Shown here: positions 1 through 64,000 of the stretch, piece after piece
Numbering within the stretch: the stretch's first letter is position 1
Layout: each line of letters starts with the position of its first letter
NCBI GenBank assembly: GCA_035712365.1
Contig: DASTAW010000008.1
Location: 224,842 to 288,841 of the forward strand
DNA length: 64,000 nt
Direction: 5' to 3'
Origin: Terriglobia bacterium
Lineage (GTDB): Bacteria > Acidobacteriota > Terriglobia > UBA7540
Notes under the pieces: generated by a model
What the model was told of the DNA's origin: nothing
The model's database searches: none
The model's input: only the letters and a program-made list of their open reading frames with translations
Program-made: the position numbers and the translations under genes

Positions 1-202
1 CAATGGTTACCCCCAGGGTCCCTGCGGCCTCACCCGCCTGGCTGACCGCAATCTCAAATGTCCTGCCGTCAACCGTCAACACACGCCGGTAAACCGCGCC
101 GTCCCAGCGATCAATAAGATTGCCTGGCCGTCGCTGGAGCGCCCACGCGGTCAGGTCAAGGCGAAAAGGATGAACGGGTTGGAGTAGAAATTTGGCCGCC
201 AT
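1..202 (-). CDS. AlkA-like DNA-3-methyladenine glycosylase, N-terminal fragment
   Basis: The reading frame starts at an ATG at 200-202, behind a GAGG-like ribosome site, and stays open to the left edge, so 67 codons are visible. The N-terminus carries PFRLDLTAW (about residues 12-20) and DRWDGAVYRRV (31-41). That pattern is typical of the N-terminal domain of AlkA-type base-excision glycosylases, which remove alkylated bases from DNA. It overlaps the end of the upstream methyltransferase gene by 47 bp, so the two are probably translated from one message. The catalytic helix-hairpin-helix domain would lie outside the window, so activity cannot be judged. The family call rests only on the N-terminal motif. 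Confidence 0.6.
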   Translation of the reverse strand, partial: MAAKFLLQPVHPFRLDLTAWALQRRPGNLIDRWDGAVYRRVLTVDGRTFEIAVSQAGEAAGTLGVTI

Positions 203-1193
203 ATCCTCGTAGCGCTTTCGCTGCCTGGACGACTGACTTCAGCTTGGCAATAGCTTCTTCGACGGTTCGAGTCTTCAGGCCGCAATCCGGGTCCACCCAG
301 ACATTCTGGAGAGGCAAAACCTCAAGACCGTGCCTCAGTCGTTCCTCAGCAACCGCGGGGCCCTCGACCAGATGCGAGTGAACATCCACGACGCCGTAGC
401 TGATATCTTTGGTGAAGGGCGTCTTTCTGAAAAGCGGGAGCAGGCCGGCCCGGCTGTTTGACATTTCGAGATCGAAATTGTCAACGCCCAGGTCGAGCAT
501 CTTGGGATAAATGCTTTCAAAGTCCCCGTAGCAAATATGGGTGATGAAGTACGCGGGTAAATCGGAGGTCACAATTTTCATCGCTTCGATTGCCAGAGCC
601 AGTTCTTCTGGCCGAGCAGAAATTGCGGGCTCGTCGATTTGGACAATCTTGCATCCTGCACCGATCAGGCCTTCGGCCTCCTGGCGCACCGCCGCAGCGA
701 GCGCCAGGCAAGCCTCACGTCGACTGGGGTAGAACTCATTGAACGACCAATCCATGAGCGTGTAGGGTCCGGTCAGCACGCCCTTGACAGGCCTCGCTGT
801 CAGGCCCTGTGCATAGCTCCACCACTCCACGGTTATCGGGTCTCCTGGTATCACCTCGCCGACAATGATTGGCTTGTGATAATAGCGGTTGCCGTAAGAG
901 CGCACCAGACCGCCGCCTTCAAACCCCGAAAGGTGTTCCGCAAAATAGGCGACCATGTCACTGCGATACATCTCACCGTCCACAAGGACATCCAAACCCA
1001 GTTCTTCCTGCTTTCGGATCCACCATTTGACTGCCGCCCTTTCGGCCTCCCTTAACTCTTCGTGGGAGATATTTCCTCGCGCGAAATCCGCGCGGGCTTT
1101 GAGAAGAGCTTCCGGCTTGGGAAGGCTTCCGACCGCCGTGGTGGGCAGCAGGGGCAGATCGACCCTCAGTTCACTTAGTTTGGAGCGGCTCAT
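156..1193 (-). CDS. Core MetE-like (cobalamin-independent) methionine synthase
   Basis: This 345-residue protein has the UROD/MetE-like barrel and corresponds to the C-terminal catalytic half of MetE; there is no N-terminal half. The zinc ligands expected for thiolate activation are present: HIC (H219, C221), a glutamate in NFDLEMSN (E243) and the late cysteine in DPDCGLKTR (C304). IQIDEP-type and TGPYTL motifs also fit the family. It probably methylates homocysteine or another thiol. Short core-MetE proteins often use a methyl donor other than polyglutamyl folate, so the donor is open. Its ATG overlaps the stop of the upstream paralogue by 4 bp, which implies translational coupling. Confidence 0.8.
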   Translation of the reverse strand: MSRSKLSELRVDLPLLPTTAVGSLPKPEALLKARADFARGNISHEELREAERAAVKWWIRKQEELGLDVLVDGEMYRSDMVAYFAEHLSGFEGGGLVRSYGNRYYHKPIIVGEVIPGDPITVEWWSYAQGLTARPVKGVLTGPYTLMDWSFNEFYPSRREACLALAAAVRQEAEGLIGAGCKIVQIDEPAISARPEELALAIEAMKIVTSDLPAYFITHICYGDFESIYPKMLDLGVDNFDLEMSNSRAGLLPLFRKTPFTKDISYGVVDVHSHLVEGPAVAEERLRHGLEVLPLQNVWVDPDCGLKTRTVEEAIAKLKSVVQAAKALRGYGGQISTPTRSSFSP

Positions 1194-2248
1194 GGCGCCT
1201 CGCCAAGGATGGACTTCTTGAGCGAAGTCAAATGCCGGAGCTTCAACCGCGCCCGGTCACGCGGGAGATATTCAAGACTGCAAGACGTGGTCAAATAACT
1301 TCGCTCCGCCTCGACGCGCGCAAGCATACGCTCGATGCTGCGCGCCGTCGAGGCATGGTCTTCGAGCCTTGTATTCCGCCCGTCAAGCACGCCAAATCCG
1401 ATTGCTTTCGTACTGCCTTCCTTCTCAATCACGTGCGGAAGTTCGGGGCTGTACGTAAAATCCAGAACGAGCGTTTGAACGGGAAAGGCTTGAAGTTCGA
1501 CATAGACAGACGCCGCATCCGCAAAATACACGGCCAGCGCGAGTTCCGCCTGTCCTTTTCGAGATGCAATCAGACCGAGGGCTTCACGAGCCAACGCCAT
1601 GTCGCGCGGATGCCTCGGCAGGGCCGGCTCATCCACTTGGATCAGCTTCGCTCCCGAAGAAGCGAGTCTGGCAACTTCCGCCGCCAGCGCCTGGGCATAA
1701 CCCATAATGAGACCGTCTTTGTTCGCCGATCCGTTGTCACAGATTGACAGGCTTGCGAGCGTGTATGGTCCTGTCACGACCGGCTTGACGGGTTGTATCG
1801 ACCTGTGCGCCGCCCACTGGAACTCCTCTACAATAAGCGGCTGGGTCTGTTCGATTCTTCCGCGAACAAGCGGCTGACGAAAGTAGAAATTCGTATCAAA
1901 AAACCTCAGCAAACCGTTGGTATGTACACCCTGGAGTTTTCCGGCAAGGTGGGAAACCGGGTCGTTCCATCGGATTTGTCCATCCGTAAGGATATCGATG
2001 CCCGCCTTCTGCTGGTCCTCTAGGGCGAGCAATACGAGCTGATTTTCGGCGGCGCGAACATCGGCGTCAGTCCTTTCGCCGCGATCATGCTGCGCGATTG
2101 TGCGGCGCAGCGCTTGCTCGTCGGCGCTGTCGCCTATGCGTGGGTAGCCGCTGTGAGTAAGCGTAAGAAGTTCCATACTGTGGCTCGGCATCTGGACCGC
2201 AGGTAGGGCTCGCACGGCCGTTTCATGCTCTTGCGGCCGGTCCGCCAT
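1190..2248 (-). CDS. Core MetE-like paralogue lacking the HxC zinc pair
   Basis: This 352-residue paralogue of the following gene keeps the barrel landmarks (SGYPRIGD near residue 33, TGPYTLAS near 159, LIQVDEPALP near 202) and the late cysteine (TSCSLEYLPR, C323). Where the neighbour has HIC it reads VYFADA (about 240-245), so two of the usual zinc ligands appear to be missing. It may have lost methyl transfer to homocysteine, or may act as a partner or on another substrate. The start could be 2248 or the internal ATG at 2176, where the conserved MELLTLTHSGYPRIG begins. The 4-bp overlap shows a two-gene operon. Confidence 0.75.
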   Translation of the reverse strand: MADRPQEHETAVRALPAVQMPSHSMELLTLTHSGYPRIGDSADEQALRRTIAQHDRGERTDADVRAAENQLVLLALEDQQKAGIDILTDGQIRWNDPVSHLAGKLQGVHTNGLLRFFDTNFYFRQPLVRGRIEQTQPLIVEEFQWAAHRSIQPVKPVVTGPYTLASLSICDNGSANKDGLIMGYAQALAAEVARLASSGAKLIQVDEPALPRHPRDMALAREALGLIASRKGQAELALAVYFADAASVYVELQAFPVQTLVLDFTYSPELPHVIEKEGSTKAIGFGVLDGRNTRLEDHASTARSIERMLARVEAERSYLTTSCSLEYLPRDRARLKLRHLTSLKKSILGEAP

Positions 2249-2281
2249 GCACCTGATGGTCAGAACGATTTCCCTGGCCCG

Positions 2282-3034
2282 CTAATCACCGGCACGCTTT
2301 TCTGCCAAGGCGGCCGTGTCTTCCAAGGCCACGGCGCGTGGAAAAAGAATATTGTTCTCAAGATGGACGTGTTGGTGCATGTCGCTCTCAAAGGCCCTTA
2401 GTCCTACGTAAAGCACTCGGTAGCTGTCGCAGCCATCCGGCGGGAGCCGGTAATCCCCGCTTAGCTTGCGCATTTCGAGCAGCGCGGCGCCCGCGTTGTC
2501 ATGCTCAAGCACCATCATCCGCACCGGGTTCTGAACGGTCCCGAACGGCGGCCGGGGAAAGGATTTTCCCTGGGTCAGCGCCTCCTCCAGCCGTGCAATG
2601 TAAGGAAACAAGGTCTGTTCTTCTTTCACCAAGTGCATCAGAAGTTCCCTGCTCAGTCCCGAAAACAGGCCCCGGACGAGGTGCAATTCGGGATGATTCT
2701 GTCCGTGCACTTGGCTGACTTTTGCGAGCAGAGGTTCGAGGCGCGAGACCTCCTGCCGGCAGAAAGTGTGATGCCTTTGCACAATGTGGTTCATCAAGTT
2801 TGCCAGCGGCTCCTGGCCCCAGTCGGTGGCCCCGGTGTCGGCCGGGGCTGCGCTCCTGGCGGCTTCAAGCGACTGCAAAACTTCCCGCACAGGCCGGCCG
2901 GCCGCCTGACATGCGTCTTCCAGATTCTTGTCGCCGCCACAGCAGTAGTCAATGCCCAACCGCTCGAAAACGGGCACGGAGGCGGGTATTTCGAGCACGA
3001 TTTCTTTTACCGTCCTGCTTGCATCGATTTCCAT
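2282..3034 (-). CDS. RIC-family iron-sulfur cluster repair di-iron protein (ScdA/YtfE type)
   Basis: This 250-residue cytoplasmic protein has two recognisable parts. The N-terminal DUF542/ScdA_N segment contains FERLGIDYCCGG (about residues 24-35). A hemerythrin-like helical domain follows, with histidines and glutamates at HIVQRHH, HLVKEEQ and LEHD that would hold a di-iron centre. RIC proteins repair Fe-S clusters damaged by nitric oxide or oxidants. The ATG at 3034 is preferred because an AGGGAG ribosome site lies just upstream and family homology begins there, although the frame is open further 5'. It lies 160 bp downstream of a redoxin gene on the same strand, consistent with a stress unit. 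Confidence 0.88.
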   Translation of the reverse strand: MEIDASRTVKEIVLEIPASVPVFERLGIDYCCGGDKNLEDACQAAGRPVREVLQSLEAARSAAPADTGATDWGQEPLANLMNHIVQRHHTFCRQEVSRLEPLLAKVSQVHGQNHPELHLVRGLFSGLSRELLMHLVKEEQTLFPYIARLEEALTQGKSFPRPPFGTVQNPVRMMVLEHDNAGAALLEMRKLSGDYRLPPDGCDSYRVLYVGLRAFESDMHQHVHLENNILFPRAVALEDTAALAEKRAGD

Positions 3035-3195
3035 GTTCGTCTGCTCCCTATTCCAGACCGCCTTCAGCCGAGTCTGGTATCTGAATTTCGTCCTGCTTAA
3101 GCATGAAGCATTCCGGGAATTATCCCCATGACTAAAGTCACTTCCCGGCGCTCGCGTCGCGCCCACATATCCTATGTGGGCCACTCTGAGACGCC

Positions 3196-3669
3196 TCACT
3201 CAGGGCATTCCAGATTGATGTAGCGGACCCATTCGAGAATATCGCGCGCGAAACTCGAACGCTGCGATTCTGCCGGGCGAGACACATCGCGTAGTTCGCC
3301 GAAGCGGTCAATGACGCAAACGGCCGGGAAACAATGCCGCTCCGATGATCGGACCCCGAAAAGTTCGTGGGCACGCCTCTCTTTGTCCGGAAGAACGGGG
3401 AACAACGGGTTGCAACTGCGCTCGAGGTCTTCAGCCTCATCGCCAGCGCCGTGGACCAGGGCGAAGACTTCCGCCTCTTCGGCTGCAAACTCCGCGTACA
3501 GCTCTGAAACCAGGCGCACCACCCATCGAACTGATGCCGAGTTACCCGCCCCGCAAAAAATCAGAATCAGATTGCGCTTGCCCCGGTAATCGGACACCCG
3601 AACCCACGTTCCCGCTGTAGAAAGCAAGGTGAATTCCGGTACGATTTGGCCCACCAAAGGTTGCGGCAT
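3196..3669 (-). CDS. Redoxin (AhpC/TSA-like) protein without the canonical peroxidatic Cys
   Basis: This 157-residue thioredoxin-fold protein begins MPQPLVGQIVPEFTLLS, a typical AhpC/TSA opening, followed by a strand ending LILIFCGAGN. In classic peroxiredoxins the peroxidatic Cys lies about eight residues after the conserved Phe. Here that stretch is FCGAGNSASV, with no Cys at that place; the only nearby Cys follows the Phe directly. Other cysteines occur at SCNP, RHCFP and LECPE. The family fold is fairly clear but the enzymatic activity is not. The ATG at 3669 has a strong GGGGAGG site 8 nt upstream. It is transcribed towards the Fe-S repair gene and divergently from the DUF488 gene. Confidence 0.7.
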   Translation of the reverse strand: MPQPLVGQIVPEFTLLSTAGTWVRVSDYRGKRNLILIFCGAGNSASVRWVVRLVSELYAEFAAEEAEVFALVHGAGDEAEDLERSCNPLFPVLPDKERRAHELFGVRSSERHCFPAVCVIDRFGELRDVSRPAESQRSSFARDILEWVRYINLECPE

Positions 3670-3754
3670 AATGTGGCCCTCCCCAAATGTTAGTATGATT
3701 TGAATTGGTTTTTCCAGTAGCAGTATGGTCATGAAAGGCGGACACGCGGCAACC

Positions 3755-4300
3755 ATGGAGCAAGAGCCGCTGGTTATCTACACGATTGGCCATTCGACCC
3801 GCGCGCTGCCTGCATTCCTCGAATTATTGCACGGCCACGGAATCAAGCAGCTTGTGGACGTCCGCACCATTCCCCGTTCGCGCAAGAACCCGCAGTACAA
3901 CGCCGATAGCCTCCCGCAGGCTCTCCGCGAAGCTCAAATCCGATACGCCCACCTTGCCACGCTGGGCGGGTTGCGACGCGCGACGCGCGATTCGGTCAAC
4001 ACGGGATGGAGGAACGCATCCTTCCGCGGTTTCGCCGACTACATGCGCGGGTCAGAATTCGAGAAGGGACTGGAGCGACTGATAGAACTGGGTTCGGCGC
4101 GGCCAGCAGCTTTCATGTGTGCTGAGGCTGTCCCGTGGCGCTGCCATCGCTCGCTGATCGCAGACGCGCTTGTCGTGCGGGGTATCCACGTCAGGCATAT
4201 CCTCAGCGCCACTCAAGTCCGGGAGCACACGCTGACGTCGTTCGCCGAAGTAAAGGAGGGGCGAATTTCATATCCCGAAAGCCCCGGCCCCTCGGCGTAG
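3755..4300 (+). CDS. DUF488 family protein
   Basis: The protein shows the DUF488 signature from end to end: IYTIGHSTR near the start, LVDVRTIPRSRKNPQ (about 32-46), and the C-terminal MCAEAVPWRCHRSLIADAL. The conserved Cys/His cluster there suggests a metal or nucleotide site, but the biochemical role of the family is not established. The chosen ATG begins MEQEPLVIYTIGHS; in-frame ATGs at 3725 and 3731 would add up to ten residues. None has a clear ribosome site. It is divergent from the redoxin gene with only about 55-85 bp between starts, so promoters may be shared or overlapping. Confidence 0.8.
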   Translation: MEQEPLVIYTIGHSTRALPAFLELLHGHGIKQLVDVRTIPRSRKNPQYNADSLPQALREAQIRYAHLATLGGLRRATRDSVNTGWRNASFRGFADYMRGSEFEKGLERLIELGSARPAAFMCAEAVPWRCHRSLIADALVVRGIHVRHILSATQVREHTLTSFAEVKEGRISYPESPGPSA

Positions 4301-4443
4301 TGCCGTGATACGATCGATGGATATCACAGCGATTCGCTTCCACGTGGCACAACCGCTTGATGAAAACTGGCCAGGGCTGAACTATACTGATGGCCGCCGG
4401 GACCGAGTCCGCGTGACGGCGAAATCATTGTGGAGTTCTAACC

Positions 4444-6528
4444 GTGGAACGTCGGGAATTCATCAGAGATCTGCTGCTTGCGGGCGGAGCGCTGGCCTGC
4501 CGCCCCGGGCTCGAGCTTGCGGGCCCTGCGCCGCCGGCTGCCAACGCGGTCAAGCGCGTTCTGGTCGCCTTCACCTGTCATCTGGACGTGGGTTTCACCA
4601 ATACGCAGGCGGCTGTCATCGCAAAATACTTTGATCAGTATTATCCTGCCGCCATGCAGACTGCGAATACTCTACGGGACGGGAGTGACGATCGCTATAT
4701 TTGGTCAACGGGCTCCTGGCTGCTTTACGAATACCTTGAGCACCTCACTGGCGCAGCACAATCGCGGGCCGAACAGGCGATTGGGAGGGGCGACATGGCC
4801 TGGTACGCCGTGCCCTTCAACCTGGAAACCGAGATGCTTGACCGCTCGATGCTCGAAGGCGCAATGGGAATCTCAAGGGCGCTCGACTGGCGCTTCGGTA
4901 AGTCCACAGTCGGCGCAAAGATGAGCGATGTCCCGGGCCACACTCGCGGGCTGGTGGCGCCGTTTGCCGCAAACGGCGTGAAGCTGCTCGACATTGGAGT
5001 CAATGGCGCGAGCACCGTGCCCGAAGTTCCGCCGCTATTCGTCTGGAAGGAGCCCCAGGGCGCGTCGATTACCATGATGTACCACCATGGCTACGGCGGT
5101 GTCCTCCAGGTCCCGGGCTCGGACCTGGCGGTGGCAATCGACGTTCGAAACGACAACGCTGGTCCGCATTCCGTCGCGCAAGTGAAGAAAATCTACACCG
5201 GCCTGCGAAAGCAATTCCCCAACGCAAAAGTGAGCGCCGCCAATCTCAGCGAAATCGCTCTGGCCGTTGAACCCTATAAGGCCAACCTGCCGGTGGTGAC
5301 CCAGGAGATCGGCGACACCTGGATTTACGGGGTGGCCAGCGACCCGGTGAAAGTGGCACGGTATCGTGGAGTGATGCGCATGCGCAAGCAGTGGCTCGCC
5401 GAGGGTAAGTTCAAACCTGGCGATTCGACGGACCTCCGCCTGTTGCAGCACCTGCTGCTTCCTCCCGAACACACGTGGGGAGTTGATACAAAGCGGCTAA
5501 AGGATTACGTGCATTACACTCCGAAAGCGCTTGCCAGGGTGGTTGACGGTCCGCGGTTTCGATGGGCGGAAGACAGTTGGGCGGAAAAGCGGAAAGACAT
5601 TGACCAGGCGGTCCAGAGTCTGCCGGCTGCCTTGCGGAGCGAGGCCCTGGCCCGCCTTCGCGCCCTCGAACCGAAGGCCCCCGACAGAACCCGACTCAGC
5701 CCGTACGCCGCAGGTTCAGAATTCGAAACGACCCATTACACTGTTGCCCTCGATCCCGAAACCGGCGCTATCCATCGGCTGCGCCTCAAAGACGGAGGCC
5801 GGGACTGGGCTTCAGCAGATCATCCGCTGGGATTGTTCGCCTATCAGACCCTTTCGGCGAAGGACTATGAAGATTATCGCGCCGCCTATATCATTGCGAA
5901 GACGTGGTGGGCTCCGATGGACTTCGGCAAGCCTGGCATCGAGAAGTTCGGCGCCGAGAGTCGCGTGTGGCTGCCGCGAGTGGCCGGGTGCTGGGCCGGC
6001 AAAGACGGCGACGGTTTTCGGATTGTCACTGAACTGCAAATCACCGACGCCGAAGCCGAGCGCGCTGATCGAGTCGCTTGGCCGAAGCAGATTTACCTTG
6101 ACCTTCTCTTCTCTGACTCAGAACCCGCAGCCCACGTGGACTTCACCTGTCTCGGAAAGGCCGCCAATCGCCTGCCGGAAGCGATGTGGCTCAGCTTTCT
6201 GCCAAAGGCGCCGGAACAGCAAGGATGGACGCTCGATAAAGTCGACCAGCAGATTTCTCCCTTCGACGTGGTGAAGGGCGGCAATCGTCACATGCACGCG
6301 GTCACCAGCGGCATCTACTACAAAGATTCGCATGGAAGTTTTACGATCGAGACACTGGACGCGCCGGCGGTGGCGCTGGGCGAGCGGTCGCCGATTTTCT
6401 ACTCGACCGACCAGCCTGACATCACGAAGGGATTTCACTTCAGCCTGTTCAATAACGCCTGGGGCACAAACTATATCCAGTGGTTTGGAGAGGACACGCG
6501 GTTCCGGTTCATTCTGAGGGCGACGTGA
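4444..6528 (+). CDS. Exported GH38-like protein (DUF5054 family)
   Basis: This 694-residue protein opens with a Tat-type leader (ERREFIRDLLLAGGALAC), so it is probably exported folded. The catalytic-type domain begins VAFTCHLDVGFTNTQ (about 41-55), resembling the HxDxGW/F entry motif of GH38 alpha-mannosidases, with SDVPGHTRG near residue 160 and QEIGDTWIYG near 285. The C-terminal half is rich in beta strands, as in GH38 proteins. I recognise the DUF5054 pattern, a family related to GH38 with no firmly known substrate; a role in glycan degradation is inferred. The start is GTG with a GGAG site 8 nt upstream. Genes for an M81 protein, a sugar porter and a PfkB kinase follow on the opposite strand. 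Confidence 0.72.
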   Translation: MERREFIRDLLLAGGALACRPGLELAGPAPPAANAVKRVLVAFTCHLDVGFTNTQAAVIAKYFDQYYPAAMQTANTLRDGSDDRYIWSTGSWLLYEYLEHLTGAAQSRAEQAIGRGDMAWYAVPFNLETEMLDRSMLEGAMGISRALDWRFGKSTVGAKMSDVPGHTRGLVAPFAANGVKLLDIGVNGASTVPEVPPLFVWKEPQGASITMMYHHGYGGVLQVPGSDLAVAIDVRNDNAGPHSVAQVKKIYTGLRKQFPNAKVSAANLSEIALAVEPYKANLPVVTQEIGDTWIYGVASDPVKVARYRGVMRMRKQWLAEGKFKPGDSTDLRLLQHLLLPPEHTWGVDTKRLKDYVHYTPKALARVVDGPRFRWAEDSWAEKRKDIDQAVQSLPAALRSEALARLRALEPKAPDRTRLSPYAAGSEFETTHYTVALDPETGAIHRLRLKDGGRDWASADHPLGLFAYQTLSAKDYEDYRAAYIIAKTWWAPMDFGKPGIEKFGAESRVWLPRVAGCWAGKDGDGFRIVTELQITDAEAERADRVAWPKQIYLDLLFSDSEPAAHVDFTCLGKAANRLPEAMWLSFLPKAPEQQGWTLDKVDQQISPFDVVKGGNRHMHAVTSGIYYKDSHGSFTIETLDAPAVALGERSPIFYSTDQPDITKGFHFSLFNNAWGTNYIQWFGEDTRFRFILRAT

Positions 6529-6565
6529 TTCTCTCTGTCCGGGCGTGTTTTGGCCCAGGCAGCGA

Positions 6566-8113
6566 CTACGCCTTTCGCGGTGACCGCGCGGAGACCACAA
6601 CAAAGGGCTTCCATTTCAGGTCCGGCTGGAAGGGATAGCTGGGAATCCGGTGGTAATTGGTTAGGTTCACTATGTCCTGGTCGACAGATCCTTCAGTGAG
6701 GGCCATGAGGTTGGGATTGGCGATTTTGTTAATTTCAGGCTCCAGATAACCGGCCTTGACCACAATAATCTTGAATCTGGTGGGTTCGAGTCCCAGCGAC
6801 GTAAAATCCTTGATATAGTGGAAAGGACGCCGCCGCTCTGTCAGGACCACCGAGATTCCTTCAGTCTCAATCACGGCTTGCCGGCCGAGCGGGTCGTCCC
6901 TGTGCGACAGAAATTGCACTCGAGCTCTGGCGTGTACGGGCTTGCTGGCGTTGGGGTCAAGGGTTGCGCCAATGTTAAGCGGGACGGTTCGGCCCGCACC
7001 GGCCCGATAACAGGCATCGGTGGCAGGCTTGTCGCAGATGCCGGCGATCACCACACTGCGGACGTGGCGCTGGAGCAGCGCCGCCAGCACGTCCGCGCGA
7101 TCATCGGTACCGCCGGCGGTCGGGTTGTCTCCCGAATCGGAAATCACCACCGGATGCGTTTGCAGACTCACTGCTTTATCGATGACTTCATCGAGCGGTC
7201 CCGTGGGCACGCCGAACTGGAACTCCTTTCTAGCGTCCCAGTATTGCTGCGCGAGCGATAGAGCATCTTTCTTTAGCGCGGCGGGCTGCGTGCCGGTGAG
7301 AACGGCGCTGGCCGTACACTTCGGCTCGTCGGCCCACACGTATCCTACCAACAGCGAAGCGTCCAGCACGCCCGGTTGGGCATTAATGCCGGGCAGTTGC
7401 GCCCATAACCGCTTGGCAGGCTGGTAGCGCGTGCTGCTGCGCTCGCCCGGCATCAGCACCGGAATGGGTGACCAGACCAGGGTGGGGCGAATACGCTGAT
7501 CGAGACAACGGACCAGCATGTCGCAGGCGCGCTGCGTGGTTTCCTCGCGGTCAATGTGCGGGGCCGTCCGGTAGGCTGAAAGCATGTCCAGACTGTCGAT
7601 GATTCGATGGCTGAGGCTTCCGTGCAGGTCAAAGCTGGCGGTAATGAGGCAGCCCTTGCCAACCACTTCCCGGGCGGAAGCAATCCAGTCACCGTCGCCG
7701 TCCTGCATGCCTTCTACTGACATGGCGCCGTGCATGGCAAGATAGAGGCCGTCCAGTGGGAGCAGCGCTTTGACACGATCGAGAAATTCAGACTTCAGCT
7801 TCTGATATGTCTTCGCTTCCACCGCACCGCCGGGCACGGCGTCAGCCAGCAGGGTGGGCTGGAAGGGATAAGGATATTTCTTCAACATGCTGAAGAACGG
7901 CATGTCCGCCAGCGTCTGTCCCCGGCTTACGGCAAAATCCTCCGTGCGGGTGAGAATGGGCGTGTAAGTGCTGCACTCAATTCGAATGCCACCAAAGGCC
8001 ACGCGTTTGGGTTCCGCGCCACCGCCGGCTTGAGGCGCCGCGAAGCCTGCCAATGGAGCGCCCAATGCCGCCATCGCTGTGGTTTTCAAAAACGCTCTGC
8101 GTTTCAAGTTCAT
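6566..8113 (-). CDS. M81 family metallopeptidase (MlrC-like), Tat-exported
   Basis: This 515-residue protein has a Tat leader (LKRRAFLKTTAMAALGA). It carries the M81/MlrC pattern: FGGIRIECSTYTP (about 40-52), LYLAMHGAMSVEG (about 124-136), ASFDLHGSLSHR (about 159-170) and a C-terminal DSGDNPTAGGTDD. MlrC is the third peptidase of microcystin breakdown, but most homologues occur in bacteria that never meet microcystin, so the real substrate is unknown. Histidines and aspartates in the HGAM and DLHG motifs are candidate zinc ligands. It is the last gene of a probable three-gene minus-strand unit, 39 bp after the sugar porter. Confidence 0.82.
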   Translation of the reverse strand: MNLKRRAFLKTTAMAALGAPLAGFAAPQAGGGAEPKRVAFGGIRIECSTYTPILTRTEDFAVSRGQTLADMPFFSMLKKYPYPFQPTLLADAVPGGAVEAKTYQKLKSEFLDRVKALLPLDGLYLAMHGAMSVEGMQDGDGDWIASAREVVGKGCLITASFDLHGSLSHRIIDSLDMLSAYRTAPHIDREETTQRACDMLVRCLDQRIRPTLVWSPIPVLMPGERSSTRYQPAKRLWAQLPGINAQPGVLDASLLVGYVWADEPKCTASAVLTGTQPAALKKDALSLAQQYWDARKEFQFGVPTGPLDEVIDKAVSLQTHPVVISDSGDNPTAGGTDDRADVLAALLQRHVRSVVIAGICDKPATDACYRAGAGRTVPLNIGATLDPNASKPVHARARVQFLSHRDDPLGRQAVIETEGISVVLTERRRPFHYIKDFTSLGLEPTRFKIIVVKAGYLEPEINKIANPNLMALTEGSVDQDIVNLTNYHRIPSYPFQPDLKWKPFVVVSARSPRKA

Positions 8114-8152
8114 TCCCCCCTTGCCCGGCAGATGAACCGCTGCGCAGATTGC

Positions 8153-9475
8153 CTATGCAATCCCCAGCTTCTTTTGCATGTCCTCGAGCGTGATGCCTTT
8201 GGTTTCCGGGTAGATGAAAAGGACCACAAAGAACTGCAGCACCATCATGGCGGCAAAGAAGGCGAACGGATAGGCGCCGGACGATGCTGCCATCAGGGGA
8301 AAACTCCACGAGATAAGCGCATTCATGAACCAGTGCGAGAAGCTACCCAGGCTCTGGCCCTTGGCTCGAACGCGATTGGGGAATACCTCGCTGAGGTAGA
8401 CCCAGATGACGGCCCCTTGCGAGAACCCGAAGAACGCGATGAAGCCGATGAGCAGCCACAACAGCAGATTTTCATGCGCCGAGGTGAAGAAAACGACCGC
8501 CACGCCCGCCAGGCAGGCAGCCATGCCAACGGACCCGATCAACAACAGCATCTTGCGCCCCAGGCGATCAATCACCGCCATGGCGATGATCGTGAACAGA
8601 AGGTTGGTGGCGCCCACGGCTACGGCCTGAATATCGCCCGACAGCCCACTGAACCCCGCGTGCGCAAAGATGTCGTTCAAATAATAAAGAATGGCATTGA
8701 TGCCGGAAAGCTGGTTGAACACGCCGATCGACACCGCGAGAAAAATCGGCAGCCGGTATTTTCCTGCGAACAAAGGTTCCTTCTTGCGCTCAAGGTGCAT
8801 CGATTCGAGAATGTCATTCAGTTCTTGCTCGGCATTCTCTTCCCCCACCTGCAGGAGCACCGTTCGCGCTTCGTCCAATCGTTTTTTCTCGACCAGCCAG
8901 CGCGGGCTTCGAGGAATCCCAAACAGCATTCCTAGAAAAAGTGCGGCCGGGATGGCGGCAATGCCCAGCTTCCACCGCCAGTCGGTCGGGCCAGGCTGCA
9001 TCAGCGCGATGATGTAGTTGGAGAAATAAGCAAGCAGAATTCCAAACACGATGTTGAACTGGAAGAAGCCAACCAGTCGCCCGCGCCACTTTGCCGGTGA
9101 GATTTCTGCGATGTACATCGGGCCCAGGACGGAAGAGCCGCCAATGCCCAGCCCGCCCAGGAAACGGAAGAACAGAAGCGGATACCATCCCCAGGCGAAA
9201 GCGCAGCCCAGCGCCGAAGCCAGGTACAGGCCGGCCAGCACGCGCAGGCTGTTGCGGCGTCCGAACCGATCCCCGGGGATTCCGGCAGTCGTCGCCCCAA
9301 CTATGGCGCCCCAAAGCGCGATGGCCACCGTCATGCCCAACAGGCCGGGCGTGAGTCTATAGGTGATGGTCAGTGCGCGCGTTGTTCCGGAAATTACGGC
9401 CGTATCAAAACCAAATAGAAGGCCGCCCAGCGCCGCCACAACGGTGCTCTTGATCAGGTATCGGCTCAGCTTCAT
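8153..9475 (-). CDS. Sugar porter, major facilitator superfamily
   Basis: This 440-residue inner-membrane protein has about 12 predicted helices. The sugar-porter signatures are visible: GGLLFGFDTAVISG in helix 1, GDRFGRRN in loop 2-3, PRSPRWLVEKKR before the central loop, DRLGRKMLLLIG in the second half and PETKGITLEDMQ at the C-terminus. It probably imports a monosaccharide or polyol by proton symport. The ATG at 9475 (MKLSRYLIKSTV) is preferred; the frame is open 45 bases further upstream. It lies between a PfkB kinase and an M81 peptidase on the same strand, so the sugar it imports may be what the kinase phosphorylates. Confidence 0.88.
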   Translation of the reverse strand: MKLSRYLIKSTVVAALGGLLFGFDTAVISGTTRALTITYRLTPGLLGMTVAIALWGAIVGATTAGIPGDRFGRRNSLRVLAGLYLASALGCAFAWGWYPLLFFRFLGGLGIGGSSVLGPMYIAEISPAKWRGRLVGFFQFNIVFGILLAYFSNYIIALMQPGPTDWRWKLGIAAIPAALFLGMLFGIPRSPRWLVEKKRLDEARTVLLQVGEENAEQELNDILESMHLERKKEPLFAGKYRLPIFLAVSIGVFNQLSGINAILYYLNDIFAHAGFSGLSGDIQAVAVGATNLLFTIIAMAVIDRLGRKMLLLIGSVGMAACLAGVAVVFFTSAHENLLLWLLIGFIAFFGFSQGAVIWVYLSEVFPNRVRAKGQSLGSFSHWFMNALISWSFPLMAASSGAYPFAFFAAMMVLQFFVVLFIYPETKGITLEDMQKKLGIA

Positions 9476-9563
9476 GTCATTCGCTTGAATATTGGATTGA
9501 ACTTCAGCCCTCGGTCCCAATCAGCTTCGACCTCAAGACCTGCAAAGATATCAGGTCAGCGCG

Positions 9564-10451
9564 TCACTTGCCCAGCGTTTTGATTTCGTCAGTGGTCCAG
9601 GGAGGAATGGCGCCCGGGCGGCTGGCGACCAGTGCTCCGACGCGATTCGCAAAATCCGCCACCTGCCCGGCAGGCCATTGGCTACCCAGCCCATGGAGGA
9701 ACGCTGCCGCGAAAGCATCACCCGCGCCGACCGCATCAACCACTTTCACGGGGTAACCTCGGGCACTGATAAATTTTTCGCCAACCAGCAAAGCACAGCC
9801 TTCGGCTCCCCGCGTCACGCATACAGCTTCCCAGCCAAAAAAAGTGGAGTACTTACGGCAGAAGTCTTCCAGGTTGGAATGCGACCAGCCGCACATACGG
9901 CCGACCACGGGCACCTCTTCGGCATTCAGCTTGACGACAGTGGCCTGTGCCATGAGTTCACGGACAAGGTGCGGCGTATAGCAAGAGGGGCGGAGGTTAA
10001 TGTCATAAAAGCGCCGCGCGCCACCTTGTGCGGCAAGCAGCTTACCCGTGACGTCACGGGCCTGTGAACTCATCTGATGAAGTGTTCCAAAATAAATCCA
10101 GTCCGGAGCGGGAGAAAACAGTTCCTTAAAGTCCGCAGCCGACAACTCCGGAAAGTCGTACGCGGCCGGATGTTCGATGCGGAAGCTCGGCTGGCCTTTG
10201 CGATCAAGCATGACGGATGCGGTGCCGGTCGGTAAACCTTCCGCACGGCGAACGAAGCGGGTGGAAAGTTTCATTTGGGTCATGTGTTCGAGCACCCGGT
10301 CGCCCCGCTCATCGCGTCCGACCGCGCTGATAAAGTGGACCTCGTGCCCAAGCCTGCTGGCATGGGCGGCAAAGTTGAACGGTGCGCCGCCAAGATGCTC
10401 CTCGCCACCGATGACGTCCCACAACACTTCGCCGATGCTGACAATTTTCAT
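9564..10451 (-). CDS. PfkB-family carbohydrate kinase, fructokinase-like
   Basis: This 295-residue ribokinase-fold enzyme begins MKIVSIGEVLWDVI, with the substrate-binding GGAPFNFAAHASRLG (about 22-36) and the C-terminal catalytic DAVGAGDAFAAAFLHGL, where the Asp of GAGD is the catalytic base. It would phosphorylate a hexose, most likely fructose, with ATP. The frame stays open upstream through the complement of the tRNA-Arg gene, but family homology starts only at this ATG. With the downstream sugar porter it makes an uptake-and-phosphorylation pair. The gap to the porter is 88 bp. Confidence 0.85.
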   Translation of the reverse strand: MKIVSIGEVLWDVIGGEEHLGGAPFNFAAHASRLGHEVHFISAVGRDERGDRVLEHMTQMKLSTRFVRRAEGLPTGTASVMLDRKGQPSFRIEHPAAYDFPELSAADFKELFSPAPDWIYFGTLHQMSSQARDVTGKLLAAQGGARRFYDINLRPSCYTPHLVRELMAQATVVKLNAEEVPVVGRMCGWSHSNLEDFCRKYSTFFGWEAVCVTRGAEGCALLVGEKFISARGYPVKVVDAVGAGDAFAAAFLHGLGSQWPAGQVADFANRVGALVASRPGAIPPWTTDEIKTLGK

Positions 10452-10738
10452 GAACGGCTTTCTCTGGAGAACTGCGCCTGCGCACTCTTCGTGTAAAATG
10501 TGCGCCGTTTTTATCACGCCGATTTCAGGTTCCAGATGCCAAGCTTCACAATCTTTGCACTCCCGCCGCTGGAAATACAATTCAGTATTCCGGCTGAGAA
10601 ACGCTCTGAAGGCCTGCGTGATGCTGTACGGGTGGAAACAGGAGTTCGAAACTCCGAAGCTAGTTCGGGCTGAAACGTGCTGCGTTGCACCGTGGCAAGA
10701 AGCTAAATGGCGGACAACCTGATTGCACTGTGAAAGGA

Positions 10739-10815
10739 TGGTACGCCCGGAGAGATTCGAACTCCCGACCCCTTGCTTCGTAGGCAAGTGCTCTATCCAG
10801 CTGAGCTACGGGCGC
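10739..10815 (-). tRNA. tRNA-Arg (ACG)
   Basis: A complete cloverleaf reads on the minus strand from 10815 to 10742, with CCA encoded at 10741-10739. The anticodon stem is CTTGC/GCAAG around the loop CTACGAA, giving anticodon ACG. The T-loop TTCGAAT is intact. The first acceptor pair is G-U. Confidence 0.95.
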
Positions 10816-10968
10816 AGACAGGAACGCCAGATCAACCCTGCGTTCGCCTTCGAGACCTTAATTTTGCACGTCCACTGCACGGATGTCAACGCAACCGTCG
10901 CGGTGGATGCAATCTTTGAACCATACCCAAAGCATGGCGCGCAATGCCAAGGCACGTGCTGGCTGATC

Positions 10969-11643
10969 TTACTGCTGGAAGACGATGCTCTTTAGATGTG
11001 AAAGCGGCTCCGAGAAATCGAAGACATCGTCGCTCGAGGGATTATACTTGTCCGTAATCCCCAGGAAACGGGCCTCCGCTGGCTGCGTGGTTGGCATCAG
11101 GTACTTGCCGTGCTCGACCCGGCCGTTGGTCAGTGTCAGCGTAATATCACCGCTCTGGAACTCCACCCGGCTAATCTTGGAAAATTCCTGAACGTCGGCC
11201 TCGCCACTGCTCATCAGCAAGGGAAAGGCCGTAATGGCAGGCACCGCGACCAGCAGGGAACCGCGGCCGCCAGGAGGGTAATAATCGATATAGGCATCAA
11301 AAACTCGCGTGGTGTTGCCGCTGGCGTCCGTGACGGTGGCGGTATAGCCAAAACGCTTCCAGAGTTCAACGATGCTCTGTCTCTGTTCAGCCGGGCTGGT
11401 GGTCACCGTGTAGGGTAAACTGCCCTCCGAAAGCTGCACTTTCTCAACCCGCATGTCCGGGAGGTCAAAATGCTTATAAATGACGACTGAAGAATCCTGA
11501 TGGATCAGAATGGCATCTTGCTGGATGACGCGTTGGCGCCCGTCTGCCGTCGCCTGATAAATAGTATCAGCTTTCAGCAGGAATACCGGCGCAACGAGGA
11601 AGAGAATCATCAGCGAGGCGCGTGCCTGAATTGTTTTCCGCAT
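10969..11643 (-). CDS. Secreted protein of unknown function
   Basis: This 224-residue protein has a clear signal peptide (basic MRKTIQAR, then SLMILFLVAPVFLL) and a mature part predicted mostly as beta strand. The region around residues 150-205 (ISRVEFQSGDITLTLTNG, then GITDKYNPSSDDVFDFSEPL) looks like a short strand-rich domain that ends with the protein. I recognise no enzyme motif. It follows the TPR protein gene on the same strand and may share its message, although a hairpin lies directly before its start codon. Confidence 0.7.
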   Translation of the reverse strand: MRKTIQARASLMILFLVAPVFLLKADTIYQATADGRQRVIQQDAILIHQDSSVVIYKHFDLPDMRVEKVQLSEGSLPYTVTTSPAEQRQSIVELWKRFGYTATVTDASGNTTRVFDAYIDYYPPGGRGSLLVAVPAITAFPLLMSSGEADVQEFSKISRVEFQSGDITLTLTNGRVEHGKYLMPTTQPAEARFLGITDKYNPSSDDVFDFSEPLSHLKSIVFQQ

Positions 11644-11646
11644 GAG

Positions 11647-11675
11647 AAAGGCCCCGCCATTCTTAAGACGGGGCC
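11647..11675 (-). terminator. Hairpin between the TPR gene and the secreted-protein gene
   Basis: On the minus strand a 7-bp GC stem (GGCCCCG / CGGGGCC, 11675-11650) with a 12-nt loop is followed by TTT and then directly by the next ATG. It could be a weak terminator for the TPR gene or a structure that limits ribosome access to the next start. The T-run is short, so termination is uncertain. Confidence 0.4.
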
Positions 11676-11703
11676 CAGGTCTCCATCTTAGAGGCGGGTG
11701 CGA

Positions 11704-12771
11704 CTACTTTTTCTTCTTGTACTGCGTCGACACCGATCCCTGAATTGTCGCGATCATCTCTTTGGCGGCCTCGGCGTTCGGCCCATTGGGATCAAGCGTA
11801 AGATATTGCTGGAAGGCCTCGACGGTGCCGTCGGGAGCCTTTACTTTGCCGTCCGCGGTCATCGTGGCCTTGCCCATCAAGGCCTGCCCTTCAAGATAGT
11901 ATGCATCCGCATTTTTGGGATCCAGGCTGATGACCTTCTTGAAAGCAGTAAGCGCGTCATCCATTTTCCCTGAGTTGTACAGGATTGCGCCGACGTTGAA
12001 GTAGTAACGGCCGGCATTGGTTGGGTCAAGCGTCGCAGCTTTCTCGAATTCCGCGTACGCCTCCGGAAGCTTGCCGGTCGAGGCATAAACGCTGCCCAGA
12101 TTGTTGTGAAGAGCGGCGTCATCGGGGGTCAACTGAATGGCCTTCTGGTACGTTTCCACAGCCTTATCGTTCTCCTTGGCCTTGGCGTAGCTGTCGGCCA
12201 GGCGCGCCAGCACCACAGGGACGTTTTTCTCCTTGGCCAACGTGAGCGCCTGTTCAAAAGCTGCGGCAGCCTCCTTGTATTGCCCCTGCGTATACATAGC
12301 ATTTCCCTCATCAAAATACTGCTTAAGCCCTTTATACTGCTTTTCCTGCTTGGCCTGCTCTTCAGCCTGCTTGGCCATTTCAGGGTTCTTCTTCATCTCA
12401 TCCTGCCGCTGCTGCTGTTGCTGTGCCATTTCCTTCGGGAGATCAAAATCGACGTCGGTGGGCTCGCCAAGGCCGATATGCTTCTCGATGTAATACAACG
12501 TCTGCCCGGTGGGGCTTTGCAGGGTAATCTTATAATTTCCAATGGGCAATCCGATGTACACGAATTCTCCCTTCTTGCCCGTCTTGGTCTTATAAGTCGA
12601 CTTGATGTCCAGCCGGTCGATGAGAACAATGCACTTGGCGCACGGCTGGCCATCCTGCTGTATGGCCTTTCCCTGCACGCCGCCGGTCTGGGCATAGATT
12701 GGCATCGCCATCCCCAAAGCTGCGAAAGCAAAAACCAAACCCAAAATCTTCCGCGCTGACATAAACTTCAT
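11704..12771 (-). CDS. Secreted TPR-repeat protein with carboxypeptidase-regulatory-like N-domain
   Basis: This 355-residue protein has a signal peptide ending near IYAQ, then a beta-sandwich-like domain (GVQGKAIQQDGQPC through YKITLQSPTGQTLYYIEK) of the carboxypeptidase-regulatory type. A Lys/Glu/Gln-rich helical stretch follows (about 110-145). At least four tetratricopeptide repeats span about 155-335 (for example AALHNNLGSVYASTGKLPEA and AGRYYFNVGAILYNSGKMDDA). TPR domains bind partner proteins, so it may be a periplasmic scaffold. A GAGGAGG site 7 nt before the ATG supports the start. It is followed by the small secreted-protein gene. Confidence 0.85.
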   Translation of the reverse strand: MKFMSARKILGLVFAFAALGMAMPIYAQTGGVQGKAIQQDGQPCAKCIVLIDRLDIKSTYKTKTGKKGEFVYIGLPIGNYKITLQSPTGQTLYYIEKHIGLGEPTDVDFDLPKEMAQQQQQRQDEMKKNPEMAKQAEEQAKQEKQYKGLKQYFDEGNAMYTQGQYKEAAAAFEQALTLAKEKNVPVVLARLADSYAKAKENDKAVETYQKAIQLTPDDAALHNNLGSVYASTGKLPEAYAEFEKAATLDPTNAGRYYFNVGAILYNSGKMDDALTAFKKVISLDPKNADAYYLEGQALMGKATMTADGKVKAPDGTVEAFQQYLTLDPNGPNAEAAKEMIATIQGSVSTQYKKKK

Positions 12772-12865
12772 TGGAACCTCCTCAACTCTTTCTCGCCAGG
12801 TTTCATTCTAACTTCATCCTTTTCTGCGCTCAACCCAATCCTTCCCGCGAAAGCGACGGGAACTC

Positions 12866-13615
12866 TCAGCTTGCAGGGGACGGTAGCGGAGTGTATCGTG
12901 GACGGACCGCATAGGCAATAGGGTCTTCCAGGCCCGCCTCCTGGAAGGCCCTCAAGCGCAGCGCGCAGCTATCGCAGACGCCGCAGGCCACATCCTGCCG
13001 CTGATAGCACGACCAGGTAAGATGCAGAGGGGCGGCAAGCTCAATCCCTTTCTGAATAATCTGACTCTTGCGCATCTGGATAACCGGCGTCACAATTTCG
13101 ATGCGGGTATCCGGCTTGGTCCCAACTTCAACCACACGGTTGAATGCCTCGTAATACTCGGGGCGGCAATCCGGATAACCAGAACTGTCTTCCGCCACTG
13201 CCCCGATAAAAATTTTGCGGGCCCCAATGACCTCACTCCATGAAACAGCCACGGAAAGAAAATGCGCGTTGCGGAACGGCACGTAACTCGAGGGAATTTC
13301 CCGGCGTTCCAGGTTTGCAGCATCGACCGGGATGGTGGGATCGGTAAGGCTTGATCCTCCAATCTGTTTCAGGTGCTCGAGCCGGCAGACGAGGCGCCGC
13401 TCAATCTGATAGAAGTCCGCGAGCGCATTGAAAGCCTCCAGCTCCCTGCCCTCGGTCCGCTGCCCGTAGAGCAGATGCAGGAGAGCCAGCCGATTTTCCA
13501 GATTGGCGATCGCCGTGGTCACACAACTGTCCATGCCGCCGCTGGACAGGACCACCGCCAAGGGCCGCTGGCGGCGGGCTTGACGATCATTCAGCAAAAG
13601 GTAATTTCCCCCCAA
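12866..13615 (-). CDS. queC: 7-cyano-7-deazaguanine synthase QueC
   Basis: QueC converts 7-carboxy-7-deazaguanine, ammonia and ATP to preQ0 in queuosine biosynthesis. The N-terminal PP-loop [12 protein letters not shown] (about 21-32) binds ATP, and four cysteines near the C-terminus ([16 protein letters not shown]) form the zinc site. [11 protein letters not shown] and [14 protein letters not shown] are further family motifs. No ATG precedes the PP-loop. The start is a TTG at 13615 or, with better spacing from a G-rich stretch, a TTG at 13597. queE lies 44-45 bp upstream on the same strand; no queD or queF is visible nearby. Confidence 0.93.
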
Positions 13616-13659
13616 TGAGCTTTTAACTTATCAGGCTGCAATGCCCGCGAAAATCCACA

Positions 13660-14298
13660 TTACACCCCTCGTGTGTCCGGGTCCCAGATAAACTTGTGGA
13701 TCTGGAGACCCAGCCGTACATCGAGATTGTCGCGCAAGATCCACTCGGCAAGCTGCACGGGAGGCAACCGGCCAAAAACCGGCGAGAAAATGATCTCATC
13801 CACAAGCCCGGCCAGGCGATGGGTCTCCATAAATCCGCGGGCAAAAAGATAGTCCCTCTCATCAAGTATCACAAACTTTATTTGATCTTTTCGCTCCAGC
13901 ACATCGAGGTTCGCAAGATTATACTTTCCACACTCGCCGCTTCCGGGGCATTTCACATCGACTATCTTTACGACGGGCCGGGCAAGGTCACCTACAAAAC
14001 GTTCGCCGCTGGTTTCAATCAGAACTCGATAGCCTTCTGCCAGCAGGCTGTCAGCAAGCCCGATCGTCTCCTTCTGAAGCAGCGGCTCACCTCCGGTCAG
14101 TTCCACCATCTTTCCGCCCATCTCCCTTACACGGCCCAGCACCTGGTCCGGGGTCATTTTCTCCCCCCCATGGAAAGCGTAGGCCGTATCACACCAGTGG
14201 CAGCGCAAGTTGCACCCGGTGAGGCGAACGAAAATGCAGGGCAAGCCGGCAAATGAGGACTCGCCCTGGATTGATTTGAAAATTTCGGTTATGACCAT
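13660..14298 (-). CDS. queE: 7-carboxy-7-deazaguanine synthase QueE
   Basis: QueE is a radical-SAM enzyme that contracts the ring of 6-carboxytetrahydropterin to give 7-carboxy-7-deazaguanine. The cluster-binding motif CNLRCHWCDTAYAF (about 30-43) has the compact CxxxCxxC spacing, preceded by EIFKSIQGESSFAG and followed by VELTGGEPLLQ, both diagnostic for QueE. At about 212 residues the length is normal. ATG at 14298 is preferred; a TTG three codons upstream is also possible. It is the first gene of a queE-queC unit. Confidence 0.93.
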   Translation of the reverse strand: MVITEIFKSIQGESSFAGLPCIFVRLTGCNLRCHWCDTAYAFHGGEKMTPDQVLGRVREMGGKMVELTGGEPLLQKETIGLADSLLAEGYRVLIETSGERFVGDLARPVVKIVDVKCPGSGECGKYNLANLDVLERKDQIKFVILDERDYLFARGFMETHRLAGLVDEIIFSPVFGRLPPVQLAEWILRDNLDVRLGLQIHKFIWDPDTRGV

Positions 14299-14487
14299 CG
14301 GATTCAACAGGGACTGACCTTTTCATCTTACTCGATTTTTGATTGCAGATCACAGGTACCGGAGAACTTATGGGCGGCTAACTTAAATCCGGGGCTGCTC
14401 GCCCATTCGCCCGCGGAGAGGCGGGCCATTATCCGTGGTCCAGGTGAGTTCCGAAGCAGGGCGATTGATGGCGCCGGGTGTGCCGCT

Positions 14488-15423
14488 CTACCTCGGTGGC
14501 GGGGCAGTGGAGGGCGGTGTCGGTTTGCCGTCGATCGTGAATGGCTCCATTAGCTCGGTACGGGTACCGTCAGGGTCAAAAAAATTTGACTGGCGTTGGC
14601 GGTTGTGCCCCACGTGGACTTCTATCTTGCGAGTGTATCCCACGGAAGCGGCGCGAGACCGCAGCTTGGCCACCGCCTTGTTAATATCCAGGGTCATCAG
14701 CGAGATGTGGTTTGCTCCACCTCGCTTATTCTGTGGAGGCAGATCTTTATAAAGCATCAGCTCAACATAGTCGTTCCCGTCGGGCACGCGCAGATCAACC
14801 CAGCTCAGGGTGACTCCGTCCGAACTGCCGCGCCAGAATTCCTTGAGGCCAAGGGCGTCTCCATAGAACGCCTTGGACTCCGCAAGCTTGCCCACCGTAA
14901 ATCCAATGTGCATAATGTGGTCTGAGACCCGAGTGCGCGGCATCTCCTTGCCTTTCCCCTTCATGGCCCAGCCATCAGACTGGTATTCCACAAACTCCAC
15001 CATATGGCCATCGGGATCCTTAACTGTAAAACTCTCGTCCCCGGTTTTTCCCTTCGCGACCCTTGCAGGCGCCTGGATGCCGCGGAAGATCAGATAACGA
15101 CGAAGCTGTTCGGCATCATCGGTGTAAAAGGCAATGTGGCTGAGCATTCCGTCGTTTCCGGGCGGCTCGGGAAGGAGTTCCAAATGCTGATAGTCGTTAA
15201 TCTTGATAAAGGCGACGCGGACCGTCCCGTCATTTTCCCGCAGGTCGTAAGGCCCGGCAAAGCCCAGAAATTCTTTGTAGTAGGCCAGCGCCTTGGGCAG
15301 GTTGCTCACATAAAAAGCCACGTGAGCAATGCCCAGGATTTTCGGGCGCCTCACGGCGGCGCCGGCGCCGGTGGATGGAACCGCCATGAGGCTTGCCAGC
15401 AAATATAAGAATCCAACTTTCAC
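14488..15423 (-). CDS. Exported VOC (glyoxalase-like) protein with two VOC modules
   Basis: This 311-residue protein has a signal peptide (KVGFLYLLASLMAVPSTGAGA) and two vicinal-oxygen-chelate modules, about 30-148 (GIAHVAFYVSNLPKALAYYKE through DPDGHMVEFVEY) and about 165-285 (HIGFTVGKLAESKAFY through DPDGTRTELMEP). Each keeps the His...Glu pattern used to bind a metal, as in dioxygenases and glyoxalases. The substrate is unknown. A GGGAGG site suits the GTG at 15423 better than the in-frame GTG at 15429. It is divergent from the CRTAC1 gene, with about 300 bp between them. Confidence 0.8.
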   Translation of the reverse strand: MKVGFLYLLASLMAVPSTGAGAAVRRPKILGIAHVAFYVSNLPKALAYYKEFLGFAGPYDLRENDGTVRVAFIKINDYQHLELLPEPPGNDGMLSHIAFYTDDAEQLRRYLIFRGIQAPARVAKGKTGDESFTVKDPDGHMVEFVEYQSDGWAMKGKGKEMPRTRVSDHIMHIGFTVGKLAESKAFYGDALGLKEFWRGSSDGVTLSWVDLRVPDGNDYVELMLYKDLPPQNKRGGANHISLMTLDINKAVAKLRSRAASVGYTRKIEVHVGHNRQRQSNFFDPDGTRTELMEPFTIDGKPTPPSTAPPPR

Positions 15424-15724
15424 CAACACCTCCCGTGCGTTTCATTCCCCACCATCTGGCGGCGCGCGCGACCTTCCACAATTGGGCCTTATTACATTCT
15501 GGCTGACGACGGTGATACCCTGCCGACGCGAATATACATCCGCCGGCCTCCTCACGCAAGGCTTGGCGGCAAGTCTCTCGACAGTGAGAAATTCCCGTTG
15601 TGGCTTCGCTGGATGATTGAGAAAAACGACGACACCACGTAAGATTTAGTGTCGCGCAGGAGCAAGCAGGAATGGAATTGAAAATTTCCCTTCGTTTTAC
15701 CTCCATGCCAATCGGAGAACCCTG
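15424..15724. other. Divergent intergenic region
   Basis: About 300 bp separate the starts of the minus-strand VOC gene and the plus-strand CRTAC1 gene, so both promoters must lie here. I see no clear consensus promoter, operator, repeat or small gene. Confidence 0.5.
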
Positions 15725-17479
15725 TTGAGAAAGAGAATATCGCGCCGTGAATTATTGAAAGGGATGGGGGCGGCCGGTCTGGGGGCATGGCTCGCGCCTC
15801 GGCCGGACCGGATAGGCCGCGCGGCGCCGGGCCAGTCCGCGACTGGCGGAGTTCCCGTTACATTTACCGACGTTCGCGAAGCGGCGGGCATCACGTTCAA
15901 GCAGGATGGCACAGGAAGCGAGGAGAAATATTATCTGGAAACCATGGGAACCGGCGTGGGCTGGATCGACTATGACCAGGACGGCCTGCTCGATCTCTAC
16001 TTCGTCCAGACATCCGCCACCAAAGCCTATAAACCGCCGCATTCCCTTCGCTCCGCGCTGTACCACAACAACGGTGATGGCACTTTCACCGATGTAACGG
16101 CTAAGGCCGGGGTGGGCGCCGAAGGCCATTACGGGCAGGGGGTCTGCGTTGGCGACTACGACAACGACGGTTACCCCGACCTCTATGTCACCGGCTACGG
16201 CAGCGCGATTCTTTACCATAATAACGGGGACGGAACCTTCACTGACATCACGGAAAAAGCCGGCGTGGCCGATAAATCCATGTGGTCTACCAGCGCCGCC
16301 TGGATTGACTATGACAAGGACGGCTGGCTCGACCTGGTGGTCTGCAATTACATCGACTGGTCACCTGAGAACAACATCTGGTGCGGCGAACACCGGACCG
16401 GTTATCGGGCGTATTGCCACCCCGACAATTACCGCGGCCAGCGCCTGAAACTTTACCATAACAACCATGATGGCACCTTCACGGACGTCAGCAAGCAATC
16501 GGGCATTGGCGTTCCGGAAGCCAAAGGCATGGGAGTTGTGACGGCGGACTTTAACAACGATGGATGGCCCGATATCGCGATCGCCAACGACACGTGGCCG
16601 AATTTTCTTTTCATCAACCAGAAGGATGGAACGTTCAAAGACATCTCATTCATTTCCGGAGTGGCGGCAAGCGCCGACGGCAAGTATGAAGCCGGCATGG
16701 GAATCGACGCCGCTGATGTGGACGGCGATGGGTGGCCGGACATCTATATCACTCACCTCGACTTTGAACTCGACCGCCTCTACCGAAACAACCACGACGA
16801 AACCTTTGATGACGTCACGTACCAGTGCGGAATTGGCAACAGCGCCATCTTCACGAGCGGAGTGGCCGCGGTCTTCGCGGATTATGACAATGATGGCTGG
16901 ACCGATATCATGCAGGTGAACGGCGCTATGCTGGATAACATCAACCTTTACCACACCGAAGTCACCTACAAAGAAGCCAAGCTGATGTTCCGCAATCTCG
17001 GCAAAGGAAAGTTTGCCAACGTGTCTAAAGAACTCGGACCTGCCTTCATGCGCCCCGTTGCAGGACGTGGCCTTGCCGCCGCAGACTTCGACAATGACGG
17101 CGACATCGACTTTGCCATCAACTCACGGGATGATTATCCCGAACTGCTTCGAAACGACGGCGGCAATGCCAACAACTGGCTGACGGTCAACCTGGTGGGC
17201 GCCAAGTCCAACCGAGACGGCCTGGGAAGCGTTCTCAAGCTGACCTCGGAAGGCTTCACGCAGGTCAAACAGGCCAAAGGTGGCATGAGCTACATGTCAG
17301 CAAACGACCCACGCATCCATTTTGGCCTGGGCAAGCGGAAGAGTGTCGAATCTCTCCAAATTACGTGGCCCAGTGGAGCGGTTGACAATCTGTCCAAGGT
17401 TCTAATAAACCAGATCATCACGGTCAAAGAAGGCGCCGGCATCGTGCCCAAAAAATTCCCACGCATCACCTGGAAGTGA
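15725..17479 (+). CDS. CRTAC1-family protein (FG-GAP repeats, ASPIC/UnbV domain), Tat leader
   Basis: This 584-residue exported protein has a Tat leader (ISRRELLKGMGAAGLGAWLAP) followed by VTFTDVREAAGITF. It then has six or more FG-GAP/VCBS beta-propeller repeats with calcium-loop motifs such as DYDQDGLLDLYF, DYDNDGYPDLYV and DVDGDGWPDIYI. The C-terminal 90 residues are the ASPIC/UnbV domain (NNWLTVNLVGAKSNRDGLGS through ITWPSGAVDNLSKV). Such proteins are extracellular or periplasmic and abundant in Acidobacteriota and Planctomycetes; an adhesion or matrix role is inferred. The start is TTG with a GGAGA site upstream. No neighbour points to a pathway. Confidence 0.88.
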   Translation: MRKRISRRELLKGMGAAGLGAWLAPRPDRIGRAAPGQSATGGVPVTFTDVREAAGITFKQDGTGSEEKYYLETMGTGVGWIDYDQDGLLDLYFVQTSATKAYKPPHSLRSALYHNNGDGTFTDVTAKAGVGAEGHYGQGVCVGDYDNDGYPDLYVTGYGSAILYHNNGDGTFTDITEKAGVADKSMWSTSAAWIDYDKDGWLDLVVCNYIDWSPENNIWCGEHRTGYRAYCHPDNYRGQRLKLYHNNHDGTFTDVSKQSGIGVPEAKGMGVVTADFNNDGWPDIAIANDTWPNFLFINQKDGTFKDISFISGVAASADGKYEAGMGIDAADVDGDGWPDIYITHLDFELDRLYRNNHDETFDDVTYQCGIGNSAIFTSGVAAVFADYDNDGWTDIMQVNGAMLDNINLYHTEVTYKEAKLMFRNLGKGKFANVSKELGPAFMRPVAGRGLAAADFDNDGDIDFAINSRDDYPELLRNDGGNANNWLTVNLVGAKSNRDGLGSVLKLTSEGFTQVKQAKGGMSYMSANDPRIHFGLGKRKSVESLQITWPSGAVDNLSKVLINQIITVKEGAGIVPKKFPRITWK

Positions 17480-17557
17480 TTCAGGTCGCTCCTCTCCTGG
17501 CTAACCGTCGCATACAATCTGGTCCGCATTTCGAGGGGAACGGCGCGTCACGGAACA

Positions 17558-18199
17558 TCAGACAATCTGGACTTCGCAGTTGGTCACCGCGGACTTGAAC
17601 TTCAGTGCGTCTTCTTCGGTCCCGACAATGGCGGCATAATGCATGGGGACGGCAATCCTCGGATTGATCGTCTGCGCGGCCTTTGCAGCTTCGTCGGCCG
17701 TCATCACATATGTTCCCGACACCGGCAACAGGGCGATATCACACCGGATCGATTTCATTTCGGGAATGAAGTCCGTGTCGCCGGCATAGTAAACGCGAGT
17801 TCCGTCCATTTCGAACACAAAACCCACTCCTTTGGCGTCTTTGGGGTGGAACAGCTTGCCGGGCTCGCGGAATTTATTGATGTTGTACGCCGGGACCGCC
17901 TCAATCGCAACGCGATCAACGTTAAGCTCCTGGCCCGGCTCGATGAAATGCATTTCCTTTGCTTTCACCTGCTTCAGTCCGGCTTCGCACGACGGGCTCG
18001 CAACGATGATGCTTTCAGGCGTGCAGACTTTGTTCAGGTCATCGAGACTGAGATGGTCAAAGTGGTCGTGACTGAGAAGGATAATATCCGCCTGGTCGAG
18101 TTTTGAAACTTTGAACGGATCGGTAAAAATCACCTTCGAACCCGTAACCCGAAAAGTGTCATGCGCAATCCGCGTGAAATCCAGATTCAGAAGCTTCAT
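17558..18199 (-). CDS. UlaG-like metallo-beta-lactamase-fold hydrolase
   Basis: This 213-residue cytoplasmic protein has the metal-binding motif LLSHDHFDHLS (about 42-52), YYAGDTDFIPE near 145 and a late PMHYAAI, the usual ligand set of UlaG/MBL-fold hydrolases. The substrate cannot be told; relatives act on lactones, phosphodiesters or lipids such as N-acylphosphatidylethanolamine. The ATG at 18199 has a GGGAGGG ribosome site 8 nt upstream, better than the start 13 codons earlier. It converges with the CRTAC1 gene, leaving 78 bp without a clear terminator. Confidence 0.85.
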   Translation of the reverse strand: MKLLNLDFTRIAHDTFRVTGSKVIFTDPFKVSKLDQADIILLSHDHFDHLSLDDLNKVCTPESIIVASPSCEAGLKQVKAKEMHFIEPGQELNVDRVAIEAVPAYNINKFREPGKLFHPKDAKGVGFVFEMDGTRVYYAGDTDFIPEMKSIRCDIALLPVSGTYVMTADEAAKAAQTINPRIAVPMHYAAIVGTEEDALKFKSAVTNCEVQIV

Positions 18200-18480
18200 A
18201 GCAAACCCTCCCAGGCCAGATAATTGTTTGGCATGCATTCCAGGATACTCATAAAAACCGAACCTTTTAGAATATCAACAAAACCAGGCGAACCGCTCTC
18301 CACCCGAGCCCTGCTGATCAAAATGGGACCGCTCGATCAGCCTTCGTTGTGACCGTTCCTCTACTCCCATGAGATAATTCTAATGGTGTGAGATCAAGCA
18401 GGCGCCGATCATTAGAGAGAGATACATACGTTGGCGGCCCAACCCGTGAGGGGCCGCCGACGCGGGGCGGTGGAAATCCT

Positions 18481-19059
18481 GTGCGAACATACGGAGAGCG
18501 CGCAGCCTGCGCACGGTTTATTATGCTGATAATTATGGCAGCACCTCCCGCCCATAGCCAGGAACCCGAGACAGTTCCCTCGCTCGGTGAAATCGCGAGA
18601 AAGTTGAAGGCCGAACGCGCACAAGAAACGCATAAGCCAGTTGCCACATATACCAATGACAACCTTCCTTCCCGCGAGTCGCTGGGGATCGTAACCGGTG
18701 ATCTCGCAGGTCAAGCGAAGGCAAAAGCACCGGCCACGGGCAAGAACGTTGCGCCGGCCGAAGAACATGGTGAGAAGTATTTTCGCTCCAAGCTTGAAAA
18801 GGTCCGTTCACAAATGGAGTCTCACGAGCGCCAACTAGCTGTACTGCAACAGCAATTGGGGCTGGCAAGGGTGCAGTACTATCCGGACCCTCAGAAGACC
18901 CTGGAACAGGAAAGTACACCCGCCTTCCAGACGGACGTGGACAAGCTGCGCGCCAGGATAGCGGACGAGGAGAAAACGCTCGCTGACGATCAAAAAGCAA
19001 TGGACGATTTGCAACAAGAACTGCGTCGTGCGGGCGGTAATCCCGGCTGGATCCGATAG
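18481..19059 (+). CDS. Exported coiled-coil protein of unknown function
   Basis: The N-terminus gives a signal peptide (FIMLIIMAAPPAHSQ), then SLGEIARKLKAERAQE, a phrase common in small acidobacterial secreted proteins. The C-terminal two-thirds is rich in Glu, Lys, Gln and Leu with heptad-like spacing (about 100-180), which predicts coiled coil. The start is uncertain: GTG at 18481, ATG at 18523 or an upstream ATG at 18388. I chose the GTG because it gives a normal signal peptide with a charged N-region and has a purine-rich site before it. No enzymatic motif is present. Confidence 0.62.
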   Translation: MRTYGERAACARFIMLIIMAAPPAHSQEPETVPSLGEIARKLKAERAQETHKPVATYTNDNLPSRESLGIVTGDLAGQAKAKAPATGKNVAPAEEHGEKYFRSKLEKVRSQMESHERQLAVLQQQLGLARVQYYPDPQKTLEQESTPAFQTDVDKLRARIADEEKTLADDQKAMDDLQQELRRAGGNPGWIR

Positions 19060-19121
19060 CACAACTCCGTCTGCCGCTGCGGGATATCAATCCTCCGGCC
19101 TGAGGAACATGATTCCAGCCT

Positions 19122-19895
19122 TCAACGCACATTTCTCCGTGCCCTCTTGCCCAGATGCAGTGCGGCTGCGCCGCCTGTGAAATTCCGGTAGCGCACTCCG
19201 CTGAATCCCTCCGCACGAAGCAAGTTGGCAAGCGCCTCCTGGTCCGGAAAACGCGACACGGAATTGGGAAGATACTGGTACGGGCCCTCAACCCCTGAAA
19301 TCAACTGCCCCAGCCGCGGGAGCACGCGGCGAAAATAGGTCCGAAAGAGCGGGCCAAAAACTGGCCATTTAACATGGGAAAACTCAAGGATGGCCAACAT
19401 CCCGCCCTGTCGCAACACGCGGCGCATCTCCTGAACACCACGCCTGTAATTCGCCAGATTGCGAAAGCCGAAGGCGATGGTCAGAGCGTCGAGCGATTCA
19501 TCACGGAAGGGCAGCCGAAGCGCGTCGGCCTCGAAAAAGAGTGTATTTCCTGCGCGCCTTGCCGACTTTTCCCGCGCTCGCTGCAACATCGGGTGGCAGA
19601 AATCGGTCCCCATCACCGTGCCCGCTGATGCCCGCCTGAGAGCGAGGGCCAGGTCTCCGGTGCCACAGCAAATATCGGCCACGACCGAAGAGGGTTGAGT
19701 CAGCACGGGCTTGAGCGCCTTCACGGTCGCGCGCCGCCACCGGATGTCAAAGCCCACTGAGAGCAGGTGGTTGAGCAGGTCGTATCGGGGAGCTACGGCC
19801 GCAAACATATTCCGCACCGCAGAGGCTGTGGCCCGCTCATCGGCAGCCGTGCCCAGGGTTGTGCCTTCAACCGGCAGTGGCTTTGTCTTAACCAT
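19122..19895 (-). CDS. ubiE: Demethylmenaquinone methyltransferase (UbiE/MenG)
   Basis: This class I SAM-dependent methyltransferase of about 257 residues performs the C-methylation that completes menaquinone. VRNMFAAVAPRYDLLNHLLS (about 27-46) is the UbiE signature; motif I is VVADICCGTGDLALAL, and LTIAFGFRNL and ILEFSHVKWP are further family blocks. The ATG at 19895 overlaps the aroB stop by 8 bp, which couples the two genes. A start 20 codons upstream is possible but would lie deep in aroB. Since chorismate feeds menaquinone, the pairing is metabolically sensible. Confidence 0.9.
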   Translation of the reverse strand: MVKTKPLPVEGTTLGTAADERATASAVRNMFAAVAPRYDLLNHLLSVGFDIRWRRATVKALKPVLTQPSSVVADICCGTGDLALALRRASAGTVMGTDFCHPMLQRAREKSARRAGNTLFFEADALRLPFRDESLDALTIAFGFRNLANYRRGVQEMRRVLRQGGMLAILEFSHVKWPVFGPLFRTYFRRVLPRLGQLISGVEGPYQYLPNSVSRFPDQEALANLLRAEGFSGVRYRNFTGGAAALHLGKRARRNVR

Positions 19896-20976
19896 GGGTC
19901 TCCGACATTTGCACGCTTCTGAGGGCTTCAACAGCCGCTTCGATGGGAATATCACTGACGGTGCTTACTTTGCCGATCCTTTCCGGCACCACCCAATGGA
20001 TCTGGCCTGCGACGGCCTTCTTGTCACGCGGGAACAGCTTTCTGATTTTCGTCGGGGCCAGGTCGCGGATGGGAGGCAGAGGGCCGATCCTCCGCACCAA
20101 TTCCGAGATCCGTTCCGCTTCTCTCAAGTCCAGCATGTTCAAAAGCACTCCCAGGCGTGCCGCGCACAGAAGACCCCAGCCCACGGCCTCGCCGTGCAGA
20201 AACCGCCGATAGCCCGTGGCCTCTTCGAGCGCGTGTCCAAAGGTATGGCCAAGGTTCAAGAGCCGGCGCAGGCCGGCTTCCCGCTCATCGCGGTTGACGA
20301 TGTCCACCTTTACCTGTGCCGCGCGCACGAGCAGCCGATCCAACGTTCCGTCCACTCCCGGGCGCAGCCGGCCCGCTGCTTTTTCCATCAGTGAAAACAA
20401 TGCAGGGCCGGAAAGCACGGCATGTTTCGCAACCTCGTAGAAACCGGAGAGGTACGCCCTGGGCGGCAAGGATTTCAGCACCACGGGGTCTGCCAGCACC
20501 AGGCGCGGCGGCGCAAACGTTCCGATCAGGTTTTTCATCTGGCCGACGTTAACGGCGGTCTTGCCGCCAATGGCGCTGTCAACCTGCGCCACCACGGTGG
20601 TTGGCGCCTGGATGTAATCAATTCCGCGCATGTAGGTGGAAGCGACAAACCCGCCAAGATCTCCCACCACGCCGCCGCCAAAGGCAATCAGCAGAGAGCT
20701 TCTGTCCGCGCCTTTCTTCAACAGCGTTGCAGCCACCCGCTCCGCCATTCGGATGCTTTTTGAGTTTTCGCCCGAAGGAACAAAGATTTCATGGGGAGCA
20801 ATCAGCCTGCTGGTCTTCAGAAAACCCGGTCCCCAGCGCTTCCAGAGTGAACGTTCCGTCAGCACAAAGGTGGAAGAATAGGCCCGGTGCGGAAAGCGCT
20901 GAAACGCGCTCCAGGCGCCACGCCCGGCCACAACCTCGTAGTCAAATTCGCGGGATTTCACTCGAAGTCGTCTCAT
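19888..20976 (-). CDS. aroB: 3-dehydroquinate synthase AroB
   Basis: AroB cyclises DAHP to 3-dehydroquinate in the shikimate pathway, using NAD and zinc. The 362-residue length is normal. Diagnostic blocks are ALLIAFGGGVVGDLGGFVAS in the NAD-binding domain (about 98-116), RGIDYIQAPTTVVAQVDSAIGGKTAVN (given here only as its RGIDYIQ start and the later GGKTAVN, about 120-146), and the zinc-binding LNLGHTFGHALE near 245 with HGEAVGWG. It is the first gene of an aroB-ubiE pair and is divergent from nadB. Confidence 0.93.
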   Translation of the reverse strand: MRRLRVKSREFDYEVVAGRGAWSAFQRFPHRAYSSTFVLTERSLWKRWGPGFLKTSRLIAPHEIFVPSGENSKSIRMAERVAATLLKKGADRSSLLIAFGGGVVGDLGGFVASTYMRGIDYIQAPTTVVAQVDSAIGGKTAVNVGQMKNLIGTFAPPRLVLADPVVLKSLPPRAYLSGFYEVAKHAVLSGPALFSLMEKAAGRLRPGVDGTLDRLLVRAAQVKVDIVNRDEREAGLRRLLNLGHTFGHALEEATGYRRFLHGEAVGWGLLCAARLGVLLNMLDLREAERISELVRRIGPLPPIRDLAPTKIRKLFPRDKKAVAGQIHWVVPERIGKVSTVSDIPIEAAVEALRSVQMSETHG

Positions 20977-21076
20977 CTGGTTCCTGATCGCTCCTCTCCT
21001 CGGCGCCTATGAAAACACATAGCATACCGCTTGAATCCCGGCAAACTCCCGGCCGCGAATCGAGTGGCGGCTGGAG

Positions 21077-21106
21077 TTGCGGGCGTGGCTCCACGCCGCG
21101 TATGAT
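21077..21106 (+). promoter_or_regulatory. Putative nadB promoter with internal palindrome
   Basis: TTGCGG (21077-21082) and TATGAT (21101-21106) are 18 bp apart, just upstream of the nadB ATG. A 7+7 palindrome GGCGTGG-CT-CCACGCC (21082-21097) fills the spacer and could be an operator. The -35 box matches consensus in only three of six bases. Confidence 0.4.
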
Positions 21107-21118
21107 GGTGTTGGTCCT

Positions 21119-22768
21119 ATGAGTGAGAAAAACGAGCGCGTCGATTTTCTGATTCTTGGCGCGGGCATCGCCGGGCTGCGCGCCGCAATCGAGCTGGCCG
21201 ATTCCGCTCGCGTGCTGGTCCTGACCAAGGGTGCAATCTACGAATCGAGCACCGAGCATGCACAGGGTGGCATTGCGGCGGCGCTTGCCGAAGACGACGA
21301 AGTACACCTCCATCTTCAGGATACCTTGCAGGCCGGCGATGGCCTGTGCCGTGAAGAAGCTGTGAAGATTCTGGTTGAGCAGGGTCCGCATGAAATCAGA
21401 AAGCTGATTGATTGGGGCATGGAATTTGACCGCGAAGGCACCAGGCTGGCATTCACCCGCGAAGGCGCGCACAGCCGCTCGCGTGTTCTGCACGCCCACG
21501 GAGACTCGACCGGAGCCCAGATCCTGCGGGCGCTTATGGCCAAAGTGAAGACCTTGCCCAGCATTGAAATCCGCCCCCACACCTTTGTTACCGACCTGCT
21601 GCTGGATGGAGCGAAGGTCGCCGGGGTCAACTACATTGACTCGAGGTCCTCTCGCCTGCGGATGATCGAGGCCGGCGGAGTTCTGCTTGCAACCGGCGGC
21701 ATGGGACAGGTGTATAAGGAGACCACCAATCCCGAGGTGGCGTGCGGCGACGGCGTTGCCATTGCCTATCGCTCGGGCGCACTGTTGAGCGATCTGGAAT
21801 TCATCCAGTTTCATCCCACTGCCCTCTATGCCAAGGGCGCCCCGCGTTTTCTGCTGTCGGAGGCGCTGCGAGGCGAGGGCGCCGTCCTGCGAAATGTCGA
21901 TTTGCACCGCTTTATGCCCCATTATCACGATGCCGCCGAGCTTGCGCCCCGGGACATCGTCTCCCGCGCCATTGTCATGGAGATGCGGAAGACCGGCGCC
22001 GAGTTCGTCTATCTTGACCTGACCGGACTGAAGCCAGACCACGTCAAGGGCCGGTTTCCCAGAATTGACGCCACCTGCCTGCAATACGGCCTGGATATTA
22101 CGACTGATCTGCTGCCGGTTCGTCCTGCCGCCCATTATGCCATGGGCGGGGTTGCCAGCGACCTCGACGGCAACACCTCGCTCGATGGTCTCTACGCGGC
22201 CGGCGAGGTGGCCGCCACAGGAGTGCATGGCGCCAACCGCCTTGCCAGCAATTCCCTGCTGGAAGGGCTTGTCTTCGGAGCGCGCGCCGGCGCAAGCGCC
22301 CGCCGTCGTTCCTGCCATTCGCGTTCCGGCGCTGGTTCTGCACGGCCGAAGACTGATGAGCCCAGGACCCGTCCGCATCGAGAGACAAACCCATCAACGC
22401 CACCTGCCGATGTCTCGCCAGCCGTGTTGCAGCTTCGCAGCATCCTGTGGAGCAAGGTTGGGATCATCCGCGAGCATTCGGCGCTGAGTACGGCTGTGCT
22501 CGAACTTGGAGAGCTCTCGATTCCAGAACCGCTGCCGCTTGACCGCTCTTCCCACGAAGCCCGGAACATGCTGACCGTTTCGCGACTGATTGCCTCTTCA
22601 GCCCTGGCCCGAAGAGAAAGCCGCGGCGCCCACTATCGCACGGACATGCCGTTCAAGGACGATTCAACACCTCCCCGGCATTCTTTCGTTCGGAAGGATT
22701 CCCCGGTTTCTTTTGCGCAGAATCTGCCGGCCGGTTTCGGCGGAAAGTCGGCAGCTTCTCACAAATAG
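21119..22768 (+). CDS. nadB: L-aspartate oxidase NadB
   Basis: NadB oxidises L-aspartate to iminoaspartate with FAD, the first step of de novo NAD synthesis. The N-terminal FAD fold DFLILGAGIAGLRAAIEL is followed by EHAQGGIAAAL and the active-site blocks FIQFHPTAL, SEALRGEGA and RPAAHYAMGGV. GANRLASNSLLEGLVFG closes the flavoprotein domain. The C-terminal helical domain is present but carries a low-complexity Arg/Pro/Ser-rich insert (about 400-445). The ATG at 21119 is preferred over an earlier frame start. nadA and nadC are not visible nearby. Confidence 0.92.
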   Translation: MSEKNERVDFLILGAGIAGLRAAIELADSARVLVLTKGAIYESSTEHAQGGIAAALAEDDEVHLHLQDTLQAGDGLCREEAVKILVEQGPHEIRKLIDWGMEFDREGTRLAFTREGAHSRSRVLHAHGDSTGAQILRALMAKVKTLPSIEIRPHTFVTDLLLDGAKVAGVNYIDSRSSRLRMIEAGGVLLATGGMGQVYKETTNPEVACGDGVAIAYRSGALLSDLEFIQFHPTALYAKGAPRFLLSEALRGEGAVLRNVDLHRFMPHYHDAAELAPRDIVSRAIVMEMRKTGAEFVYLDLTGLKPDHVKGRFPRIDATCLQYGLDITTDLLPVRPAAHYAMGGVASDLDGNTSLDGLYAAGEVAATGVHGANRLASNSLLEGLVFGARAGASARRRSCHSRSGAGSARPKTDEPRTRPHRETNPSTPPADVSPAVLQLRSILWSKVGIIREHSALSTAVLELGELSIPEPLPLDRSSHEARNMLTVSRLIASSALARRESRGAHYRTDMPFKDDSTPPRHSFVRKDSPVSFAQNLPAGFGGKSAASHK

Positions 22769-22788
22769 TTGTTCGCCGATGCCTCGGA

Positions 22789-23730
22789 TCATTGCGCGCG
22801 CGCAGAATTTTCAAGCTGGCTGAGCGCCGCCTTCACCACGCGCCCGACAATGGTCAGGCTGGAAGGGCTGCAGTGCTCGACCGTGTCCTGCGCCGAGTGC
22901 CAATATCGGCCGGGGCTGCTGCCGTCCGGCCCATACGTAAAGTCGATCAAATCCACGGCCGAAACGCCCGCCTGCACAAACGGGATGTGATCGTCATCCA
23001 TGGCGAGGGGTTGGCGAAGAAAGTAGCTCGAGTAGCCGAGCTTGTCCGCCTGTTCAAAAACAAGTTTATTCAACCAGCCGGTGGAATTCTGGTCCCAGCG
23101 AATGTCAAGGTGCGCATCGGCAATCATGTCCACGAGAATCATGGCTTGGATGCGGCTGAGTTCGCCATCCGCTGTCAGTTTCTGGACAAAGTGCCGACTG
23201 CCATACAGGCTGTCGGTCTCGGTCCAGTCCCGGACGGCTTCCTCGCCATCGAAAAACACGATCCAGTAGGTCAATTTGTGCGGCGACTGCGCCAGTTCGC
23301 GGGCCATCTCAAGCAGAAAGGCAGCACTCGATCCGCCATCATTGGCTCCCACAAATCGGAAAGCCTGTTCAAGCTTGGTATCGTAGTGGCCGGCAATCAT
23401 GATGATGCGTCTTGGTTCCTTGCCGGGAATCTCGGCGACCAGATTCACCATGGGAACATTCCCCGCAGGAGTGGCGCCAACAAATCGGTCCTGGGTCACC
23501 TTGCAGCCTGCCTGTTGAAGCTGCCCGATGATCCACGCGCGGGAAGCCTCCAAAGCTTTGGAGCCGGCGGGGCGCGGGCCGAATCCCACCAGATGTTGGA
23601 GGTCCGTGAACGCGCGGCCTCCGTTAAACGCATAAGGATCCGCCGCCCTGGCCTGCCGGCAGTTGGACAGGAAGACGAGACTTAAAAGCAGCAGCAGTCC
23701 CTGAAGGCTGCGTGCGCTAGGCCTGCTCAT
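22789..23730 (-). CDS. Exported M28 peptidase / glutaminyl cyclase-like protein
   Basis: This 313-residue protein has a signal sequence (LQGLLLLLSLVFLSNC) with a Cys that might be lipidated, although Asn at -1 is atypical. The M28-type zinc-binding blocks are IAGHYDTK (about 121-128), ANDGGSSAAFLLEMA, FFDGEEAVRDW and the late DDHIPFVQAGV. This set resembles bacterial glutaminyl-peptide cyclotransferases as much as aminopeptidases, so the activity stays open. Its ATG overlaps the end of tatC by 14 bp, suggesting it is translated from the tat message. Confidence 0.82.
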   Translation of the reverse strand: MSRPSARSLQGLLLLLSLVFLSNCRQARAADPYAFNGGRAFTDLQHLVGFGPRPAGSKALEASRAWIIGQLQQAGCKVTQDRFVGATPAGNVPMVNLVAEIPGKEPRRIIMIAGHYDTKLEQAFRFVGANDGGSSAAFLLEMARELAQSPHKLTYWIVFFDGEEAVRDWTETDSLYGSRHFVQKLTADGELSRIQAMILVDMIADAHLDIRWDQNSTGWLNKLVFEQADKLGYSSYFLRQPLAMDDDHIPFVQAGVSAVDLIDFTYGPDGSSPGRYWHSAQDTVEHCSPSSLTIVGRVVKAALSQLENSARAQ

Positions 23731-24535
23731 GCCGCCGCTTCCAGTTTTTCCGGTAATAGACAAGCCATGAGAGACCGATGCTGATGACGTAGAGGCCAAC
23801 CAGCGGCATCCAGAACATGAACAGGGTGGTCCAGTCCGGCGTGGGGGCCAGCGCCGCCGCTGCAACCGCCGTAATGATCACCGCATAGCGGATGTTTTTC
23901 ACCAGGAATTTTGGAGTGACAATGCCAAAAATCGAAAGAAGCAGAATGACCACCGGCAACTCAAAAACGACGCCGACGCCCAGAATGATGGTCAGCGCCA
24001 GGCTCCAGTACTCATGGATGGTAATCATGGGCGTGAAGCGATGCCCGAATTCCAGCAGGAACTTGAGGGCCGCCGGGAAAGCGAACCGGTAGGCAAAAAA
24101 ACCGCCCGCAAAAAACAGACTGCTGGTCAGCCCCACAAACGGCCAGACGTACTTCTTCTCATGCCGGTAGAGACCGGGGGAGATAAACAGCCACAACTGG
24201 AACAGAATGTAAGGCGCTGCCAGAAAAATGCCGCCCACAATCGACAGCTTGATATACAGATTGAAGGGATCGACGGGGTTGGTATAGACCAGCTTGTCTG
24301 CCATGTGCAGATTTTGCAGGGTGTCTGTCAAGGGCTTGGCGAGCAGACCGTAAATCGTGTCTGAAAAATAGAAGCAAATGATGAAGCCGACGAAAACGGA
24401 GATGGCGCTGCGGACCAGCCTTTGCCGAAGCTCCTCGAGGTGCTCGAGGAACGACATCTGCTTGCCGCTGAACTCGTCATCCTCGGGGCCGGGGTTCGGG
24501 TTCGTGCTGGGAGGGTTCTGAATAGTCGTAGCCAT
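23717..24535 (-). CDS. tatC: Sec-independent translocase subunit TatC
   Basis: TatC is the six-helix inner-membrane receptor that binds twin-arginine signal peptides. MSFLEHLEELRQRLVRSAI is the canonical opening; here it begins at residue 27, so there may be an acidic/Pro-rich N-terminal extension. The next expected blocks are present: NPVDPFNLYIKLSIVGG, FISPGLYRHEKKYVWPF and FELPVVILLLSIFGIVTPKFL. The first ATG overlaps tatA by 59 bp; the internal ATG at 24457 would avoid the overlap but has no ribosome site. Several Tat-type leaders occur in this window (4444, 6566, 15725). Confidence 0.92.
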   Translation of the reverse strand: MATTIQNPPSTNPNPGPEDDEFSGKQMSFLEHLEELRQRLVRSAISVFVGFIICFYFSDTIYGLLAKPLTDTLQNLHMADKLVYTNPVDPFNLYIKLSIVGGIFLAAPYILFQLWLFISPGLYRHEKKYVWPFVGLTSSLFFAGGFFAYRFAFPAALKFLLEFGHRFTPMITIHEYWSLALTIILGVGVVFELPVVILLLSIFGIVTPKFLVKNIRYAVIITAVAAAALAPTPDWTTLFMFWMPLVGLYVISIGLSWLVYYRKNWKRRHEQA

Positions 24536-24893
24536 ACTCAGGAGCCGGCTCCAGACTGCTTTCGGACTGAGTGCTCACTGCCGCCTCTTCAGAATGAGCG
24601 CTCAACGCGTGCGTCTCTTCCGGGTGTTCGATGCCTTCCTCTTCTAGTTCGCTATAGTGATGCGTCTCATTCTGGGAGTAGCTTGAGTAACTCGAGTAGC
24701 TGGTGTCCTCTTCCTTTCGGTCGAGATTTCGGATTTCCTCTTCCAGCGAGTTCTTCAACTCGTTTGAAGCGCGGCGCAACTCTCCCATTCCCTTGCCGAG
24801 GATGCGGGCAATCTCCGGCAGCTTCTTCGGTCCGAAGAGAAGAAAGGCAATGAATAAAATGAACCCGACTTCAGTGAAACCGCCGCTGAACAA
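24477..24893 (-). CDS. tatA: Twin-arginine translocase subunit TatA/TatB
   Basis: The N-terminal membrane helix GFTEVGFILFIAFLLFGPKKLPEIAR and the following amphipathic helix (ILGKGMGELRRASNELK) define a TatA/TatB pore subunit; the FGPKKLPE hinge is exact. After residue 55 the protein continues in an unusually long acidic, Ser/Tyr-rich tail (SYSSYSSYSQ, then many Glu/Pro) to 138 residues. That tail is probably disordered. TatA versus TatB cannot be settled by eye. It is upstream of tatC and overlaps its first possible start. Confidence 0.88.
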   Translation of the reverse strand: MFSGGFTEVGFILFIAFLLFGPKKLPEIARILGKGMGELRRASNELKNSLEEEIRNLDRKEEDTSYSSYSSYSQNETHHYSELEEEGIEHPEETHALSAHSEEAAVSTQSESSLEPAPEYGYDYSEPSQHEPEPRPRG

Positions 24894-25251
24894 GACCTAC
24901 CTCTCCTTTGCATCATATGGGACGCTACCCTGCTTGTCAAGCAAGTGTCTGCCGTAATGATTTCCGTTTCAAGCCCCTCCGCGCCTGGGGCAGCGCGTAG
25001 CGCGGACCGTCGGTTTTACGGTCCGCGGTTCTTCGGTTGACGGCGTTTACCGCGTAGGATTGTACCTCAATTCCCTGGCTCCTGCGTTGCTTCGTCATCA
25101 TCGACGCCTAGCATGCCTCATGTCTAACAAAGAGCCGCAGACCGCAATTCCGGCGGTCGGCGCTACTCGCTCCTCACTCACCACTGGCATCTTGATACTT
25201 CATAATTCAGAATTCATAATTGTGTTTGTACCCGATGAAAAGGAGCAGCCG
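24894..25251. other. Intergenic region with hairpin and repeat copy
   Basis: No convincing gene. It contains a perfect 9-bp inverted repeat GCGGACCGT / ACGGTCCGC (25002-25026) in the frame GTAGCGC-stem-TTTT-stem-GGTTCTT, which matches the layout of hairpins at 57.6 and 58.6 kb. It also contains a 45-bp element (25138-25182) that recurs after the next gene at 25654. Confidence 0.6.
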
Positions 25252-25653
25252 ATGAACGAGCGATCCCAACGCAACTCTGCGGAGATGGCCATGCGTCAGA
25301 TCAATGATGCGTGGCTTAGCGGCCGCATCGAAGACCTTGCGTCTGCGTTGCACGCCGACATCGTCATCGTCCTCCCTGGATGGAGCGGACGCGTTGCGGG
25401 AAAGCAGGAATTTCTGGCCGGGTTCCGTGAATTCCTCCAGAGCTCGAAAATCCACGAATTCAATGAACAGGACCTTCAAGCGGATGTCGCCGGCAGTACG
25501 GCAGTGGTTGCGTTCCGGTTTGAGATGCTCTACGAGCGCGAAGGCACTCAATTCCGTTCCACCGGACGCGACCTTTGGGTGTTTCAAAAGAAGGGCAACT
25601 CCTGGATTGCGGTCTGGAGAACGATGCTCGACCTCGAGGAAAGTCCCGCCTGA
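25252..25653 (+). CDS. NTF2-like (SnoaL/DUF4440-type) protein
   Basis: This 133-residue protein shows the NTF2-like cone fold by pattern: MRQINDAWLSGRIEDLASAL, then HADIVIVLPGWSGRVAGKQE, and the C-terminal strand block TGRDLWVFQKKGNSWIAVW. Such proteins are ketosteroid-isomerase-like enzymes or small-ligand binders; the ligand is unknown. AGGAG 7 nt before the ATG fixes the start, although the frame is open much further 5'. The gene is bracketed by two copies of a short repeat (25138 and 25654). Confidence 0.8.
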   Translation: MNERSQRNSAEMAMRQINDAWLSGRIEDLASALHADIVIVLPGWSGRVAGKQEFLAGFREFLQSSKIHEFNEQDLQADVAGSTAVVAFRFEMLYEREGTQFRSTGRDLWVFQKKGNSWIAVWRTMLDLEESPA

Positions 25654-25714
25654 CAGACCGCGATTTCGGCGCTGCGCCACTCGCTCCGTGTCAATCACTT
25701 CCACCCGCATCCCG

Positions 25715-26116
25715 TCAGCGTTTGGCGCAGGCTTCGAGCTGACGCTTCACAGCGGGAAGACTGATCGTGACTGACCTGCCGCTCACGGGTCCTTCGTATG
25801 AGACGACGGTGCCTTCCGCATTCCAGGCGGCGTGTTTGGCCACCGCAGCATCATAAGCTGTCCTGAGCTTCTTCAAATCATCCCTGAAACTGCACGCGCA
25901 CGTCGCAGGGTCCTTTGCCAAGGCGGGGCTGCAGGAAGCCACGTCTTTCACCATCACGCTGATCGCGCGATTGACCGCTGCAGCGTCGCTGATATCGCCG
26001 TTCTCTTTGAGCTGGATATTGTGACCGGGTGTCGGCTGTTGGCGGGTTTGGGCCTGCGCATGGGTGGCAGCCACGGCAAGAATCGCGCCGGACAGGCACG
26101 CTATCCGGATTCTCAT
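25715..26116 (-). CDS. Small secreted protein of unknown function
   Basis: This 133-residue protein has a signal peptide (RIRIACLSGAILAVAATHAQAQ). The mature part has three cysteines (ASCSP, TCACSF) and ends LPAVKRQLEACAKR. The cysteines could form disulfides in the periplasm. I recognise no family. The start at 26116 has a GGAG site upstream; an ATG ten codons earlier is also in frame. It converges with the NTF2-like gene. Confidence 0.65.
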   Translation of the reverse strand: MRIRIACLSGAILAVAATHAQAQTRQQPTPGHNIQLKENGDISDAAAVNRAISVMVKDVASCSPALAKDPATCACSFRDDLKKLRTAYDAAVAKHAAWNAEGTVVSYEGPVSGRSVTISLPAVKRQLEACAKR

Positions 26117-26203
26117 CAGGTTTTCTCCGAAGATGCCGAAAGGCAAGTTAGCTAGCCGTTCCGCCCGGCAGGGGCTTCAACTCCCCAGATTTTTAGCTCT
26201 TAC

Positions 26204-26384
26204 GTGTTTTCAACAACATGGCCAGGTTCGTTTTTAGGTTCGTTCCGGTTCGTTTTTTCCACAGGAACGTGTTTTCAACAACTTCTCCGCTTCGTTTTAG
26301 GTTCGTTTCCGGTTCGTTTTTTGGCAATTTTCCTTTGTTTTCAACAACCTCTCCGGTTTGTTTTTCAAAAAACGTGTTTTTTTG
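26204..26384. repeat. Degenerate tandem repeat, about 65-bp period
   Basis: The phrase GTTTTCAACAAC occurs at about 26206, 26271 and 26337 (spacing 65-66 bp), each followed by TCTCC-like and repeated GGTTCGTTT blocks. A fourth, partial unit AACGTGTTTTTTT begins near 26371. The stretch is T-rich on the plus strand, unlike the GC-rich surroundings. It lies in a 650-bp region without a real gene (26117-26766). The rest of that region holds GC hairpins such as GAGCGGGCG-TCCC-GCCCG near 26600. Confidence 0.75.
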
Positions 26385-26766
26385 TCCCATTTGTCCCAGA
26401 AAGCCAGGAAACTAGCCGGAGTCCTGCTCCAAAATGCCTCGCGGACGGCACCGGCGCCCTGGAGCTCCGCGTTCTATATCCTTGCCATCGAGCAGCCGTG
26501 GCGTTCTAAAACCGCTGGCAAAGAACGCGAAAAAGCCAATGCGTTAAGGCTATCACACTAGGCCAGATTTGTCAAGCCCATTTTTGCATGGGCCGGTGGC
26601 ATTCGTGGAGCGGGCGTCCCGCCCGTGCTTGCATGGCCAGATGGCCATGCCACGGCCCTCGCGCTTGACACCCCGATATTCGCCAGCTATATTGGGGGCT
26701 AGCTCCGTACATCCGAGAACCCGGGCTTCGCTTTCAGATGGCCGTGAGGTACTGTCTGGCGATGAG

Positions 26767-28101
26767 ATGCGCATGTTCATAAGCTCGCCCAAAGCCACAA
26801 CTCTGCTGACGTTGCTGATGGCGGTGCTGGGGCTGATGCAGCCCACGCATGGGGCCGTGGCGCCCGGCGAGGCGGCACAGCCGCTGGTTACCGGAATATC
26901 CATCCATGATGGGCCGGGCGGCGCCGTCCTCATTGACATTGCCGTTACGCGCCTCGTCCCCTACAACGCGACGCGGCTCTCGGACCCTGAGCGGCTGGTG
27001 GTGGACCTCGAGGGCGCCCGCGAAGCGAACCTGAGGAGCGAATACCCTGCCCAATCACAGTTGCTCGAGCGGGTGCGGACGGGCCAATGGAAAAGCGGTC
27101 CGGCGATCTTTCGAGTGGTTGCCGACCTGAAAGGCAATCCCTCTTTTAGCGTCAAAGCGCTGGGATCCGGGCTCCGGATCGAGCTCAGGCCCCGGACCGA
27201 AGCGCAGCGACAAGCTCGCAGCCGGGAGAAGGTTGAAGCGCCATCTCCCGGCAGCACCGTGGAACCTGGCCAGAAAACCGCGCACCAGGGTTCCTTGCCC
27301 GACAAGGTTTTCCAGGTCCACCGCTTCAAGGACCTCTCAGCCAGCCTTACGGCTCCTGTACTGCCGCCGCACGACCGGCTGGTTCCGGTGGCCGACCCGC
27401 ACCTGACGGTTCCCCGCCGCAATGCGCCTGCGGGTCCTGCCGTGGTCTCCGGGATTTCAATCCAGCCGGAAAGCCAGGGAGAAACGACCATTGACATCGC
27501 AAGCTCGCGCCCGGTCCCCTATCGCGTTTCCCAGCTTGCCCATCCGTTCCGCCTGGTGATTGACCTTCAAGATGCGCGCAACGCCAGCGGCCAGGAAGTT
27601 TACCCGGTGAATTCTCCAGTGCTGAAAAGGGTCCGAATCGGTCAGAGAAGCCCTGGTGAATCTTCCACGGTCCGGGTGGTGGCTGATCTCGAAGGCTATC
27701 CCATTTTTGACGTTTACGCGCAACAGCCCGGAATTCGAATTGAACTCAAGCCGCGCCACGACCCTGCGGCCATGACACGCAATCCCTTCAAGTTTGATCC
27801 GGCGGCCCAACACAAAGAAATGAAGCGCCCCTTCGCGCCTCCACAGCAGGCGGTGGCTGGGGGCGCCGGTCCGCCACCGGCCGCGCAGGCGAACGACTTT
27901 TCAAGGCTGGCGCTCATCGGTTTGATTGAAAGGGACGGCGCCGGAACGCAGGCGGTCATCTCGGACCATTCCGGCGTCTATCTGGTTTCCAGGGGAGACA
28001 TGTTCGAGAATACTTTCACTGTGGTTGCGATTTCGAGCAACGCCGTGGAACTGCAGGACACCAGGACCCTCGAGACCGGATGGATCGCGTATTCTCACTA
28101 A
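26767..28101 (+). CDS. Exported AMIN-domain protein with PilP-like C-terminus
   Basis: This 444-residue protein has a signal peptide (TTLLTLLMAVLGLMQPTHGA). It then has two AMIN domains, about 40-130 (ITVTR-like strands with RLVVDLEGA) and about 220-310 (TIDIASSRPVPYRV, FRLVIDLQDA). Pro-rich linkers follow, and the C-terminal 65 residues (LALIGLIERDGAGTQAVI through TLETGWIAY) resemble PilP of type IV pili. AMIN domains bind peptidoglycan, so it probably anchors an envelope complex such as a pilus or secretin system. No other pilus gene is in the window. The start may be 26767 or 26773. Confidence 0.78.
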   Translation: MRMFISSPKATTLLTLLMAVLGLMQPTHGAVAPGEAAQPLVTGISIHDGPGGAVLIDIAVTRLVPYNATRLSDPERLVVDLEGAREANLRSEYPAQSQLLERVRTGQWKSGPAIFRVVADLKGNPSFSVKALGSGLRIELRPRTEAQRQARSREKVEAPSPGSTVEPGQKTAHQGSLPDKVFQVHRFKDLSASLTAPVLPPHDRLVPVADPHLTVPRRNAPAGPAVVSGISIQPESQGETTIDIASSRPVPYRVSQLAHPFRLVIDLQDARNASGQEVYPVNSPVLKRVRIGQRSPGESSTVRVVADLEGYPIFDVYAQQPGIRIELKPRHDPAAMTRNPFKFDPAAQHKEMKRPFAPPQQAVAGGAGPPPAAQANDFSRLALIGLIERDGAGTQAVISDHSGVYLVSRGDMFENTFTVVAISSNAVELQDTRTLETGWIAYSH

Positions 28102-28205
28102 CGCTTCCGGCTGCAAGATCTGATCTGCGGCATCCCACGGCCGGGAGGCCTTGACGCGACCCCGCGGCCGCGATGATTTTTCGCGAAAGTAACGGCGACT
28201 TCGGT

Positions 28206-28268
28206 CTCTGAAGCCCGCTCTAGCGGCCTGCTGTTTTCTGGCGGACCAGAAGGCCCGACCTCCTAAAA
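28206..28268. repeat. Dispersed repeat A, copy 1
   Basis: A stretch of about 60 bp contains GAAGCCCGCTC, GCCTGCTGTTTTCTG and CGGACC-GAAGG-CC. Closely similar stretches lie at 58454-58519 and 63562-63626, all in gaps between genes. Confidence 0.65.
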
Positions 28269-28305
28269 TATGCAGCCCGTCGTAAGTCCCGTTAGGCGCA
28301 CTCCA

Positions 28306-28887
28306 CTAGTGCCGGAAGTATCCCGGCTCATTCCCCAGCTTCCATTTAATATTGCAACCAATGCTCGGCTTCTGGTTATCGGAAACCTTCCGTCCGCCGA
28401 GAACGGCATCCATCGCGGCCCTCAGGTCGGCCCCAGTGACTGGCCGGCCGTTTGACGGACGGCTGTCGTCCATCTGGCCCCGGTAGACCAGCCTGCCGTC
28501 CCGGTCAAAGAGATAGAAATCCGGCGTACAGGCGGCGCCGTAACTCTTCGCGACCTGCTGCGCCTCGTCGTAAAGATACGGAAACGGGAAGTCCATCGTG
28601 CTGCTCAACTGGGCCATTTTCTCCGGCGAGTCGTCAGGATAGGCGCTGACGTCGTTGGAGCTGATGCCGACAATTCCAACCTCGCGCCCTTGATACTCGC
28701 GGGCAAGTTCGACGAATTGCGGAAGCACGTGCTTCACAAACGGGCAGTGGTTGCACAGAAATACAACAAGTAGTGCAGGCGCGTCTTTGTAGTCTTCCAG
28801 GGACACGGCCTTGCCTTCCGTGTCAGGAAGGCTGAAGGGCGGCGCCACGGTGCCCAATGGAAGCATCGTAGAGAGCGTATTAACCAT
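28306..28887 (-). CDS. Thioredoxin-family protein (redoxin with CNHCP motif)
   Basis: This 193-residue protein begins with APPFSLPDTEGKAVSLEDY and has VFLCNHCPFVKHVLPQF (about 44-60), where CNHC is a CxxC-type redox pair. The tail PSIGCNIKWKLGNEP is typical of a widespread uncharacterised thioredoxin subfamily. It probably acts as a cytoplasmic thiol reductase or peroxidase; there is no signal peptide. An AGGAGG site 5 nt before the ATG makes the start secure. It faces a gap with several hairpins upstream. Confidence 0.88.
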   Translation of the reverse strand: MVNTLSTMLPLGTVAPPFSLPDTEGKAVSLEDYKDAPALLVVFLCNHCPFVKHVLPQFVELAREYQGREVGIVGISSNDVSAYPDDSPEKMAQLSSTMDFPFPYLYDEAQQVAKSYGAACTPDFYLFDRDGRLVYRGQMDDSRPSNGRPVTGADLRAAMDAVLGGRKVSDNQKPSIGCNIKWKLGNEPGYFRH

Positions 28888-29318
28888 CGTTTCCTCCTTA
28901 ATTGCAGGATAACAGTCTCGCCGAAGATTGTCCTGTTGATCGGCGCGAGTCTTGACTCCGCAGGCCAGCGCGTGACCTGACCCGCCGGACATTTGTTTAC
29001 CATACGCGGGATCCCAGTAGCACAGCCACTCCTGGCTGTGCCGAACGCGACAAGAACACCGGCAGGAGTGCCGGTGCCACGCGAGTGCCGGTGCTACGCG
29101 AGGTGCTGCGCGCTGTACTCGCCGTTGTAGAACGTTATCGCGGACGCCAGGAAGCGGACCACCCTGGGTTCAAGTTTCTCCGAATTATGCCGAAAGGCTA
29201 AGTATCGGAAATCTCTGGCGGCGTTGAGATTGAAGGTCTTGCCCGATGCCGAATCGCTAAGCATGGATGGAACAGATCAGGGACGGGTGATTTCAGGTTT
29301 CAGCGGAGAAGATTGGCC
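28888..29318. other. Intergenic region with hairpins, upstream of the kinase cluster
   Basis: No gene seen. Around 29017-29105 there are nested inverted repeats: CACAGCCA-CTCC-TGGCTGTG, then CACCGGCA-GGAG-TGCCGGTG and a near-duplicate of its second arm. They resemble dispersed repeats rather than terminators, since no T-run follows. Promoters for the thioredoxin gene (minus) and the kinase cluster (plus) should also lie here. Confidence 0.5.
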
Positions 29319-30557
29319 ATGAGGGAGGGAACGCCGCATTACAAGAGGTCCAGCAAAGGCTCGAGCGCCGGCGCCAACTCAAAAGGCCCTGGACCGGAAG
29401 GCGCGGACGACGTTCGGGCTGACCTCTACCGCTCCGAAGGACTGCGAACGCTGGGTCTGCTGGCCGGCGGCATCGCCCACGACTTCAACAATGCACTGGA
29501 AGTGATCATGGGTTTCGCCTCGCTGGCGCGACTCCGCCTGTCGCCAGGGGACCCGTTGCACGAGCCCCTCAGGATTATCGAGGAATCGGCCAAAGGCGCC
29601 GCGGGCCTGGCCAGGAGCCTCCTCGATGTGTCGAAAGAAAAGCCGGACGACGAAGGGCCTGTCGAGGCGCGCGAACTTGTCGGAAACGTCCTCAGCATCA
29701 TTACCCACACCTTCGACCGGAAGATTCGGATCGAACATCGAATGGGCCCCCGGCTGCCTCGTATCAGAGGAAATCAAGGCCGCCTGCAACAGGCAATCCT
29801 GAATCTCTGTCTCAACGCCCGCGACGCCATGCAGCAGGGCGGCACGCTCTTGATTGAAGCGGACCTGCAAACCCTCAAACCCGGTGACGCAAGGCTGCCG
29901 GAATCGAGCGCGCCGGGCGATTACGTTCGCATCGCGGTCCGCGACACCGGGGAAGGAATACCGCGGGAGCTTGTGAAAGAGATCTTTGTCCCGTTGTTCA
30001 CCACCAAGCGAGAGGGCAGCGGCCACGGACTGGGCCTGGCCATGGTGGAAAAAATGGTGAAGGAGGCGCAAGGGTTCATTTCCGTGTTCAGCAAGCCGGG
30101 GCAAGGGAGCGAATTTTCCCTTTATTTTCCGGCGGTTTTCGGCGGGCGCCGGCGGGCAATGGATTCGAGGCCCGGCCAGGCGGCTGCGGGCCGGGGCCGG
30201 GTGCTGGTGGTGGATGATGAGCCGCGCATTCTCGAGTTCCTGGAAAAAGGGCTGACGCGGCTGGGATACGAAGTGTTGACCGCCGAAAGCGGCCGCAGCG
30301 CGTGCGAAATTTATTCCCGGAAAAGCGGCGACATCAACTGTGTTCTGCTCGACCTGATCATGCCTGGGCTGAGTGGCCTGGAAACCTATGCGCGGCTGAA
30401 GGACATCAATCCCGGCGTGCGGGTCATTCTCTCCTCCGGATACAGTTCCGGGCGAATCAGGCGTGAGGCGTCGGAAGCCGGCAGTCCGGAGTTCATGGAA
30501 AAGCCCTTCACGCTGGAAGAGCTGTCCCAGGCGCTCCAGAAAGTCCAGCGAAATTGA
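29319..30557 (+). CDS. Hybrid sensor histidine kinase with C-terminal receiver
   Basis: This 412-residue soluble protein has a HisKA-type H-box GLLAGGIAHDFNNALEVI (H near 53). It then has an HATPase domain with N-box LCLNARDAM, G1 VRDTGEGIP and G2 GSGHGLGLAMV. The C-terminal receiver (about 293-410) has VLVVDDEP, the phospho-acceptor region LLDLIMPG and the late FMEKPF. There is no PAS domain or membrane helix, so its signal probably comes from a partner. It is the first of four signalling genes in a row; the next begins 25 bp later. ATG at 29319 is preferred over a TTG two codons upstream. Confidence 0.88.
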   Translation: MREGTPHYKRSSKGSSAGANSKGPGPEGADDVRADLYRSEGLRTLGLLAGGIAHDFNNALEVIMGFASLARLRLSPGDPLHEPLRIIEESAKGAAGLARSLLDVSKEKPDDEGPVEARELVGNVLSIITHTFDRKIRIEHRMGPRLPRIRGNQGRLQQAILNLCLNARDAMQQGGTLLIEADLQTLKPGDARLPESSAPGDYVRIAVRDTGEGIPRELVKEIFVPLFTTKREGSGHGLGLAMVEKMVKEAQGFISVFSKPGQGSEFSLYFPAVFGGRRRAMDSRPGQAAAGRGRVLVVDDEPRILEFLEKGLTRLGYEVLTAESGRSACEIYSRKSGDINCVLLDLIMPGLSGLETYARLKDINPGVRVILSSGYSSGRIRREASEAGSPEFMEKPFTLEELSQALQKVQRN

Positions 30558-30582
30558 GCGCTGCCAGGGCCAGAGCGCAACG

Positions 30583-31224
30583 ATGATGGCCGAAGTGGAC
30601 AATCAGGAAGAATCGGCACAGGGGACGTCACGCATTCTGGTGGCGGATGATGACCCCTTGTCGCTGCGGGTCCTGCAAAAAGCCCTTGAGAAATGGGGGC
30701 ACGAGGTCGCGGTGGCACGAGACGGCACCGAGGCCTGGCAAATTCTGACCCGGCCCGAGGCCCCTCGAATGGCCATCCTGGATTGGATGATGCCCGGCAT
30801 GGACGGACCCACGATTTGCCAGCGGGCCCGGGCGGCGCCGGCCATCACTGCTCCTTATCTCATCCTGCTGACGGCGCGGAATGATTACGGCGATATCGTC
30901 AGCGGGCTCGAAGCCGGAGCCAATGATTATGTGGTCAAGCCCTTCAACCAGGCCGAATTGCGCGCGCGGATTCGAGTGGGGCTTCGCGTCCTGGAACTGC
31001 AAAGCAAACTTGCGGAGCGAGTGCAGGACCTGGAAGCGGCCCTGAAGCAGGTGAAGCAATTGCGGGGACTTTTGCCGATCTGCATGTATTGCAAAAAGAT
31101 CAGGAATGACGGGGACTACTGGCAGCAGGTGGAAACCTACATCAGCGACCACTCGGAAGCAGAGTTCAGCCATGGGATCTGCCCCGGATGCTATGAGAAG
31201 CTCATGAAGTCCCAGCTTGAGTGA
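30583..31224 (+). CDS. Response regulator with C-terminal Cys-rich (zinc-binding?) domain
   Basis: This 213-residue protein has an N-terminal receiver (about 18-135: ILVADDDP, AILDWMMPGMDG with the phospho-Asp, and YVVKPF). A short coiled coil follows (LQSKLAERVQDLEAALKQVK), then a 45-residue module with LPICMYCKKIR and HGICPGC. The two CxxC pairs suggest a zinc ribbon. This module is found at the C-terminus of many PAS and receiver proteins but its function is not known. There is no DNA-binding domain. The gene lies between two hybrid kinases. Confidence 0.85.
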   Translation: MMAEVDNQEESAQGTSRILVADDDPLSLRVLQKALEKWGHEVAVARDGTEAWQILTRPEAPRMAILDWMMPGMDGPTICQRARAAPAITAPYLILLTARNDYGDIVSGLEAGANDYVVKPFNQAELRARIRVGLRVLELQSKLAERVQDLEAALKQVKQLRGLLPICMYCKKIRNDGDYWQQVETYISDHSEAEFSHGICPGCYEKLMKSQLE

Positions 31225-31247
31225 GAAGGACCCGGAAGGAAGTCTGC

Positions 31248-34004
31248 ATGGCTCACATCGAGAGATTTGCCCGCCCGCGACAGCGCGTGGCGCGCCGCCG
31301 GCTGCTGGCCGTTGCGGCGACGACAGCCATGTTCCTGTCTGCCGCGCCTTTGTGCCGGGCGGGTTTCACGGGGCCACACCGGCCTCACGTGCAGGAGCAC
31401 GCCGCCGGCGCACGGGCCGTGCAACGCTCAAGCGAACTGGAAGGAACGCGCAGGGGCCTTTCCCGGCTGGTCCTCGCGAGCGGCTTTCCCGACGTCAGCA
31501 AAATCAGCCAGTGGGAAGCGCGCGAGTGGAACTGGCTCCTTGTGTGGGCGGCGGTCCTGACGCTGCTTTCCTTTCTGTGGACCGAAATTCTTCGGCAGCG
31601 CATCCGGCGCCAGAACATCCTGCTGCAGGAATGGGCGCGCCGGGAGATCGCGCTCAAAAATCGGTATGAGGAATTGTTTGAGAACGCCAACGACATCATC
31701 TACACCACGGACCTGGAAGGAAACTTCACTTCCATCAACCGGGAAGCCGAAAGGGTGACGGGATACAACCGGCAGGTGATTGTTGGCGCCAACGTGTCCC
31801 AGTACATCGCCGAAGAGTATTTTGACGTTGTTCGACTGATGCTCAAAGAGAACCTGCGGGAAAAGGCATCCACGACTTACTCGATGGAAATAGCCGCGCG
31901 GAACGGCCGCCGGATCCCGCTGGAGATCAGCAGCCGTCTGATCTACGAAAACGGCAAACCCGCCGGCATCCAGGGAATTGCCCGGGACGTTTCAGAACGC
32001 AAGCGAGTGGAACTCGAGCGCCGCAAGGCCCAGGAGGCGGCCGAGGCGGCCAATCGCGCCAAGAGCGAATTTCTGGCCAACATGAGCCACGAAATCAGGA
32101 CTCCCTTGAACGGCGTGCTGGGCATGACCGATCTTGCCCTGAACACCAGGCTGAACGAAGAGCAGCGGGAATATCTGACGCTGGTGAAGAGCTCCGGAGA
32201 AGCGCTCCTGACCGTCATCAATGACATCCTGGATTTCTCAAAGATTGAAGCCGGACGCCTGGATGTTAACCCCATCGACTTTGAGTTGCGGGATTCCCTC
32301 GGGGAAACGTTGAGGACGCTCTCGCTGCGCGCCCACGAAAAGGGCCTGGAACTGGCCCTGCACGTCGCACGCGACGTACCCTATCGCGTGAACGCCGACC
32401 CCACGCGCCTGCGGCAGATCGTCGTGAACCTGGTGGGCAATGCCATCAAGTTCACCGACGTTGGAGAGGTGATTCTCCACGTCGCAAGAGAACCACAGAC
32501 CGAAAACGAATTCTTGCTCCATTTCACCGTAACCGACACCGGCATCGGCATACCGCCCGAAAAGCAGGAGATGATTTTTGCTCCCTTTACCCAGGCCGAT
32601 AGTTCCGCGACGCGGCGATATGGCGGCACCGGCCTGGGCCTTACCATATCCTTCCAGCTTGCCGGACTGATGGGAGGCCGGCTCTGGGTGGAAAGCACGG
32701 AAGGGAAAGGCAGCAGCTTCCACTTTACGGTCCGCTGCAGCCCTGCAACTTCGGAAGGGGAAACCGCCGCGCCATCCGCAGGCTCCAACCTGCTTGGACT
32801 GCCAGCTCTGGTGGTGGACGACAATGCCACCAACCGGCGCTTGCTCGAGGAACTGTTGTCCCATTGGGGAATGAAACCCGCCGTGGCGGACGGTGGATGG
32901 ACGGGTCTCGAAACCATGAGGCAGGCCATGGCGGCAGGCCAACCCTTTCCCCTGATTCTGATTGACGCCCTGATGCCCGATATGGACGGGTTTACCCTCG
33001 CCGAACGAATCAAGGAGGACCCCGCGCTCTCCGGGGCCGCCATCATGATGCTGACTTCCGCAGCGCGACGGGGTGATGCCGCCCGGTGCCGCAAACTTGG
33101 AATCGCAGCTTATCTCCACAAGCCGGTCAGGGAACGGGACCTGCTGCGGGCCATTCTGCTGGCCCTTTCGCCCGGCCGGACCCGCGCCAGGGATGCGGAA
33201 CTGATCACCGGGCATACCCTGCGCCAGGAAAAACGAACGTTACGGATCCTGCTGGCTGAAGATGACCTGGTAAATCGCCAATTGGCAGAGCACTTGCTTA
33301 GAAAATTCGGCCATCACGTCACCTCTGCATCCAATGGACGCAAAGCCGTGGAGGCGCTTCAAGCATCCGGACTCGACAGCTTCGATGCCGTCCTGATGGA
33401 CGTCCAGATGCCGGAGATGGACGGCATCGAGGCAACGGCCGCCATTCGTGAACTGGAAAAAGGGAGGCCACGCCGACTGCCCGTCATTGCCATGACCGCC
33501 CATGCGATGAAGGGTGACCGCTCACGCTTTCTGGAATCAGGCATGGACGGATATATCGCCAAACCAGTCCAGGCCCGCGAACTGCTCACCGTGATCGAGC
33601 AGGCTGTGCCTCAAGCAGGAGAAGCTGCAACGGAGCGCCAGCCCCCGCCAGCGCCCCTCGAGATCATTGACTGGAAGCGCGGGCTTGCAGCCGCGGACGG
33701 TGATTCGGCGTTGCTCCACGAGCTGCTGAAGATGTTTGCGAACCAGGCGCCGTCCGCGCTGGACAGGCTGCGATGCGCCGTGGAGATGAAGGATGCTCCG
33801 GCGATCGAACGGGCAGCGCACACGCTGAAGGGGTCTGTGAGCAATTTTGGAGCTGATGCCGCCGTCCAGGCCGCCTTGAAGCTCGAGGTGATGGGGCGGC
33901 AGAAGGAGCTGGAGCGCGCCGAAGAGGCTTTCCGTTCCGTCGAGCAGGAAATCCGGCGAGTGCTGAGCGCCATCGAAATGTTTGAGACCGGAGTGGCTGG
34001 ATGA
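31248..34004 (+). CDS. Membrane hybrid histidine kinase (PAS-HisKA-HATPase-REC-REC-Hpt)
   Basis: This protein of about 918 residues has an N-terminal signal/anchor, a short periplasmic part and a membrane helix ([18 protein letters not shown]). PAS follows (about 130-250, [17 protein letters not shown]), then HisKA ([18 protein letters not shown]) and HATPase ([21 protein letters not shown]). Two receivers come next ([25 protein letters not shown]; then [22 protein letters not shown]). A C-terminal Hpt domain carries [13 protein letters not shown]. All elements of a His-Asp-His phosphorelay are in one chain. AGGAAG precedes the ATG at 31248. The next gene overlaps by 4 bp. Confidence 0.9.
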
Positions 34005-34906
34005 AGGTCCTGGTCGCCGATGACGAGCCCGTCAATCGCCGCCTGCTCGAAATCCTCCTGAACAAGTGGGGATACGAAGTATCCGTGGCCGCCGACGGAC
34101 AGGAAGCGTGGCGGCATTTACAAGGCGCCGCCAGCCCGCGAATCGCCATCCTTGACTGGATGATGCCTGAAATGGACGGCGTCGAAGTCTGCCGGAAAAT
34201 CCGCGAAGACAAAAGCCGGCGCCCGGTGTACGTGCTTCTCCTGACGGCCAAGCAGGCAACCGAAGATGCAAACGGGCGCTATGAATCCGTTGCGGACGAT
34301 TACCTTCCCAAGCCCTATGCCGCCCATGAACTAAAGGCCCGCCTGCGCGCCGGCAAGCGCATCCTGGAATTGGAAGACCAGTTGCGCGAGGCCGGCGAGG
34401 CCCTCCAGGTTGAGACCACCCGCGATACCCTGACCGGCCTTTGGAGCCGCTCATCGATCCTTGAGATCCTTCACCGCGAAATCCATCGCGGCGGCCGGCA
34501 AAATTCCTCCTTGACGCTCCTCATGATTGATATCGATGATCTCGGGCAAATCAATCATCACCACGGGCACCTCGCCGGCGATGCCGTGATGCGCGAGGCG
34601 GCCAGAAGAATACGCAATTCCATCCGGGTCTATGACTCGCTGGGCCGTTACAGCGGGGGACAGTTTGTCATTGTCTCTCCGGATTGCGACCGTTCCGGAG
34701 CCATGACCCAGGCCCAAAGGATCCAGTCAACGATCAGCGAGGAAGCCTTCAAGACGTTCAAAGGCGATTTCCCCGTCACGATCAGCACGGGCATCGCGGT
34801 TGGCTCGAGCACCCATCAGGCCGATGAACTCATATCCGCGGCAGAGGCCGCACTGGCCCAGGCCAGGAAGGCAGGACCCAACCGGATCGAACTCGCGCGC
34901 AAATAG
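34001..34906 (+). CDS. Receiver-GGDEF protein with degenerate active site and intact I-site
   Basis: This 301-residue protein starts with a receiver domain ([31 protein letters not shown]). A helical linker and a GGDEF domain follow from about residue 145 (TRDTLTGLWSRSS, LLMIDIDDLGQIN). The signature GG(D/E)EF reads SGGQF, which loses a metal ligand and the catalytic acidic residue, whereas the product-binding RxxD is present five residues upstream as RVYD. The likely role is a c-di-GMP-binding output rather than a cyclase. Its ATG overlaps the kinase stop by 4 bp (ATGA), so it is probably the kinase's output partner. Confidence 0.87.
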   Translation: MKVLVADDEPVNRRLLEILLNKWGYEVSVAADGQEAWRHLQGAASPRIAILDWMMPEMDGVEVCRKIREDKSRRPVYVLLLTAKQATEDANGRYESVADDYLPKPYAAHELKARLRAGKRILELEDQLREAGEALQVETTRDTLTGLWSRSSILEILHREIHRGGRQNSSLTLLMIDIDDLGQINHHHGHLAGDAVMREAARRIRNSIRVYDSLGRYSGGQFVIVSPDCDRSGAMTQAQRIQSTISEEAFKTFKGDFPVTISTGIAVGSSTHQADELISAAEAALAQARKAGPNRIELARK

Positions 34907-34994
34907 CAGCCCGCTCGCTGCGCCGCCCTCGGGCGCCCCTCGGAACATCATCGTCATGGACTGAAACGTTTATGTAATCCATAAGCGGATTTGA

Positions 34995-35023
34995 TTGGCC
35001 CGTGTTGTCCCTCATCTTATAAT
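34995..35023 (+). promoter_or_regulatory. Putative glnD promoter, near-leaderless
   Basis: TTGGCC (34995-35000) is followed after 17 bp by a perfect TATAAT (35018-35023). Transcription would begin about 35030, almost at the ATG at 35032. That would fit the absence of a ribosome-binding site before glnD. Confidence 0.5.
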
Positions 35024-35031
35024 CTGTGGCC

Positions 35032-37632
35032 ATGGGGTCCCTCCCGTTGAAAACGTCCCTGCAAGAATTCTGCTCGGTTGAATTTCAAAGCATCAGGGCG
35101 GAGTTTGAAGCCGCCGGCGATGGCCAGTCCGCCGCGCGGGCGCGCGCACAAGCCGTCGACCAGGTCATCCGTGAACTCTACAAAACCCACATCGCCTCAC
35201 TAACCGAAACCGGAGACGACCTTTGCGTGGTGGCGCTTGGCGGATACGGGCGGCGGGAGTTGTTCCCTCACTCCGATATTGATCTCCTGTTCGTTTCCAG
35301 CCGGAGTGCCACTCAGACCCGGTGCCGCGAAGCAATCGGCCTGTTTGTCCGCTCGCTTTGGGACTTGCGGCTGCGGGCCTCTCAGACTTGCAGGACGCTG
35401 GACGATTGCAGCGTTCTCCACAGGGACAACCTGGAATTCAATATTGCACTGCTGGACCTCCGCTATGTGGCGGGACCTGAAAGCCTGTTCGCCGAACTTC
35501 ATGACATCCGGGTCCCGCGGCTTCTCGTTAAGGATGGCGATAGCCTGTTGGCCAATTTGATTGACCTGACCCGCGAGCGTCATCACAAGTACGGAGACAC
35601 CATTTTCCACCTGGAGCCGAACATCAAGGAAGCGCCGGGAGGCTTTCGCGACCTTCACGTTGTCCGCTGGCTCAACATCATCTCTCGACTGGCATCCAGC
35701 GGGCATTGGAAATCGCCCGCCGACCTCAGCCCGCTCCCGAATACAACGGCGGCCGGCCAGGCATTTCAATTCCTCGCCGCCACTCGCTGCTTTCTCCATT
35801 ACCGCCAGGACCGCGACGACAATCGGCTGAGTTACGAGTTGCAGGATGCCGCTGCCGCCCGCGGCATTGGAACCAGCTTCGGACGGGAGGTTGCGCCCGC
35901 CGACTGGATGCGCTCCTATTTTCGCCATGCCAGGACCATCAAGCGCCTGGCCGGCGAAACCATGGAGGAAGTCCAGCCGGGCCGCCTGGCCCTTTACAAC
36001 CTCTATCGAGACTGGAAGTCGCGCGTCTCAAACCTCGACTTCTCGGCGGTGCGAGGAAAGATTTTGCTGAAATGGCCGTCCGAGGCGCGCGATTTTGGTT
36101 ACCTGATGCGCCTGTTCGAGTTCATCGCGAGGCACGGGCTTGAAATGAGTCGCGAAGCAGAGCTATGGGTGCAGCAGTCGCTTTCCGGCGGGCTGGGCAG
36201 TGCACAGAACCAGCCCCAATTCTGGCCGCAATTCTGCCGCATTCTTTCCCTGCCCCACGCCATCGACGCGCTCCGGGCCATGCACCGTTCTGGCTGGCTC
36301 GAGGAGTTTTTCCCTGAACTCCGCGCGATCGACGCGCTGGTGATCAGGGATTTTTACCATCGCTACACGGTTGACGAGCACTCGCTTTTGACCATCCAGA
36401 ATATTTGCGCTCTGAGAAACGCGGAAAGCGAATGGGACCGGAAATTCGGAGAAATCCGGGCCGAACTCGAAGGACCGCACCTGCTGCTGTTTGCGCTGTT
36501 ATTCCACGATGTCGGCAAAGGGATGGCGGCCGAAAACCATATCGACGGAAGCCTGCAGGCCGTCGAGCAGGTTTTCACACGGATTCAAGTAGGGCCTGAA
36601 GAGCGCCAGACTATCCGCTTCCTCATCCGCTGGCACCTGGAAATGTCGGTCTCGTTCCAGCACCGCGACATTTTCGATCCTGCTACGGTCCGGCACATGA
36701 TGGAGGTTGTTGGGTCCCAAAATCGTCTCAAGATGCTTACTCTTCTGACCTATGCCGACATCAAATCGGTCAACCCGGAGGCCATGACTCCGTGGAAGGC
36801 CGAGATGCTGTGGACGCTCTACGTCGCCACATCGAACGCGCTCGCCCGCAGCCTGGATAGTGACCGGATCGTTTCCGGCGAGGAAGCCGTTCTGGCCGAA
36901 CGCGGGGCGGCTTCTTTGGAACGAAACGGCGCATTGCCGGAAGGGGCCGGCAAATTTCTCGAAGGGCTGCCGAAGCGGTACCTTCGAATTCATTCAGCGG
37001 AGGAGATCGAGACTCATTATCTTATGGCGCAAGGGATCTCCCGCAACCCGGTCCAGACATTGTTGAGAAACCGTGGCCACTGCTGGGAACTGATGGTCCT
37101 GACCCGGGACCGCCCCAGGCTTTTTGCCTCCCTTGCAGGAGTATTGACGGCCTGGGGAATGAACATCGTGTCGGCGGAAGCCTTTGCCAACAGCGCGGGA
37201 ATTGTTCTGGACACTTTCCGTTTTGTTGACCTGTTTCACACGCTGGACCTGAACCCTGCCGAACGAGACCGCTTACAGCAAACCATCGACGACACTCTGA
37301 CCGGCCGCAAGGGCCTTGATGAGTTGATGGGTGGCCGTATTCATCGCGAGACCCGTTCTGCCGCCGGTCCCAAAGTGCCGACCGCGATTCGGTTCGATGA
37401 AACCTCATCGTCTCACAGCACCGTCCTTGAGCTTACGACCCAGGACCGCCCCGGACTGCTCTACCAGATCAGTTCTCTTCTGGCCGGGCATCGTTGCAAC
37501 ATCGAGGTGGCTGCGATTGACACGCAGGGGCGAAAGGCCATCGACGTTTTTTATCTGACCATCGATGGAAACAAGCTCAGTTCTTCGGATAAACAGGCCA
37601 TTGAAGATGCGTTGCTCACCTTCCTTCGATAG
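35032..37632 (+). CDS. glnD: [Protein-PII] uridylyltransferase / uridylyl-removing enzyme GlnD
   Basis: GlnD senses glutamine and adds or removes UMP on PII to set nitrogen assimilation. The 866-residue chain has the nucleotidyltransferase motif ALGGYGRRELFPHSDIDLLF (about 65-84). It then has a GlnD-type helical linker, an HD domain (LLFHDVGKGMAAENH, about 488-502) for deuridylylation, and two C-terminal ACT domains (LMVLTRDRPRLFASLAGVL and LELTTQDRPGLLYQISSLL). All catalytic parts look intact. A GTG two codons upstream (35026) is an alternative start. No glnB or glnK is next to it; a tRNA gene follows. Confidence 0.93.
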   Translation: MGSLPLKTSLQEFCSVEFQSIRAEFEAAGDGQSAARARAQAVDQVIRELYKTHIASLTETGDDLCVVALGGYGRRELFPHSDIDLLFVSSRSATQTRCREAIGLFVRSLWDLRLRASQTCRTLDDCSVLHRDNLEFNIALLDLRYVAGPESLFAELHDIRVPRLLVKDGDSLLANLIDLTRERHHKYGDTIFHLEPNIKEAPGGFRDLHVVRWLNIISRLASSGHWKSPADLSPLPNTTAAGQAFQFLAATRCFLHYRQDRDDNRLSYELQDAAAARGIGTSFGREVAPADWMRSYFRHARTIKRLAGETMEEVQPGRLALYNLYRDWKSRVSNLDFSAVRGKILLKWPSEARDFGYLMRLFEFIARHGLEMSREAELWVQQSLSGGLGSAQNQPQFWPQFCRILSLPHAIDALRAMHRSGWLEEFFPELRAIDALVIRDFYHRYTVDEHSLLTIQNICALRNAESEWDRKFGEIRAELEGPHLLLFALLFHDVGKGMAAENHIDGSLQAVEQVFTRIQVGPEERQTIRFLIRWHLEMSVSFQHRDIFDPATVRHMMEVVGSQNRLKMLTLLTYADIKSVNPEAMTPWKAEMLWTLYVATSNALARSLDSDRIVSGEEAVLAERGAASLERNGALPEGAGKFLEGLPKRYLRIHSAEEIETHYLMAQGISRNPVQTLLRNRGHCWELMVLTRDRPRLFASLAGVLTAWGMNIVSAEAFANSAGIVLDTFRFVDLFHTLDLNPAERDRLQQTIDDTLTGRKGLDELMGGRIHRETRSAAGPKVPTAIRFDETSSSHSTVLELTTQDRPGLLYQISSLLAGHRCNIEVAAIDTQGRKAIDVFYLTIDGNKLSSSDKQAIEDALLTFLR

Positions 37633-37693
37633 GCGTTTCCAGGCGCATTCGCGAACTTCGCGTGTTGTTCGAGCGGTCCACCAAGGCGGGAGA

Positions 37694-37770
37694 TGGCAGG
37701 CGTGGAGGGACTCGAACCCCCGACCCTCGGATTAGAAATCCGATGCTCTATCCGGCTGAGCTACACGCCC
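37694..37770 (-). tRNA. tRNA-Arg (UCU)
   Basis: A complete cloverleaf reads on the minus strand from 37770 to 37697, with CCA encoded at 37696-37694. The anticodon stem is TCGGA/TCCGA around the loop TTTCTAA, giving anticodon TCT. The T-loop TTCGAGT is intact. Confidence 0.95.
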
Positions 37771-37821
37771 TCAGTATCTTCAAAATCTTATCACAGGGAA
37801 ATTGGCCGGACCGGCGCCCGC

Positions 37822-39933
37822 TTACCTTGGGGTGGCGTCGGGGAGGCCGCCATCCACGGGCAGAGTGGCGCCGGTGGTGGGGGTCTGGCGGGTGGCGAAG
37901 AACATCACCGCCCGAGCCACGTCTGCTGCCGTTACCCGCGTCTTCAGCAGGTTCCGCTGGCGATAGTATTCCTCCAGTCCCTGTTCGTCCAACCCTCGCG
38001 CCCGCATCCGCTCCGGACCCACCGTCGCCCACAATCCTGACCTTCTGCTGCCGTGCGCGAACACCGCGTCCGGCGCCACCATGTTGACTCGCACTCCCAG
38101 CAGGGCCAACTCCAGGCTGGCGATCCGCGCCAACTGGTGCGCCGCCGCCTTGGTCGCGCTGTACGCCCCAAAGCCCACTCCCGGCGCAAACACGTTCTTC
38201 GTCGAAACCATCACCACATCCCCGCCCGTCTGCTGAAGTTTGAAATGCCGCCCCGCCTCCGCCAGCACGTTCAGCGTCCCTTCCACGTTCACTCGCTCCA
38301 ATCTCCGGAACGCCTCCAGTTCCATCTCCTCCAGCTTTGCCGCGTGCGCCAGCCCCGCGTTCACCACCACCAGGTCCACTCCCCCCCACTGCCGGACCAC
38401 CGCTCCCATCGCGCGGCGCACCGATTCCTGCTCCGTCACGTCCATGTGCAGGCTGATGGCCTGGTCTTCGAACTTCGCTTTCAACTCTTCCCCGAGGCGC
38501 TCCAGAGTCTCGCCGGCCAGGTCCGTCAGCGCCACCTGGCAGCCGGCCTCGAGCAGCCTCTCAGCTATCGCCGACCCGATTGCTCCCGCCGCCCCAGTAA
38601 CCACAGCCACCTGCCGCTCCAGCGCGCGCTTCCCGCCATTGCCGTTCAGTTTGGCTTCTTGCAGCATGTGGTATTCCATTTCGAACAGGTGCTCTTCCCC
38701 CAGCCCCTCATACTGGCCCATCGCCGCAATCTTCCTCTTCACCTCGAGAGTATGCGCCGTGATGTCCCGCGCAATCCGGCTGGCCCTGCCGTTCCGCCCC
38801 GCGCACAGGGCTCCCAGCCCCGGCATCAGCACCACTCGCGGATACGGGTCGCGCCTTTCCACTCCTTGCGCCAGCTTGCCCGCGTGCCGCTCGAAATACC
38901 CATCGTAGGCCTTCACGTAATCCTCGAGGGCGCTCGCTATCTGCCCCCGCAGTTTCGCCAGATCGTTGTAATCGGGCGACTCGATCCAGAGCGGCAGGCC
39001 CTTGGTGCGGATCAAATGATCGGAAGTCAGCGGCGGCGTCAGCGCCAGCAGCTTCCCTTCCGCCGAATCCACAAACTCCAGCACCTCGCGCTCCGTCAGA
39101 GCGTTCAAAATTACCCGCCGCCATGGCCGGTTCTCATCCCCTGACGCTTCTGCCAGCAGCCCCCGTACGATGGGCGCCACCCGCTCCAGGCGGGCTGCCG
39201 CGGTTTCGGCGGGCGTCGAGACTTGCACCGTCAGCCGGCGCTTCGCCTTCTCCTCCAGATAGCGCTCCGCCGCATCCACCAGCTCGATCGTCCTTTCGTA
39301 GGATTCCCGCGCCGTCTCTCCCCACGTCACCAGCCCATGCTGCCTCCACACCATGCCCACTGCATCAGGCGATGCCTCCAGCACCTTAATCGCTTCCTTC
39401 GCCAGATCAAACCCTGGCCGCACGTAAGGCAGAACAATTATTTTTTCGCCCAGCGCCTCCCGCACCCGTTCGGTCCCCCCCGTCTGGTTCGTCAACGCCA
39501 GGATGGCGTCCGCGTGAGTGTGATCCACGTATTTCGCCGGTAGAAAGGCGTGCGCCAGCGTTTCAATCGAGGGATTCGGAGCGCGGCAGTCGAGCAGGTG
39601 CGTCCGAAATTCGTTCGCCATCCGCTCGTCCGAGAGGCTGGCCAGCGTCCGGAGCCGCCGCAGGTAGTCGAGATCGAGCGGCGCATGGCCTTCCGGCGTG
39701 ATCTTCGCGAGATCGCATCCCGACGCCTTGACGAAGACCGCCGCCATCGGCTCTCCCCAGGCGTTCCGCCACTTCCCCTTCACCGAGGTGTTCCCGCCCC
39801 CGTGCAAGACCACGTCCTGCTCCTGCCCGATCAGCCTGCTGGTGTAGGTCCGCAGGGCCAGGCCTTCGCCCCAGGCGGTCCCGTACTCCGCCACATACTT
39901 CGCCGCTTCCGCGTCATTCCATCGGCTCTTCAA
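37822..39933 (-). CDS. Bifunctional rhamnulose-1-phosphate aldolase / short-chain dehydrogenase-like protein (RhaEW type)
   Basis: This 703-residue two-domain enzyme has an N-terminal class II aldolase/adducin domain (about 1-420) with LHGGGNTSVK, YVDHTHADAI holding zinc histidines, and MVWRQHGLVTWG. The C-terminal SDR domain (about 440-700) has VTGAAGAIGSAIAERL for NAD(P), VVNAGLAH and the catalytic YSATKAA. In the RhaEW pathway the aldolase cleaves L-rhamnulose-1-phosphate and the SDR oxidises the lactaldehyde released. The rest of a rhamnose pathway is missing here, and the partners are an Rpe and an LsrF-like aldolase, so another deoxy-sugar phosphate is possible. Last gene of the operon. 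Confidence 0.85.
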   Translation of the reverse strand: MKSRWNDAEAAKYVAEYGTAWGEGLALRTYTSRLIGQEQDVVLHGGGNTSVKGKWRNAWGEPMAAVFVKASGCDLAKITPEGHAPLDLDYLRRLRTLASLSDERMANEFRTHLLDCRAPNPSIETLAHAFLPAKYVDHTHADAILALTNQTGGTERVREALGEKIIVLPYVRPGFDLAKEAIKVLEASPDAVGMVWRQHGLVTWGETARESYERTIELVDAAERYLEEKAKRRLTVQVSTPAETAAARLERVAPIVRGLLAEASGDENRPWRRVILNALTEREVLEFVDSAEGKLLALTPPLTSDHLIRTKGLPLWIESPDYNDLAKLRGQIASALEDYVKAYDGYFERHAGKLAQGVERRDPYPRVVLMPGLGALCAGRNGRASRIARDITAHTLEVKRKIAAMGQYEGLGEEHLFEMEYHMLQEAKLNGNGGKRALERQVAVVTGAAGAIGSAIAERLLEAGCQVALTDLAGETLERLGEELKAKFEDQAISLHMDVTEQESVRRAMGAVVRQWGGVDLVVVNAGLAHAAKLEEMELEAFRRLERVNVEGTLNVLAEAGRHFKLQQTGGDVVMVSTKNVFAPGVGFGAYSATKAAAHQLARIASLELALLGVRVNMVAPDAVFAHGSRRSGLWATVGPERMRARGLDEQGLEEYYRQRNLLKTRVTAADVARAVMFFATRQTPTTGATLPVDGGLPDATPR

Positions 39934-39939
39934 GTCTCT

Positions 39940-40656
39940 CTACCCCTTTGCGGACCCCACCGCCTGCAGCATCATCCGGGCGTTCTCCCGCGCCGCCCTG
40001 CCGTCAAAGATTGCGCTGCCTGCCACCACCAGGTCCACGCCGGTGCTCGCTATCTCCGCTGCATTGTCCCTGGTAATTCCGCCATCTACGCAGATCAGAA
40101 TCTCTTTTCCGGACGCCTCGATGGTCTTTCTCACCTGCTGAATGCGTCCGAAGGTCGAGGCGGCGAACTTCTGGCCGCTCCACCCAGGGTTCACCCCTAG
40201 CAGCAGCACCATTTCGATTTCTTCCAGCAACGGATTCAGGGTTTCAAGCGGCATCCCGGGATTCAAGGCGACGCCGCGAATGATCCCTCGCTCGCGGTCG
40301 TTGACGTTCTCCATCCCGCCCAGCTCCTGCAGCACCCGGTGCGGATGCGCCGAGGCGTCCGGATGGACCGTCACGATGTCCGCTCCCGCTTCCACGTATT
40401 CCCGCACCTTCCCCAGCGGCTCCTCGATCATCAGGTGTACATCTTTCAGCATTGGGGTCTTGATGGCTTTCACCAGCGGCGGCCCCGCCGTCATCCACGG
40501 GCAGTAAACGCCGTCCATCACGTCCACGTGCACCATCCGCGCGCCCTCTTGTTCGAGCAGCCGCAGCTCCGATCCGAGGTCCAGCAGGTCCGCCGTCAAA
40601 ATTCCAACACTCAGCGTCGGAGCTTTTCTGCGCAACTGTTCCAGGCTGCTTCCCAT
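39940..40656 (-). CDS. rpe: Ribulose-phosphate 3-epimerase-like protein
   Basis: This 238-residue TIM-barrel epimerase shows the Rpe landmarks: SVGILTADLLDL near the start, VHVDVMDGVYCP (metal ligands and catalytic Asp, about 41-52), KDVHLMIEEP, VNPGWSGQKF and ICVDGGITRDNA. It would interconvert ribulose- and xylulose-5-phosphate or a similar ketose phosphate. Substitutions such as ADLL for the usual ADFA suggest a paralogue specialised for this operon rather than the housekeeping enzyme. Gaps of 3 and 6 bp to its neighbours make co-transcription almost certain. Confidence 0.87.
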   Translation of the reverse strand: MGSSLEQLRRKAPTLSVGILTADLLDLGSELRLLEQEGARMVHVDVMDGVYCPWMTAGPPLVKAIKTPMLKDVHLMIEEPLGKVREYVEAGADIVTVHPDASAHPHRVLQELGGMENVNDRERGIIRGVALNPGMPLETLNPLLEEIEMVLLLGVNPGWSGQKFAASTFGRIQQVRKTIEASGKEILICVDGGITRDNAAEIASTGVDLVVAGSAIFDGRAARENARMMLQAVGSAKG

Positions 40657-40659
40657 CGC

Positions 40660-41565
40660 TTACCGCCCCGCCGCGGCTTCAACGCCCTTCTGGCGCCGCA
40701 GCGTCTGGTAAAACTCGTAAGCGTGTTCCGGCTTCATCGACTCGTGTACCACCTTCCCCACTGCCTGGATCATCGCCGCCGGCGCCTCCGACTGGAAGAT
40801 GTTTCTTCCCATGTCCACTCCCGCCGCTCCCTCGGAGATGGCGCGATAGGCCATCTTCAGAGCGTCCAGTTCGGCGACCTTCTTGCCGCCTGCCATCACC
40901 ACCGGCACCGGGCACGATGCCGTCACCGTCTCAAATCCTTCCCCAATGTAGTACGTCTTCACCACCTGCGCACCCAATTCCGCGCAAATCCGGCACGCCA
41001 ATCTCAGATACCGCGCGTCCCGCGTCAGCTCTTTACCCACCGCCGTCACTCCCAGCGTCACAATCCCGTGCCGGTTTCCCGCGTCCACCAGGCGCGTCAG
41101 GTTGTGTACCGTCTGTGATTCATACTCGCCTCCCACAAACACCTGCACCGCCATCGCCGCCACGTTCAACCGCACGCAGTCTTCGATGTCCACCGCAATC
41201 TGCTCGTTTGAAAGCTCCTTCAGGATGCTTGGCCCGCCGCTCGCCCGCAGCACCACTCCGCCGCCAAAAGAAGCCGGAATCGTCGAGCGCAGCATTCCTC
41301 GCGTCAGCATCAGGGCGTTCGCGTAGGGCAGCAGCGGCACGATGTTCAGGTCCACCCGCTCGAGGCCCGTCGTCGGCCCCTGGAAGTACCCGTGGTCGAT
41401 CGCCAGCATCACCGTGCGCCCCGACGCCGGATTGAAGATCCGCGCCAGCCGGTTCTGCATCCCCCAGTCCAGGGCTCCCGATCCCTTCAGAAAAAACGCC
41501 TCTTGACGCGCTTCCACTTCGGGATAGAAATTCTTCGCCTCGCCCTTGCCTTCCAGATCTGCCAT
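40660..41565 (-). CDS. lsrF: LsrF-like class I aldolase/thiolase
   Basis: The 301-residue sequence matches what I remember of E. coli LsrF over most of its length: [53 protein letters not shown] and [11 protein letters not shown]. LsrF transfers an acetyl group from phosphorylated AI-2 breakdown product to CoA. No lsrK, lsrB or lsrR is present, so a role in AI-2 turnover is doubtful; an aldol reaction on another ketose phosphate fits the epimerase and aldolase genes after it. First gene of the operon, divergent from an SDR gene. Confidence 0.85.
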
Positions 41566-41770
41566 CGCCTCTCCTCCTTGCTGTTATTTATTCCCACAAG
41601 CCAGACGCCAGAACCATTTATGGTAGCAGAGTGGGTCCACTTTCCTGTACTCCGCGCCCTGCGAAAGCGCCAGGCGCCGGGACTCGAAACGTTCCGGTCA
41701 GATCGACCTTGAGAAGTGATATTATCCTGCCGTCATCAAGTCGTGAAGCCCCAAAGGAGAAATTTTAATC

Positions 41771-42580
41771 ATGGACTTCAAGGGAAAGGTTGCGATTGTA
41801 ACGGGCGGCGGCTCGGGCATCGGGAAGGCCTGCGCGCAGGAATTTATTGAGCGGAACGCCGCGGTGGCGGTGGTCGATCGCGATGTAAAAAGCGGCGCGA
41901 AAACGGCGGTCGAGCTGAAGCGCAAGGGAGGCAAGGCGGAGTTTTTTCATCTCGATGTGGCTTCCGCTTCCGAGATCGAGAAGGTGGCGCCGGAAATCGT
42001 CTCCGCTTTCGGCGGCATCGATATTCTTGTGAACAATGCCGGCATTCAGCGATATGGCACCGTCACTACGGTTTCAGAAAAGGAATGGGACGAGGTGCTG
42101 AACATCAACCTAAAGGGCGCCTTCCTCATGTCCAAATACGCCATCCCACAAATGATCGAGCGCGGCGGCGGAGCCATCGTGATCACCGGATCGGTGCAAT
42201 CCGTCGCGGCGCAGCGCAATTCGGTCCATTACGTTGTGAGTAAACATGGCCTTTTGGGACTCACGCGATCGATTGCTCTCGACTACGGAAAGCAGAATAT
42301 CCGGGCGAACTGCGTTCTTCCCGGCGCCATCGATACTCCGATGCTGCATTGGGCCGCCAACCTCGACAGCCATCCGGAAAACGTGCTGGAAGCCTGCAAC
42401 AGCGTTCACCTGAGAGGAAAAATGGGGCGGCCGGAGGAGGTGGCGCACGTCATCGTGTTTCTGGCCAGCGACCTCGCCTCGTTTATGACGGGCTCGGCGG
42501 TGATGGTGGAAGGCGGGCTGCTTGTTCCCGTGGGCGGAATGGCCTTTCAGGAATCGGGAACAGGTTCAACGAAGGCATAA
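41771..42580 (+). CDS. Short-chain dehydrogenase/reductase
   Basis: This 269-residue Rossmann-fold oxidoreductase has the NAD(P) motif VTGGGSGIGKACAQEF (about 11-26), NNAGIQRYG, catalytic Ser in ITGSVQSVAAQ and YVVSKHG with the catalytic Tyr and Lys. An Asp at the end of the second strand (VVDRD) favours NAD over NADP. Classical SDRs of this kind oxidise sugars, polyols or hydroxy acids. An AAGGAG site 11 nt before the ATG supports the start. It is divergent from the lsrF-rpe-rhaEW-like operon and may act in the same pathway. Confidence 0.9.
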   Translation: MDFKGKVAIVTGGGSGIGKACAQEFIERNAAVAVVDRDVKSGAKTAVELKRKGGKAEFFHLDVASASEIEKVAPEIVSAFGGIDILVNNAGIQRYGTVTTVSEKEWDEVLNINLKGAFLMSKYAIPQMIERGGGAIVITGSVQSVAAQRNSVHYVVSKHGLLGLTRSIALDYGKQNIRANCVLPGAIDTPMLHWAANLDSHPENVLEACNSVHLRGKMGRPEEVAHVIVFLASDLASFMTGSAVMVEGGLLVPVGGMAFQESGTGSTKA

Positions 42581-42787
42581 GCTGGGCCGCGGTTGCGATT
42601 AATCTATGCGAAAAACCTCGGCACGCCAATTTGCTGACCGCTGTGGCCGCTGCTATACTGCTGGCTTGGAATTGGAACCGGTTGGCTTTGCACCGAGATT
42701 CTCAATCGAACTTTGTCGCCCGGTAGTCCCCAGCAACTCATAAAATAAGCCGCGGACCTGGTGTGCTCCACGGTAAGCGCTTTTTCA

Positions 42788-45013
42788 ATGCCGAAAGATC
42801 CGCAAACATCCCAATCCAACATTCCTGAAGCGACGGAAAAGCCCGCAACAGCGGGACCCGGCCGCCGGAGCATCCCGAGCACGGAAGAGATTGCCGAACT
42901 CGAACGGCTGTTGAGCCTGTGCGAGGTCCAATCAGTGCGGTCAGGCGTCCCCTTCCCGCTGGGGGCGACCCTCCGGGCCAACGGTGTCAACTTTGCAGTC
43001 TTCAGCCGCAATGCGACAGGGGTACGCCTGGACTTTTTCAACCGGCCCGAGGACGCCATGCCGTCGCGGTCCATCCTGCTGAACCCGGCCCGGAACAAGA
43101 CCGGAGATGTGTGGCACGTGTGGCTGGAAGGTATCCGCCCAGGGCAGTTCTATGGGTATCGGTTTGCCGGGCCCTATGCTCCACAGCAGGGACACCGGTT
43201 TAATCCTGACAAGCTGTTGGTAGACTCCTGCGCCCGGGCGATTGCGCCCGTCCCCGGCCGAAGCTATCGCAAGGCCCTCGGCTACGATCCTTCCTCGCCT
43301 CTTCGGGACCTGTCCTACTCGACTTTCGATGACGCCGCCACGGCCCCCAAATGCGTAGTGACGCACCCTGATTTCGATTGGCAGGATGACCAGCCGCTCC
43401 GGCTGCCCTGGGACTCAACCGTCATCTACGAGCTGCACGTGCGGGGCTTTACCGTCCATCCCAGTTCAGGCGTGGCGTTTCCAGGAACATACCACGGCCT
43501 GATTGAGAAGATTCCATACCTCAAGGAGCTTGGCGTAACCGCGGTGGAACTGATGCCGGTGCAGGAATTCAATGAGTTTCATATGCCGCGCATCAATCCT
43601 CAGACCGGCAAACGCCTGCGCAACTACTGGGGTTACGATCCGCTCAACTTCTTTTCGCCGAAAGCCTCCTACGCAAGCGTACACGAGGAAGGAGCGCAAG
43701 TCCTCGAATTCAAGGAGATGGTGCGGGCGTTTCATGCCGCGGGACTGGAGGTGATTGTCGACGTCGTGTTCAACCATACGGTGGAAGGCAATGAGCTGGG
43801 GCCGACCGTCTGCTTCCGGGGCATCGACAACGCCATTTACTACTGGCTTGCCGACGACAAACGTCACTACCGCGATTTTTCCGGCACCGGCCAGACGTTG
43901 AATGCAACGCATCCCGTGGTGCGCGACCTGATTCTGGACGCCCTGCGGTACTGGGTGATCGAGATGCACGTTGACGGGTTCCGGTTTGATCTGGCGTCAG
44001 TGCTGGGGCGGGACCGGAAGGGCAACATCCTTTCCGATGCCCCTCTGCTGGAGCGCATCGCCGAGGACCCGATCCTTCGTGACGCCAAGCTGATAGCCGA
44101 GGCGTGGGACGCGGCCGGGGCTTACCAGGTGGGTGGCTTCTCCTTTCATCGCTGGGCTGAGTGGAATGGCCGGTACCGGGATGACATCCGGAAGTTCTGG
44201 CGGGGCGACGAGGGGATGGCGCCCTTATTCGCCAGCCGCATCACGGGGAGTCAGGATTTGTACCACGAATCAGGAAAAGGGCCGGAGTGCAGCATCAACT
44301 TTATTACCTGTCATGACGGCTTTACCATGAATGACCTGGTCAGCTATTCAAAGAAACATAATGAGGCCAACGGCGAAGAGAACCGTGACGGCACGGATGC
44401 AGACTACAGCGAGAACCATGGCGTCGAGGGCGAAACGGACGACCCTGGAGTTGACGCGGTCCGCTGCCGGCAGATTAAGAACCTGCTGCTGACGCTCGCC
44501 ATCTCCCGCGGCGTGCCGATGGTCCTTGCCGGGGATGAATTCCGCCGGACCCAGCGTGGGAACAACAACGCCTATTGCCAGGACAATGAGGTGAGCTGGG
44601 TGGACTGGTCATTGCTCGGACGGAACCGCGACGTCTTTCAATTTGCCCGCGGCGTGCTCGCCTTCCGTCGGGCGCATCCCGTGTTGCGCCGTGAAGCCTA
44701 CTATACCGACGGGGAGCTGCAGTGGTTTGATCCGAAGGGTCAAGGTCCGGATTGGTTCGATCCGCGCCAGAAATCCCTGGCCTGTCTGGTCCGGGGAGAG
44801 AATAGCCACGAACTCTTCCTCATGTTCAATGCTGACATCACTGGAACCAGGTTCGTACTGCCCGCCCCGCGTTCAGGCCGATGGCACCTGTCTGCCGACA
44901 CCACGCGGCCCACGCCCAGGAATTTTTACACCGCCGGGGCTGCGGTCCTTCTTCGAAATCCCTCGAGTTATCTGGTGGCGGGCAGAGCGGCGGCCATTCT
45001 TGAGGCACGCTGA
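42788..45013 (+). CDS. glgX: Glycogen debranching enzyme GlgX
   Basis: This GH13 enzyme of about 741 residues has an N-terminal CBM48 domain (FPLGATLRANGVNFAVFSRN, about 45-64). A catalytic barrel follows with VIVDVVFNHTVEG, VDGFRFDLASVLGRD (nucleophile Asp), LIAEAWDAAG (acid/base Glu) and ITCHDGFTMNDLVSY. It hydrolyses alpha-1,6 branches left after phosphorylase action on glycogen. ATG at 42788 is chosen; an in-frame GTG at 42761 is possible. It ends exactly where the convergent glgP ends, so the two catabolic glycogen enzymes meet tail to tail. Confidence 0.92.
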   Translation: MPKDPQTSQSNIPEATEKPATAGPGRRSIPSTEEIAELERLLSLCEVQSVRSGVPFPLGATLRANGVNFAVFSRNATGVRLDFFNRPEDAMPSRSILLNPARNKTGDVWHVWLEGIRPGQFYGYRFAGPYAPQQGHRFNPDKLLVDSCARAIAPVPGRSYRKALGYDPSSPLRDLSYSTFDDAATAPKCVVTHPDFDWQDDQPLRLPWDSTVIYELHVRGFTVHPSSGVAFPGTYHGLIEKIPYLKELGVTAVELMPVQEFNEFHMPRINPQTGKRLRNYWGYDPLNFFSPKASYASVHEEGAQVLEFKEMVRAFHAAGLEVIVDVVFNHTVEGNELGPTVCFRGIDNAIYYWLADDKRHYRDFSGTGQTLNATHPVVRDLILDALRYWVIEMHVDGFRFDLASVLGRDRKGNILSDAPLLERIAEDPILRDAKLIAEAWDAAGAYQVGGFSFHRWAEWNGRYRDDIRKFWRGDEGMAPLFASRITGSQDLYHESGKGPECSINFITCHDGFTMNDLVSYSKKHNEANGEENRDGTDADYSENHGVEGETDDPGVDAVRCRQIKNLLLTLAISRGVPMVLAGDEFRRTQRGNNNAYCQDNEVSWVDWSLLGRNRDVFQFARGVLAFRRAHPVLRREAYYTDGELQWFDPKGQGPDWFDPRQKSLACLVRGENSHELFLMFNADITGTRFVLPAPRSGRWHLSADTTRPTPRNFYTAGAAVLLRNPSSYLVAGRAAAILEAR

Positions 45014-47488
45014 TCACACAGGCTTCAGGTCCCAGATTTCACGCGCGTATTCCGTCACCACCCGATCGCTGGAAAATTTTCCGACCCTTGCCACATTCAG
45101 GATTGACATGGATGTCCAGCGGTCATGCTCGCAATAGGCGGCGCTTGCCTTTTCCTGGGCGTCCAGATACGAGGGCAGGTCCGCCAGATGAAAATATTCG
45201 TCATTCGCATTCAGAAGGTCGTCGAAAATCCACTGAAACAGCCCCGGGTCGCGCGGGCAAAACAGGTTGTCGCCGAAGGCATCAACGATACGCTTGATCC
45301 GGGGATTCCCATCGTAATAATCCCGGGGTCGATAGGAATGCCTGGTGCGCATTTCCAGCAGCTCCTGGGCCTGATGGCCGAAGATGAAAATATTCTCTTC
45401 GCCGACTTCCTCTCGAATCTCGATGTTTGCTCCATCCAGCGTGCCCATTGTGATGCCGCCGTTCAGCGTTATCTTCATATTGCTGGTGCCGGATGCCTCC
45501 ATGCCGGCCGTTGAAATCTGCTCGCCAAGGTCGACCGCCGGGAAAATCTTCTCTGCCAGCGAGACGCGATAATCGGGCAGGAACACCACCTTGATCCATT
45601 CCTGAGCGCGTGAGTCATTTTGGACCGTCCGACCGACCTCATGAATCAGCTTGATGATCTGCTTGGCCTTCCAGTAACCGGGCGCGGCCTTGCCGGCAAA
45701 GATATGGGTCCTTGGCACAGCCGGACGGCGCCCGTCTTCGACCAGCGCCAGATATTCATCGACGACGTGCAGCACGTTCAGAAGCTGCCGTTTATAGGAG
45801 TGAATGCGCTTGACCTGAACGTCAAACAGGGAATCAGGGTCCACCTTGACCCGCACCGTCTCATGGACGATTCGCGCCAATTCAACCTTGTTCGCGGCTT
45901 TCGCCTTTCGGAATTCATCGCGAAAACCGGCATCCTCGACGCGGCCTTCAAGCTTCCGAAGCTGGGTAAGATCAGTGATCCAGCCCTCGCCAATGGTGGC
46001 CGTCACCAGACTGGCAAGCTCCGGATTGGCTTTCAGCAGCCATCGGCGCGGAGTTATGCCATTGGTCTTGTTGTTGAATCTCTCAGGCCACAGCTTGTAA
46101 AGTTCGGGCACCAGCAACGTCTTGATCAGTCCCGTATGGATTGCGGAAACTCCGTTGATCGAATGGGACCCGACCATAGCCAGGTTGGTCATGCGCACCT
46201 GTTGGGGCTTGGATTCCTCAATCAGCGACACCCTCTTCAAGAGCCCGGGGTCCCGAGGGTAAACAGATGAGACGTGCTCCAGGAAACGTCCGTTGATCTC
46301 GTAAAGGATTTGCAAATGGCGCGGAATCACACGTTGCAGCAGCGGCACAGGCCACCGTTCCAAACCCTCCGGCACCAGCGTGTGGTTGGTGAAGGCAAAC
46401 GTCGCCCGGGTGATTTCCCATGCGTCCCACCACTCCAGGGCCTTCTCGTCCACCAGGATCCGCATCAACTCTGCAATGGCCAGGGCCGGGTGCGTGTCAT
46501 TCAATTGGACAGCGATTTTTTCGGGAAACCGGCGGAAATCATTGTGGTTCCGCTCGAACCTCCGAACCGTGTCCCGAACCGCGCACGCCGCCAGAAAATA
46601 CTCCTGCACCAACCGCAACTCCCGGCCCGCGGTCACGGCATCGGACGGGTAGAGGACCTTGGAGATCGTCTCGGAAGCGATTTTCTGCTCCACCGCTTTG
46701 AAGTAATCGCCGTCATTGAAAATCCGCATGTCCAGAACCGTGGAAGAACGGGCTGAATAGAGCCGCAGGATGTTCACGACCCTTCCCCCGTATCCTGAAA
46801 TCAATATGTCGTAGGGAACGCCAATCAGGACCTTCCAGCCCATCCACATGGGGTTATATCCGCCGTCACGATCAAGAGCGTGCTCGATGTGGCCATACAC
46901 GGGAACGAGGCATGCTTCCTCAGGCCGCCCGATCTCCCAGGGGCTCCTCTCTGCCAGCCAGTTTTCAGGCTTCTCCTGCTGGTACCCGTCGTCTATTTCC
47001 TGCTTGAAGAGCCCATATTCGTAATTGATCCCGTAACCATATGCAGGCATCTCCAGGGTGGCAAGGGAATCAAGGAAGCAGGCCGCCAGACGTCCCAATC
47101 CGCCATTCCCCAGCGCGGCGTCGCCTTCGGCTTCTTCCACTGCGTCGAGGTCAATGCCCAGATTTGTGCACGCCTGCCGGTAAAGTTCGAATGCGCGCAG
47201 GTTGTACAGGTTGTTGGTCAGTAATCGTCCGATGAGGAATTCGATGGAAATGTAGCTGAGCGTCTTGAAGTCCTCGGCGCGGACATACTCTTCGGTCTCC
47301 AGCATCCGTTCCGTCAGGAGATCACGAACGGAAAGCGATACAGCCGTCAGCAGATCATTTGATGAAAGGTCGCGCCAGGGTTTGGCCAGAGAATACTTCA
47401 CATGGCGCCGGATGGAATCCTCGACGGAAGCAGCGGAGAGAGTCTCGAGTGAGCGTTCCAGTTTCGGCAGAACGTGCTTTCTTTCCAT
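45014..47488 (-). CDS. glgP: Glycogen/maltodextrin phosphorylase GlgP
   Basis: This GT35 enzyme of 824 residues releases glucose-1-phosphate from glycogen with pyridoxal phosphate. Blocks seen are ALGNGGLGRLAACFLDS (about 125-141), EYGLFKQEI, PYDILISGYG, QLNDTHPALAIAELMR, TNHTLVPEGLERWP and the PLP site EASGTSNMKITLNG, then GTLDGANIEI. Length and motifs are normal for bacterial GlgP. Its TGA lies directly next to the glgX TGA on the other strand (TGATCA at 45011-45016). No promoter-proximal partner gene is evident. Confidence 0.93.
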   Translation of the reverse strand: MERKHVLPKLERSLETLSAASVEDSIRRHVKYSLAKPWRDLSSNDLLTAVSLSVRDLLTERMLETEEYVRAEDFKTLSYISIEFLIGRLLTNNLYNLRAFELYRQACTNLGIDLDAVEEAEGDAALGNGGLGRLAACFLDSLATLEMPAYGYGINYEYGLFKQEIDDGYQQEKPENWLAERSPWEIGRPEEACLVPVYGHIEHALDRDGGYNPMWMGWKVLIGVPYDILISGYGGRVVNILRLYSARSSTVLDMRIFNDGDYFKAVEQKIASETISKVLYPSDAVTAGRELRLVQEYFLAACAVRDTVRRFERNHNDFRRFPEKIAVQLNDTHPALAIAELMRILVDEKALEWWDAWEITRATFAFTNHTLVPEGLERWPVPLLQRVIPRHLQILYEINGRFLEHVSSVYPRDPGLLKRVSLIEESKPQQVRMTNLAMVGSHSINGVSAIHTGLIKTLLVPELYKLWPERFNNKTNGITPRRWLLKANPELASLVTATIGEGWITDLTQLRKLEGRVEDAGFRDEFRKAKAANKVELARIVHETVRVKVDPDSLFDVQVKRIHSYKRQLLNVLHVVDEYLALVEDGRRPAVPRTHIFAGKAAPGYWKAKQIIKLIHEVGRTVQNDSRAQEWIKVVFLPDYRVSLAEKIFPAVDLGEQISTAGMEASGTSNMKITLNGGITMGTLDGANIEIREEVGEENIFIFGHQAQELLEMRTRHSYRPRDYYDGNPRIKRIVDAFGDNLFCPRDPGLFQWIFDDLLNANDEYFHLADLPSYLDAQEKASAAYCEHDRWTSMSILNVARVGKFSSDRVVTEYAREIWDLKPV

Positions 47489-47577
47489 GCCACTAGCTTA
47501 ACGCAGAAAAGCCCCGGCCCGCTCCTGCAAGTGCGCCCGCCATGCTGCGCAACCGAACTTCGTTGCAGGTTTCATCG

Positions 47578-47916
47578 CTATGGCTCAAAGGCCCGGATCG
47601 CTTCGTCCCTGGTAGGATAGATGTCAAAGATCCGATGCATGCGCACGAGTTCGAAGGCCGCCCTCACCTGCTTCGACATGCAGCAAAGCTTCAGGTCTCC
47701 TCCCTTGGCGCTTAACTGCCGCAGGCAGGAAAGAATCACTCCCAGCCCTGAACTATCCACAAAATGGAGCCGACTCATGTCGAGCACGAGCTTGTTATTC
47801 GATTCCACAACAGGCGTGATGTCCCGCTTGAACTCCGGCGCGTTGCTGGCGTCGAGCTCATCGACTGGCACTTCCGCAACTCCTACTTCTCCAATCTGAT
47901 CAACAGCTACTTTCAT
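47578..47916 (-). CDS. STAS-domain anti-sigma factor antagonist
   Basis: This 112-residue single-domain protein has the STAS pattern, with the phosphorylatable serine in LHFVDSSGLGVILSCL (about 50-65) and LCCMSKQVRAAFELV after it. In partner switching such a protein is phosphorylated by an RsbW-like kinase and dephosphorylated by a SpoIIE/PP2C phosphatase. Both activities are encoded in the single gene 23 bp upstream on the same strand, so they are very probably a functional set. No sigma factor gene is nearby. Confidence 0.88.
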   Translation of the reverse strand: MKVAVDQIGEVGVAEVPVDELDASNAPEFKRDITPVVESNNKLVLDMSRLHFVDSSGLGVILSCLRQLSAKGGDLKLCCMSKQVRAAFELVRMHRIFDIYPTRDEAIRAFEP

Positions 47917-47939
47917 CGGCTCGTTTTCCCTTCTTTCTG

Positions 47940-50900
47940 TTACCGTCGCATTTTAATCAGGCTGATACAGTTCATGCCGCGCTCGTCGCGATAGTATCGC
48001 ACGTCGTCGCTGCTCTTGGAAATAATGTAGGTGCCAAAACCGGACTCCCGCGAGCCGTCGAGCGCCGGCGGGGCCAGGCCCGAGGGATCAAATGGGTCTC
48101 CCAGGTGGTAGAGACGCAAGGCGACGCGGCTGGGAAAAGCTTCTCCTTCAAGATAAATCCAGCGGTCAGGCCGGCCATGATAGGCGTGTTTCATAATGTT
48201 ACAGGCGGCTTCATTCACCGCCAGTTCCAGCGCGCTGATGCTCTCCGGGCTGAGGGGCGGTCCGGGGAGACTTCGGCAAAAGGAGTTCACAAATTCCCGT
48301 GCCTGGCCCAGGTACGTGAGGTCGCTGCGGATCTCCAAATCTTCGCGGGCAATGGCCGTTTCCCTGTTTTCAACTTGGACGGCTACGCCGGTGAGATCGT
48401 CCGCCAGACTTTCACCACCCGAAAAAGCAACAACGCTGCTCCGAATGGCCTCGATGAACGCATCCGGGTCCAGCCGGCTGTTCGCCTTAATGCTTTCGAG
48501 CAGGCGCTCAACTCCGAACAGTTCTCCTGCCTCATTCCGCGCCTCGGTGATCCCATCGGAGTAAAAGAAGAACAGGTCCCCCGGATCAAAGGACGTCGAG
48601 ACCTGATCGTAGATTTCGCCTTCACGTACTCCCAGCGGGAGATTGTCGCCGTGCAGGATATCACACGCGCCCGAATCCCCGTGGACTTGAACGATGCCGG
48701 TGTGTCCGCAATCCACCAGGTCAAGGCGACGGCTGTTCACATCCAGGCGCGCGTAGGTCAACGTCACAAAACTCTCCAGGTCGATCAATTGCCGGACGAC
48801 TTCGGCATGAGACAACATCACGATTTCTTTCGGTTCAGGAAGTTTGCCATTCCTGGAGAAGGCGTTCAAGTGGCTGAGGGCCTTCAGGAAATAGCTTTTC
48901 GTGGCGGCGCCCACCAGCGCGGCGGGAATTCCCTTGCCCATGACGTCTCCGACGATGACGTCCAGGCACTGGTCGCGGTGCCTGAAAAAGATATAAAAGT
49001 CTCCATCGATCCGCTGCGACGGGATCGTCAACGAAGCCACCCGAAGCCCTGGAACATCAATGGGAGGCTGGTCCAACAGCAAGGTCCGTTGTATCTTGTA
49101 TCCCACCTCTGCTTCGCGCTCACGGGCCTGCTCAAGTTCCGCGGTGACCGCCTGCTCCCGCGCCAGATGTTCATCTTTCAGCGTATTGGCGGCCTGCAGT
49201 TCCGCCGTGCGTTCGATGACGCGCTGCTCCAGTTCGGCGTTCAGACTGCGGATTCCCTCCTCAGCTTTTTCGCGCTCCGCTCTTGTGCGCAGGGCCGTAA
49301 TGCCAAACGCGAGGTCGGTCGCCAATTCCGTCAGCAAATCCACTTCTTCATCGCCAAAAGCCTCCGGCTCCCCGGAATAAATGTTGAGCGCGCCGAAAAC
49401 ACCGGAGTCCACCAGCAGCGGGATCGCGATGCTGGAACCGTAACCGCGCTTCAAAGCGTCCTCTCGCCAGGGCGCCATGCCGGGGTCGGTCGCGATGTTC
49501 CTGGCAAGGACTGTTTGTCGTGTGCGGATGCTGGTCCCTGTGGGGCCCCGGCCTCGTTCAACATCGGCCCAGGTGACTTTCAGCGCGCGCAGGTAGCCGT
49601 CTTCAGATCCTGCCTGCGCCAGCGGACGGACGGACTTCGCCGGGTCGTTGTCAGCGCTGCCCACCCAGCAGAATCGATAACCCCCGACCTCGACAATCAG
49701 GTCGCAGATCCGCTGGAGGAACCCGGCCTCGTCCGTGGCGCGGACCATTGCCTCATTGCAGAGGCTGAGGGCGCGGTTGGCGCGATTGATTCTCAAAAGC
49801 TGGGTCTCCGCCCGGTAGCGTTCGATGGCTGAGCCCAGGACGTTGGAAACCGCCTGAAGAAAGCTGACTTCGTCCGCAGTGAATGTCCGCTTCGCGCGCG
49901 AGTAGGCGCCCAGCACGCCGTACGGCCCTTCCTTGGTCATGATCACAACGCTCGCGCCACTCACGACGCCGTGGTCAATCAGCAACTGCGAGCGCACGCA
50001 GCGCTTCTCAGTTCGAAAGTCTTCAATGACGACCGGTTCGGCTGAAACGAGTGTATACCCCGCCTGCGATTGTTCCCCAAATTTGACGATGGAACGGCCC
50101 AGATATCCGGATTTCCAACCCACGCCCCATTTCAGCAGGAAGGTGTCGCGGCCCGGCAGCAGCTCCAGCACGTTGCAGAATTCAGTCTCTAAGGCCCGTG
50201 ACACCCGCGCCACCGCTTCGCCCATCACCTTGTCGAATGGGGCCCCCTTCAGCGCATACGCGCCCAACCCCGCTACCACGGTCTGGAGTTGCGCGAGGCG
50301 GCGGACGGCTTCTTCCGCGCGCCGGCGCGCGGTGATGTCATACACCGTAGACCGGCTCATCACGTAATTTCCATCGCGGTCGCGGACCGTGGAGGAACTC
50401 AACAGGACGGGGAGAATGGACCCGTCCTTGCGGACCATATCCATCTCAACGTCGTGGACCACTCCTTCAGTTTTGAAATTCGAGAACCGCTCCTCGAACG
50501 CTTTGCGGCTTTCCGGCGTAAGAATGTCTGACAGTTTCTTGCGCCCCACAATCTCCACGCTCGAATAGCCCAGCCAGGAGAGTTCTGTGTAATTCATTCG
50601 GACAATGGTCCCGTCCTGGTCAACCGAGTGGTATCCGCACGGAGCGTTGTTGTACAGATCGTGTATTTCGTCCGAGGACCTCCTCAGCAAATCCTCCGCC
50701 AACCGCCGCTCCGTCACGTCCTGGACGGTCCCGATGCCGCGGGAGGGCTCATTGAGCTCGTCGAATTCAACGGTCCCCCTCTCCCGGACCCACTTCACCC
50801 GACCGCCCACGAGAATTCTGTGCTCGATGTTGAACGGACTTCCCCGCAAGGCTGCGCCCCATGCCTGCTTAACCATTTCCCGATCGTCGGCATGGATGGC

Positions 50901-51800
50901 GCCCAGGAAATCCTCGTAGGTCGGCGCCTGGGATTTTCGCAGGCCAAACATGCGGTAGACTTCGTCCGAACACGAAAAGCGATTGGTGGAAACGTCCAGC
51001 AGCCAGCTTCCGACGTGCGCGATGCCCTGCGCCTTGCGCAGGTTGGCCTCACTCTCGCGCAGGGCGGCCTCGGCCTTTTGTTGTTCTGTGATGTCCCGGG
51101 CAGCGGCAAATACGCCGGCAACGCCGCCCGCTTCGTCCCGATAAACCGATGCGCTGTAGAGGACGGGCATCTGGCGCCCGTCGCGATGGCGCATTTCAAG
51201 GGCGTAGTTGCGCACAGATCCTTCCCGGAACACCTTCTGATAGCCGGCCCTGGCCAGGGCGGGATCAGTAAAATAGTCGGAGAAATCCGTACCAATAAGT
51301 TCCGCGCGGAAATGGCCTGTGGCCGCTTCAGTCGCCGGATTGACGTCCGTGATCTTGCCGTCCTGCCCGATGGTGACGAGCGGGTCGATGGCGGCTTCCA
51401 GAAGGCTTCGGTTGTAGGCGTTGGCGCGCTTGGCTTCTTTTCTTTCAGCCTCCGCTTCGGCGGCGCGCTGCTTTGCCCGCGCGGAAAGCTGTCCCACCGT
51501 CAACGCAGTCACCAGGAATGCCGTCAGCGCAATCAGGTTTTCCGTGTCCTCGGCGGCGGAAAAGCCGGAAGACATCAGGAAAAAGAAATTAAGGCAGAAC
51601 AGGCCAAATAGTGACGCAACCAGGCCCGGTATACTTCCCCAGAAGATCGCCACCAATAGCACCGTCAGCAGCATTGCCAGGGCCACCGTGGTGTCATTGA
51701 CGTTCAGGCGAAAGACCACGCAGACGGCCGTCACAGCCGCGATGCCCAGCAGGGCAAAGGCATAACCGATGATTTTGCTTTCAATGATACGTGCCGGCAT
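47940..51800 (-). CDS. Giant sensor: DUF4118-PAS-PAS-PAS-GAF-GAF-SpoIIE phosphatase-HATPase
   Basis: This protein of about 1286 residues begins with four membrane helices of DUF4118/KdpD type (about 8-110). Three PAS domains follow (about 125-495), then two GAF domains (about 500-840) and a coiled coil. A PP2C/SpoIIE phosphatase comes next (about 900-1125: IDGDFYIFF, VGDVMGKGIPAAL, FFYSDGITEA, DDLTGVAVQ). The C-terminal RsbW-like HATPase has ELAVNEAACNIMKHAY and GFGTYIISKS. It therefore joins sensing, STAS dephosphorylation and STAS kinase or anti-sigma functions. The start may be ATG 51800 or an upstream frame start at 51884. The STAS partner follows directly. Confidence 0.9.
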   Translation of the reverse strand: MPARIIESKIIGYAFALLGIAAVTAVCVVFRLNVNDTTVALAMLLTVLLVAIFWGSIPGLVASLFGLFCLNFFFLMSSGFSAAEDTENLIALTAFLVTALTVGQLSARAKQRAAEAEAERKEAKRANAYNRSLLEAAIDPLVTIGQDGKITDVNPATEAATGHFRAELIGTDFSDYFTDPALARAGYQKVFREGSVRNYALEMRHRDGRQMPVLYSASVYRDEAGGVAGVFAAARDITEQQKAEAALRESEANLRKAQGIAHVGSWLLDVSTNRFSCSDEVYRMFGLRKSQAPTYEDFLGAIHADDREMVKQAWGAALRGSPFNIEHRILVGGRVKWVRERGTVEFDELNEPSRGIGTVQDVTERRLAEDLLRRSSDEIHDLYNNAPCGYHSVDQDGTIVRMNYTELSWLGYSSVEIVGRKKLSDILTPESRKAFEERFSNFKTEGVVHDVEMDMVRKDGSILPVLLSSSTVRDRDGNYVMSRSTVYDITARRRAEEAVRRLAQLQTVVAGLGAYALKGAPFDKVMGEAVARVSRALETEFCNVLELLPGRDTFLLKWGVGWKSGYLGRSIVKFGEQSQAGYTLVSAEPVVIEDFRTEKRCVRSQLLIDHGVVSGASVVIMTKEGPYGVLGAYSRAKRTFTADEVSFLQAVSNVLGSAIERYRAETQLLRINRANRALSLCNEAMVRATDEAGFLQRICDLIVEVGGYRFCWVGSADNDPAKSVRPLAQAGSEDGYLRALKVTWADVERGRGPTGTSIRTRQTVLARNIATDPGMAPWREDALKRGYGSSIAIPLLVDSGVFGALNIYSGEPEAFGDEEVDLLTELATDLAFGITALRTRAEREKAEEGIRSLNAELEQRVIERTAELQAANTLKDEHLAREQAVTAELEQAREREAEVGYKIQRTLLLDQPPIDVPGLRVASLTIPSQRIDGDFYIFFRHRDQCLDVIVGDVMGKGIPAALVGAATKSYFLKALSHLNAFSRNGKLPEPKEIVMLSHAEVVRQLIDLESFVTLTYARLDVNSRRLDLVDCGHTGIVQVHGDSGACDILHGDNLPLGVREGEIYDQVSTSFDPGDLFFFYSDGITEARNEAGELFGVERLLESIKANSRLDPDAFIEAIRSSVVAFSGGESLADDLTGVAVQVENRETAIAREDLEIRSDLTYLGQAREFVNSFCRSLPGPPLSPESISALELAVNEAACNIMKHAYHGRPDRWIYLEGEAFPSRVALRLYHLGDPFDPSGLAPPALDGSRESGFGTYIISKSSDDVRYYRDERGMNCISLIKMRR

Positions 51801-52198
51801 ACCGTAGTGGAGCTTCAGCCTCGATACGATTCCGCGCGCGTTGGCAACAGCCTGGGCGCCAGCTCCACAGTTGGCGGGCGGCATCTGCGGCGGTCATATC
51901 TGCGAGCGGGCACAAACGGCGCCCTCCGCCTCGCTCTTGCCGTCACCCGCCGGCCACGGAATCTGGCGGCGGCAGATCTCCCTCAAGAACAGTCTAGCCG
52001 CAGCAACGACGGCCTTCAAGACATCCAACCCTGCGCGGCGCCGGATATCAAGTGAGCTTGCAGGTGGCAATGGACTGGGGGAAACACCCTCGCGAGCTAC
52101 GGGCTGGCGCTGCAACGGCCCGCTCAGATAATTCGCGGCATGCCTCCGGCGCCATCCCCGCGGGAGCTCGATGCGGCGCCTGGTCAAGCGGTTTTATC
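51801..52198. other. Intergenic region upstream of the giant sensor gene
   Basis: About 400 bp without a convincing gene on either strand. It should hold the promoter of the minus-strand sensor gene, but I see no clear consensus boxes. Short frames here have no ribosome site or family pattern. Confidence 0.5.
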
Positions 52199-52230
52199 AA
52201 AAAAAAAGCCTCCGGCAAGCGGCCGGAGGC
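52199..52230 (-). terminator. Rho-independent terminator
   Basis: On the minus strand a perfect 9-bp GC stem (GCCTCCGGC / GCCGGAGGC, 52230-52208) with a 5-nt loop is followed by nine T residues (52207-52199). It lies 59 bp after the stop of the small secreted-protein gene and is the best terminator in the window. Confidence 0.9.
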
Positions 52231-52288
52231 CCATAACGCAATTCATCGGCAGCATTAAACCAGTCTGGGAAGCGACTGCTTTCAGGTC

Positions 52289-52675
52289 CTACGCCTTTTT
52301 CTTCGCCGCTCGTTTGGTTGCGCCGCGGATGCTGGCAATCGTAATACCTTTGCCGTCTGCGCTTCTCGTTCCCATGACTCGGACGTGCTCTCCGGCAAAT
52401 TTTCCCAGGTCCGGCTGTTTCTGATTTTCGATCGCAAGGACCTTGCCGCCGCTAACAAAGACGTATTGGGCGCCGCCCTTGACGCATCCCATGGTACATC
52501 CGCGGTCATTGCCAGCCATTTTATGATGGACGCCACAGTTGGAGTCACTGATGTCTCCATAGTAGGCGTGCTCTGTATGTTGACGGCCGTGTTTGGCTGC
52601 CGTCTGGGCGACCGCAGGCAGAGACAGTGCTAAGGCAAGAGGAAAAGTAAAAAACATCACAACCAGTTTCTTCAT
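52289..52675 (-). CDS. Small secreted protein with Cys-containing core
   Basis: This 128-residue protein has a signal peptide (KKLVVMFFTFPLALALSLPAVAQ). The mature part is AYYGDISDSNCGVHHKM, then CTMGCVKGGAQYVFVSGGKVLAI and a strand-rich end, and finishes in a Lys/Arg/Ala tail. I recall this as a recurrent small acidobacterial exported family with conserved cysteines; its function is unknown. It may bind metal or form disulfides. A strong terminator follows, so it is probably transcribed alone. Confidence 0.75.
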   Translation of the reverse strand: MKKLVVMFFTFPLALALSLPAVAQTAAKHGRQHTEHAYYGDISDSNCGVHHKMAGNDRGCTMGCVKGGAQYVFVSGGKVLAIENQKQPDLGKFAGEHVRVMGTRSADGKGITIASIRGATKRAAKKKA

Positions 52676-52878
52676 ATCGACACGCTCCTGAACTTGATGG
52701 GACTAACCACACCCACAGTTTGAAATTGAGATACAAGCGGCAAAATCATAACGTATTTTTGAAGAGAAGGCTAGCAGGCTGGGCACTCCTGATCCAGGCG
52801 GCGCCGTCATCGTTCCGGACCCCCGCTTCGGCCGCCGCTCCGGAGATGCCGTGGTACACTCATTTCCGGCACACCTGC

Positions 52879-52968
52879 GCGGGGGTGGCGGAACTGGTAG
52901 ACGCAAGGGACTTAAAATCCCTTTTCCCTTTCCGGGAAGTGAGGGTTCGATTCCCTCCCTCCGCACCA
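52879..52968 (+). tRNA. tRNA-Leu (UAA)
   Basis: A long-variable-arm tRNA begins GCGGGGGTGGCGGAACTGG and ends with encoded CCA at 52966-52968. The anticodon stem GGGA/TCCC encloses CTTAAAA, giving anticodon TAA. The variable arm pairs CCCTTTCC-type bases before the T-arm GGTTCGATTCC. Confidence 0.95.
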
Positions 52969-53119
52969 CGCTGGCCTTATTTTGGACTGACTCCGGCGCC
53001 CGGCGGCGCTTGTTTCTCAAGCCAGCAGTCCCTTCGCCTGCACGTCAAATCACTCCGCAGACCTCTGCCTCACCACGGCCTCGCGCATAAACGGCTCATG
53101 GCCAAGCTCAAAGTATTGC

Positions 53120-54484
53120 TCAATGCGACGCAATTTGGCTCTGGATCGGCGCGGCGCGCAAAGCGGCCAGTTCGCGAAGGGTCTTTCTCCATTTTTTTGG
53201 ATGCTTCGTCGCAACGGCGGGAACGTCAGGCATTGCGTAGTAGGAAAGGATGTCCTTGCGAAGCTCCGGCGTCAAGCCGCGAAAATGCTGCCTGGCAAGG
53301 GTGTGGAGGAGGCGGGCATAGGTTTCGTCGGCCAGAGCGTAGTTTCCAGCTTTTGTGGCTCCGCCGGTGTCCAGATTTGCCTCCGGGAACGCAGGGGCTC
53401 CGCCCTTTCGGAGTTGTACAAGGTCAGACTCAAACCGCGAGACTGTAACATCGAATGCCCTGATGAATTGGTCCTGGACCTGGACCGTCGGCGGCTTGAA
53501 CTCGAGCGTTCGCAACGGCCCAACCTTGGGCGCCACTTCCACGAAAAACACCAGCACCTTGGCGACGAATTGGACGTTGGCTTCTTTGGCTCTTGATTTC
53601 CATTGCCAGGCCCAGGGTCTCAGCCGGTAAAATCTCCTTCTCCTTCTGGCCAGCGTTCGATAGTTTTGCGTGGAGAGCCGGTAGCGAAATCGTGCAGTGG
53701 CAATCTGCGGGTCCACCCGGTGAAGATGTTTTGCTTTCTTCCGCCACAGAATCTGGCCGATGTCAGGGATGATCTCGCTGGCAGTGAGTCTGTAAGACCA
53801 AAGGGAAAGTCCCTCCGACAAAAACTGTCTGTGAAGTTTCAAGCCATAGGTATCCTGGAATGCGCGGTCCAGGAGGCCCTGGGGCACCTCGAATCCAAGA
53901 AAGTTGTGATAGGTCATCGGCAGATACCCGGCCCCGGTGATTTGCACCACGTCAAAAGAGAATTCCGTCATGACGTGGGCGGTGGGGTTGTCTTCGTAGG
54001 TAACTCTGTTGCCAAATTTCTGCCGCAAGCCTGGATACATTTCAGGCACCGAAATATTGACCGCCAAAGGGTGACCGGTGTTGTCGGCGACGTAGTGCGA
54101 AAGGGCGCCAAGGGCAAAGGCATATTCGTCGATGTCCCTGGAGTCGGCTAGCAGGGCCTCTATAAAATCTCCGGTGCGGACATAATGCGTCAGATCGCTG
54201 AAGTAATGGTTCCCAAAGGGGTAGTAACCCAGGTCCTGAATGACGCATCCTCCATACGCAAAGGCGTGCGCCTGCAACAGTTGATCAGGCGTGGCCCCAG
54301 GGTATCGGCTGAGCAAGAGAGGAACAATAAACGGGTCCCAGGCTGCATCAATCAATGCTTCGTGGCTGAGCACCGAGTATGCTTTAACTGGTGACCCCGG
54401 CAGAACAAAGCAGAGGACTAACGCGCCAAGCGCCGCAAACCTGAGCGTGTGGTCGGACCGCTTTGGGGATGCGGATGGATTCAT
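53120..54484 (-). CDS. Exported zinc-dependent phospholipase C-family protein
   Basis: This 454-residue protein has a signal peptide (ALGALVLCFVLPGSPVKA) and then YSVLSHEALIDAAW, the usual N-terminus of the zinc-dependent PLC/S1-P1 nuclease-like group. Zinc-ligand candidates follow in QDLGYYPFGNHYFSDLTHYVR (about 80-99), YAFALGALSHYVADNTGHPLA and HVMTEFSFDV. The C-terminal half has basic helices and no known domain. It might hydrolyse phospholipids outside the cytoplasm, but substrate and activity are inferred from family pattern only. Confidence 0.82.
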   Translation of the reverse strand: MNPSASPKRSDHTLRFAALGALVLCFVLPGSPVKAYSVLSHEALIDAAWDPFIVPLLLSRYPGATPDQLLQAHAFAYGGCVIQDLGYYPFGNHYFSDLTHYVRTGDFIEALLADSRDIDEYAFALGALSHYVADNTGHPLAVNISVPEMYPGLRQKFGNRVTYEDNPTAHVMTEFSFDVVQITGAGYLPMTYHNFLGFEVPQGLLDRAFQDTYGLKLHRQFLSEGLSLWSYRLTASEIIPDIGQILWRKKAKHLHRVDPQIATARFRYRLSTQNYRTLARRRRRFYRLRPWAWQWKSRAKEANVQFVAKVLVFFVEVAPKVGPLRTLEFKPPTVQVQDQFIRAFDVTVSRFESDLVQLRKGGAPAFPEANLDTGGATKAGNYALADETYARLLHTLARQHFRGLTPELRKDILSYYAMPDVPAVATKHPKKWRKTLRELAALRAAPIQSQIASH

Positions 54485-55354
54485 CGAGCACTCCTTCGAA
54501 GGTCCCGCAAACGTTGAACGACAACACTCCCCTCTTGCGCCGGTGAGAGCTCGACGAACAGACTCTTGGCCCGCAAAACAGGGATGAGAAAATGAGACTC
54601 TAGCGGCTCGCCTCCACAGATCGCCAGGCGGCCCCTACGCAGCTCGCGTGCACATTGCGTACCACATCGCTCTCCGGAGAAGCTCTCGATAGATCAACCA
54701 CATGCAGGTCCGAGCTGGAGTCGATATCGGGGCTCCAGGAAAGGAATACGCATAGGATAAGGAGATTTTTCAGCATTCGGTCAACTAACTGAAGGGCCAG
54801 TTAACCAACAGGGTAAGCGTTCGGGGCGGTGTCAGGTTCCACGCAAACACCAATCGTCTGCCTGGGTTGAAGAGGCGGCAAACAGTACAACAACGCACGG
54901 TCTGGGTTGCCCCCCGCCAGAGGTATTTTGCCGTAGTTCCACGCCGAAGGCGGCGCGGCGGCGCAGAGGAGAACTGGCGAAGCTCCGGGTGAGGCAGCGA
55001 TGGTCCCGACCGCGAAAATCGATGTCCTGTGCCTGATATCTTCGAACATGCATCCTCGTTTAATGATAAGATGCTCATATACCTAACTGACATTGGCGGA
55101 GGGGAAAAATTGAAACTCGTTCGTATCACGAGATACCCGCTATTGCTCACTTCCAACCCTGGTTTGCGTTTGCCCCTGGTGTCCCTGTTACGACTGCACG
55201 CTTTCTGCAAACCTCTATTTGTTGCAAAACGGCGCAGATTCCTGCACGCCCTTCAGGAACTTCCTTTGGGGTTGAGAATATTTCAAGTTGAATTGGCCAC
55301 GGTCAGATCAGCATCCTTTATCCTGCCATTTGGCGGCAAGAAATGAGGATTTCG
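54485..55354. other. Long intergenic region, no secure gene
   Basis: About 870 bp. On the minus strand a frame from 55049 to 54801 (82 codons, MFEDIRHRTSIFAVG...) has a GAGGA ribosome-like site but no recognisable family. On the plus strand a frame from 55029 to 55346 overlaps the next gene's first possible start by 4 bp and is Arg/Leu-rich, unlike a real protein. Neither is supported well enough to call. Confidence 0.4.
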
Positions 55355-56440
55355 ATGAGCAGAAAACTTCCAGATTCGGTTATGGTCGAGGGGCAGGAAG
55401 CGGCATTAGCGCAGAACAGGCTGGCCGAGGCCGTCTTGAATAACTCTCTCAGTTGCATGGCGATTCTCGACCGGCAATACAACTTCATTCGCGTCAATGA
55501 GACCTACGCGCGAGCCGCCCGAAAAAACACCTCCGAGTTTACTGGCCGGAATTACTTCGAACTGTACCCCAACTTTCCCAGGTCGATCTTTGATCAGGTA
55601 GTTCGCACCAAACATCCTTTCGTAACCAGCGCGTGCCCATTTGTTTTTCCTGATCAACCCGAACACGGAGTGACTTATTGGGACTGGAGCTTGGCGCCGG
55701 CGCTCGATTCGCAGAGCGAGGTCAAGTGGCTGGTCTCTTCGCTCCTCGATGTGACGGCGCGGGCGCGGGCGACGGAAGAATTTCGGCAGCATTCGCGACT
55801 CGTGCTGGAGGCCCTGGAAGAAGAGCGGCGGCGCATCGCCCGGGAACTCCACGACGGCATCGCCCAGGAACTAACGGGCATACTGACGCTCCTCGCAGCC
55901 ATCCGGGATGCCCATCTATTGGGCAGCCGGCCGGCCGAGAATCTAAAAACCGCGATCGCGGCCACGGAGCAGTGCCTGCTGGAAATCAGGAATATTTCGC
56001 ACCTGCTCCACCCTCCTGCATTGCGCCAGTGGGGCCTCCGCCGGTCGCTGGTTTGGTTCGTCGCTCAGTTTCAAAGGACCACAGGCATCGCCGTGGATCT
56101 TAAACTGCCATCGGAATTGCACGGCCTGTCAGAGGATGTCCAGCAAGCAATCTTTAGAATCGTCCAGGAAGGGCTCAATAACGTAGCCAGACATTCCCAC
56201 AGTTCTCGGGCAAAACTGGAACTGGTCTCGGATTCGGATCGAGTGACTTTAAAAATAGCCGACCGAGGCAAAGGGATACAGCCCGCGGATTTAGAGCGCG
56301 ACAAGAAAGCCTTCCCGCAAGCCGGCATTGGCATTTCGGGAATACGCGAGCGGGCGGCGCAACTCGGTGGAAAATGCGAAATTGCTTCGAGCCCAAGAGG
56401 TACTGTGCTCTGCGTCACGCTACCGCACGCCAAGATGTGA
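55355..56440 (+). CDS. PAS-containing NarL/NreB-type sensor histidine kinase
   Basis: This soluble kinase of about 361 residues has an N-terminal PAS domain (about 30-140: SCMAILDRQYNFIRVNETYA). The HisKA_3 dimerisation motif RRRIARELHDGIAQELTGIL carries the phospho-His near 167, and a HATPase domain follows with RIVQEGLNNVARHS, IADRGKGI and GIGISGIRERA. Kinases of this class pair with LuxR/NarL-type regulators; none is adjacent. A GAGGA site precedes ATG 55355 better than the ATG at 55343. The PAS ligand is unknown. Confidence 0.88.
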   Translation: MSRKLPDSVMVEGQEAALAQNRLAEAVLNNSLSCMAILDRQYNFIRVNETYARAARKNTSEFTGRNYFELYPNFPRSIFDQVVRTKHPFVTSACPFVFPDQPEHGVTYWDWSLAPALDSQSEVKWLVSSLLDVTARARATEEFRQHSRLVLEALEEERRRIARELHDGIAQELTGILTLLAAIRDAHLLGSRPAENLKTAIAATEQCLLEIRNISHLLHPPALRQWGLRRSLVWFVAQFQRTTGIAVDLKLPSELHGLSEDVQQAIFRIVQEGLNNVARHSHSSRAKLELVSDSDRVTLKIADRGKGIQPADLERDKKAFPQAGIGISGIRERAAQLGGKCEIASSPRGTVLCVTLPHAKM

Positions 56441-56937
56441 ACGCCTGGCGCACGCGCCATAATGCCTCGGCGGCGTGACCCTGGCGTAGCACCGCCCCCC
56501 GGCCGTTTTCATGGGCGAGCCACCGCTGCCACGCCGGCGTCTACATCGATCCAAGTGGTCCCAAATAGTTCGGCCGCGCCCCTGCGCTGGCTTACCGCTC
56601 GCATCACGACGCGAGCTTAACGCCGACCGTGGTCGCAGTCGCGGCTGGCGCAAATACTCGCCTTGTCGCATCTGATGTTATACGGTGGCCGGGGCGCGTC
56701 GTGCAAATACTCGCCTGGTAATGTCTACGCCAACCGGCCGCCGGGCCCTTGTAGTCCGCCACAGAGCTTGCTACGCTTCGTCCATGAACAGGTGTCCCCC
56801 CATTGGCCGCAGTTTCTTCCTTTTCTTCGCCAGACCGCATCACAACAGGGTGAGCTTCTGCGTCATCCACCCTGAAAAGATCGTCCTGGTGGTCCGTGAA
56901 TGCCGAAGCCCAAATGGGCGCCGAAGGAGCCTGAAGA
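56441..56937. other. Intergenic region, no gene seen
   Basis: About 500 bp. The phrase GCAAATACTCGCC occurs twice (near 56650 and 56704) about 54 bp apart. Otherwise there are only short frames without ribosome sites. A GAAGGAG site near 56923 belongs to the next gene. Confidence 0.45.
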
Positions 56938-57510
56938 ATGAACAAAGGCCGCATGGAAGCTTTCAGCGACGGCGTGCTCGCCGTCATCATCACGATCATG
57001 GTGCTGGAAATGAAGTCCCCGCATGGAACCAGCCTTGCCGCCTTGCGGCCTCTGGTTCCTGTTTTCCTGAGCTACGTTCTGAGCTTCGTTTATATCGGGA
57101 TCTACTGGAGCAACCATCACCACCTGTTGCACGCCACCCAGCGCGTTAGCGGGTCAACCCTGTGGGCCAACCTGCACCTCCTATTCTGGCTTTCGCTTGT
57201 TCCATTCACCACCGCCTGGATGGGGGAGAACCATTTCACCCCCTGGCCGGTCGCCTTATACGGAATGGTCCTCCTGTTGGCCGCAATCGCCTATTTCATC
57301 CTTACCCAAAGGCTCATCGTTCTTCATGGACGAAGCTCAACCCTAGCAACGTCCATCGGCAGCGACGTGAAAGGCAGGATTTCAATCGCAATTTATGCAG
57401 CGGCGATTCCGCTGGCCTTCGCGCAGACGTCGATTTCCGAGGCCTGCTATATTATCGTCGCCGTGATGTGGTTGATCCCTGACCGGCGCATCGAAAGGGT
57501 GCTGAGTTAG
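56938..57510 (+). CDS. TMEM175-family potassium channel (DUF1211)
   Basis: This 190-residue integral membrane protein has about six helices. It opens with the diagnostic RMEAFSDGVLAVIITIMVLE, in which FSDGV in the first helix lines the pore of TMEM175 channels. FVYIGIYWSNHHHLLHATQRV and WLSLVPFTTAWMGE follow, both typical for the family. Bacterial members conduct potassium with low selectivity. An AAGGAG site lies about 10 nt upstream of the ATG. The gene ends before a strong hairpin at 57638. Confidence 0.9.
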   Translation: MNKGRMEAFSDGVLAVIITIMVLEMKSPHGTSLAALRPLVPVFLSYVLSFVYIGIYWSNHHHLLHATQRVSGSTLWANLHLLFWLSLVPFTTAWMGENHFTPWPVALYGMVLLLAAIAYFILTQRLIVLHGRSSTLATSIGSDVKGRISIAIYAAAIPLAFAQTSISEACYIIVAVMWLIPDRRIERVLS

Positions 57511-57637
57511 CAGTGGCCCGATGCCCCAATCGAAGCGGGTACGCGCGGCTGGCGCATGTGCTGCGCCGTTTGGATTGCATGCGCGGTATTTCGAGTGCTT
57601 GATGTCTGCGCCACCCGCGAGCGATAGAGCCGGGTAG

Positions 57638-57680
57638 CGCAGACTCTCGAGTTTTTGAGAGTCTGCGGTTTTTGATTTTC
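57638..57680 (+). terminator. Hairpin with T-run (dispersed repeat B, copy 1)
   Basis: A perfect 11-bp inverted repeat CGCAGACTCTC / GAGAGTCTGCG (57638-57667) has a short T-rich loop and is followed by GTTTTTGATTTT. It can end transcription of the TMEM175 gene. An almost identical hairpin lies at 58627-58656, and one with the same layout but a different stem at 25002-25026. Confidence 0.7.
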
Positions 57681-57698
57681 CATTCTTGGATGCAGAGT

Positions 57699-58343
57699 TC
57701 ACATTCGCGACAGTCGAGCCAGCAGCTCTTCGGTTGAAAGAACCAGGACGCCAATTCTCGCCATCTCGGTTTCATCGCGCTCGGAGAAGCCAGAAATCGC
57801 GTCGCGCACCAGAACGACGCGAAAATCCCGTTCACTCGCCTCCATGATCGAAGTACGCGGGCAGTTTGGGAAATTGCAGCCCGCGAATATCGCCGTCGTG
57901 ACACCCAGACCGCGAAGGTGGCCCTCCAAGCAGGTTCGGTAGAACGCGCCCCAGCGCGGCTTGTAGATAATCACCTCATGCCCGGCCACGGCCTGAATGC
58001 TGCCTGAAAGGAGTGCGCTCCAATCCAGCGAAATACGATCGTCCGGCAGCAGTCCTGGGGCGAGCTGCGATCCCGGAGTATCAGGAGCCAGCGCCGCCAG
58101 TTCCCCCGTTTCTGTTGCGGCCCTCCTGCAAAGGTCCACGTTCGAACTATCGGGCTTGTATAAACGGACAACGTGAACGATGGGCCGCTGAAGCGCGCGG
58201 AACGCGGCTAAGAGGCGGGACATGTTCGAAAGGATGGAACTCGTACCCGGAATCTCAAGCGGTTGGCCGTCAAGGGTATCCCGCTGGGTATCAATCGTAA
58301 TCAACGCCGCAGTGCTGAAATCGGGTTCAGTGTAACGGTCCAT
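57699..58343 (-). CDS. Isochorismatase-like cysteine hydrolase
   Basis: This 214-residue protein has the fold's landmarks: ALITIDTQRDTLDG (catalytic Asp near residue 18), HVVRLYKPDSS, VIYKPRWGAFY with the catalytic Lys, and IFAGCNFPNCPRTSIMEA with the nucleophile Cys near 160. Relatives hydrolyse nicotinamide, isochorismate, ureido acids or peroxyureidoacrylate; the motif does not decide which. The extra Cys-Asn-Phe-Pro just before the nucleophile is a feature of one uncharacterised subgroup. It is transcribed towards the TMEM175 gene, with a hairpin between. Confidence 0.87.
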   Translation of the reverse strand: MDRYTEPDFSTAALITIDTQRDTLDGQPLEIPGTSSILSNMSRLLAAFRALQRPIVHVVRLYKPDSSNVDLCRRAATETGELAALAPDTPGSQLAPGLLPDDRISLDWSALLSGSIQAVAGHEVIIYKPRWGAFYRTCLEGHLRGLGVTTAIFAGCNFPNCPRTSIMEASERDFRVVLVRDAISGFSERDETEMARIGVLVLSTEELLARLSRM

Positions 58344-58961
58344 GAAAAAACCTTGGCCTCCTGCACCGCGCTATTCTAACCCCACCCATCTCCGCGGAGA
58401 CAGACATTAAATAATCGATATGTGCGTCGTTGGCACAGAGCTTTCCCTCTTCAGGGGCTGAAAGCCCGCTCTGTTAGCCTGCTGTTTTCTGTCGGACCTG
58501 AAGGTCCTACCCCTGGTCTTTTTAGGCATGGCCGCAGTTCCACCGTTAGGAGGTCGGAGCTTTTCAGCTCCGACACTTCTCAGGCACTCTCCAGCCAAGA
58601 GGCTTTCAGCCTCTGAAGCCGGGTGGCGCAGACTCTCGAATTCTTGAGAGTCTGCGGCTTTTGATTTGAATTCTCGTGACCCTGTGCAACGAGGCAGCGG
58701 CGCCCGTCATTCCGATCCCGCGGAGCGGGAGAGGAATCTGCTTGTTCCTTCAAAGAGAACGAAACCGTAGCGGCGGCTTTACGCCGCCATGTGGCGAGGT
58801 AAACTCGCCGCTACGTGAACCCACGTGGTTAAAAATGCCCCACGGCAGAAGAATAATCTACCACCCTCGCCCTCCGGGAGAGGGCGGTCCTGCTTGGCGG
58901 GACCGCGTGAGGGCATCCTGCGTGCGCCAGCGTTCCCCGTTTGTGCTATCCTTTTGCGCAA
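58344..58961. repeat. Repeat-filled intergenic region at the edge of the defence island
   Basis: No gene. It contains repeat A copy 2 (58454-58519: GAAAGCCCGCTC...GCCTGCTGTTTTCTG), repeat B copy 2 (perfect 11-bp hairpin 58627-58656 followed by GCTTTTGATTT), and GGCGGCTTTACGCCGCC with GGCGAGGTAAACTCGCC near 58772-58815. A GC hairpin GAGGGCGGTCC...GGACCGCGTGAGGG lies near 58880-58915. Confidence 0.7.
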
Positions 58962-59216
58962 ATGGATTGGGAAAACAAGCTCTACTTTGGCGACAACCTC
59001 GGAATCCTCCGTGAGCATGTGGCGACGGAAAGCGTGGACCTCATCTATCTCGACCCGCCCTTCAATTCCAGCGCCACCTACAACGTTCTGTTCAAGGAAA
59101 AAAGCGGAGAAGAGTCCGCCGCCCAGATCACAGCCTTTGAAGATACCTGGCAATGGTCGCAGAAAACCGATGCGGTTTACTTACGACGTAGTTGGAGAGA
59201 TCGCGAGCAAACCTCC
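58962..59216 (+). pseudogene. 5' fragment of a site-specific DNA methyltransferase gene
   Basis: The frame from ATG 58962 reads MDWENKLYFGDNLGILREHV, then VDLIYLDPPFNSSATYN and EKSGEESAAQITAFEDTW, the N-terminus of a common N4/N6-type methyltransferase whose DPPF is the catalytic motif. After VY (59180) the frame is lost, but the next frame continues YDVVGEIASKPP to 59216, as the native protein would; one extra base would explain it. At 59217 the similarity ends and a promoter begins. The centre of the gene (some 300 codons, inferred) is missing; its 3' end lies at 61032-61475. Confidence 0.8.
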
Positions 59217-59244
59217 TTGACACTGAATAGCGTAGCGGTATAAT
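59217..59244 (+). promoter_or_regulatory. Consensus sigma-70 promoter of the restriction-modification cassette
   Basis: Perfect TTGACA (59217-59222) and perfect TATAAT (59239-59244) are separated by 16 bp. They lie exactly where similarity to the old methyltransferase gene ends, and 26 bp before the ribbon-helix-helix start codon. Confidence 0.8.
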
Positions 59245-59269
59245 GCTGTCTTGCCGTCTGGATGGCAAT

Positions 59270-59464
59270 ATGGCACAAGGGAACCAACTCAGCCTTATTC
59301 CGGTGACCAAGACGACGTTTCGGATTCCGAAAGAGACGCATCGCAGGCTTAAGATCAGGGCAATTCAGGAAGGTCGGCAAATGGCCGATATAGTGGTAGA
59401 TGCAATTGAAACTTACTTATCAAGTCGAAGAGCAACGAGCCCCGATCCCTTACCAGGGCGGTAG
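59270..59464 (+). CDS. Ribbon-helix-helix (CopG/Arc-like) protein, probable cassette regulator
   Basis: This 64-residue protein has the RHH pattern: a strand KTTFRIPKE (about 14-22), helix THRRLKIRAIQEG, then helix QMADIVVDAIETYLSSR. RHH dimers bind operator DNA through the strand, so this is probably the cassette's transcriptional regulator, in the place a controller protein has in other restriction-modification systems; an antitoxin role is possible. It begins 26 bp after a consensus -10 box. The methyltransferase frame starts inside it at 59400, giving a 65-bp overlap. The ATG at 59270 is preferred over upstream frame starts because the fold begins there. Confidence 0.7.
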   Translation: MAQGNQLSLIPVTKTTFRIPKETHRRLKIRAIQEGRQMADIVVDAIETYLSSRRATSPDPLPGR

Positions 59465-60164
59465 CCCGATCGTCTTGGTAAGACGAAAAGGCATCCGCCC
59501 GCGCAAGTCCCCGGCGGGCACAGCTACTAACAGCCTCGTTTTCTCCGCGTATCAGGGAACGAACTCAGATGTTTTCCCCCACGTGCTTTCGCTGTATGTC
59601 CCTCGGGGAAGCAAAGTTGCTGACGTTACTTTCGGGAAGGGCGTCTTCTGGAAAAATGTCGATCCCGAGTTTTACAACCTTCTCAAGAGCGACATAAGAA
59701 ATGGCATCGACTGCCGCGCCTTGCCATACAAGAGTGAGACGGTCGATGGCGTTGTGTTTGATCCGCCGTACATGCACACCCCCGGGGGCACAGCACACGA
59801 AGGACATCAGAACTACGAGTCATATTACAAAAACAACGGGACGGGCAATGGCACCTCGAAAAAGTACCATGACGCGGTCTTGGACTTGTACTTTCAAGGG
59901 TCATCAGAAGCGTGGAGGATCTTGAAGCCTGGGGGCATCTTCATCGTCAAGTGCCAGGATGAGGTCTGTGCGTGCCAGCAGCGATTAACGCACGTCGAGG
60001 TTATCAACCACCTGACGAAGGATATGTTTATCGCCGAAGACCTGTTCGTATTGATGCGAACCAATAAGCCTGGAGTTAGCCGTATCCTGCGACAACGGCA
60101 CGCTCGCAAGAATCACTCTTACTTCCTGGTCTTTAGGAAGAAGCCTTGCAGAACCAGGGTCTAA
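59400..60164 (+). CDS. DNA methyltransferase of the cassette
   Basis: This 254-residue protein has a SAM-site-like block VADVTFGKGVFWKNV (about 73-87) and a catalytic VVFDPPYMHTPGG (about 118-130), in the order FxG...DPPY. ILKPGGIFIVKCQDEV (about 177-192) and SYFLVFRKKP near the end fit an N4-cytosine or N6-adenine methyltransferase. It has no relation by eye to the flanking methyltransferase fragments. The start overlaps the RHH gene, which suggests translational coupling; no later start codon precedes the SAM motif. It converges with the endonuclease gene and their stop codons share bases (CTAA, 60161-60164). Confidence 0.8.
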   Translation: MQLKLTYQVEEQRAPIPYQGGSPIVLVRRKGIRPRKSPAGTATNSLVFSAYQGTNSDVFPHVLSLYVPRGSKVADVTFGKGVFWKNVDPEFYNLLKSDIRNGIDCRALPYKSETVDGVVFDPPYMHTPGGTAHEGHQNYESYYKNNGTGNGTSKKYHDAVLDLYFQGSSEAWRILKPGGIFIVKCQDEVCACQQRLTHVEVINHLTKDMFIAEDLFVLMRTNKPGVSRILRQRHARKNHSYFLVFRKKPCRTRV

Positions 60165-61009
60165 GCATACAACAGCGTTGGGAGATCGCTCAGGGCTTGG
60201 CCGAACGACCTTACCTCCAAGCGCGGGAATTTGGAGGCCAAGTCGAGGTAACTCTGGGGTGGGTCAAGGTAGTAAACGCGGCTCAGCTCGGCGACCCGAG
60301 ATTGGAACATCTGTAGTTGCTTCGGAACGCAGATCTCAATCACCTCGCCAGTCTTGCTGTCCCGCTTCGTTTCCGCAGCGACGACCAGAACGCCCCGGTA
60401 CACTCCCGTCCCAAATATCCTGTCCAATACGAGCTGATGAACCCACGCTTGAACAGCGCGCTCTCGCGTAGATGCCTTGATGGGAAGATGTATCTTACGG
60501 CTCTTCCCTTCCGGGTCAAAGACGTAGTCGGTCGGAAGGTCCGCGCCGGACTCTGGAACTCGGACCTTTTTTCGGGGGGCGACACCGACGGCCCGAGCCA
60601 CAATGTGACCGATCAGAATCTCGAAGAACGTCGCGGAGGCCTTCCGTCCCACCTCGCACACATCATTGGCCGCAAAAACGCTGTAGGCTATGGAATAGGT
60701 CGAGCTCACGATAGCCTCGGGCGCAGTGGCTCGAAACCCTCTTTGGAACGCCCGTAATAATTGTAGAAAATCTCCTTCGCGCTCAGCGTAAAGAGCCTCA
60801 TTGATCGGCCTGGATTGCCCAGCCAGCCTGAAGCTGAAGTATCTCTTTCCAACGACGCGCGACTTTAACGGCAGTCGCTCGGCTCGTGCAAGCATCTGCC
60901 GGGCATTCAAGGTCATCTCGGAAATAAGGCGGGCCACTGACCTTCCCCCAAGGTCTTTAGAGGCGGTTTCCTTCAACATTTGGTACTGGCTACTAAGTTG
61001 CTCGGGCAC
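60161..61009 (-). CDS. Putative type II restriction endonuclease of the cassette
   Basis: This 282-residue protein has no domain I can name with certainty. Its core, LPTDYVFDPEG (about 158-168) followed by KIHLPIKASTRERAVQAW (about 172-189), looks like a PD-(D/E)XK nuclease site. The acidic residue two before the Lys is replaced by Pro (PIK), and TFFEILIGH (E130) could supply the missing acid. The C-terminal half (VLVVAAETKRD, EICVPKQLQMFQ, VYYLDPPQSY) is strand-rich. The position, convergent with a methyltransferase and in the same insert, argues for the cognate endonuclease. The start is GTG 61009 or ATG 60979. Confidence 0.6.
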   Translation of the reverse strand: MPEQLSSQYQMLKETASKDLGGRSVARLISEMTLNARQMLARAERLPLKSRVVGKRYFSFRLAGQSRPINEALYAEREGDFLQLLRAFQRGFRATAPEAIVSSTYSIAYSVFAANDVCEVGRKASATFFEILIGHIVARAVGVAPRKKVRVPESGADLPTDYVFDPEGKSRKIHLPIKASTRERAVQAWVHQLVLDRIFGTGVYRGVLVVAAETKRDSKTGEVIEICVPKQLQMFQSRVAELSRVYYLDPPQSYLDLASKFPRLEVRSFGQALSDLPTLLYA

Positions 61010-61014
61010 AGGGC

Positions 61015-61029
61015 CGTGATATTATCACG
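61015..61029. promoter_or_regulatory. Perfect 15-bp palindrome upstream of the endonuclease start
   Basis: CGTGATATTATCACG is a perfect 7+1+7 palindrome, 6 bp upstream of the GTG of the endonuclease gene. On the minus strand it contains GATAAT, a possible -10 box. It may be the operator of the RHH protein. Confidence 0.5.
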
Positions 61030-61031
61030 AG

Positions 61032-61475
61032 GCTGCCTTCGATGCCATTTCCCATACGAGGAAGTCCGGCGTGAACAGCCACATCTATTTTGGGAGCCAT
61101 AAAAGTGGCAGGGCCAAGCAAGTGATCGTGCAAGTCAAAAGCGGCTACATCGGCGTCAACCATGTTCGCGACCTCAAAGGAGTTCTGGCCCGCGAGAAAG
61201 CCGCCATTGGCGCGCTGATCACTCTGCGCGAACCCACCAAGCCCATGCGGGTCGAAGCCGCCTCCGCCGGGTTCTATGAGACCTCCGACCCGTCGGAAAA
61301 ATTAATCAAGATGCAGCCCAACAGCGGGAGGCGCTCCCCGCGCCTGCAAATTCTTACTGTAGCTGAATTGCTTGCCGGCAAAAAGATCGAGTACCCAAGC
61401 GGCCCCATCGCCCGCGAGGAGACCTTCGCCAAAGCCGAGCGCAAAACCCGGCACCAGCAGGAGGAACTTTTTTGA
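61032..61475 (+). pseudogene. 3' fragment of the interrupted DNA methyltransferase gene
   Basis: The frame ending at the TGA at 61473-61475 reads NSHIYFGSHKSG, QVIVQVKSGYIGVNHVRDL, REKAAIGALITLREPTKPM, EAASAGFY and LQILTVAELLAGKKIEYP. This is the restriction-endonuclease-like C-terminal domain of the methyltransferase family whose N-terminus lies at 58962-59216. It has no start codon or ribosome site of its own. The exact left limit is uncertain: the palindrome ends at 61029, and family-like sequence is clear only from about 61056. Confidence 0.75.
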
Positions 61476-61504
61476 CCGTATCGACAGAGCGCAGGAGAGG
61501 AGAG

Positions 61505-62303
61505 ATGTCTAATTCGAGGTAAACTACCGAGGAACCGCCAGCGCAAAATCGAGTCGTCCTTTCCTAGGGCAACCCAGCACTTAAAGGAAGCTTATCCGCC
61601 CTGGGCTGCGCCATTTCTCGGGTCGGAGGCGAGAACCGCCTCGGCGCTACGCGAACTTTGGGACGGCTGGCACCTGCTCTGCGAGGCCAATCTCGCTCTA
61701 ATAGAATCGGAGGCCTGTTGGGCCTGGTATTCTGAGTTTCGAATCCCGTCCAGCGAAACGCTTGCAAAATACTTTTGTCTTTACTTCCTGGAGGACGTGG
61801 CCCTTCGGCTGGGGGCCAGCTGTGGGCACATGCTCTTAGCCCTTCGAAAACATATGGGTTTCAGGCTGGCTAAAGGCGGTGAAAGGGGCTCTATGCTGGC
61901 CAAGACCATCGCTGCGCTTGAAGCGCAGCCCGACCAGCCGCGTGCGCTCTTATGGCTACGCACTCTAAGCTTAAACAAAGCCTGGCAAGCCTGTTCTGAA
62001 TACCGGCATCGCTGGACGCACAATTCGCGTCCTGCCGTTGTGGGCCTCGGCTGTATCCTGACTTCGAAGAGGTTGGAGGTGACGGGCGACAGCGTGGGGT
62101 TTGGCTTCGGAACCAAGCAGCCCGTGGATTGGACCATCGAGCAGCTTCGACCTACTTTCAGGAAGGGGTACTCCGCTCTCCTTCGGGTTTACCTGGATGT
62201 CATGAAACTGATGTCGCCAGACCGTAAGTCGCTAAGGGCAGCGGAGCCTATGCGTAACCCTCGAAGGGCCGCGCCTCACCGCTTTGAAAGATCACACATT
62301 TAA
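61505..62303 (+). pseudogene. Frameshifted HEPN-like (Cthe_2314-type) gene
   Basis: An ATG at 61505 follows an unusually good site (GGAGAGGAGAG) but meets TAA after five codons. The neighbouring frame is open from 61476 to 62303 without any ATG, GTG or TTG before 61797. Dropping one T near 61520 joins them into about 265 codons. The product would be helical, with AKYFCLYFLEDVALRLGASC and later YRHRWTHNSRP, which holds the R-x4-H motif of HEPN ribonucleases. HEPN proteins act as toxins or defence effectors. The family call is tentative. It lies directly after the methyltransferase remnant. Confidence 0.5.
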
Positions 62304-62339
62304 GCCCCAATGTGGCCCGCAGTGGTATTGGAGGAAACC

Positions 62340-62666
62340 TTGAATCCCCACGAACTGTACGACTTCTTAAGGAAAGGTGAATGATTCGACTCTGATGACT
62401 TGCAGGCCCTGCGAGTGGGCCTGTCGGATGCAACCGCAGCATTTAGCAACCCGGCGAACGTCACATGGGTTAACAGTCGGCTCGCCATTGAATCCATAAG
62501 CGCTATGAGGGACCTCGATGAATCGATTCGGAAGCTGGACGAGAGCAGTACGCGGTTGGCCTCGAAGACAAATTGTTTAACGAGAACTATTCTCTGGGTG
62601 ACAGTCGCAGCCGTGCTTTTCGCAGTGGCGCAGGTCGTTGTCGCCGTCTTACAGTTCCATCGCTGA
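62340..62666 (+). pseudogene. Small membrane-anchored protein gene with in-frame stop
   Basis: A TTG at 62340 follows GGAGG by 5 nt and starts NPHELYDFLRKGE. A TGA at 62382-62384 then interrupts, after which the same frame runs on FDSDDLQALRVGL to 62666. The C-terminus has one membrane helix (TILWVTVAAVLFAVAQVVVAVLQF) preceded by a coiled-coil-like segment (MRDLDESIRKLDESSTRLASK). The product could still start at a later codon (TTG 62400, 88 residues). Function unknown. It follows the HEPN-like gene by 36 bp and may be its partner. Confidence 0.5.
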
Positions 62667-62797
62667 GTTAACGGCGCAGAGCCGGCAGCGCGTCCTACTA
62701 TTTTGGGGTACTCGGTTCTTCCCTGTCAACACGAGTGCCGCAGGCCACAAGAACGGCGCTACACGATGGGCGCATTATGAAAGAATAAGAGGTCTCG

Positions 62798-63571
62798 ATG
62801 AGGAAGCCTTGGTGGGTGAGGGCAATTGGGTTGGGAGGGTGGTTATGTGCCGCGATGTGGGTCGGGGTGATCACGATGAAACCAACACCGCAGACCGCGA
62901 TGGGACAGTTGGTCCTGTTTGGCGTATTGCCGTATGTCGTTTTTGGGCTCTGGCTTCTGTGGGGCGTGATGAGCTTTGTGTTGTACGTGGTGGCGCGGGC
63001 AGGCAAGCAGAACGCAGCCATAGTGCGCGACGCACTGGCTGCGAGGGGCAATCCTTTTCCCGCCGGGACGCAACTGCCACACGGCTCGCATTTCTCAGGG
63101 GCTTTGGACCGGATTTCAGTCAACGTGCCGCACCCGCCCGTCGCCCAAACGCGGCAGACGGGTTCGGTGTTTGGGCTGACGCTGGGACAGGAGGCACGCG
63201 CAGTTCATCCCCTCAAGTCAGCACGGACAGCTCAGTCCGGTGTGGAAGCATCGTCTGGAACGATGGATACTCCCGTCTGGACAGTGGGTTCGTCCGGTAC
63301 AAATGAAGCGGCCGCACACAACGCTTGGTCACCTAGAGAGGGACAGCGAGGCAAGAGCGAACCGTCAGTTTACACGTACGAAGCGCCGGGACTCCCGCCC
63401 TGCCCTGAATGCGGTGTTCGTCCGGTGATTTTCTATTGCACACGACACCACCAGCCGCTTTGCCTGGAATGCGTAGTCCGTCACGACCGGGCATACGAGT
63501 GTACTTATGTCCCAGGCTGGCGTGGCGAGAAGCCAGGCATGGGTGGAGTTCCTTCCCCCTCCGGCAGCTAA
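62798..63571 (+). CDS. Membrane protein with C-terminal B-box-like zinc finger
   Basis: This 257-residue protein has two membrane helices (about 7-27 and 37-66), a long Ser/Gly/Ala/Pro-rich linker (about 85-195) and a compact Cys/His cluster: C202-x2-C205, C214, H217/H218, C222-x2-C225, H229 and C235. The order CPEC...CTRHHQPLCLECVVRHD resembles a B-box zinc finger, which in eukaryotes mediates protein contacts. Bacterial B-box-like proteins are known but uncharacterised. The ATG has an AGAGG site 6 nt upstream. It is the only intact gene downstream of the defence remnants. Confidence 0.7.
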   Translation: MRKPWWVRAIGLGGWLCAAMWVGVITMKPTPQTAMGQLVLFGVLPYVVFGLWLLWGVMSFVLYVVARAGKQNAAIVRDALAARGNPFPAGTQLPHGSHFSGALDRISVNVPHPPVAQTRQTGSVFGLTLGQEARAVHPLKSARTAQSGVEASSGTMDTPVWTVGSSGTNEAAAHNAWSPREGQRGKSEPSVYTYEAPGLPPCPECGVRPVIFYCTRHHQPLCLECVVRHDRAYECTYVPGWRGEKPGMGGVPSPSGS

Positions 63572-64000
63572 AGCCCGGCCGGTCAGCCTGCTTTTTCTGT
63601 CAGACCTGAAGTTCCGATCCCCTTAAACCGGCGGGCAAAGCCAGGACTTACTCTCTGGCAGGCGTTAAAATCTCGCCGAGAGGGAGTGGCGGCGTCCCGC
63701 CTGCGCGGCACCGCCATCAAATCATTTCAGCGCAGATGGCGGCATAAAGCCGCCGCTACAAAGGAAATTCCGGGAGCCCGAAGGGCTCCCCTACAAAACC
63801 GCCACGGCTCAACTAAGGCGCGTCAACAAACATTCTCCCGCCGATTCAGTAGGTGCGTGCGATTTTGCTGTCAACGCAAAATAGAAAGTTCCGGTATTTA
63901 GCCAGATAGAAACTTCCCCCTCCAGGGGTGGTTTGGGGGAGGGGTGTGGGCTTTGCTGGCGGCAAGTCCTGGAGGCCGTAGGCCGGAAGGACTTGCCGGC
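63572..64000. repeat. Repeat-rich end region without a gene
   Basis: It contains repeat A copy 3 (63562-63626: AAAGCCCGGCC...CAGCCTGCTTTTTCTG) and the hairpin GGCGGCATAAAGCCGCC near 63739. GGGAGCCCGAAGGGCTCCC lies near 63773, and an inverted repeat GGCAAGTCC...GGACTTGCC runs up to the right edge. Short frames here look like chance. Confidence 0.6.

Follow-up and report, generated by a model that had tools for sequence, protein, structure and literature searches.

How does a DNA methyltransferase gene come to hold, where its own centre should be, a unit that resembles a different restriction-modification (R-M) system? The question is raised by a 64,000-nucleotide stretch of a Terriglobia genome, the whole of which we call the window. 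We consider it probable that a predicted Type II R-M unit has replaced the middle of a methyltransferase–endonuclease fusion gene here, and that this is one of many likely exchanges of the gene body between retained ends.

Two ends of one gene enclose the unit

The host gene is a methyltransferase–Mrr fusion of ~555 codons, of which the window keeps codons 1–73 and the last ~135. An intact relative in the same genus (L133/L086) encodes 555 residues, with PF01555 at 25–354 and Mrr_cat at 390–480. The 5′ stub in the window (58962–59180, + strand), which includes the DPPF motif, is 93% identical to this relative (L133/P0121) over codons 1–73. The 3′ remnant (61067–61475, + strand), which runs through an Mrr-like domain (PF22722, 4.8e-10; Mrr_cat, 5.3e-6) to the stop codon, is 85–86% identical to roughly codons 419–555 of P0121. 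In DNA alignments, homology to the intact gene is clear to 59156 and weak to 59180 on the left, and clear from about 61105 and weak from about 61067 on the right, leaving host codons ~74–420 missing between the fragments.

The original prediction assigned both fragments to one gene rather than to unrelated genes, and their alignment to a single full-length relative bears this out. The fragments themselves stand, but the inner limits first given for them, 59216 and 61032, took in some junction or cassette sequence. We also rejected the possibility that the fragments are two separate intact genes: the 3′ remnant has GVN in place of the Mrr GID of the host, and both fragments align to one ORF. 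The fragments, the missing centre and the intervening unit are confirmed in the sequence as assembled, and other assemblies contain structures of this kind.

About 10 nt before the ATG lies the predicted promoter of the interrupted gene, an extended –10-like TGTGC-TATCCT (58942–58952, + strand). Read by eye, a TGTGnTATnCT-like sequence occupies the same upstream position in many intact and stub copies; it is absent in L116, L125 and L129 and different in L120, L121, L123, L127 and L128. Relatives of the intact gene are also present in Streptomyces phages and on plasmids.

The intervening unit is a predicted Type II R-M system

The cassette that replaces codons ~74–420 spans 59181–61066, its left edge being placed to within about 25 nt and its right edge to within about 40 nt. 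This 1.9-kb unit has the content first described for it: a consensus promoter, a ribbon-helix-helix (RHH) protein, a methyltransferase and a convergent putative nuclease. The predicted sigma70-type promoter (59217–59244, + strand) joins TTGACA (59217–59222) and TATAAT (59239–59244) across a 16-nt spacer and is the only exact TTGACA-N15–19-TATAAT on either strand of the window. The 64-residue RHH protein (59270–59464, + strand), a predicted autorepressor of the cassette, weakly matches PF22513 (5.1e-4) and a RelB-like NCBIfam (2e-4), both below curated cut-offs. The methyltransferase (59400–60164, + strand; 254 residues from the ATG at 59400) matches PF01555 (4e-6, just over the cut-off) and the PADLOC profiles mad2 (8e-8) and MTase_II (2.7e-6). 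Because many relatives align only from residue ~32–40, a TTG at 59475 is an alternative start.

Facing the methyltransferase gene, with a 4-nt overlap of the 3′ ends (60161–60164), is a gene with a GTG start for a 282-residue protein (60161–61009, – strand) that resembles Type II restriction endonucleases (PADLOC REase_II PDLC03502, 1.8e-22). Its only PDB match is the solved Type II enzyme 6ekr_A (E = 1.5e-20 with a single sequence, 1.5e-43 with a profile), which we take to be Kpn2I, a CCGG-family enzyme. The protein carries the conserved motif PTD...K.STRER...Q, and D151 and K168 (P0001 numbering), invariant in 12 aligned sequences, are likely its catalytic residues, judging from the family. 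As in Type II R-M systems, a methyltransferase gene adjoins a restriction endonuclease gene, whose product is homologous to a solved Type II enzyme and retains the likely catalytic residues.

CCGG-family Type II endonucleases are described as combining a PD...K...D/E active site with an R-(D/E)R recognition motif, followed in Kpn2I by a glutamine (PMC6344858). The window nuclease, homologous to 6ekr, has TD...K and R-E-R motifs, the latter followed by glutamine in alignments read by eye, and may belong to this family. We predict that both cassette enzymes recognise one site, which the methyltransferase would modify and the nuclease would cut; this site may have a CCGG core. We rejected CCGG avoidance as a trace of the enzyme: observed versus expected counts in the window are 31 versus 30.2 for TCCGGA, 80 versus 86.7 for GCCGGC, 21 versus 25.6 for CCCGGG and 7 versus 15.2 for ACCGGT, which show no clear depletion and are uninformative.

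In a search of genome contigs, relatives of the cassette methyltransferase are encoded in 100 of 128 candidate stretches, with 80 kept. The methyltransferase–nuclease pair recurs in 11 of these 80 loci, whereas the window's RHH protein, used as a query, finds a homologue in only one of them; an RHH homologue lies upstream of the methyltransferase in L003. The RHH protein is therefore present in the window, as originally noted, but is not a stable part of such units, and we rejected it as a hallmark of the cassette.

Profile searches found no match to a transposase family among the cassette proteins, and no long direct repeat brackets the unit within 58700–61700, both as first reported. Inverted repeats in that interval are only imperfect and do not lie at both edges, so the cassette has neither of the marks of a transposon- or IS-borne unit. 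Nor does it resemble a homing-endonuclease or intron-like insertion, as codons ~74–420 are lost and break points vary among the 25 loci described below.

The host gene is broken near its 5′ end in many genomes

Although the window was first taken to record a single event, it is one of many such loci. We read 25 in which the host gene is present as a 5′ stub, 24 in Acidobacteriota and one in Verrucomicrobiota. In all 25, the 5′ break falls between codons ~42 and ~127 of ~555, the survey having a detection floor of ~40 codons below which stubs are invisible. A 3′ remnant is kept in 15 of the 25, thinly so in L125 (19 codons at a contig end) and L126 (codons 346–409 only), and was not seen in the DNA examined around each of the other 10. 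Apparent 3′ matches of L118 and L169 (about codons 282–386) were dropped because they correspond to cargo methyltransferases. Several stubs and remnants resemble relics, being interrupted by stop codons, frameshifts or inserted repeats.

The window's own genome and 60 related ones (61 in all) contain 16 stubs, 11 full or near-full copies and 2 contig ends (G027:C160 and G026:C21). Three of the 11 are imperfect, with a frameshift in G030:C115, an internal gap in G057:C25 and a contig-limited copy in G014:C367. This count leaves out paralogue rows (G042:C165, G017, G036, G023:C151, G024:C298, G014:C356 and G026:C1), second pieces of one copy, G019:C422, G057:C24, G000:C29 and one of the rows of G008:C34, the second. 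It also omits G029:C88 (L177), which is probably another split copy. Stubs are fewer in a phylum sample, with 8 stub loci versus 20 full-length frames; the high stub rate is not uniform. The 32 rows of this sample comprise 2 from the window's own genome, 9 stub rows in the 8 loci, 1 contig end (G095:C74) and the 20 frames, each of 373 aa or more (including G156:C146, 399 aa, and G313:C1, 373 aa).

By comparison, the N-terminal domain of HsdM (HsdM_N) in the same genomes gives short frames in only 2 of 26 cases (Fisher p = 1e-4 against the host-gene stubs). This control was added because a paralogous methyltransferase subfamily offered too few cases: about five full copies and not one stub that could be resolved, G023:C151 running to the end of its contig. 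Copies without the 5′ end also exist (G027:C14 and G042:C158), and a second family yields, among the matches listed, about ten 5′ fragments and about five 3′-only fragments. The second-family fragments in G389, G369, G412, G432, G405, G409 and G359 lie outside the loci read, and L231–L233 lie outside the 25. One Spartobacteria genome has dispersed copies, with 8 matches to the 5′ segment and 1 long frame.

Varied cargo follows most stubs in the same orientation

The gaps hold 25 cargo units. Fifteen have R-M or candidate-defence matches, of BglII, Bpu10I, OLD/Gabija and PDC-M24 types, and 10 have none by PADLOC, run on 19 cargo ORFs (10 + 9), or by Pfam, the only scan applied to the remaining ORFs. 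L017 was counted through the match of its methyltransferase to that of the window, its 168-aa nuclease being outside the scan, and the second unit of L168 through its identity to L164. Nine of the 25 units include a methyltransferase, several together with a restriction enzyme, and cargos without a nuclease match (LMWPc, peptidoglycan-binding, TPR and trypsin-like) occupy the same slot. Unmatched ORFs in L119, L124 and the first unit of L168 may be spurious.

Cargo starts a median of 48 nt after the stub and is co-oriented with it in 23 of 25 loci, the exceptions being L114 and L130 (p = 2e-5; this and the Fisher value above are too optimistic, because the cargos are not all independent). L127 and L128 share cargo, as do L164 and L168, and the window, L167 and L017 share a methyltransferase family.

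Relatives record replacement in place, sharing and stacking

Two same-site pairs in relatives show the gene body being replaced where it stands. L115, refilled with an LMWPc protein and a 204-aa ORF, and the intact L133 occupy the same site: their upstream flanks align over about 3.2 kb at 89.6–92.1%, and the 3′ ends of their genes are 88% identical. L034/L167, refilled with a methyltransferase and a 171-aa REase-like protein, and the intact L173/L218 have both flanks in common (about 93% upstream, 84–95% downstream), with sharp junctions. Eight further species of that genus have the flanks of this second pair but not the gene, which suggests that an empty site first gained the gene and that the gene was then refilled. 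For the window's own site, we found neither an intact nor an empty allele: G001 has nothing that corresponds to the upstream flank, and G002 matches it only through a 52-bp repeat. The missing centre and the two pairs nevertheless support the view, taken from the outset, that an R-M-type unit occupies the centre of another methyltransferase gene by replacement and not by simple insertion.

L164 and L168 contain the same PDC-M24A/B cargo. Their homology (81% over 1838 bp) begins at the start of the host gene and stops close to its end, and their flanks are unrelated. Within one assembly, L171 and the intact L178 share an identical stretch of 99 bp, of which 92 bp lie from the start codon onwards, with an abrupt divergence beyond it. 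In L163, two stubs that are 98.4% identical over 124 bp flank one cargo, and two loci are stacked as stub–cargo–stub–cargo–remnant. Direct repeats at both edges, as left by a long target duplication, are absent from the window cassette, present in L163 and partly present in L168. At an ada-like locus, the extra DNA of G206 runs past the gene on both sides.

Possible exchange of cargo between retained gene ends

We tentatively propose that the methyltransferase–Mrr gene offers immunity genes a standing exchange slot. Two recombination arms would serve it, the conserved 5′ segment with the promoter, start and DPPF region and the 3′ Mrr segment, by which any cargo once captured between them could be passed from locus to locus and species to species, and swapped or stacked, without a transposase or integrase; the slot would lie in no mobile element, and its handles would be the remains of a defence gene. 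First entry of a cargo would be a rare illegitimate event. Stub–cargo–remnant DNA arriving at an intact copy elsewhere could then recombine with it through the two conserved end segments, so that the cargo spreads and the host gene works as an exchange slot; stacked loci would arise if only one crossover took place, in the 5′ segment. Expression of new cargo may be helped by the promoter and start that the stub retains, which would account for cargo lying close behind the stub and in its orientation; the window cassette has its own consensus promoter. We infer both the recombination between retained ends and the use of the retained promoter. Double-arm recombination is not the whole story, as 10 of the 25 stub loci have no 3′ remnant, and many independent captures are needed because break points differ among loci. 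Competition between methylation systems may be a driving force, as first suggested; 10 of the 25 cargo units match neither R-M nor defence genes.

Ordinary decay in a defence island, with the gene inactivated, cassettes landing by unrelated illegitimate insertion–deletion and the gene ends playing no role, seems to us unlikely. It would fit the variable break points, the degraded stubs and remnants, the 10 loci without a 3′ remnant and the copies that lack the 5′ end instead. Against decay, every 5′ break falls within codons ~42–127 of ~555, HsdM_N is short in only 2 of 26 frames of the same genomes, and cargo is co-oriented in 23 of 25 loci. The same stub–cargo–remnant between unrelated flanks (L164/L168) and the ends recently shared within one assembly (L171/L178) also argue against it.

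Less probable still is a mobile element that has the two ends of the gene as its termini, is recognisable to us through the gene and carries cargo with no later exchange inside it. Such an element could account for the L164/L168 unit, which is bounded by the gene ends, for the 8 dispersed 5′-segment matches and 1 long frame in a single Spartobacteria genome, and for relatives on phages and plasmids; yet there is no transposase or terminal repeat in or around the window unit, the L115/L133 and L034/L173 pairs show a gene already in place being altered internally, not a newly arrived element, and the extra DNA of G206 at the ada-like locus exceeds the gene on both sides. That the cassette restriction enzyme drives its own insertion by cutting the resident gene, as in homing, is very improbable: methyltransferases in 9 of 25 cargo units, several with a restriction enzyme, would suit this idea, but the slot is also filled by cargos that match no nuclease, the break points vary and CCGG hexamers in the window are not clearly depleted. 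We give almost no weight to a chimeric assembly of two methyltransferase loci, as the window's contig is 289 kb long, other genomes have equivalent structures on contigs of 164, 415, 978 and 1266 kb, and both outer fragments come from one gene in one orientation.

More broadly, defence genes turn over fast and cluster in islands, and the route of exchange where no mobile element is visible is often unclear. Here, such exchange can be tested directly by population genomics and simple recombination assays, since a single identifiable gene occurs intact, refilled or missing from its site, breaks in a shared 5′ zone, carries cargo in its own orientation and forms stacked copies across many genomes. 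The ~75-codon stub also serves as a search bait: among its catches are R-M systems, a gene of OLD/Gabija type, candidate PDC systems and uncharacterised cargo, some of which may encode new kinds of defence.

Comparison with known systems

In open-licence PMC papers, we found no report of a recurrently refilled methyltransferase gene or of one gene as a recurrent exchange slot; by these papers, single replacements are known from Helicobacter and Neisseria. R-M units are reported to insert with target duplications of the order of 100 bp (Nobusato 2000 and Furuta 2010, via PMC3874152 and PMC3031569). The 124-bp, 98.4% stub repeat around one cargo in L163 is of this kind, whereas the window has no such repeat and has lost the centre of the gene.

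In Neisseria, the dam-replacing gene drg is described as encoding a restriction enzyme and as having inserted at a DNA methyltransferase gene, which it inactivates; the drg and dam genotypes are reported to be mutually exclusive (PMC516771, PMC4269198). The likeness lies in inactivation of a methyltransferase gene by insertion of a restriction-enzyme gene; unlike the window family, drg is a single nuclease gene at a fixed locus, for which the account of the insertion reports no range of cargo (PMC516771).

The closest parallel in form comes from Helicobacter pylori, where hrgC is described as replacing the PabI R-M system, with 5′ and 3′ gene remnants of 78 bp and 88 bp staying in place (PMC4615327). 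In the window, too, a resident R-M locus has been replaced, short 5′ and 3′ remnants flank the newcomer, and at two sites in relatives (L115/L133 and L034/L173) an intact allele is known as well. By contrast with the one newcomer described at the hrgC/PabI locus (PMC4615327), many different cargos occupy a single gene family here, in two phyla and with stacking.

Loss of the centre of the host gene

The two fragments that bracket the cassette in the window belong to one methyltransferase gene, as the original prediction held, since both align to an intact host gene of the same genus (locus L133, = L086), a 555-codon methyltransferase–Mrr fusion with N6_N4_Mtase (25-354) and Mrr_cat (390-480) domains. 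The 5′ stub (58962-59180, + strand) covers host codons 1-73 at 93% identity to L133, and the 3′ remnant (61067-61475, + strand) covers the last ~135 codons at 85-86% identity to the intact relative. By DNA alignment, the left homology is clear up to 59156 and weak to 59180, the right homology is weak from 61067 and clear from about 61105, and codons ~74-420 are missing, so the centre of the old gene is indeed gone. In such methyltransferases, these codons encode the target-recognition and SAM-binding parts. A palindromic intergenic repeat lies upstream of the stub (58766-58815), and a 51-bp repeat (57628-57678) has three further copies in the genome, one of them at 58617-58667. Save for a 52-bp repeat, the site had no counterpart in the 2 other genomes of the genus.

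The contents of the cassette were also as predicted. A TTGACA-16-TATAAT promoter (59217-59244, + strand), the window's only exact match to this promoter type, precedes a 64-aa ribbon-helix-helix (RHH) protein, for which matches were weak and below cut-offs, then a methyltransferase (PF01555, 4e-6) and a convergent nuclease (PDLC03502, 1.8e-22); the last two genes overlap by 4 bases at their stop codons (60161-60164). Searched for elsewhere, this gene order survives in part: among 80 loci that encode a related methyltransferase, the methyltransferase and convergent nuclease are paired in 11, but the RHH protein is present in only 1. Among solved structures, the nuclease matches only PDB 6ekr (1.5e-20 for the sequence alone, 1.5e-43 for a profile of 12 sequences), whose entry names it a Type II site-specific deoxyribonuclease and which we take to be Kpn2I (T^CCGGA). 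The window nuclease keeps PTD...K.STRER...Q, a pattern compatible with the CCGG-family endonuclease motifs described in PMC6344858. A CCGG core is our guess, with some support, at its putative target.

Recurrence of the interrupted gene

The interrupted host gene in the window is not a single case. With the 5′ fragment as query, matches in 61 genomes (its own and 60 relatives), sorted by open frame and locus reading, comprised 16 stub loci, 11 copies that were full or nearly so and 2 cut off by contig ends and left undecided; a phylum sample of 297 genomes held 8 further stub loci and one contig end versus 20 long-frame copies. Adding L017 from Spartobacteria brings the stub loci to 25. In all of them the 5′ break falls between codons ~42 and ~127, stubs under ~40 codons being such as would escape the search. 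A 3′ remnant lies downstream of the cargo in 15 (the window, L115, L116, L117, L124, L125, L126, L129, L163, L164, L165, L167, L168, L170 and L017), thinly in L125 and L126, and ten have a 5′ stub alone (L114, L118, L119, L120, L122, L127, L128, L130, L169 and L171). Repeat-like insertions, seen by eye, interrupt stubs or remnants in L116, L119, L125, L129 and L130. L114 (8108-8359) is a second 5′ stub in the window's own genome, on contig 62, followed by a convergent 918-aa ORF whose sequence reads like a protein kinase; no 3′ remnant was found in the 12 kb examined.

A full-length query of the same 61 genomes gave, among the matches listed, about four 3′-only fragments (genome:contig G008:C12, G024:C162, G030:C20 and G001:C160) and two copies without the 5′ end (G027:C14 and G042:C158); 5′ stubs are therefore the commoner lesion but not the sole one. 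For a second family in 99 genomes, the matches listed included about ten 5′ and about five 3′-only fragments. Of 26 matches to an HsdM_N control family in the 61 genomes, 2 had frames <200 aa, versus 16 short copies among 27 for the host gene (Fisher p 1e-4, optimistic because loci are related).

The gene is not confined to the phylum. In the Verrucomicrobiota genome that holds L017 (G453), the 5′ segment was matched eight times; the matches include L017, a 546-aa long frame and further split copies that differ in their fillings (L231, L232 and, weakly, L233), these three being left out of the 25. Streptomyces phages carry relatives over most of the gene's length (46-49% identity, among 12 matches listed; records H13-H24, annotated as DNA methylase or methyltransferase), and 8 plasmid records have relatives spanning ≥80% of the query; the intact gene is thus probably mobile in its own right.

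Cargo

We read 25 cargo units in 23 loci, with two each in L163 and L168; L114 and L130 lack cargo oriented like the stub. Fifteen units, the window's included, match restriction-modification (R-M) or candidate-defence families: OLD/GajA (L116), methyltransferase with Bpu10I (L117, 2.5e-71), methyltransferase (L118, L122, L169 and L017), PDC-S45 (L125), Mrr (L127 and L128), methyltransferase with BglII (L163, second unit), PDC-M24A/B (L164, and L168 by identity to L164), methyltransferase with REase_II (L167) and D12 methyltransferase (L170). The other ten comprise LMWPc (with a weak PDC-M02A match, 2.8e-4), TPR, peptidoglycan-binding, peptidase M78 with DUF4411, a weak match to an RT-associated nuclease (8.4e-5) and five units that matched nothing. 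In 23 of 25 loci, stub and first cargo gene have the same orientation (p 2e-5, the loci not being fully independent). Cargo starts a median of 48 nt past the end of stub homology, within 100 nt in 20 of 25 units, and stub stop and possible cargo start abut or overlap in L118, L122, L120, L116 and L170. From their sequences, some ORFs downstream of the stubs in L116, L118 and L128 presumably encode DUF3800-like proteins.

Replacement and probable exchange

Two comparisons capture replacement in place. L115 and L133, on two contigs of one assembly, align over upstream blocks of 684, 1399 and 1409 bp (89.6-92.1%), the last running into the stub, and share the host gene's 3′ end (508 bp, 88%); L133 is intact, whereas LMWPc and a 204-aa ORF replace the middle of L115. 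Possibly the assembly co-bins two strains, with one allele from each. Likewise, L034/L167 (genome G230) and L173/L218 (G206) have common flanks (upstream 1127 bp, 92.6% identical; downstream 280 bp, 84% identical, and 3989 bp, 89% identical) and retained host-gene ends at 93-94%. L173 is intact; L034 is filled with a window-family methyltransferase and a 171-aa restriction-enzyme-like protein, and by eye has a transposase-like ORF inserted after the 3′ remnant. Eight other species of this genus (L209-L216) have both flanks and no host gene, the flanks being only ~73 bp apart in L212 and separated by 2.7 kb of other DNA in L209. Together, these states imply a site that was first empty, then gained the gene and finally had it refilled. 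G230, which matches record JAHBSL010000001.1 (an Acidobacteria MAG) at 100%, belongs to the same phylum as the window, which places the window in Acidobacteriota.

Other loci are consistent with exchange through the gene's ends. L164 and L168, with PDC-M24 cargo in common, are homologous over 1838 bp (81%), beginning at the host gene's start codon and stopping shortly before its end (cargo about 86%, stub 80%, remnant 65%). Elsewhere in the two 7-kb loci, L168's extra stub is the sole other match. In one assembly, L171 and intact L178 are identical over 99 bp (92 bp when counted from the start codon) and diverge abruptly beyond. Two loci are stacked: L163 (1111-5255) reads stub, peptidase M78 with DUF4411, stub, methyltransferase with BglII-like protein, 3′ remnant, with 98.4% identity between its stubs over 124 bp; L168 (42-2777, on a 978-kb contig) reads stub, 197-aa ORF, stub, PDC-M24A/B, 3′ remnant, its stubs 83% identical. 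Crossovers in the common 5′ segment could produce all of these patterns.

Against a role of the host gene's ends as recombination arms stand the absence of the 3′ remnant in 10 of 25 loci, the varying break points, the excess of full copies over stubs in the phylum sample, the 10 cargo units without a defence link and the lack, but for the 52-bp repeat, of a counterpart to the window's own site in the 2 other genomes of its genus. Stubs and remnants are often broken and thus are probably not kept as proteins.

Relation to known systems

In the open-licence PMC literature, we found no account of one gene as a recurrent slot for many unrelated cargos. PMC3874152, citing Nobusato 2000 and Furuta 2010, describes R-M units that insert with target duplications of around 100 bp. 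Single replacements are already known from two precedents: in H. pylori, hrgC took the place of the PabI R-M genes, whose ends persist as remnants of 78 bp and 88 bp (PMC4615327), and in Neisseria, dam is inactivated by drg sitting at dam (PMC516771).
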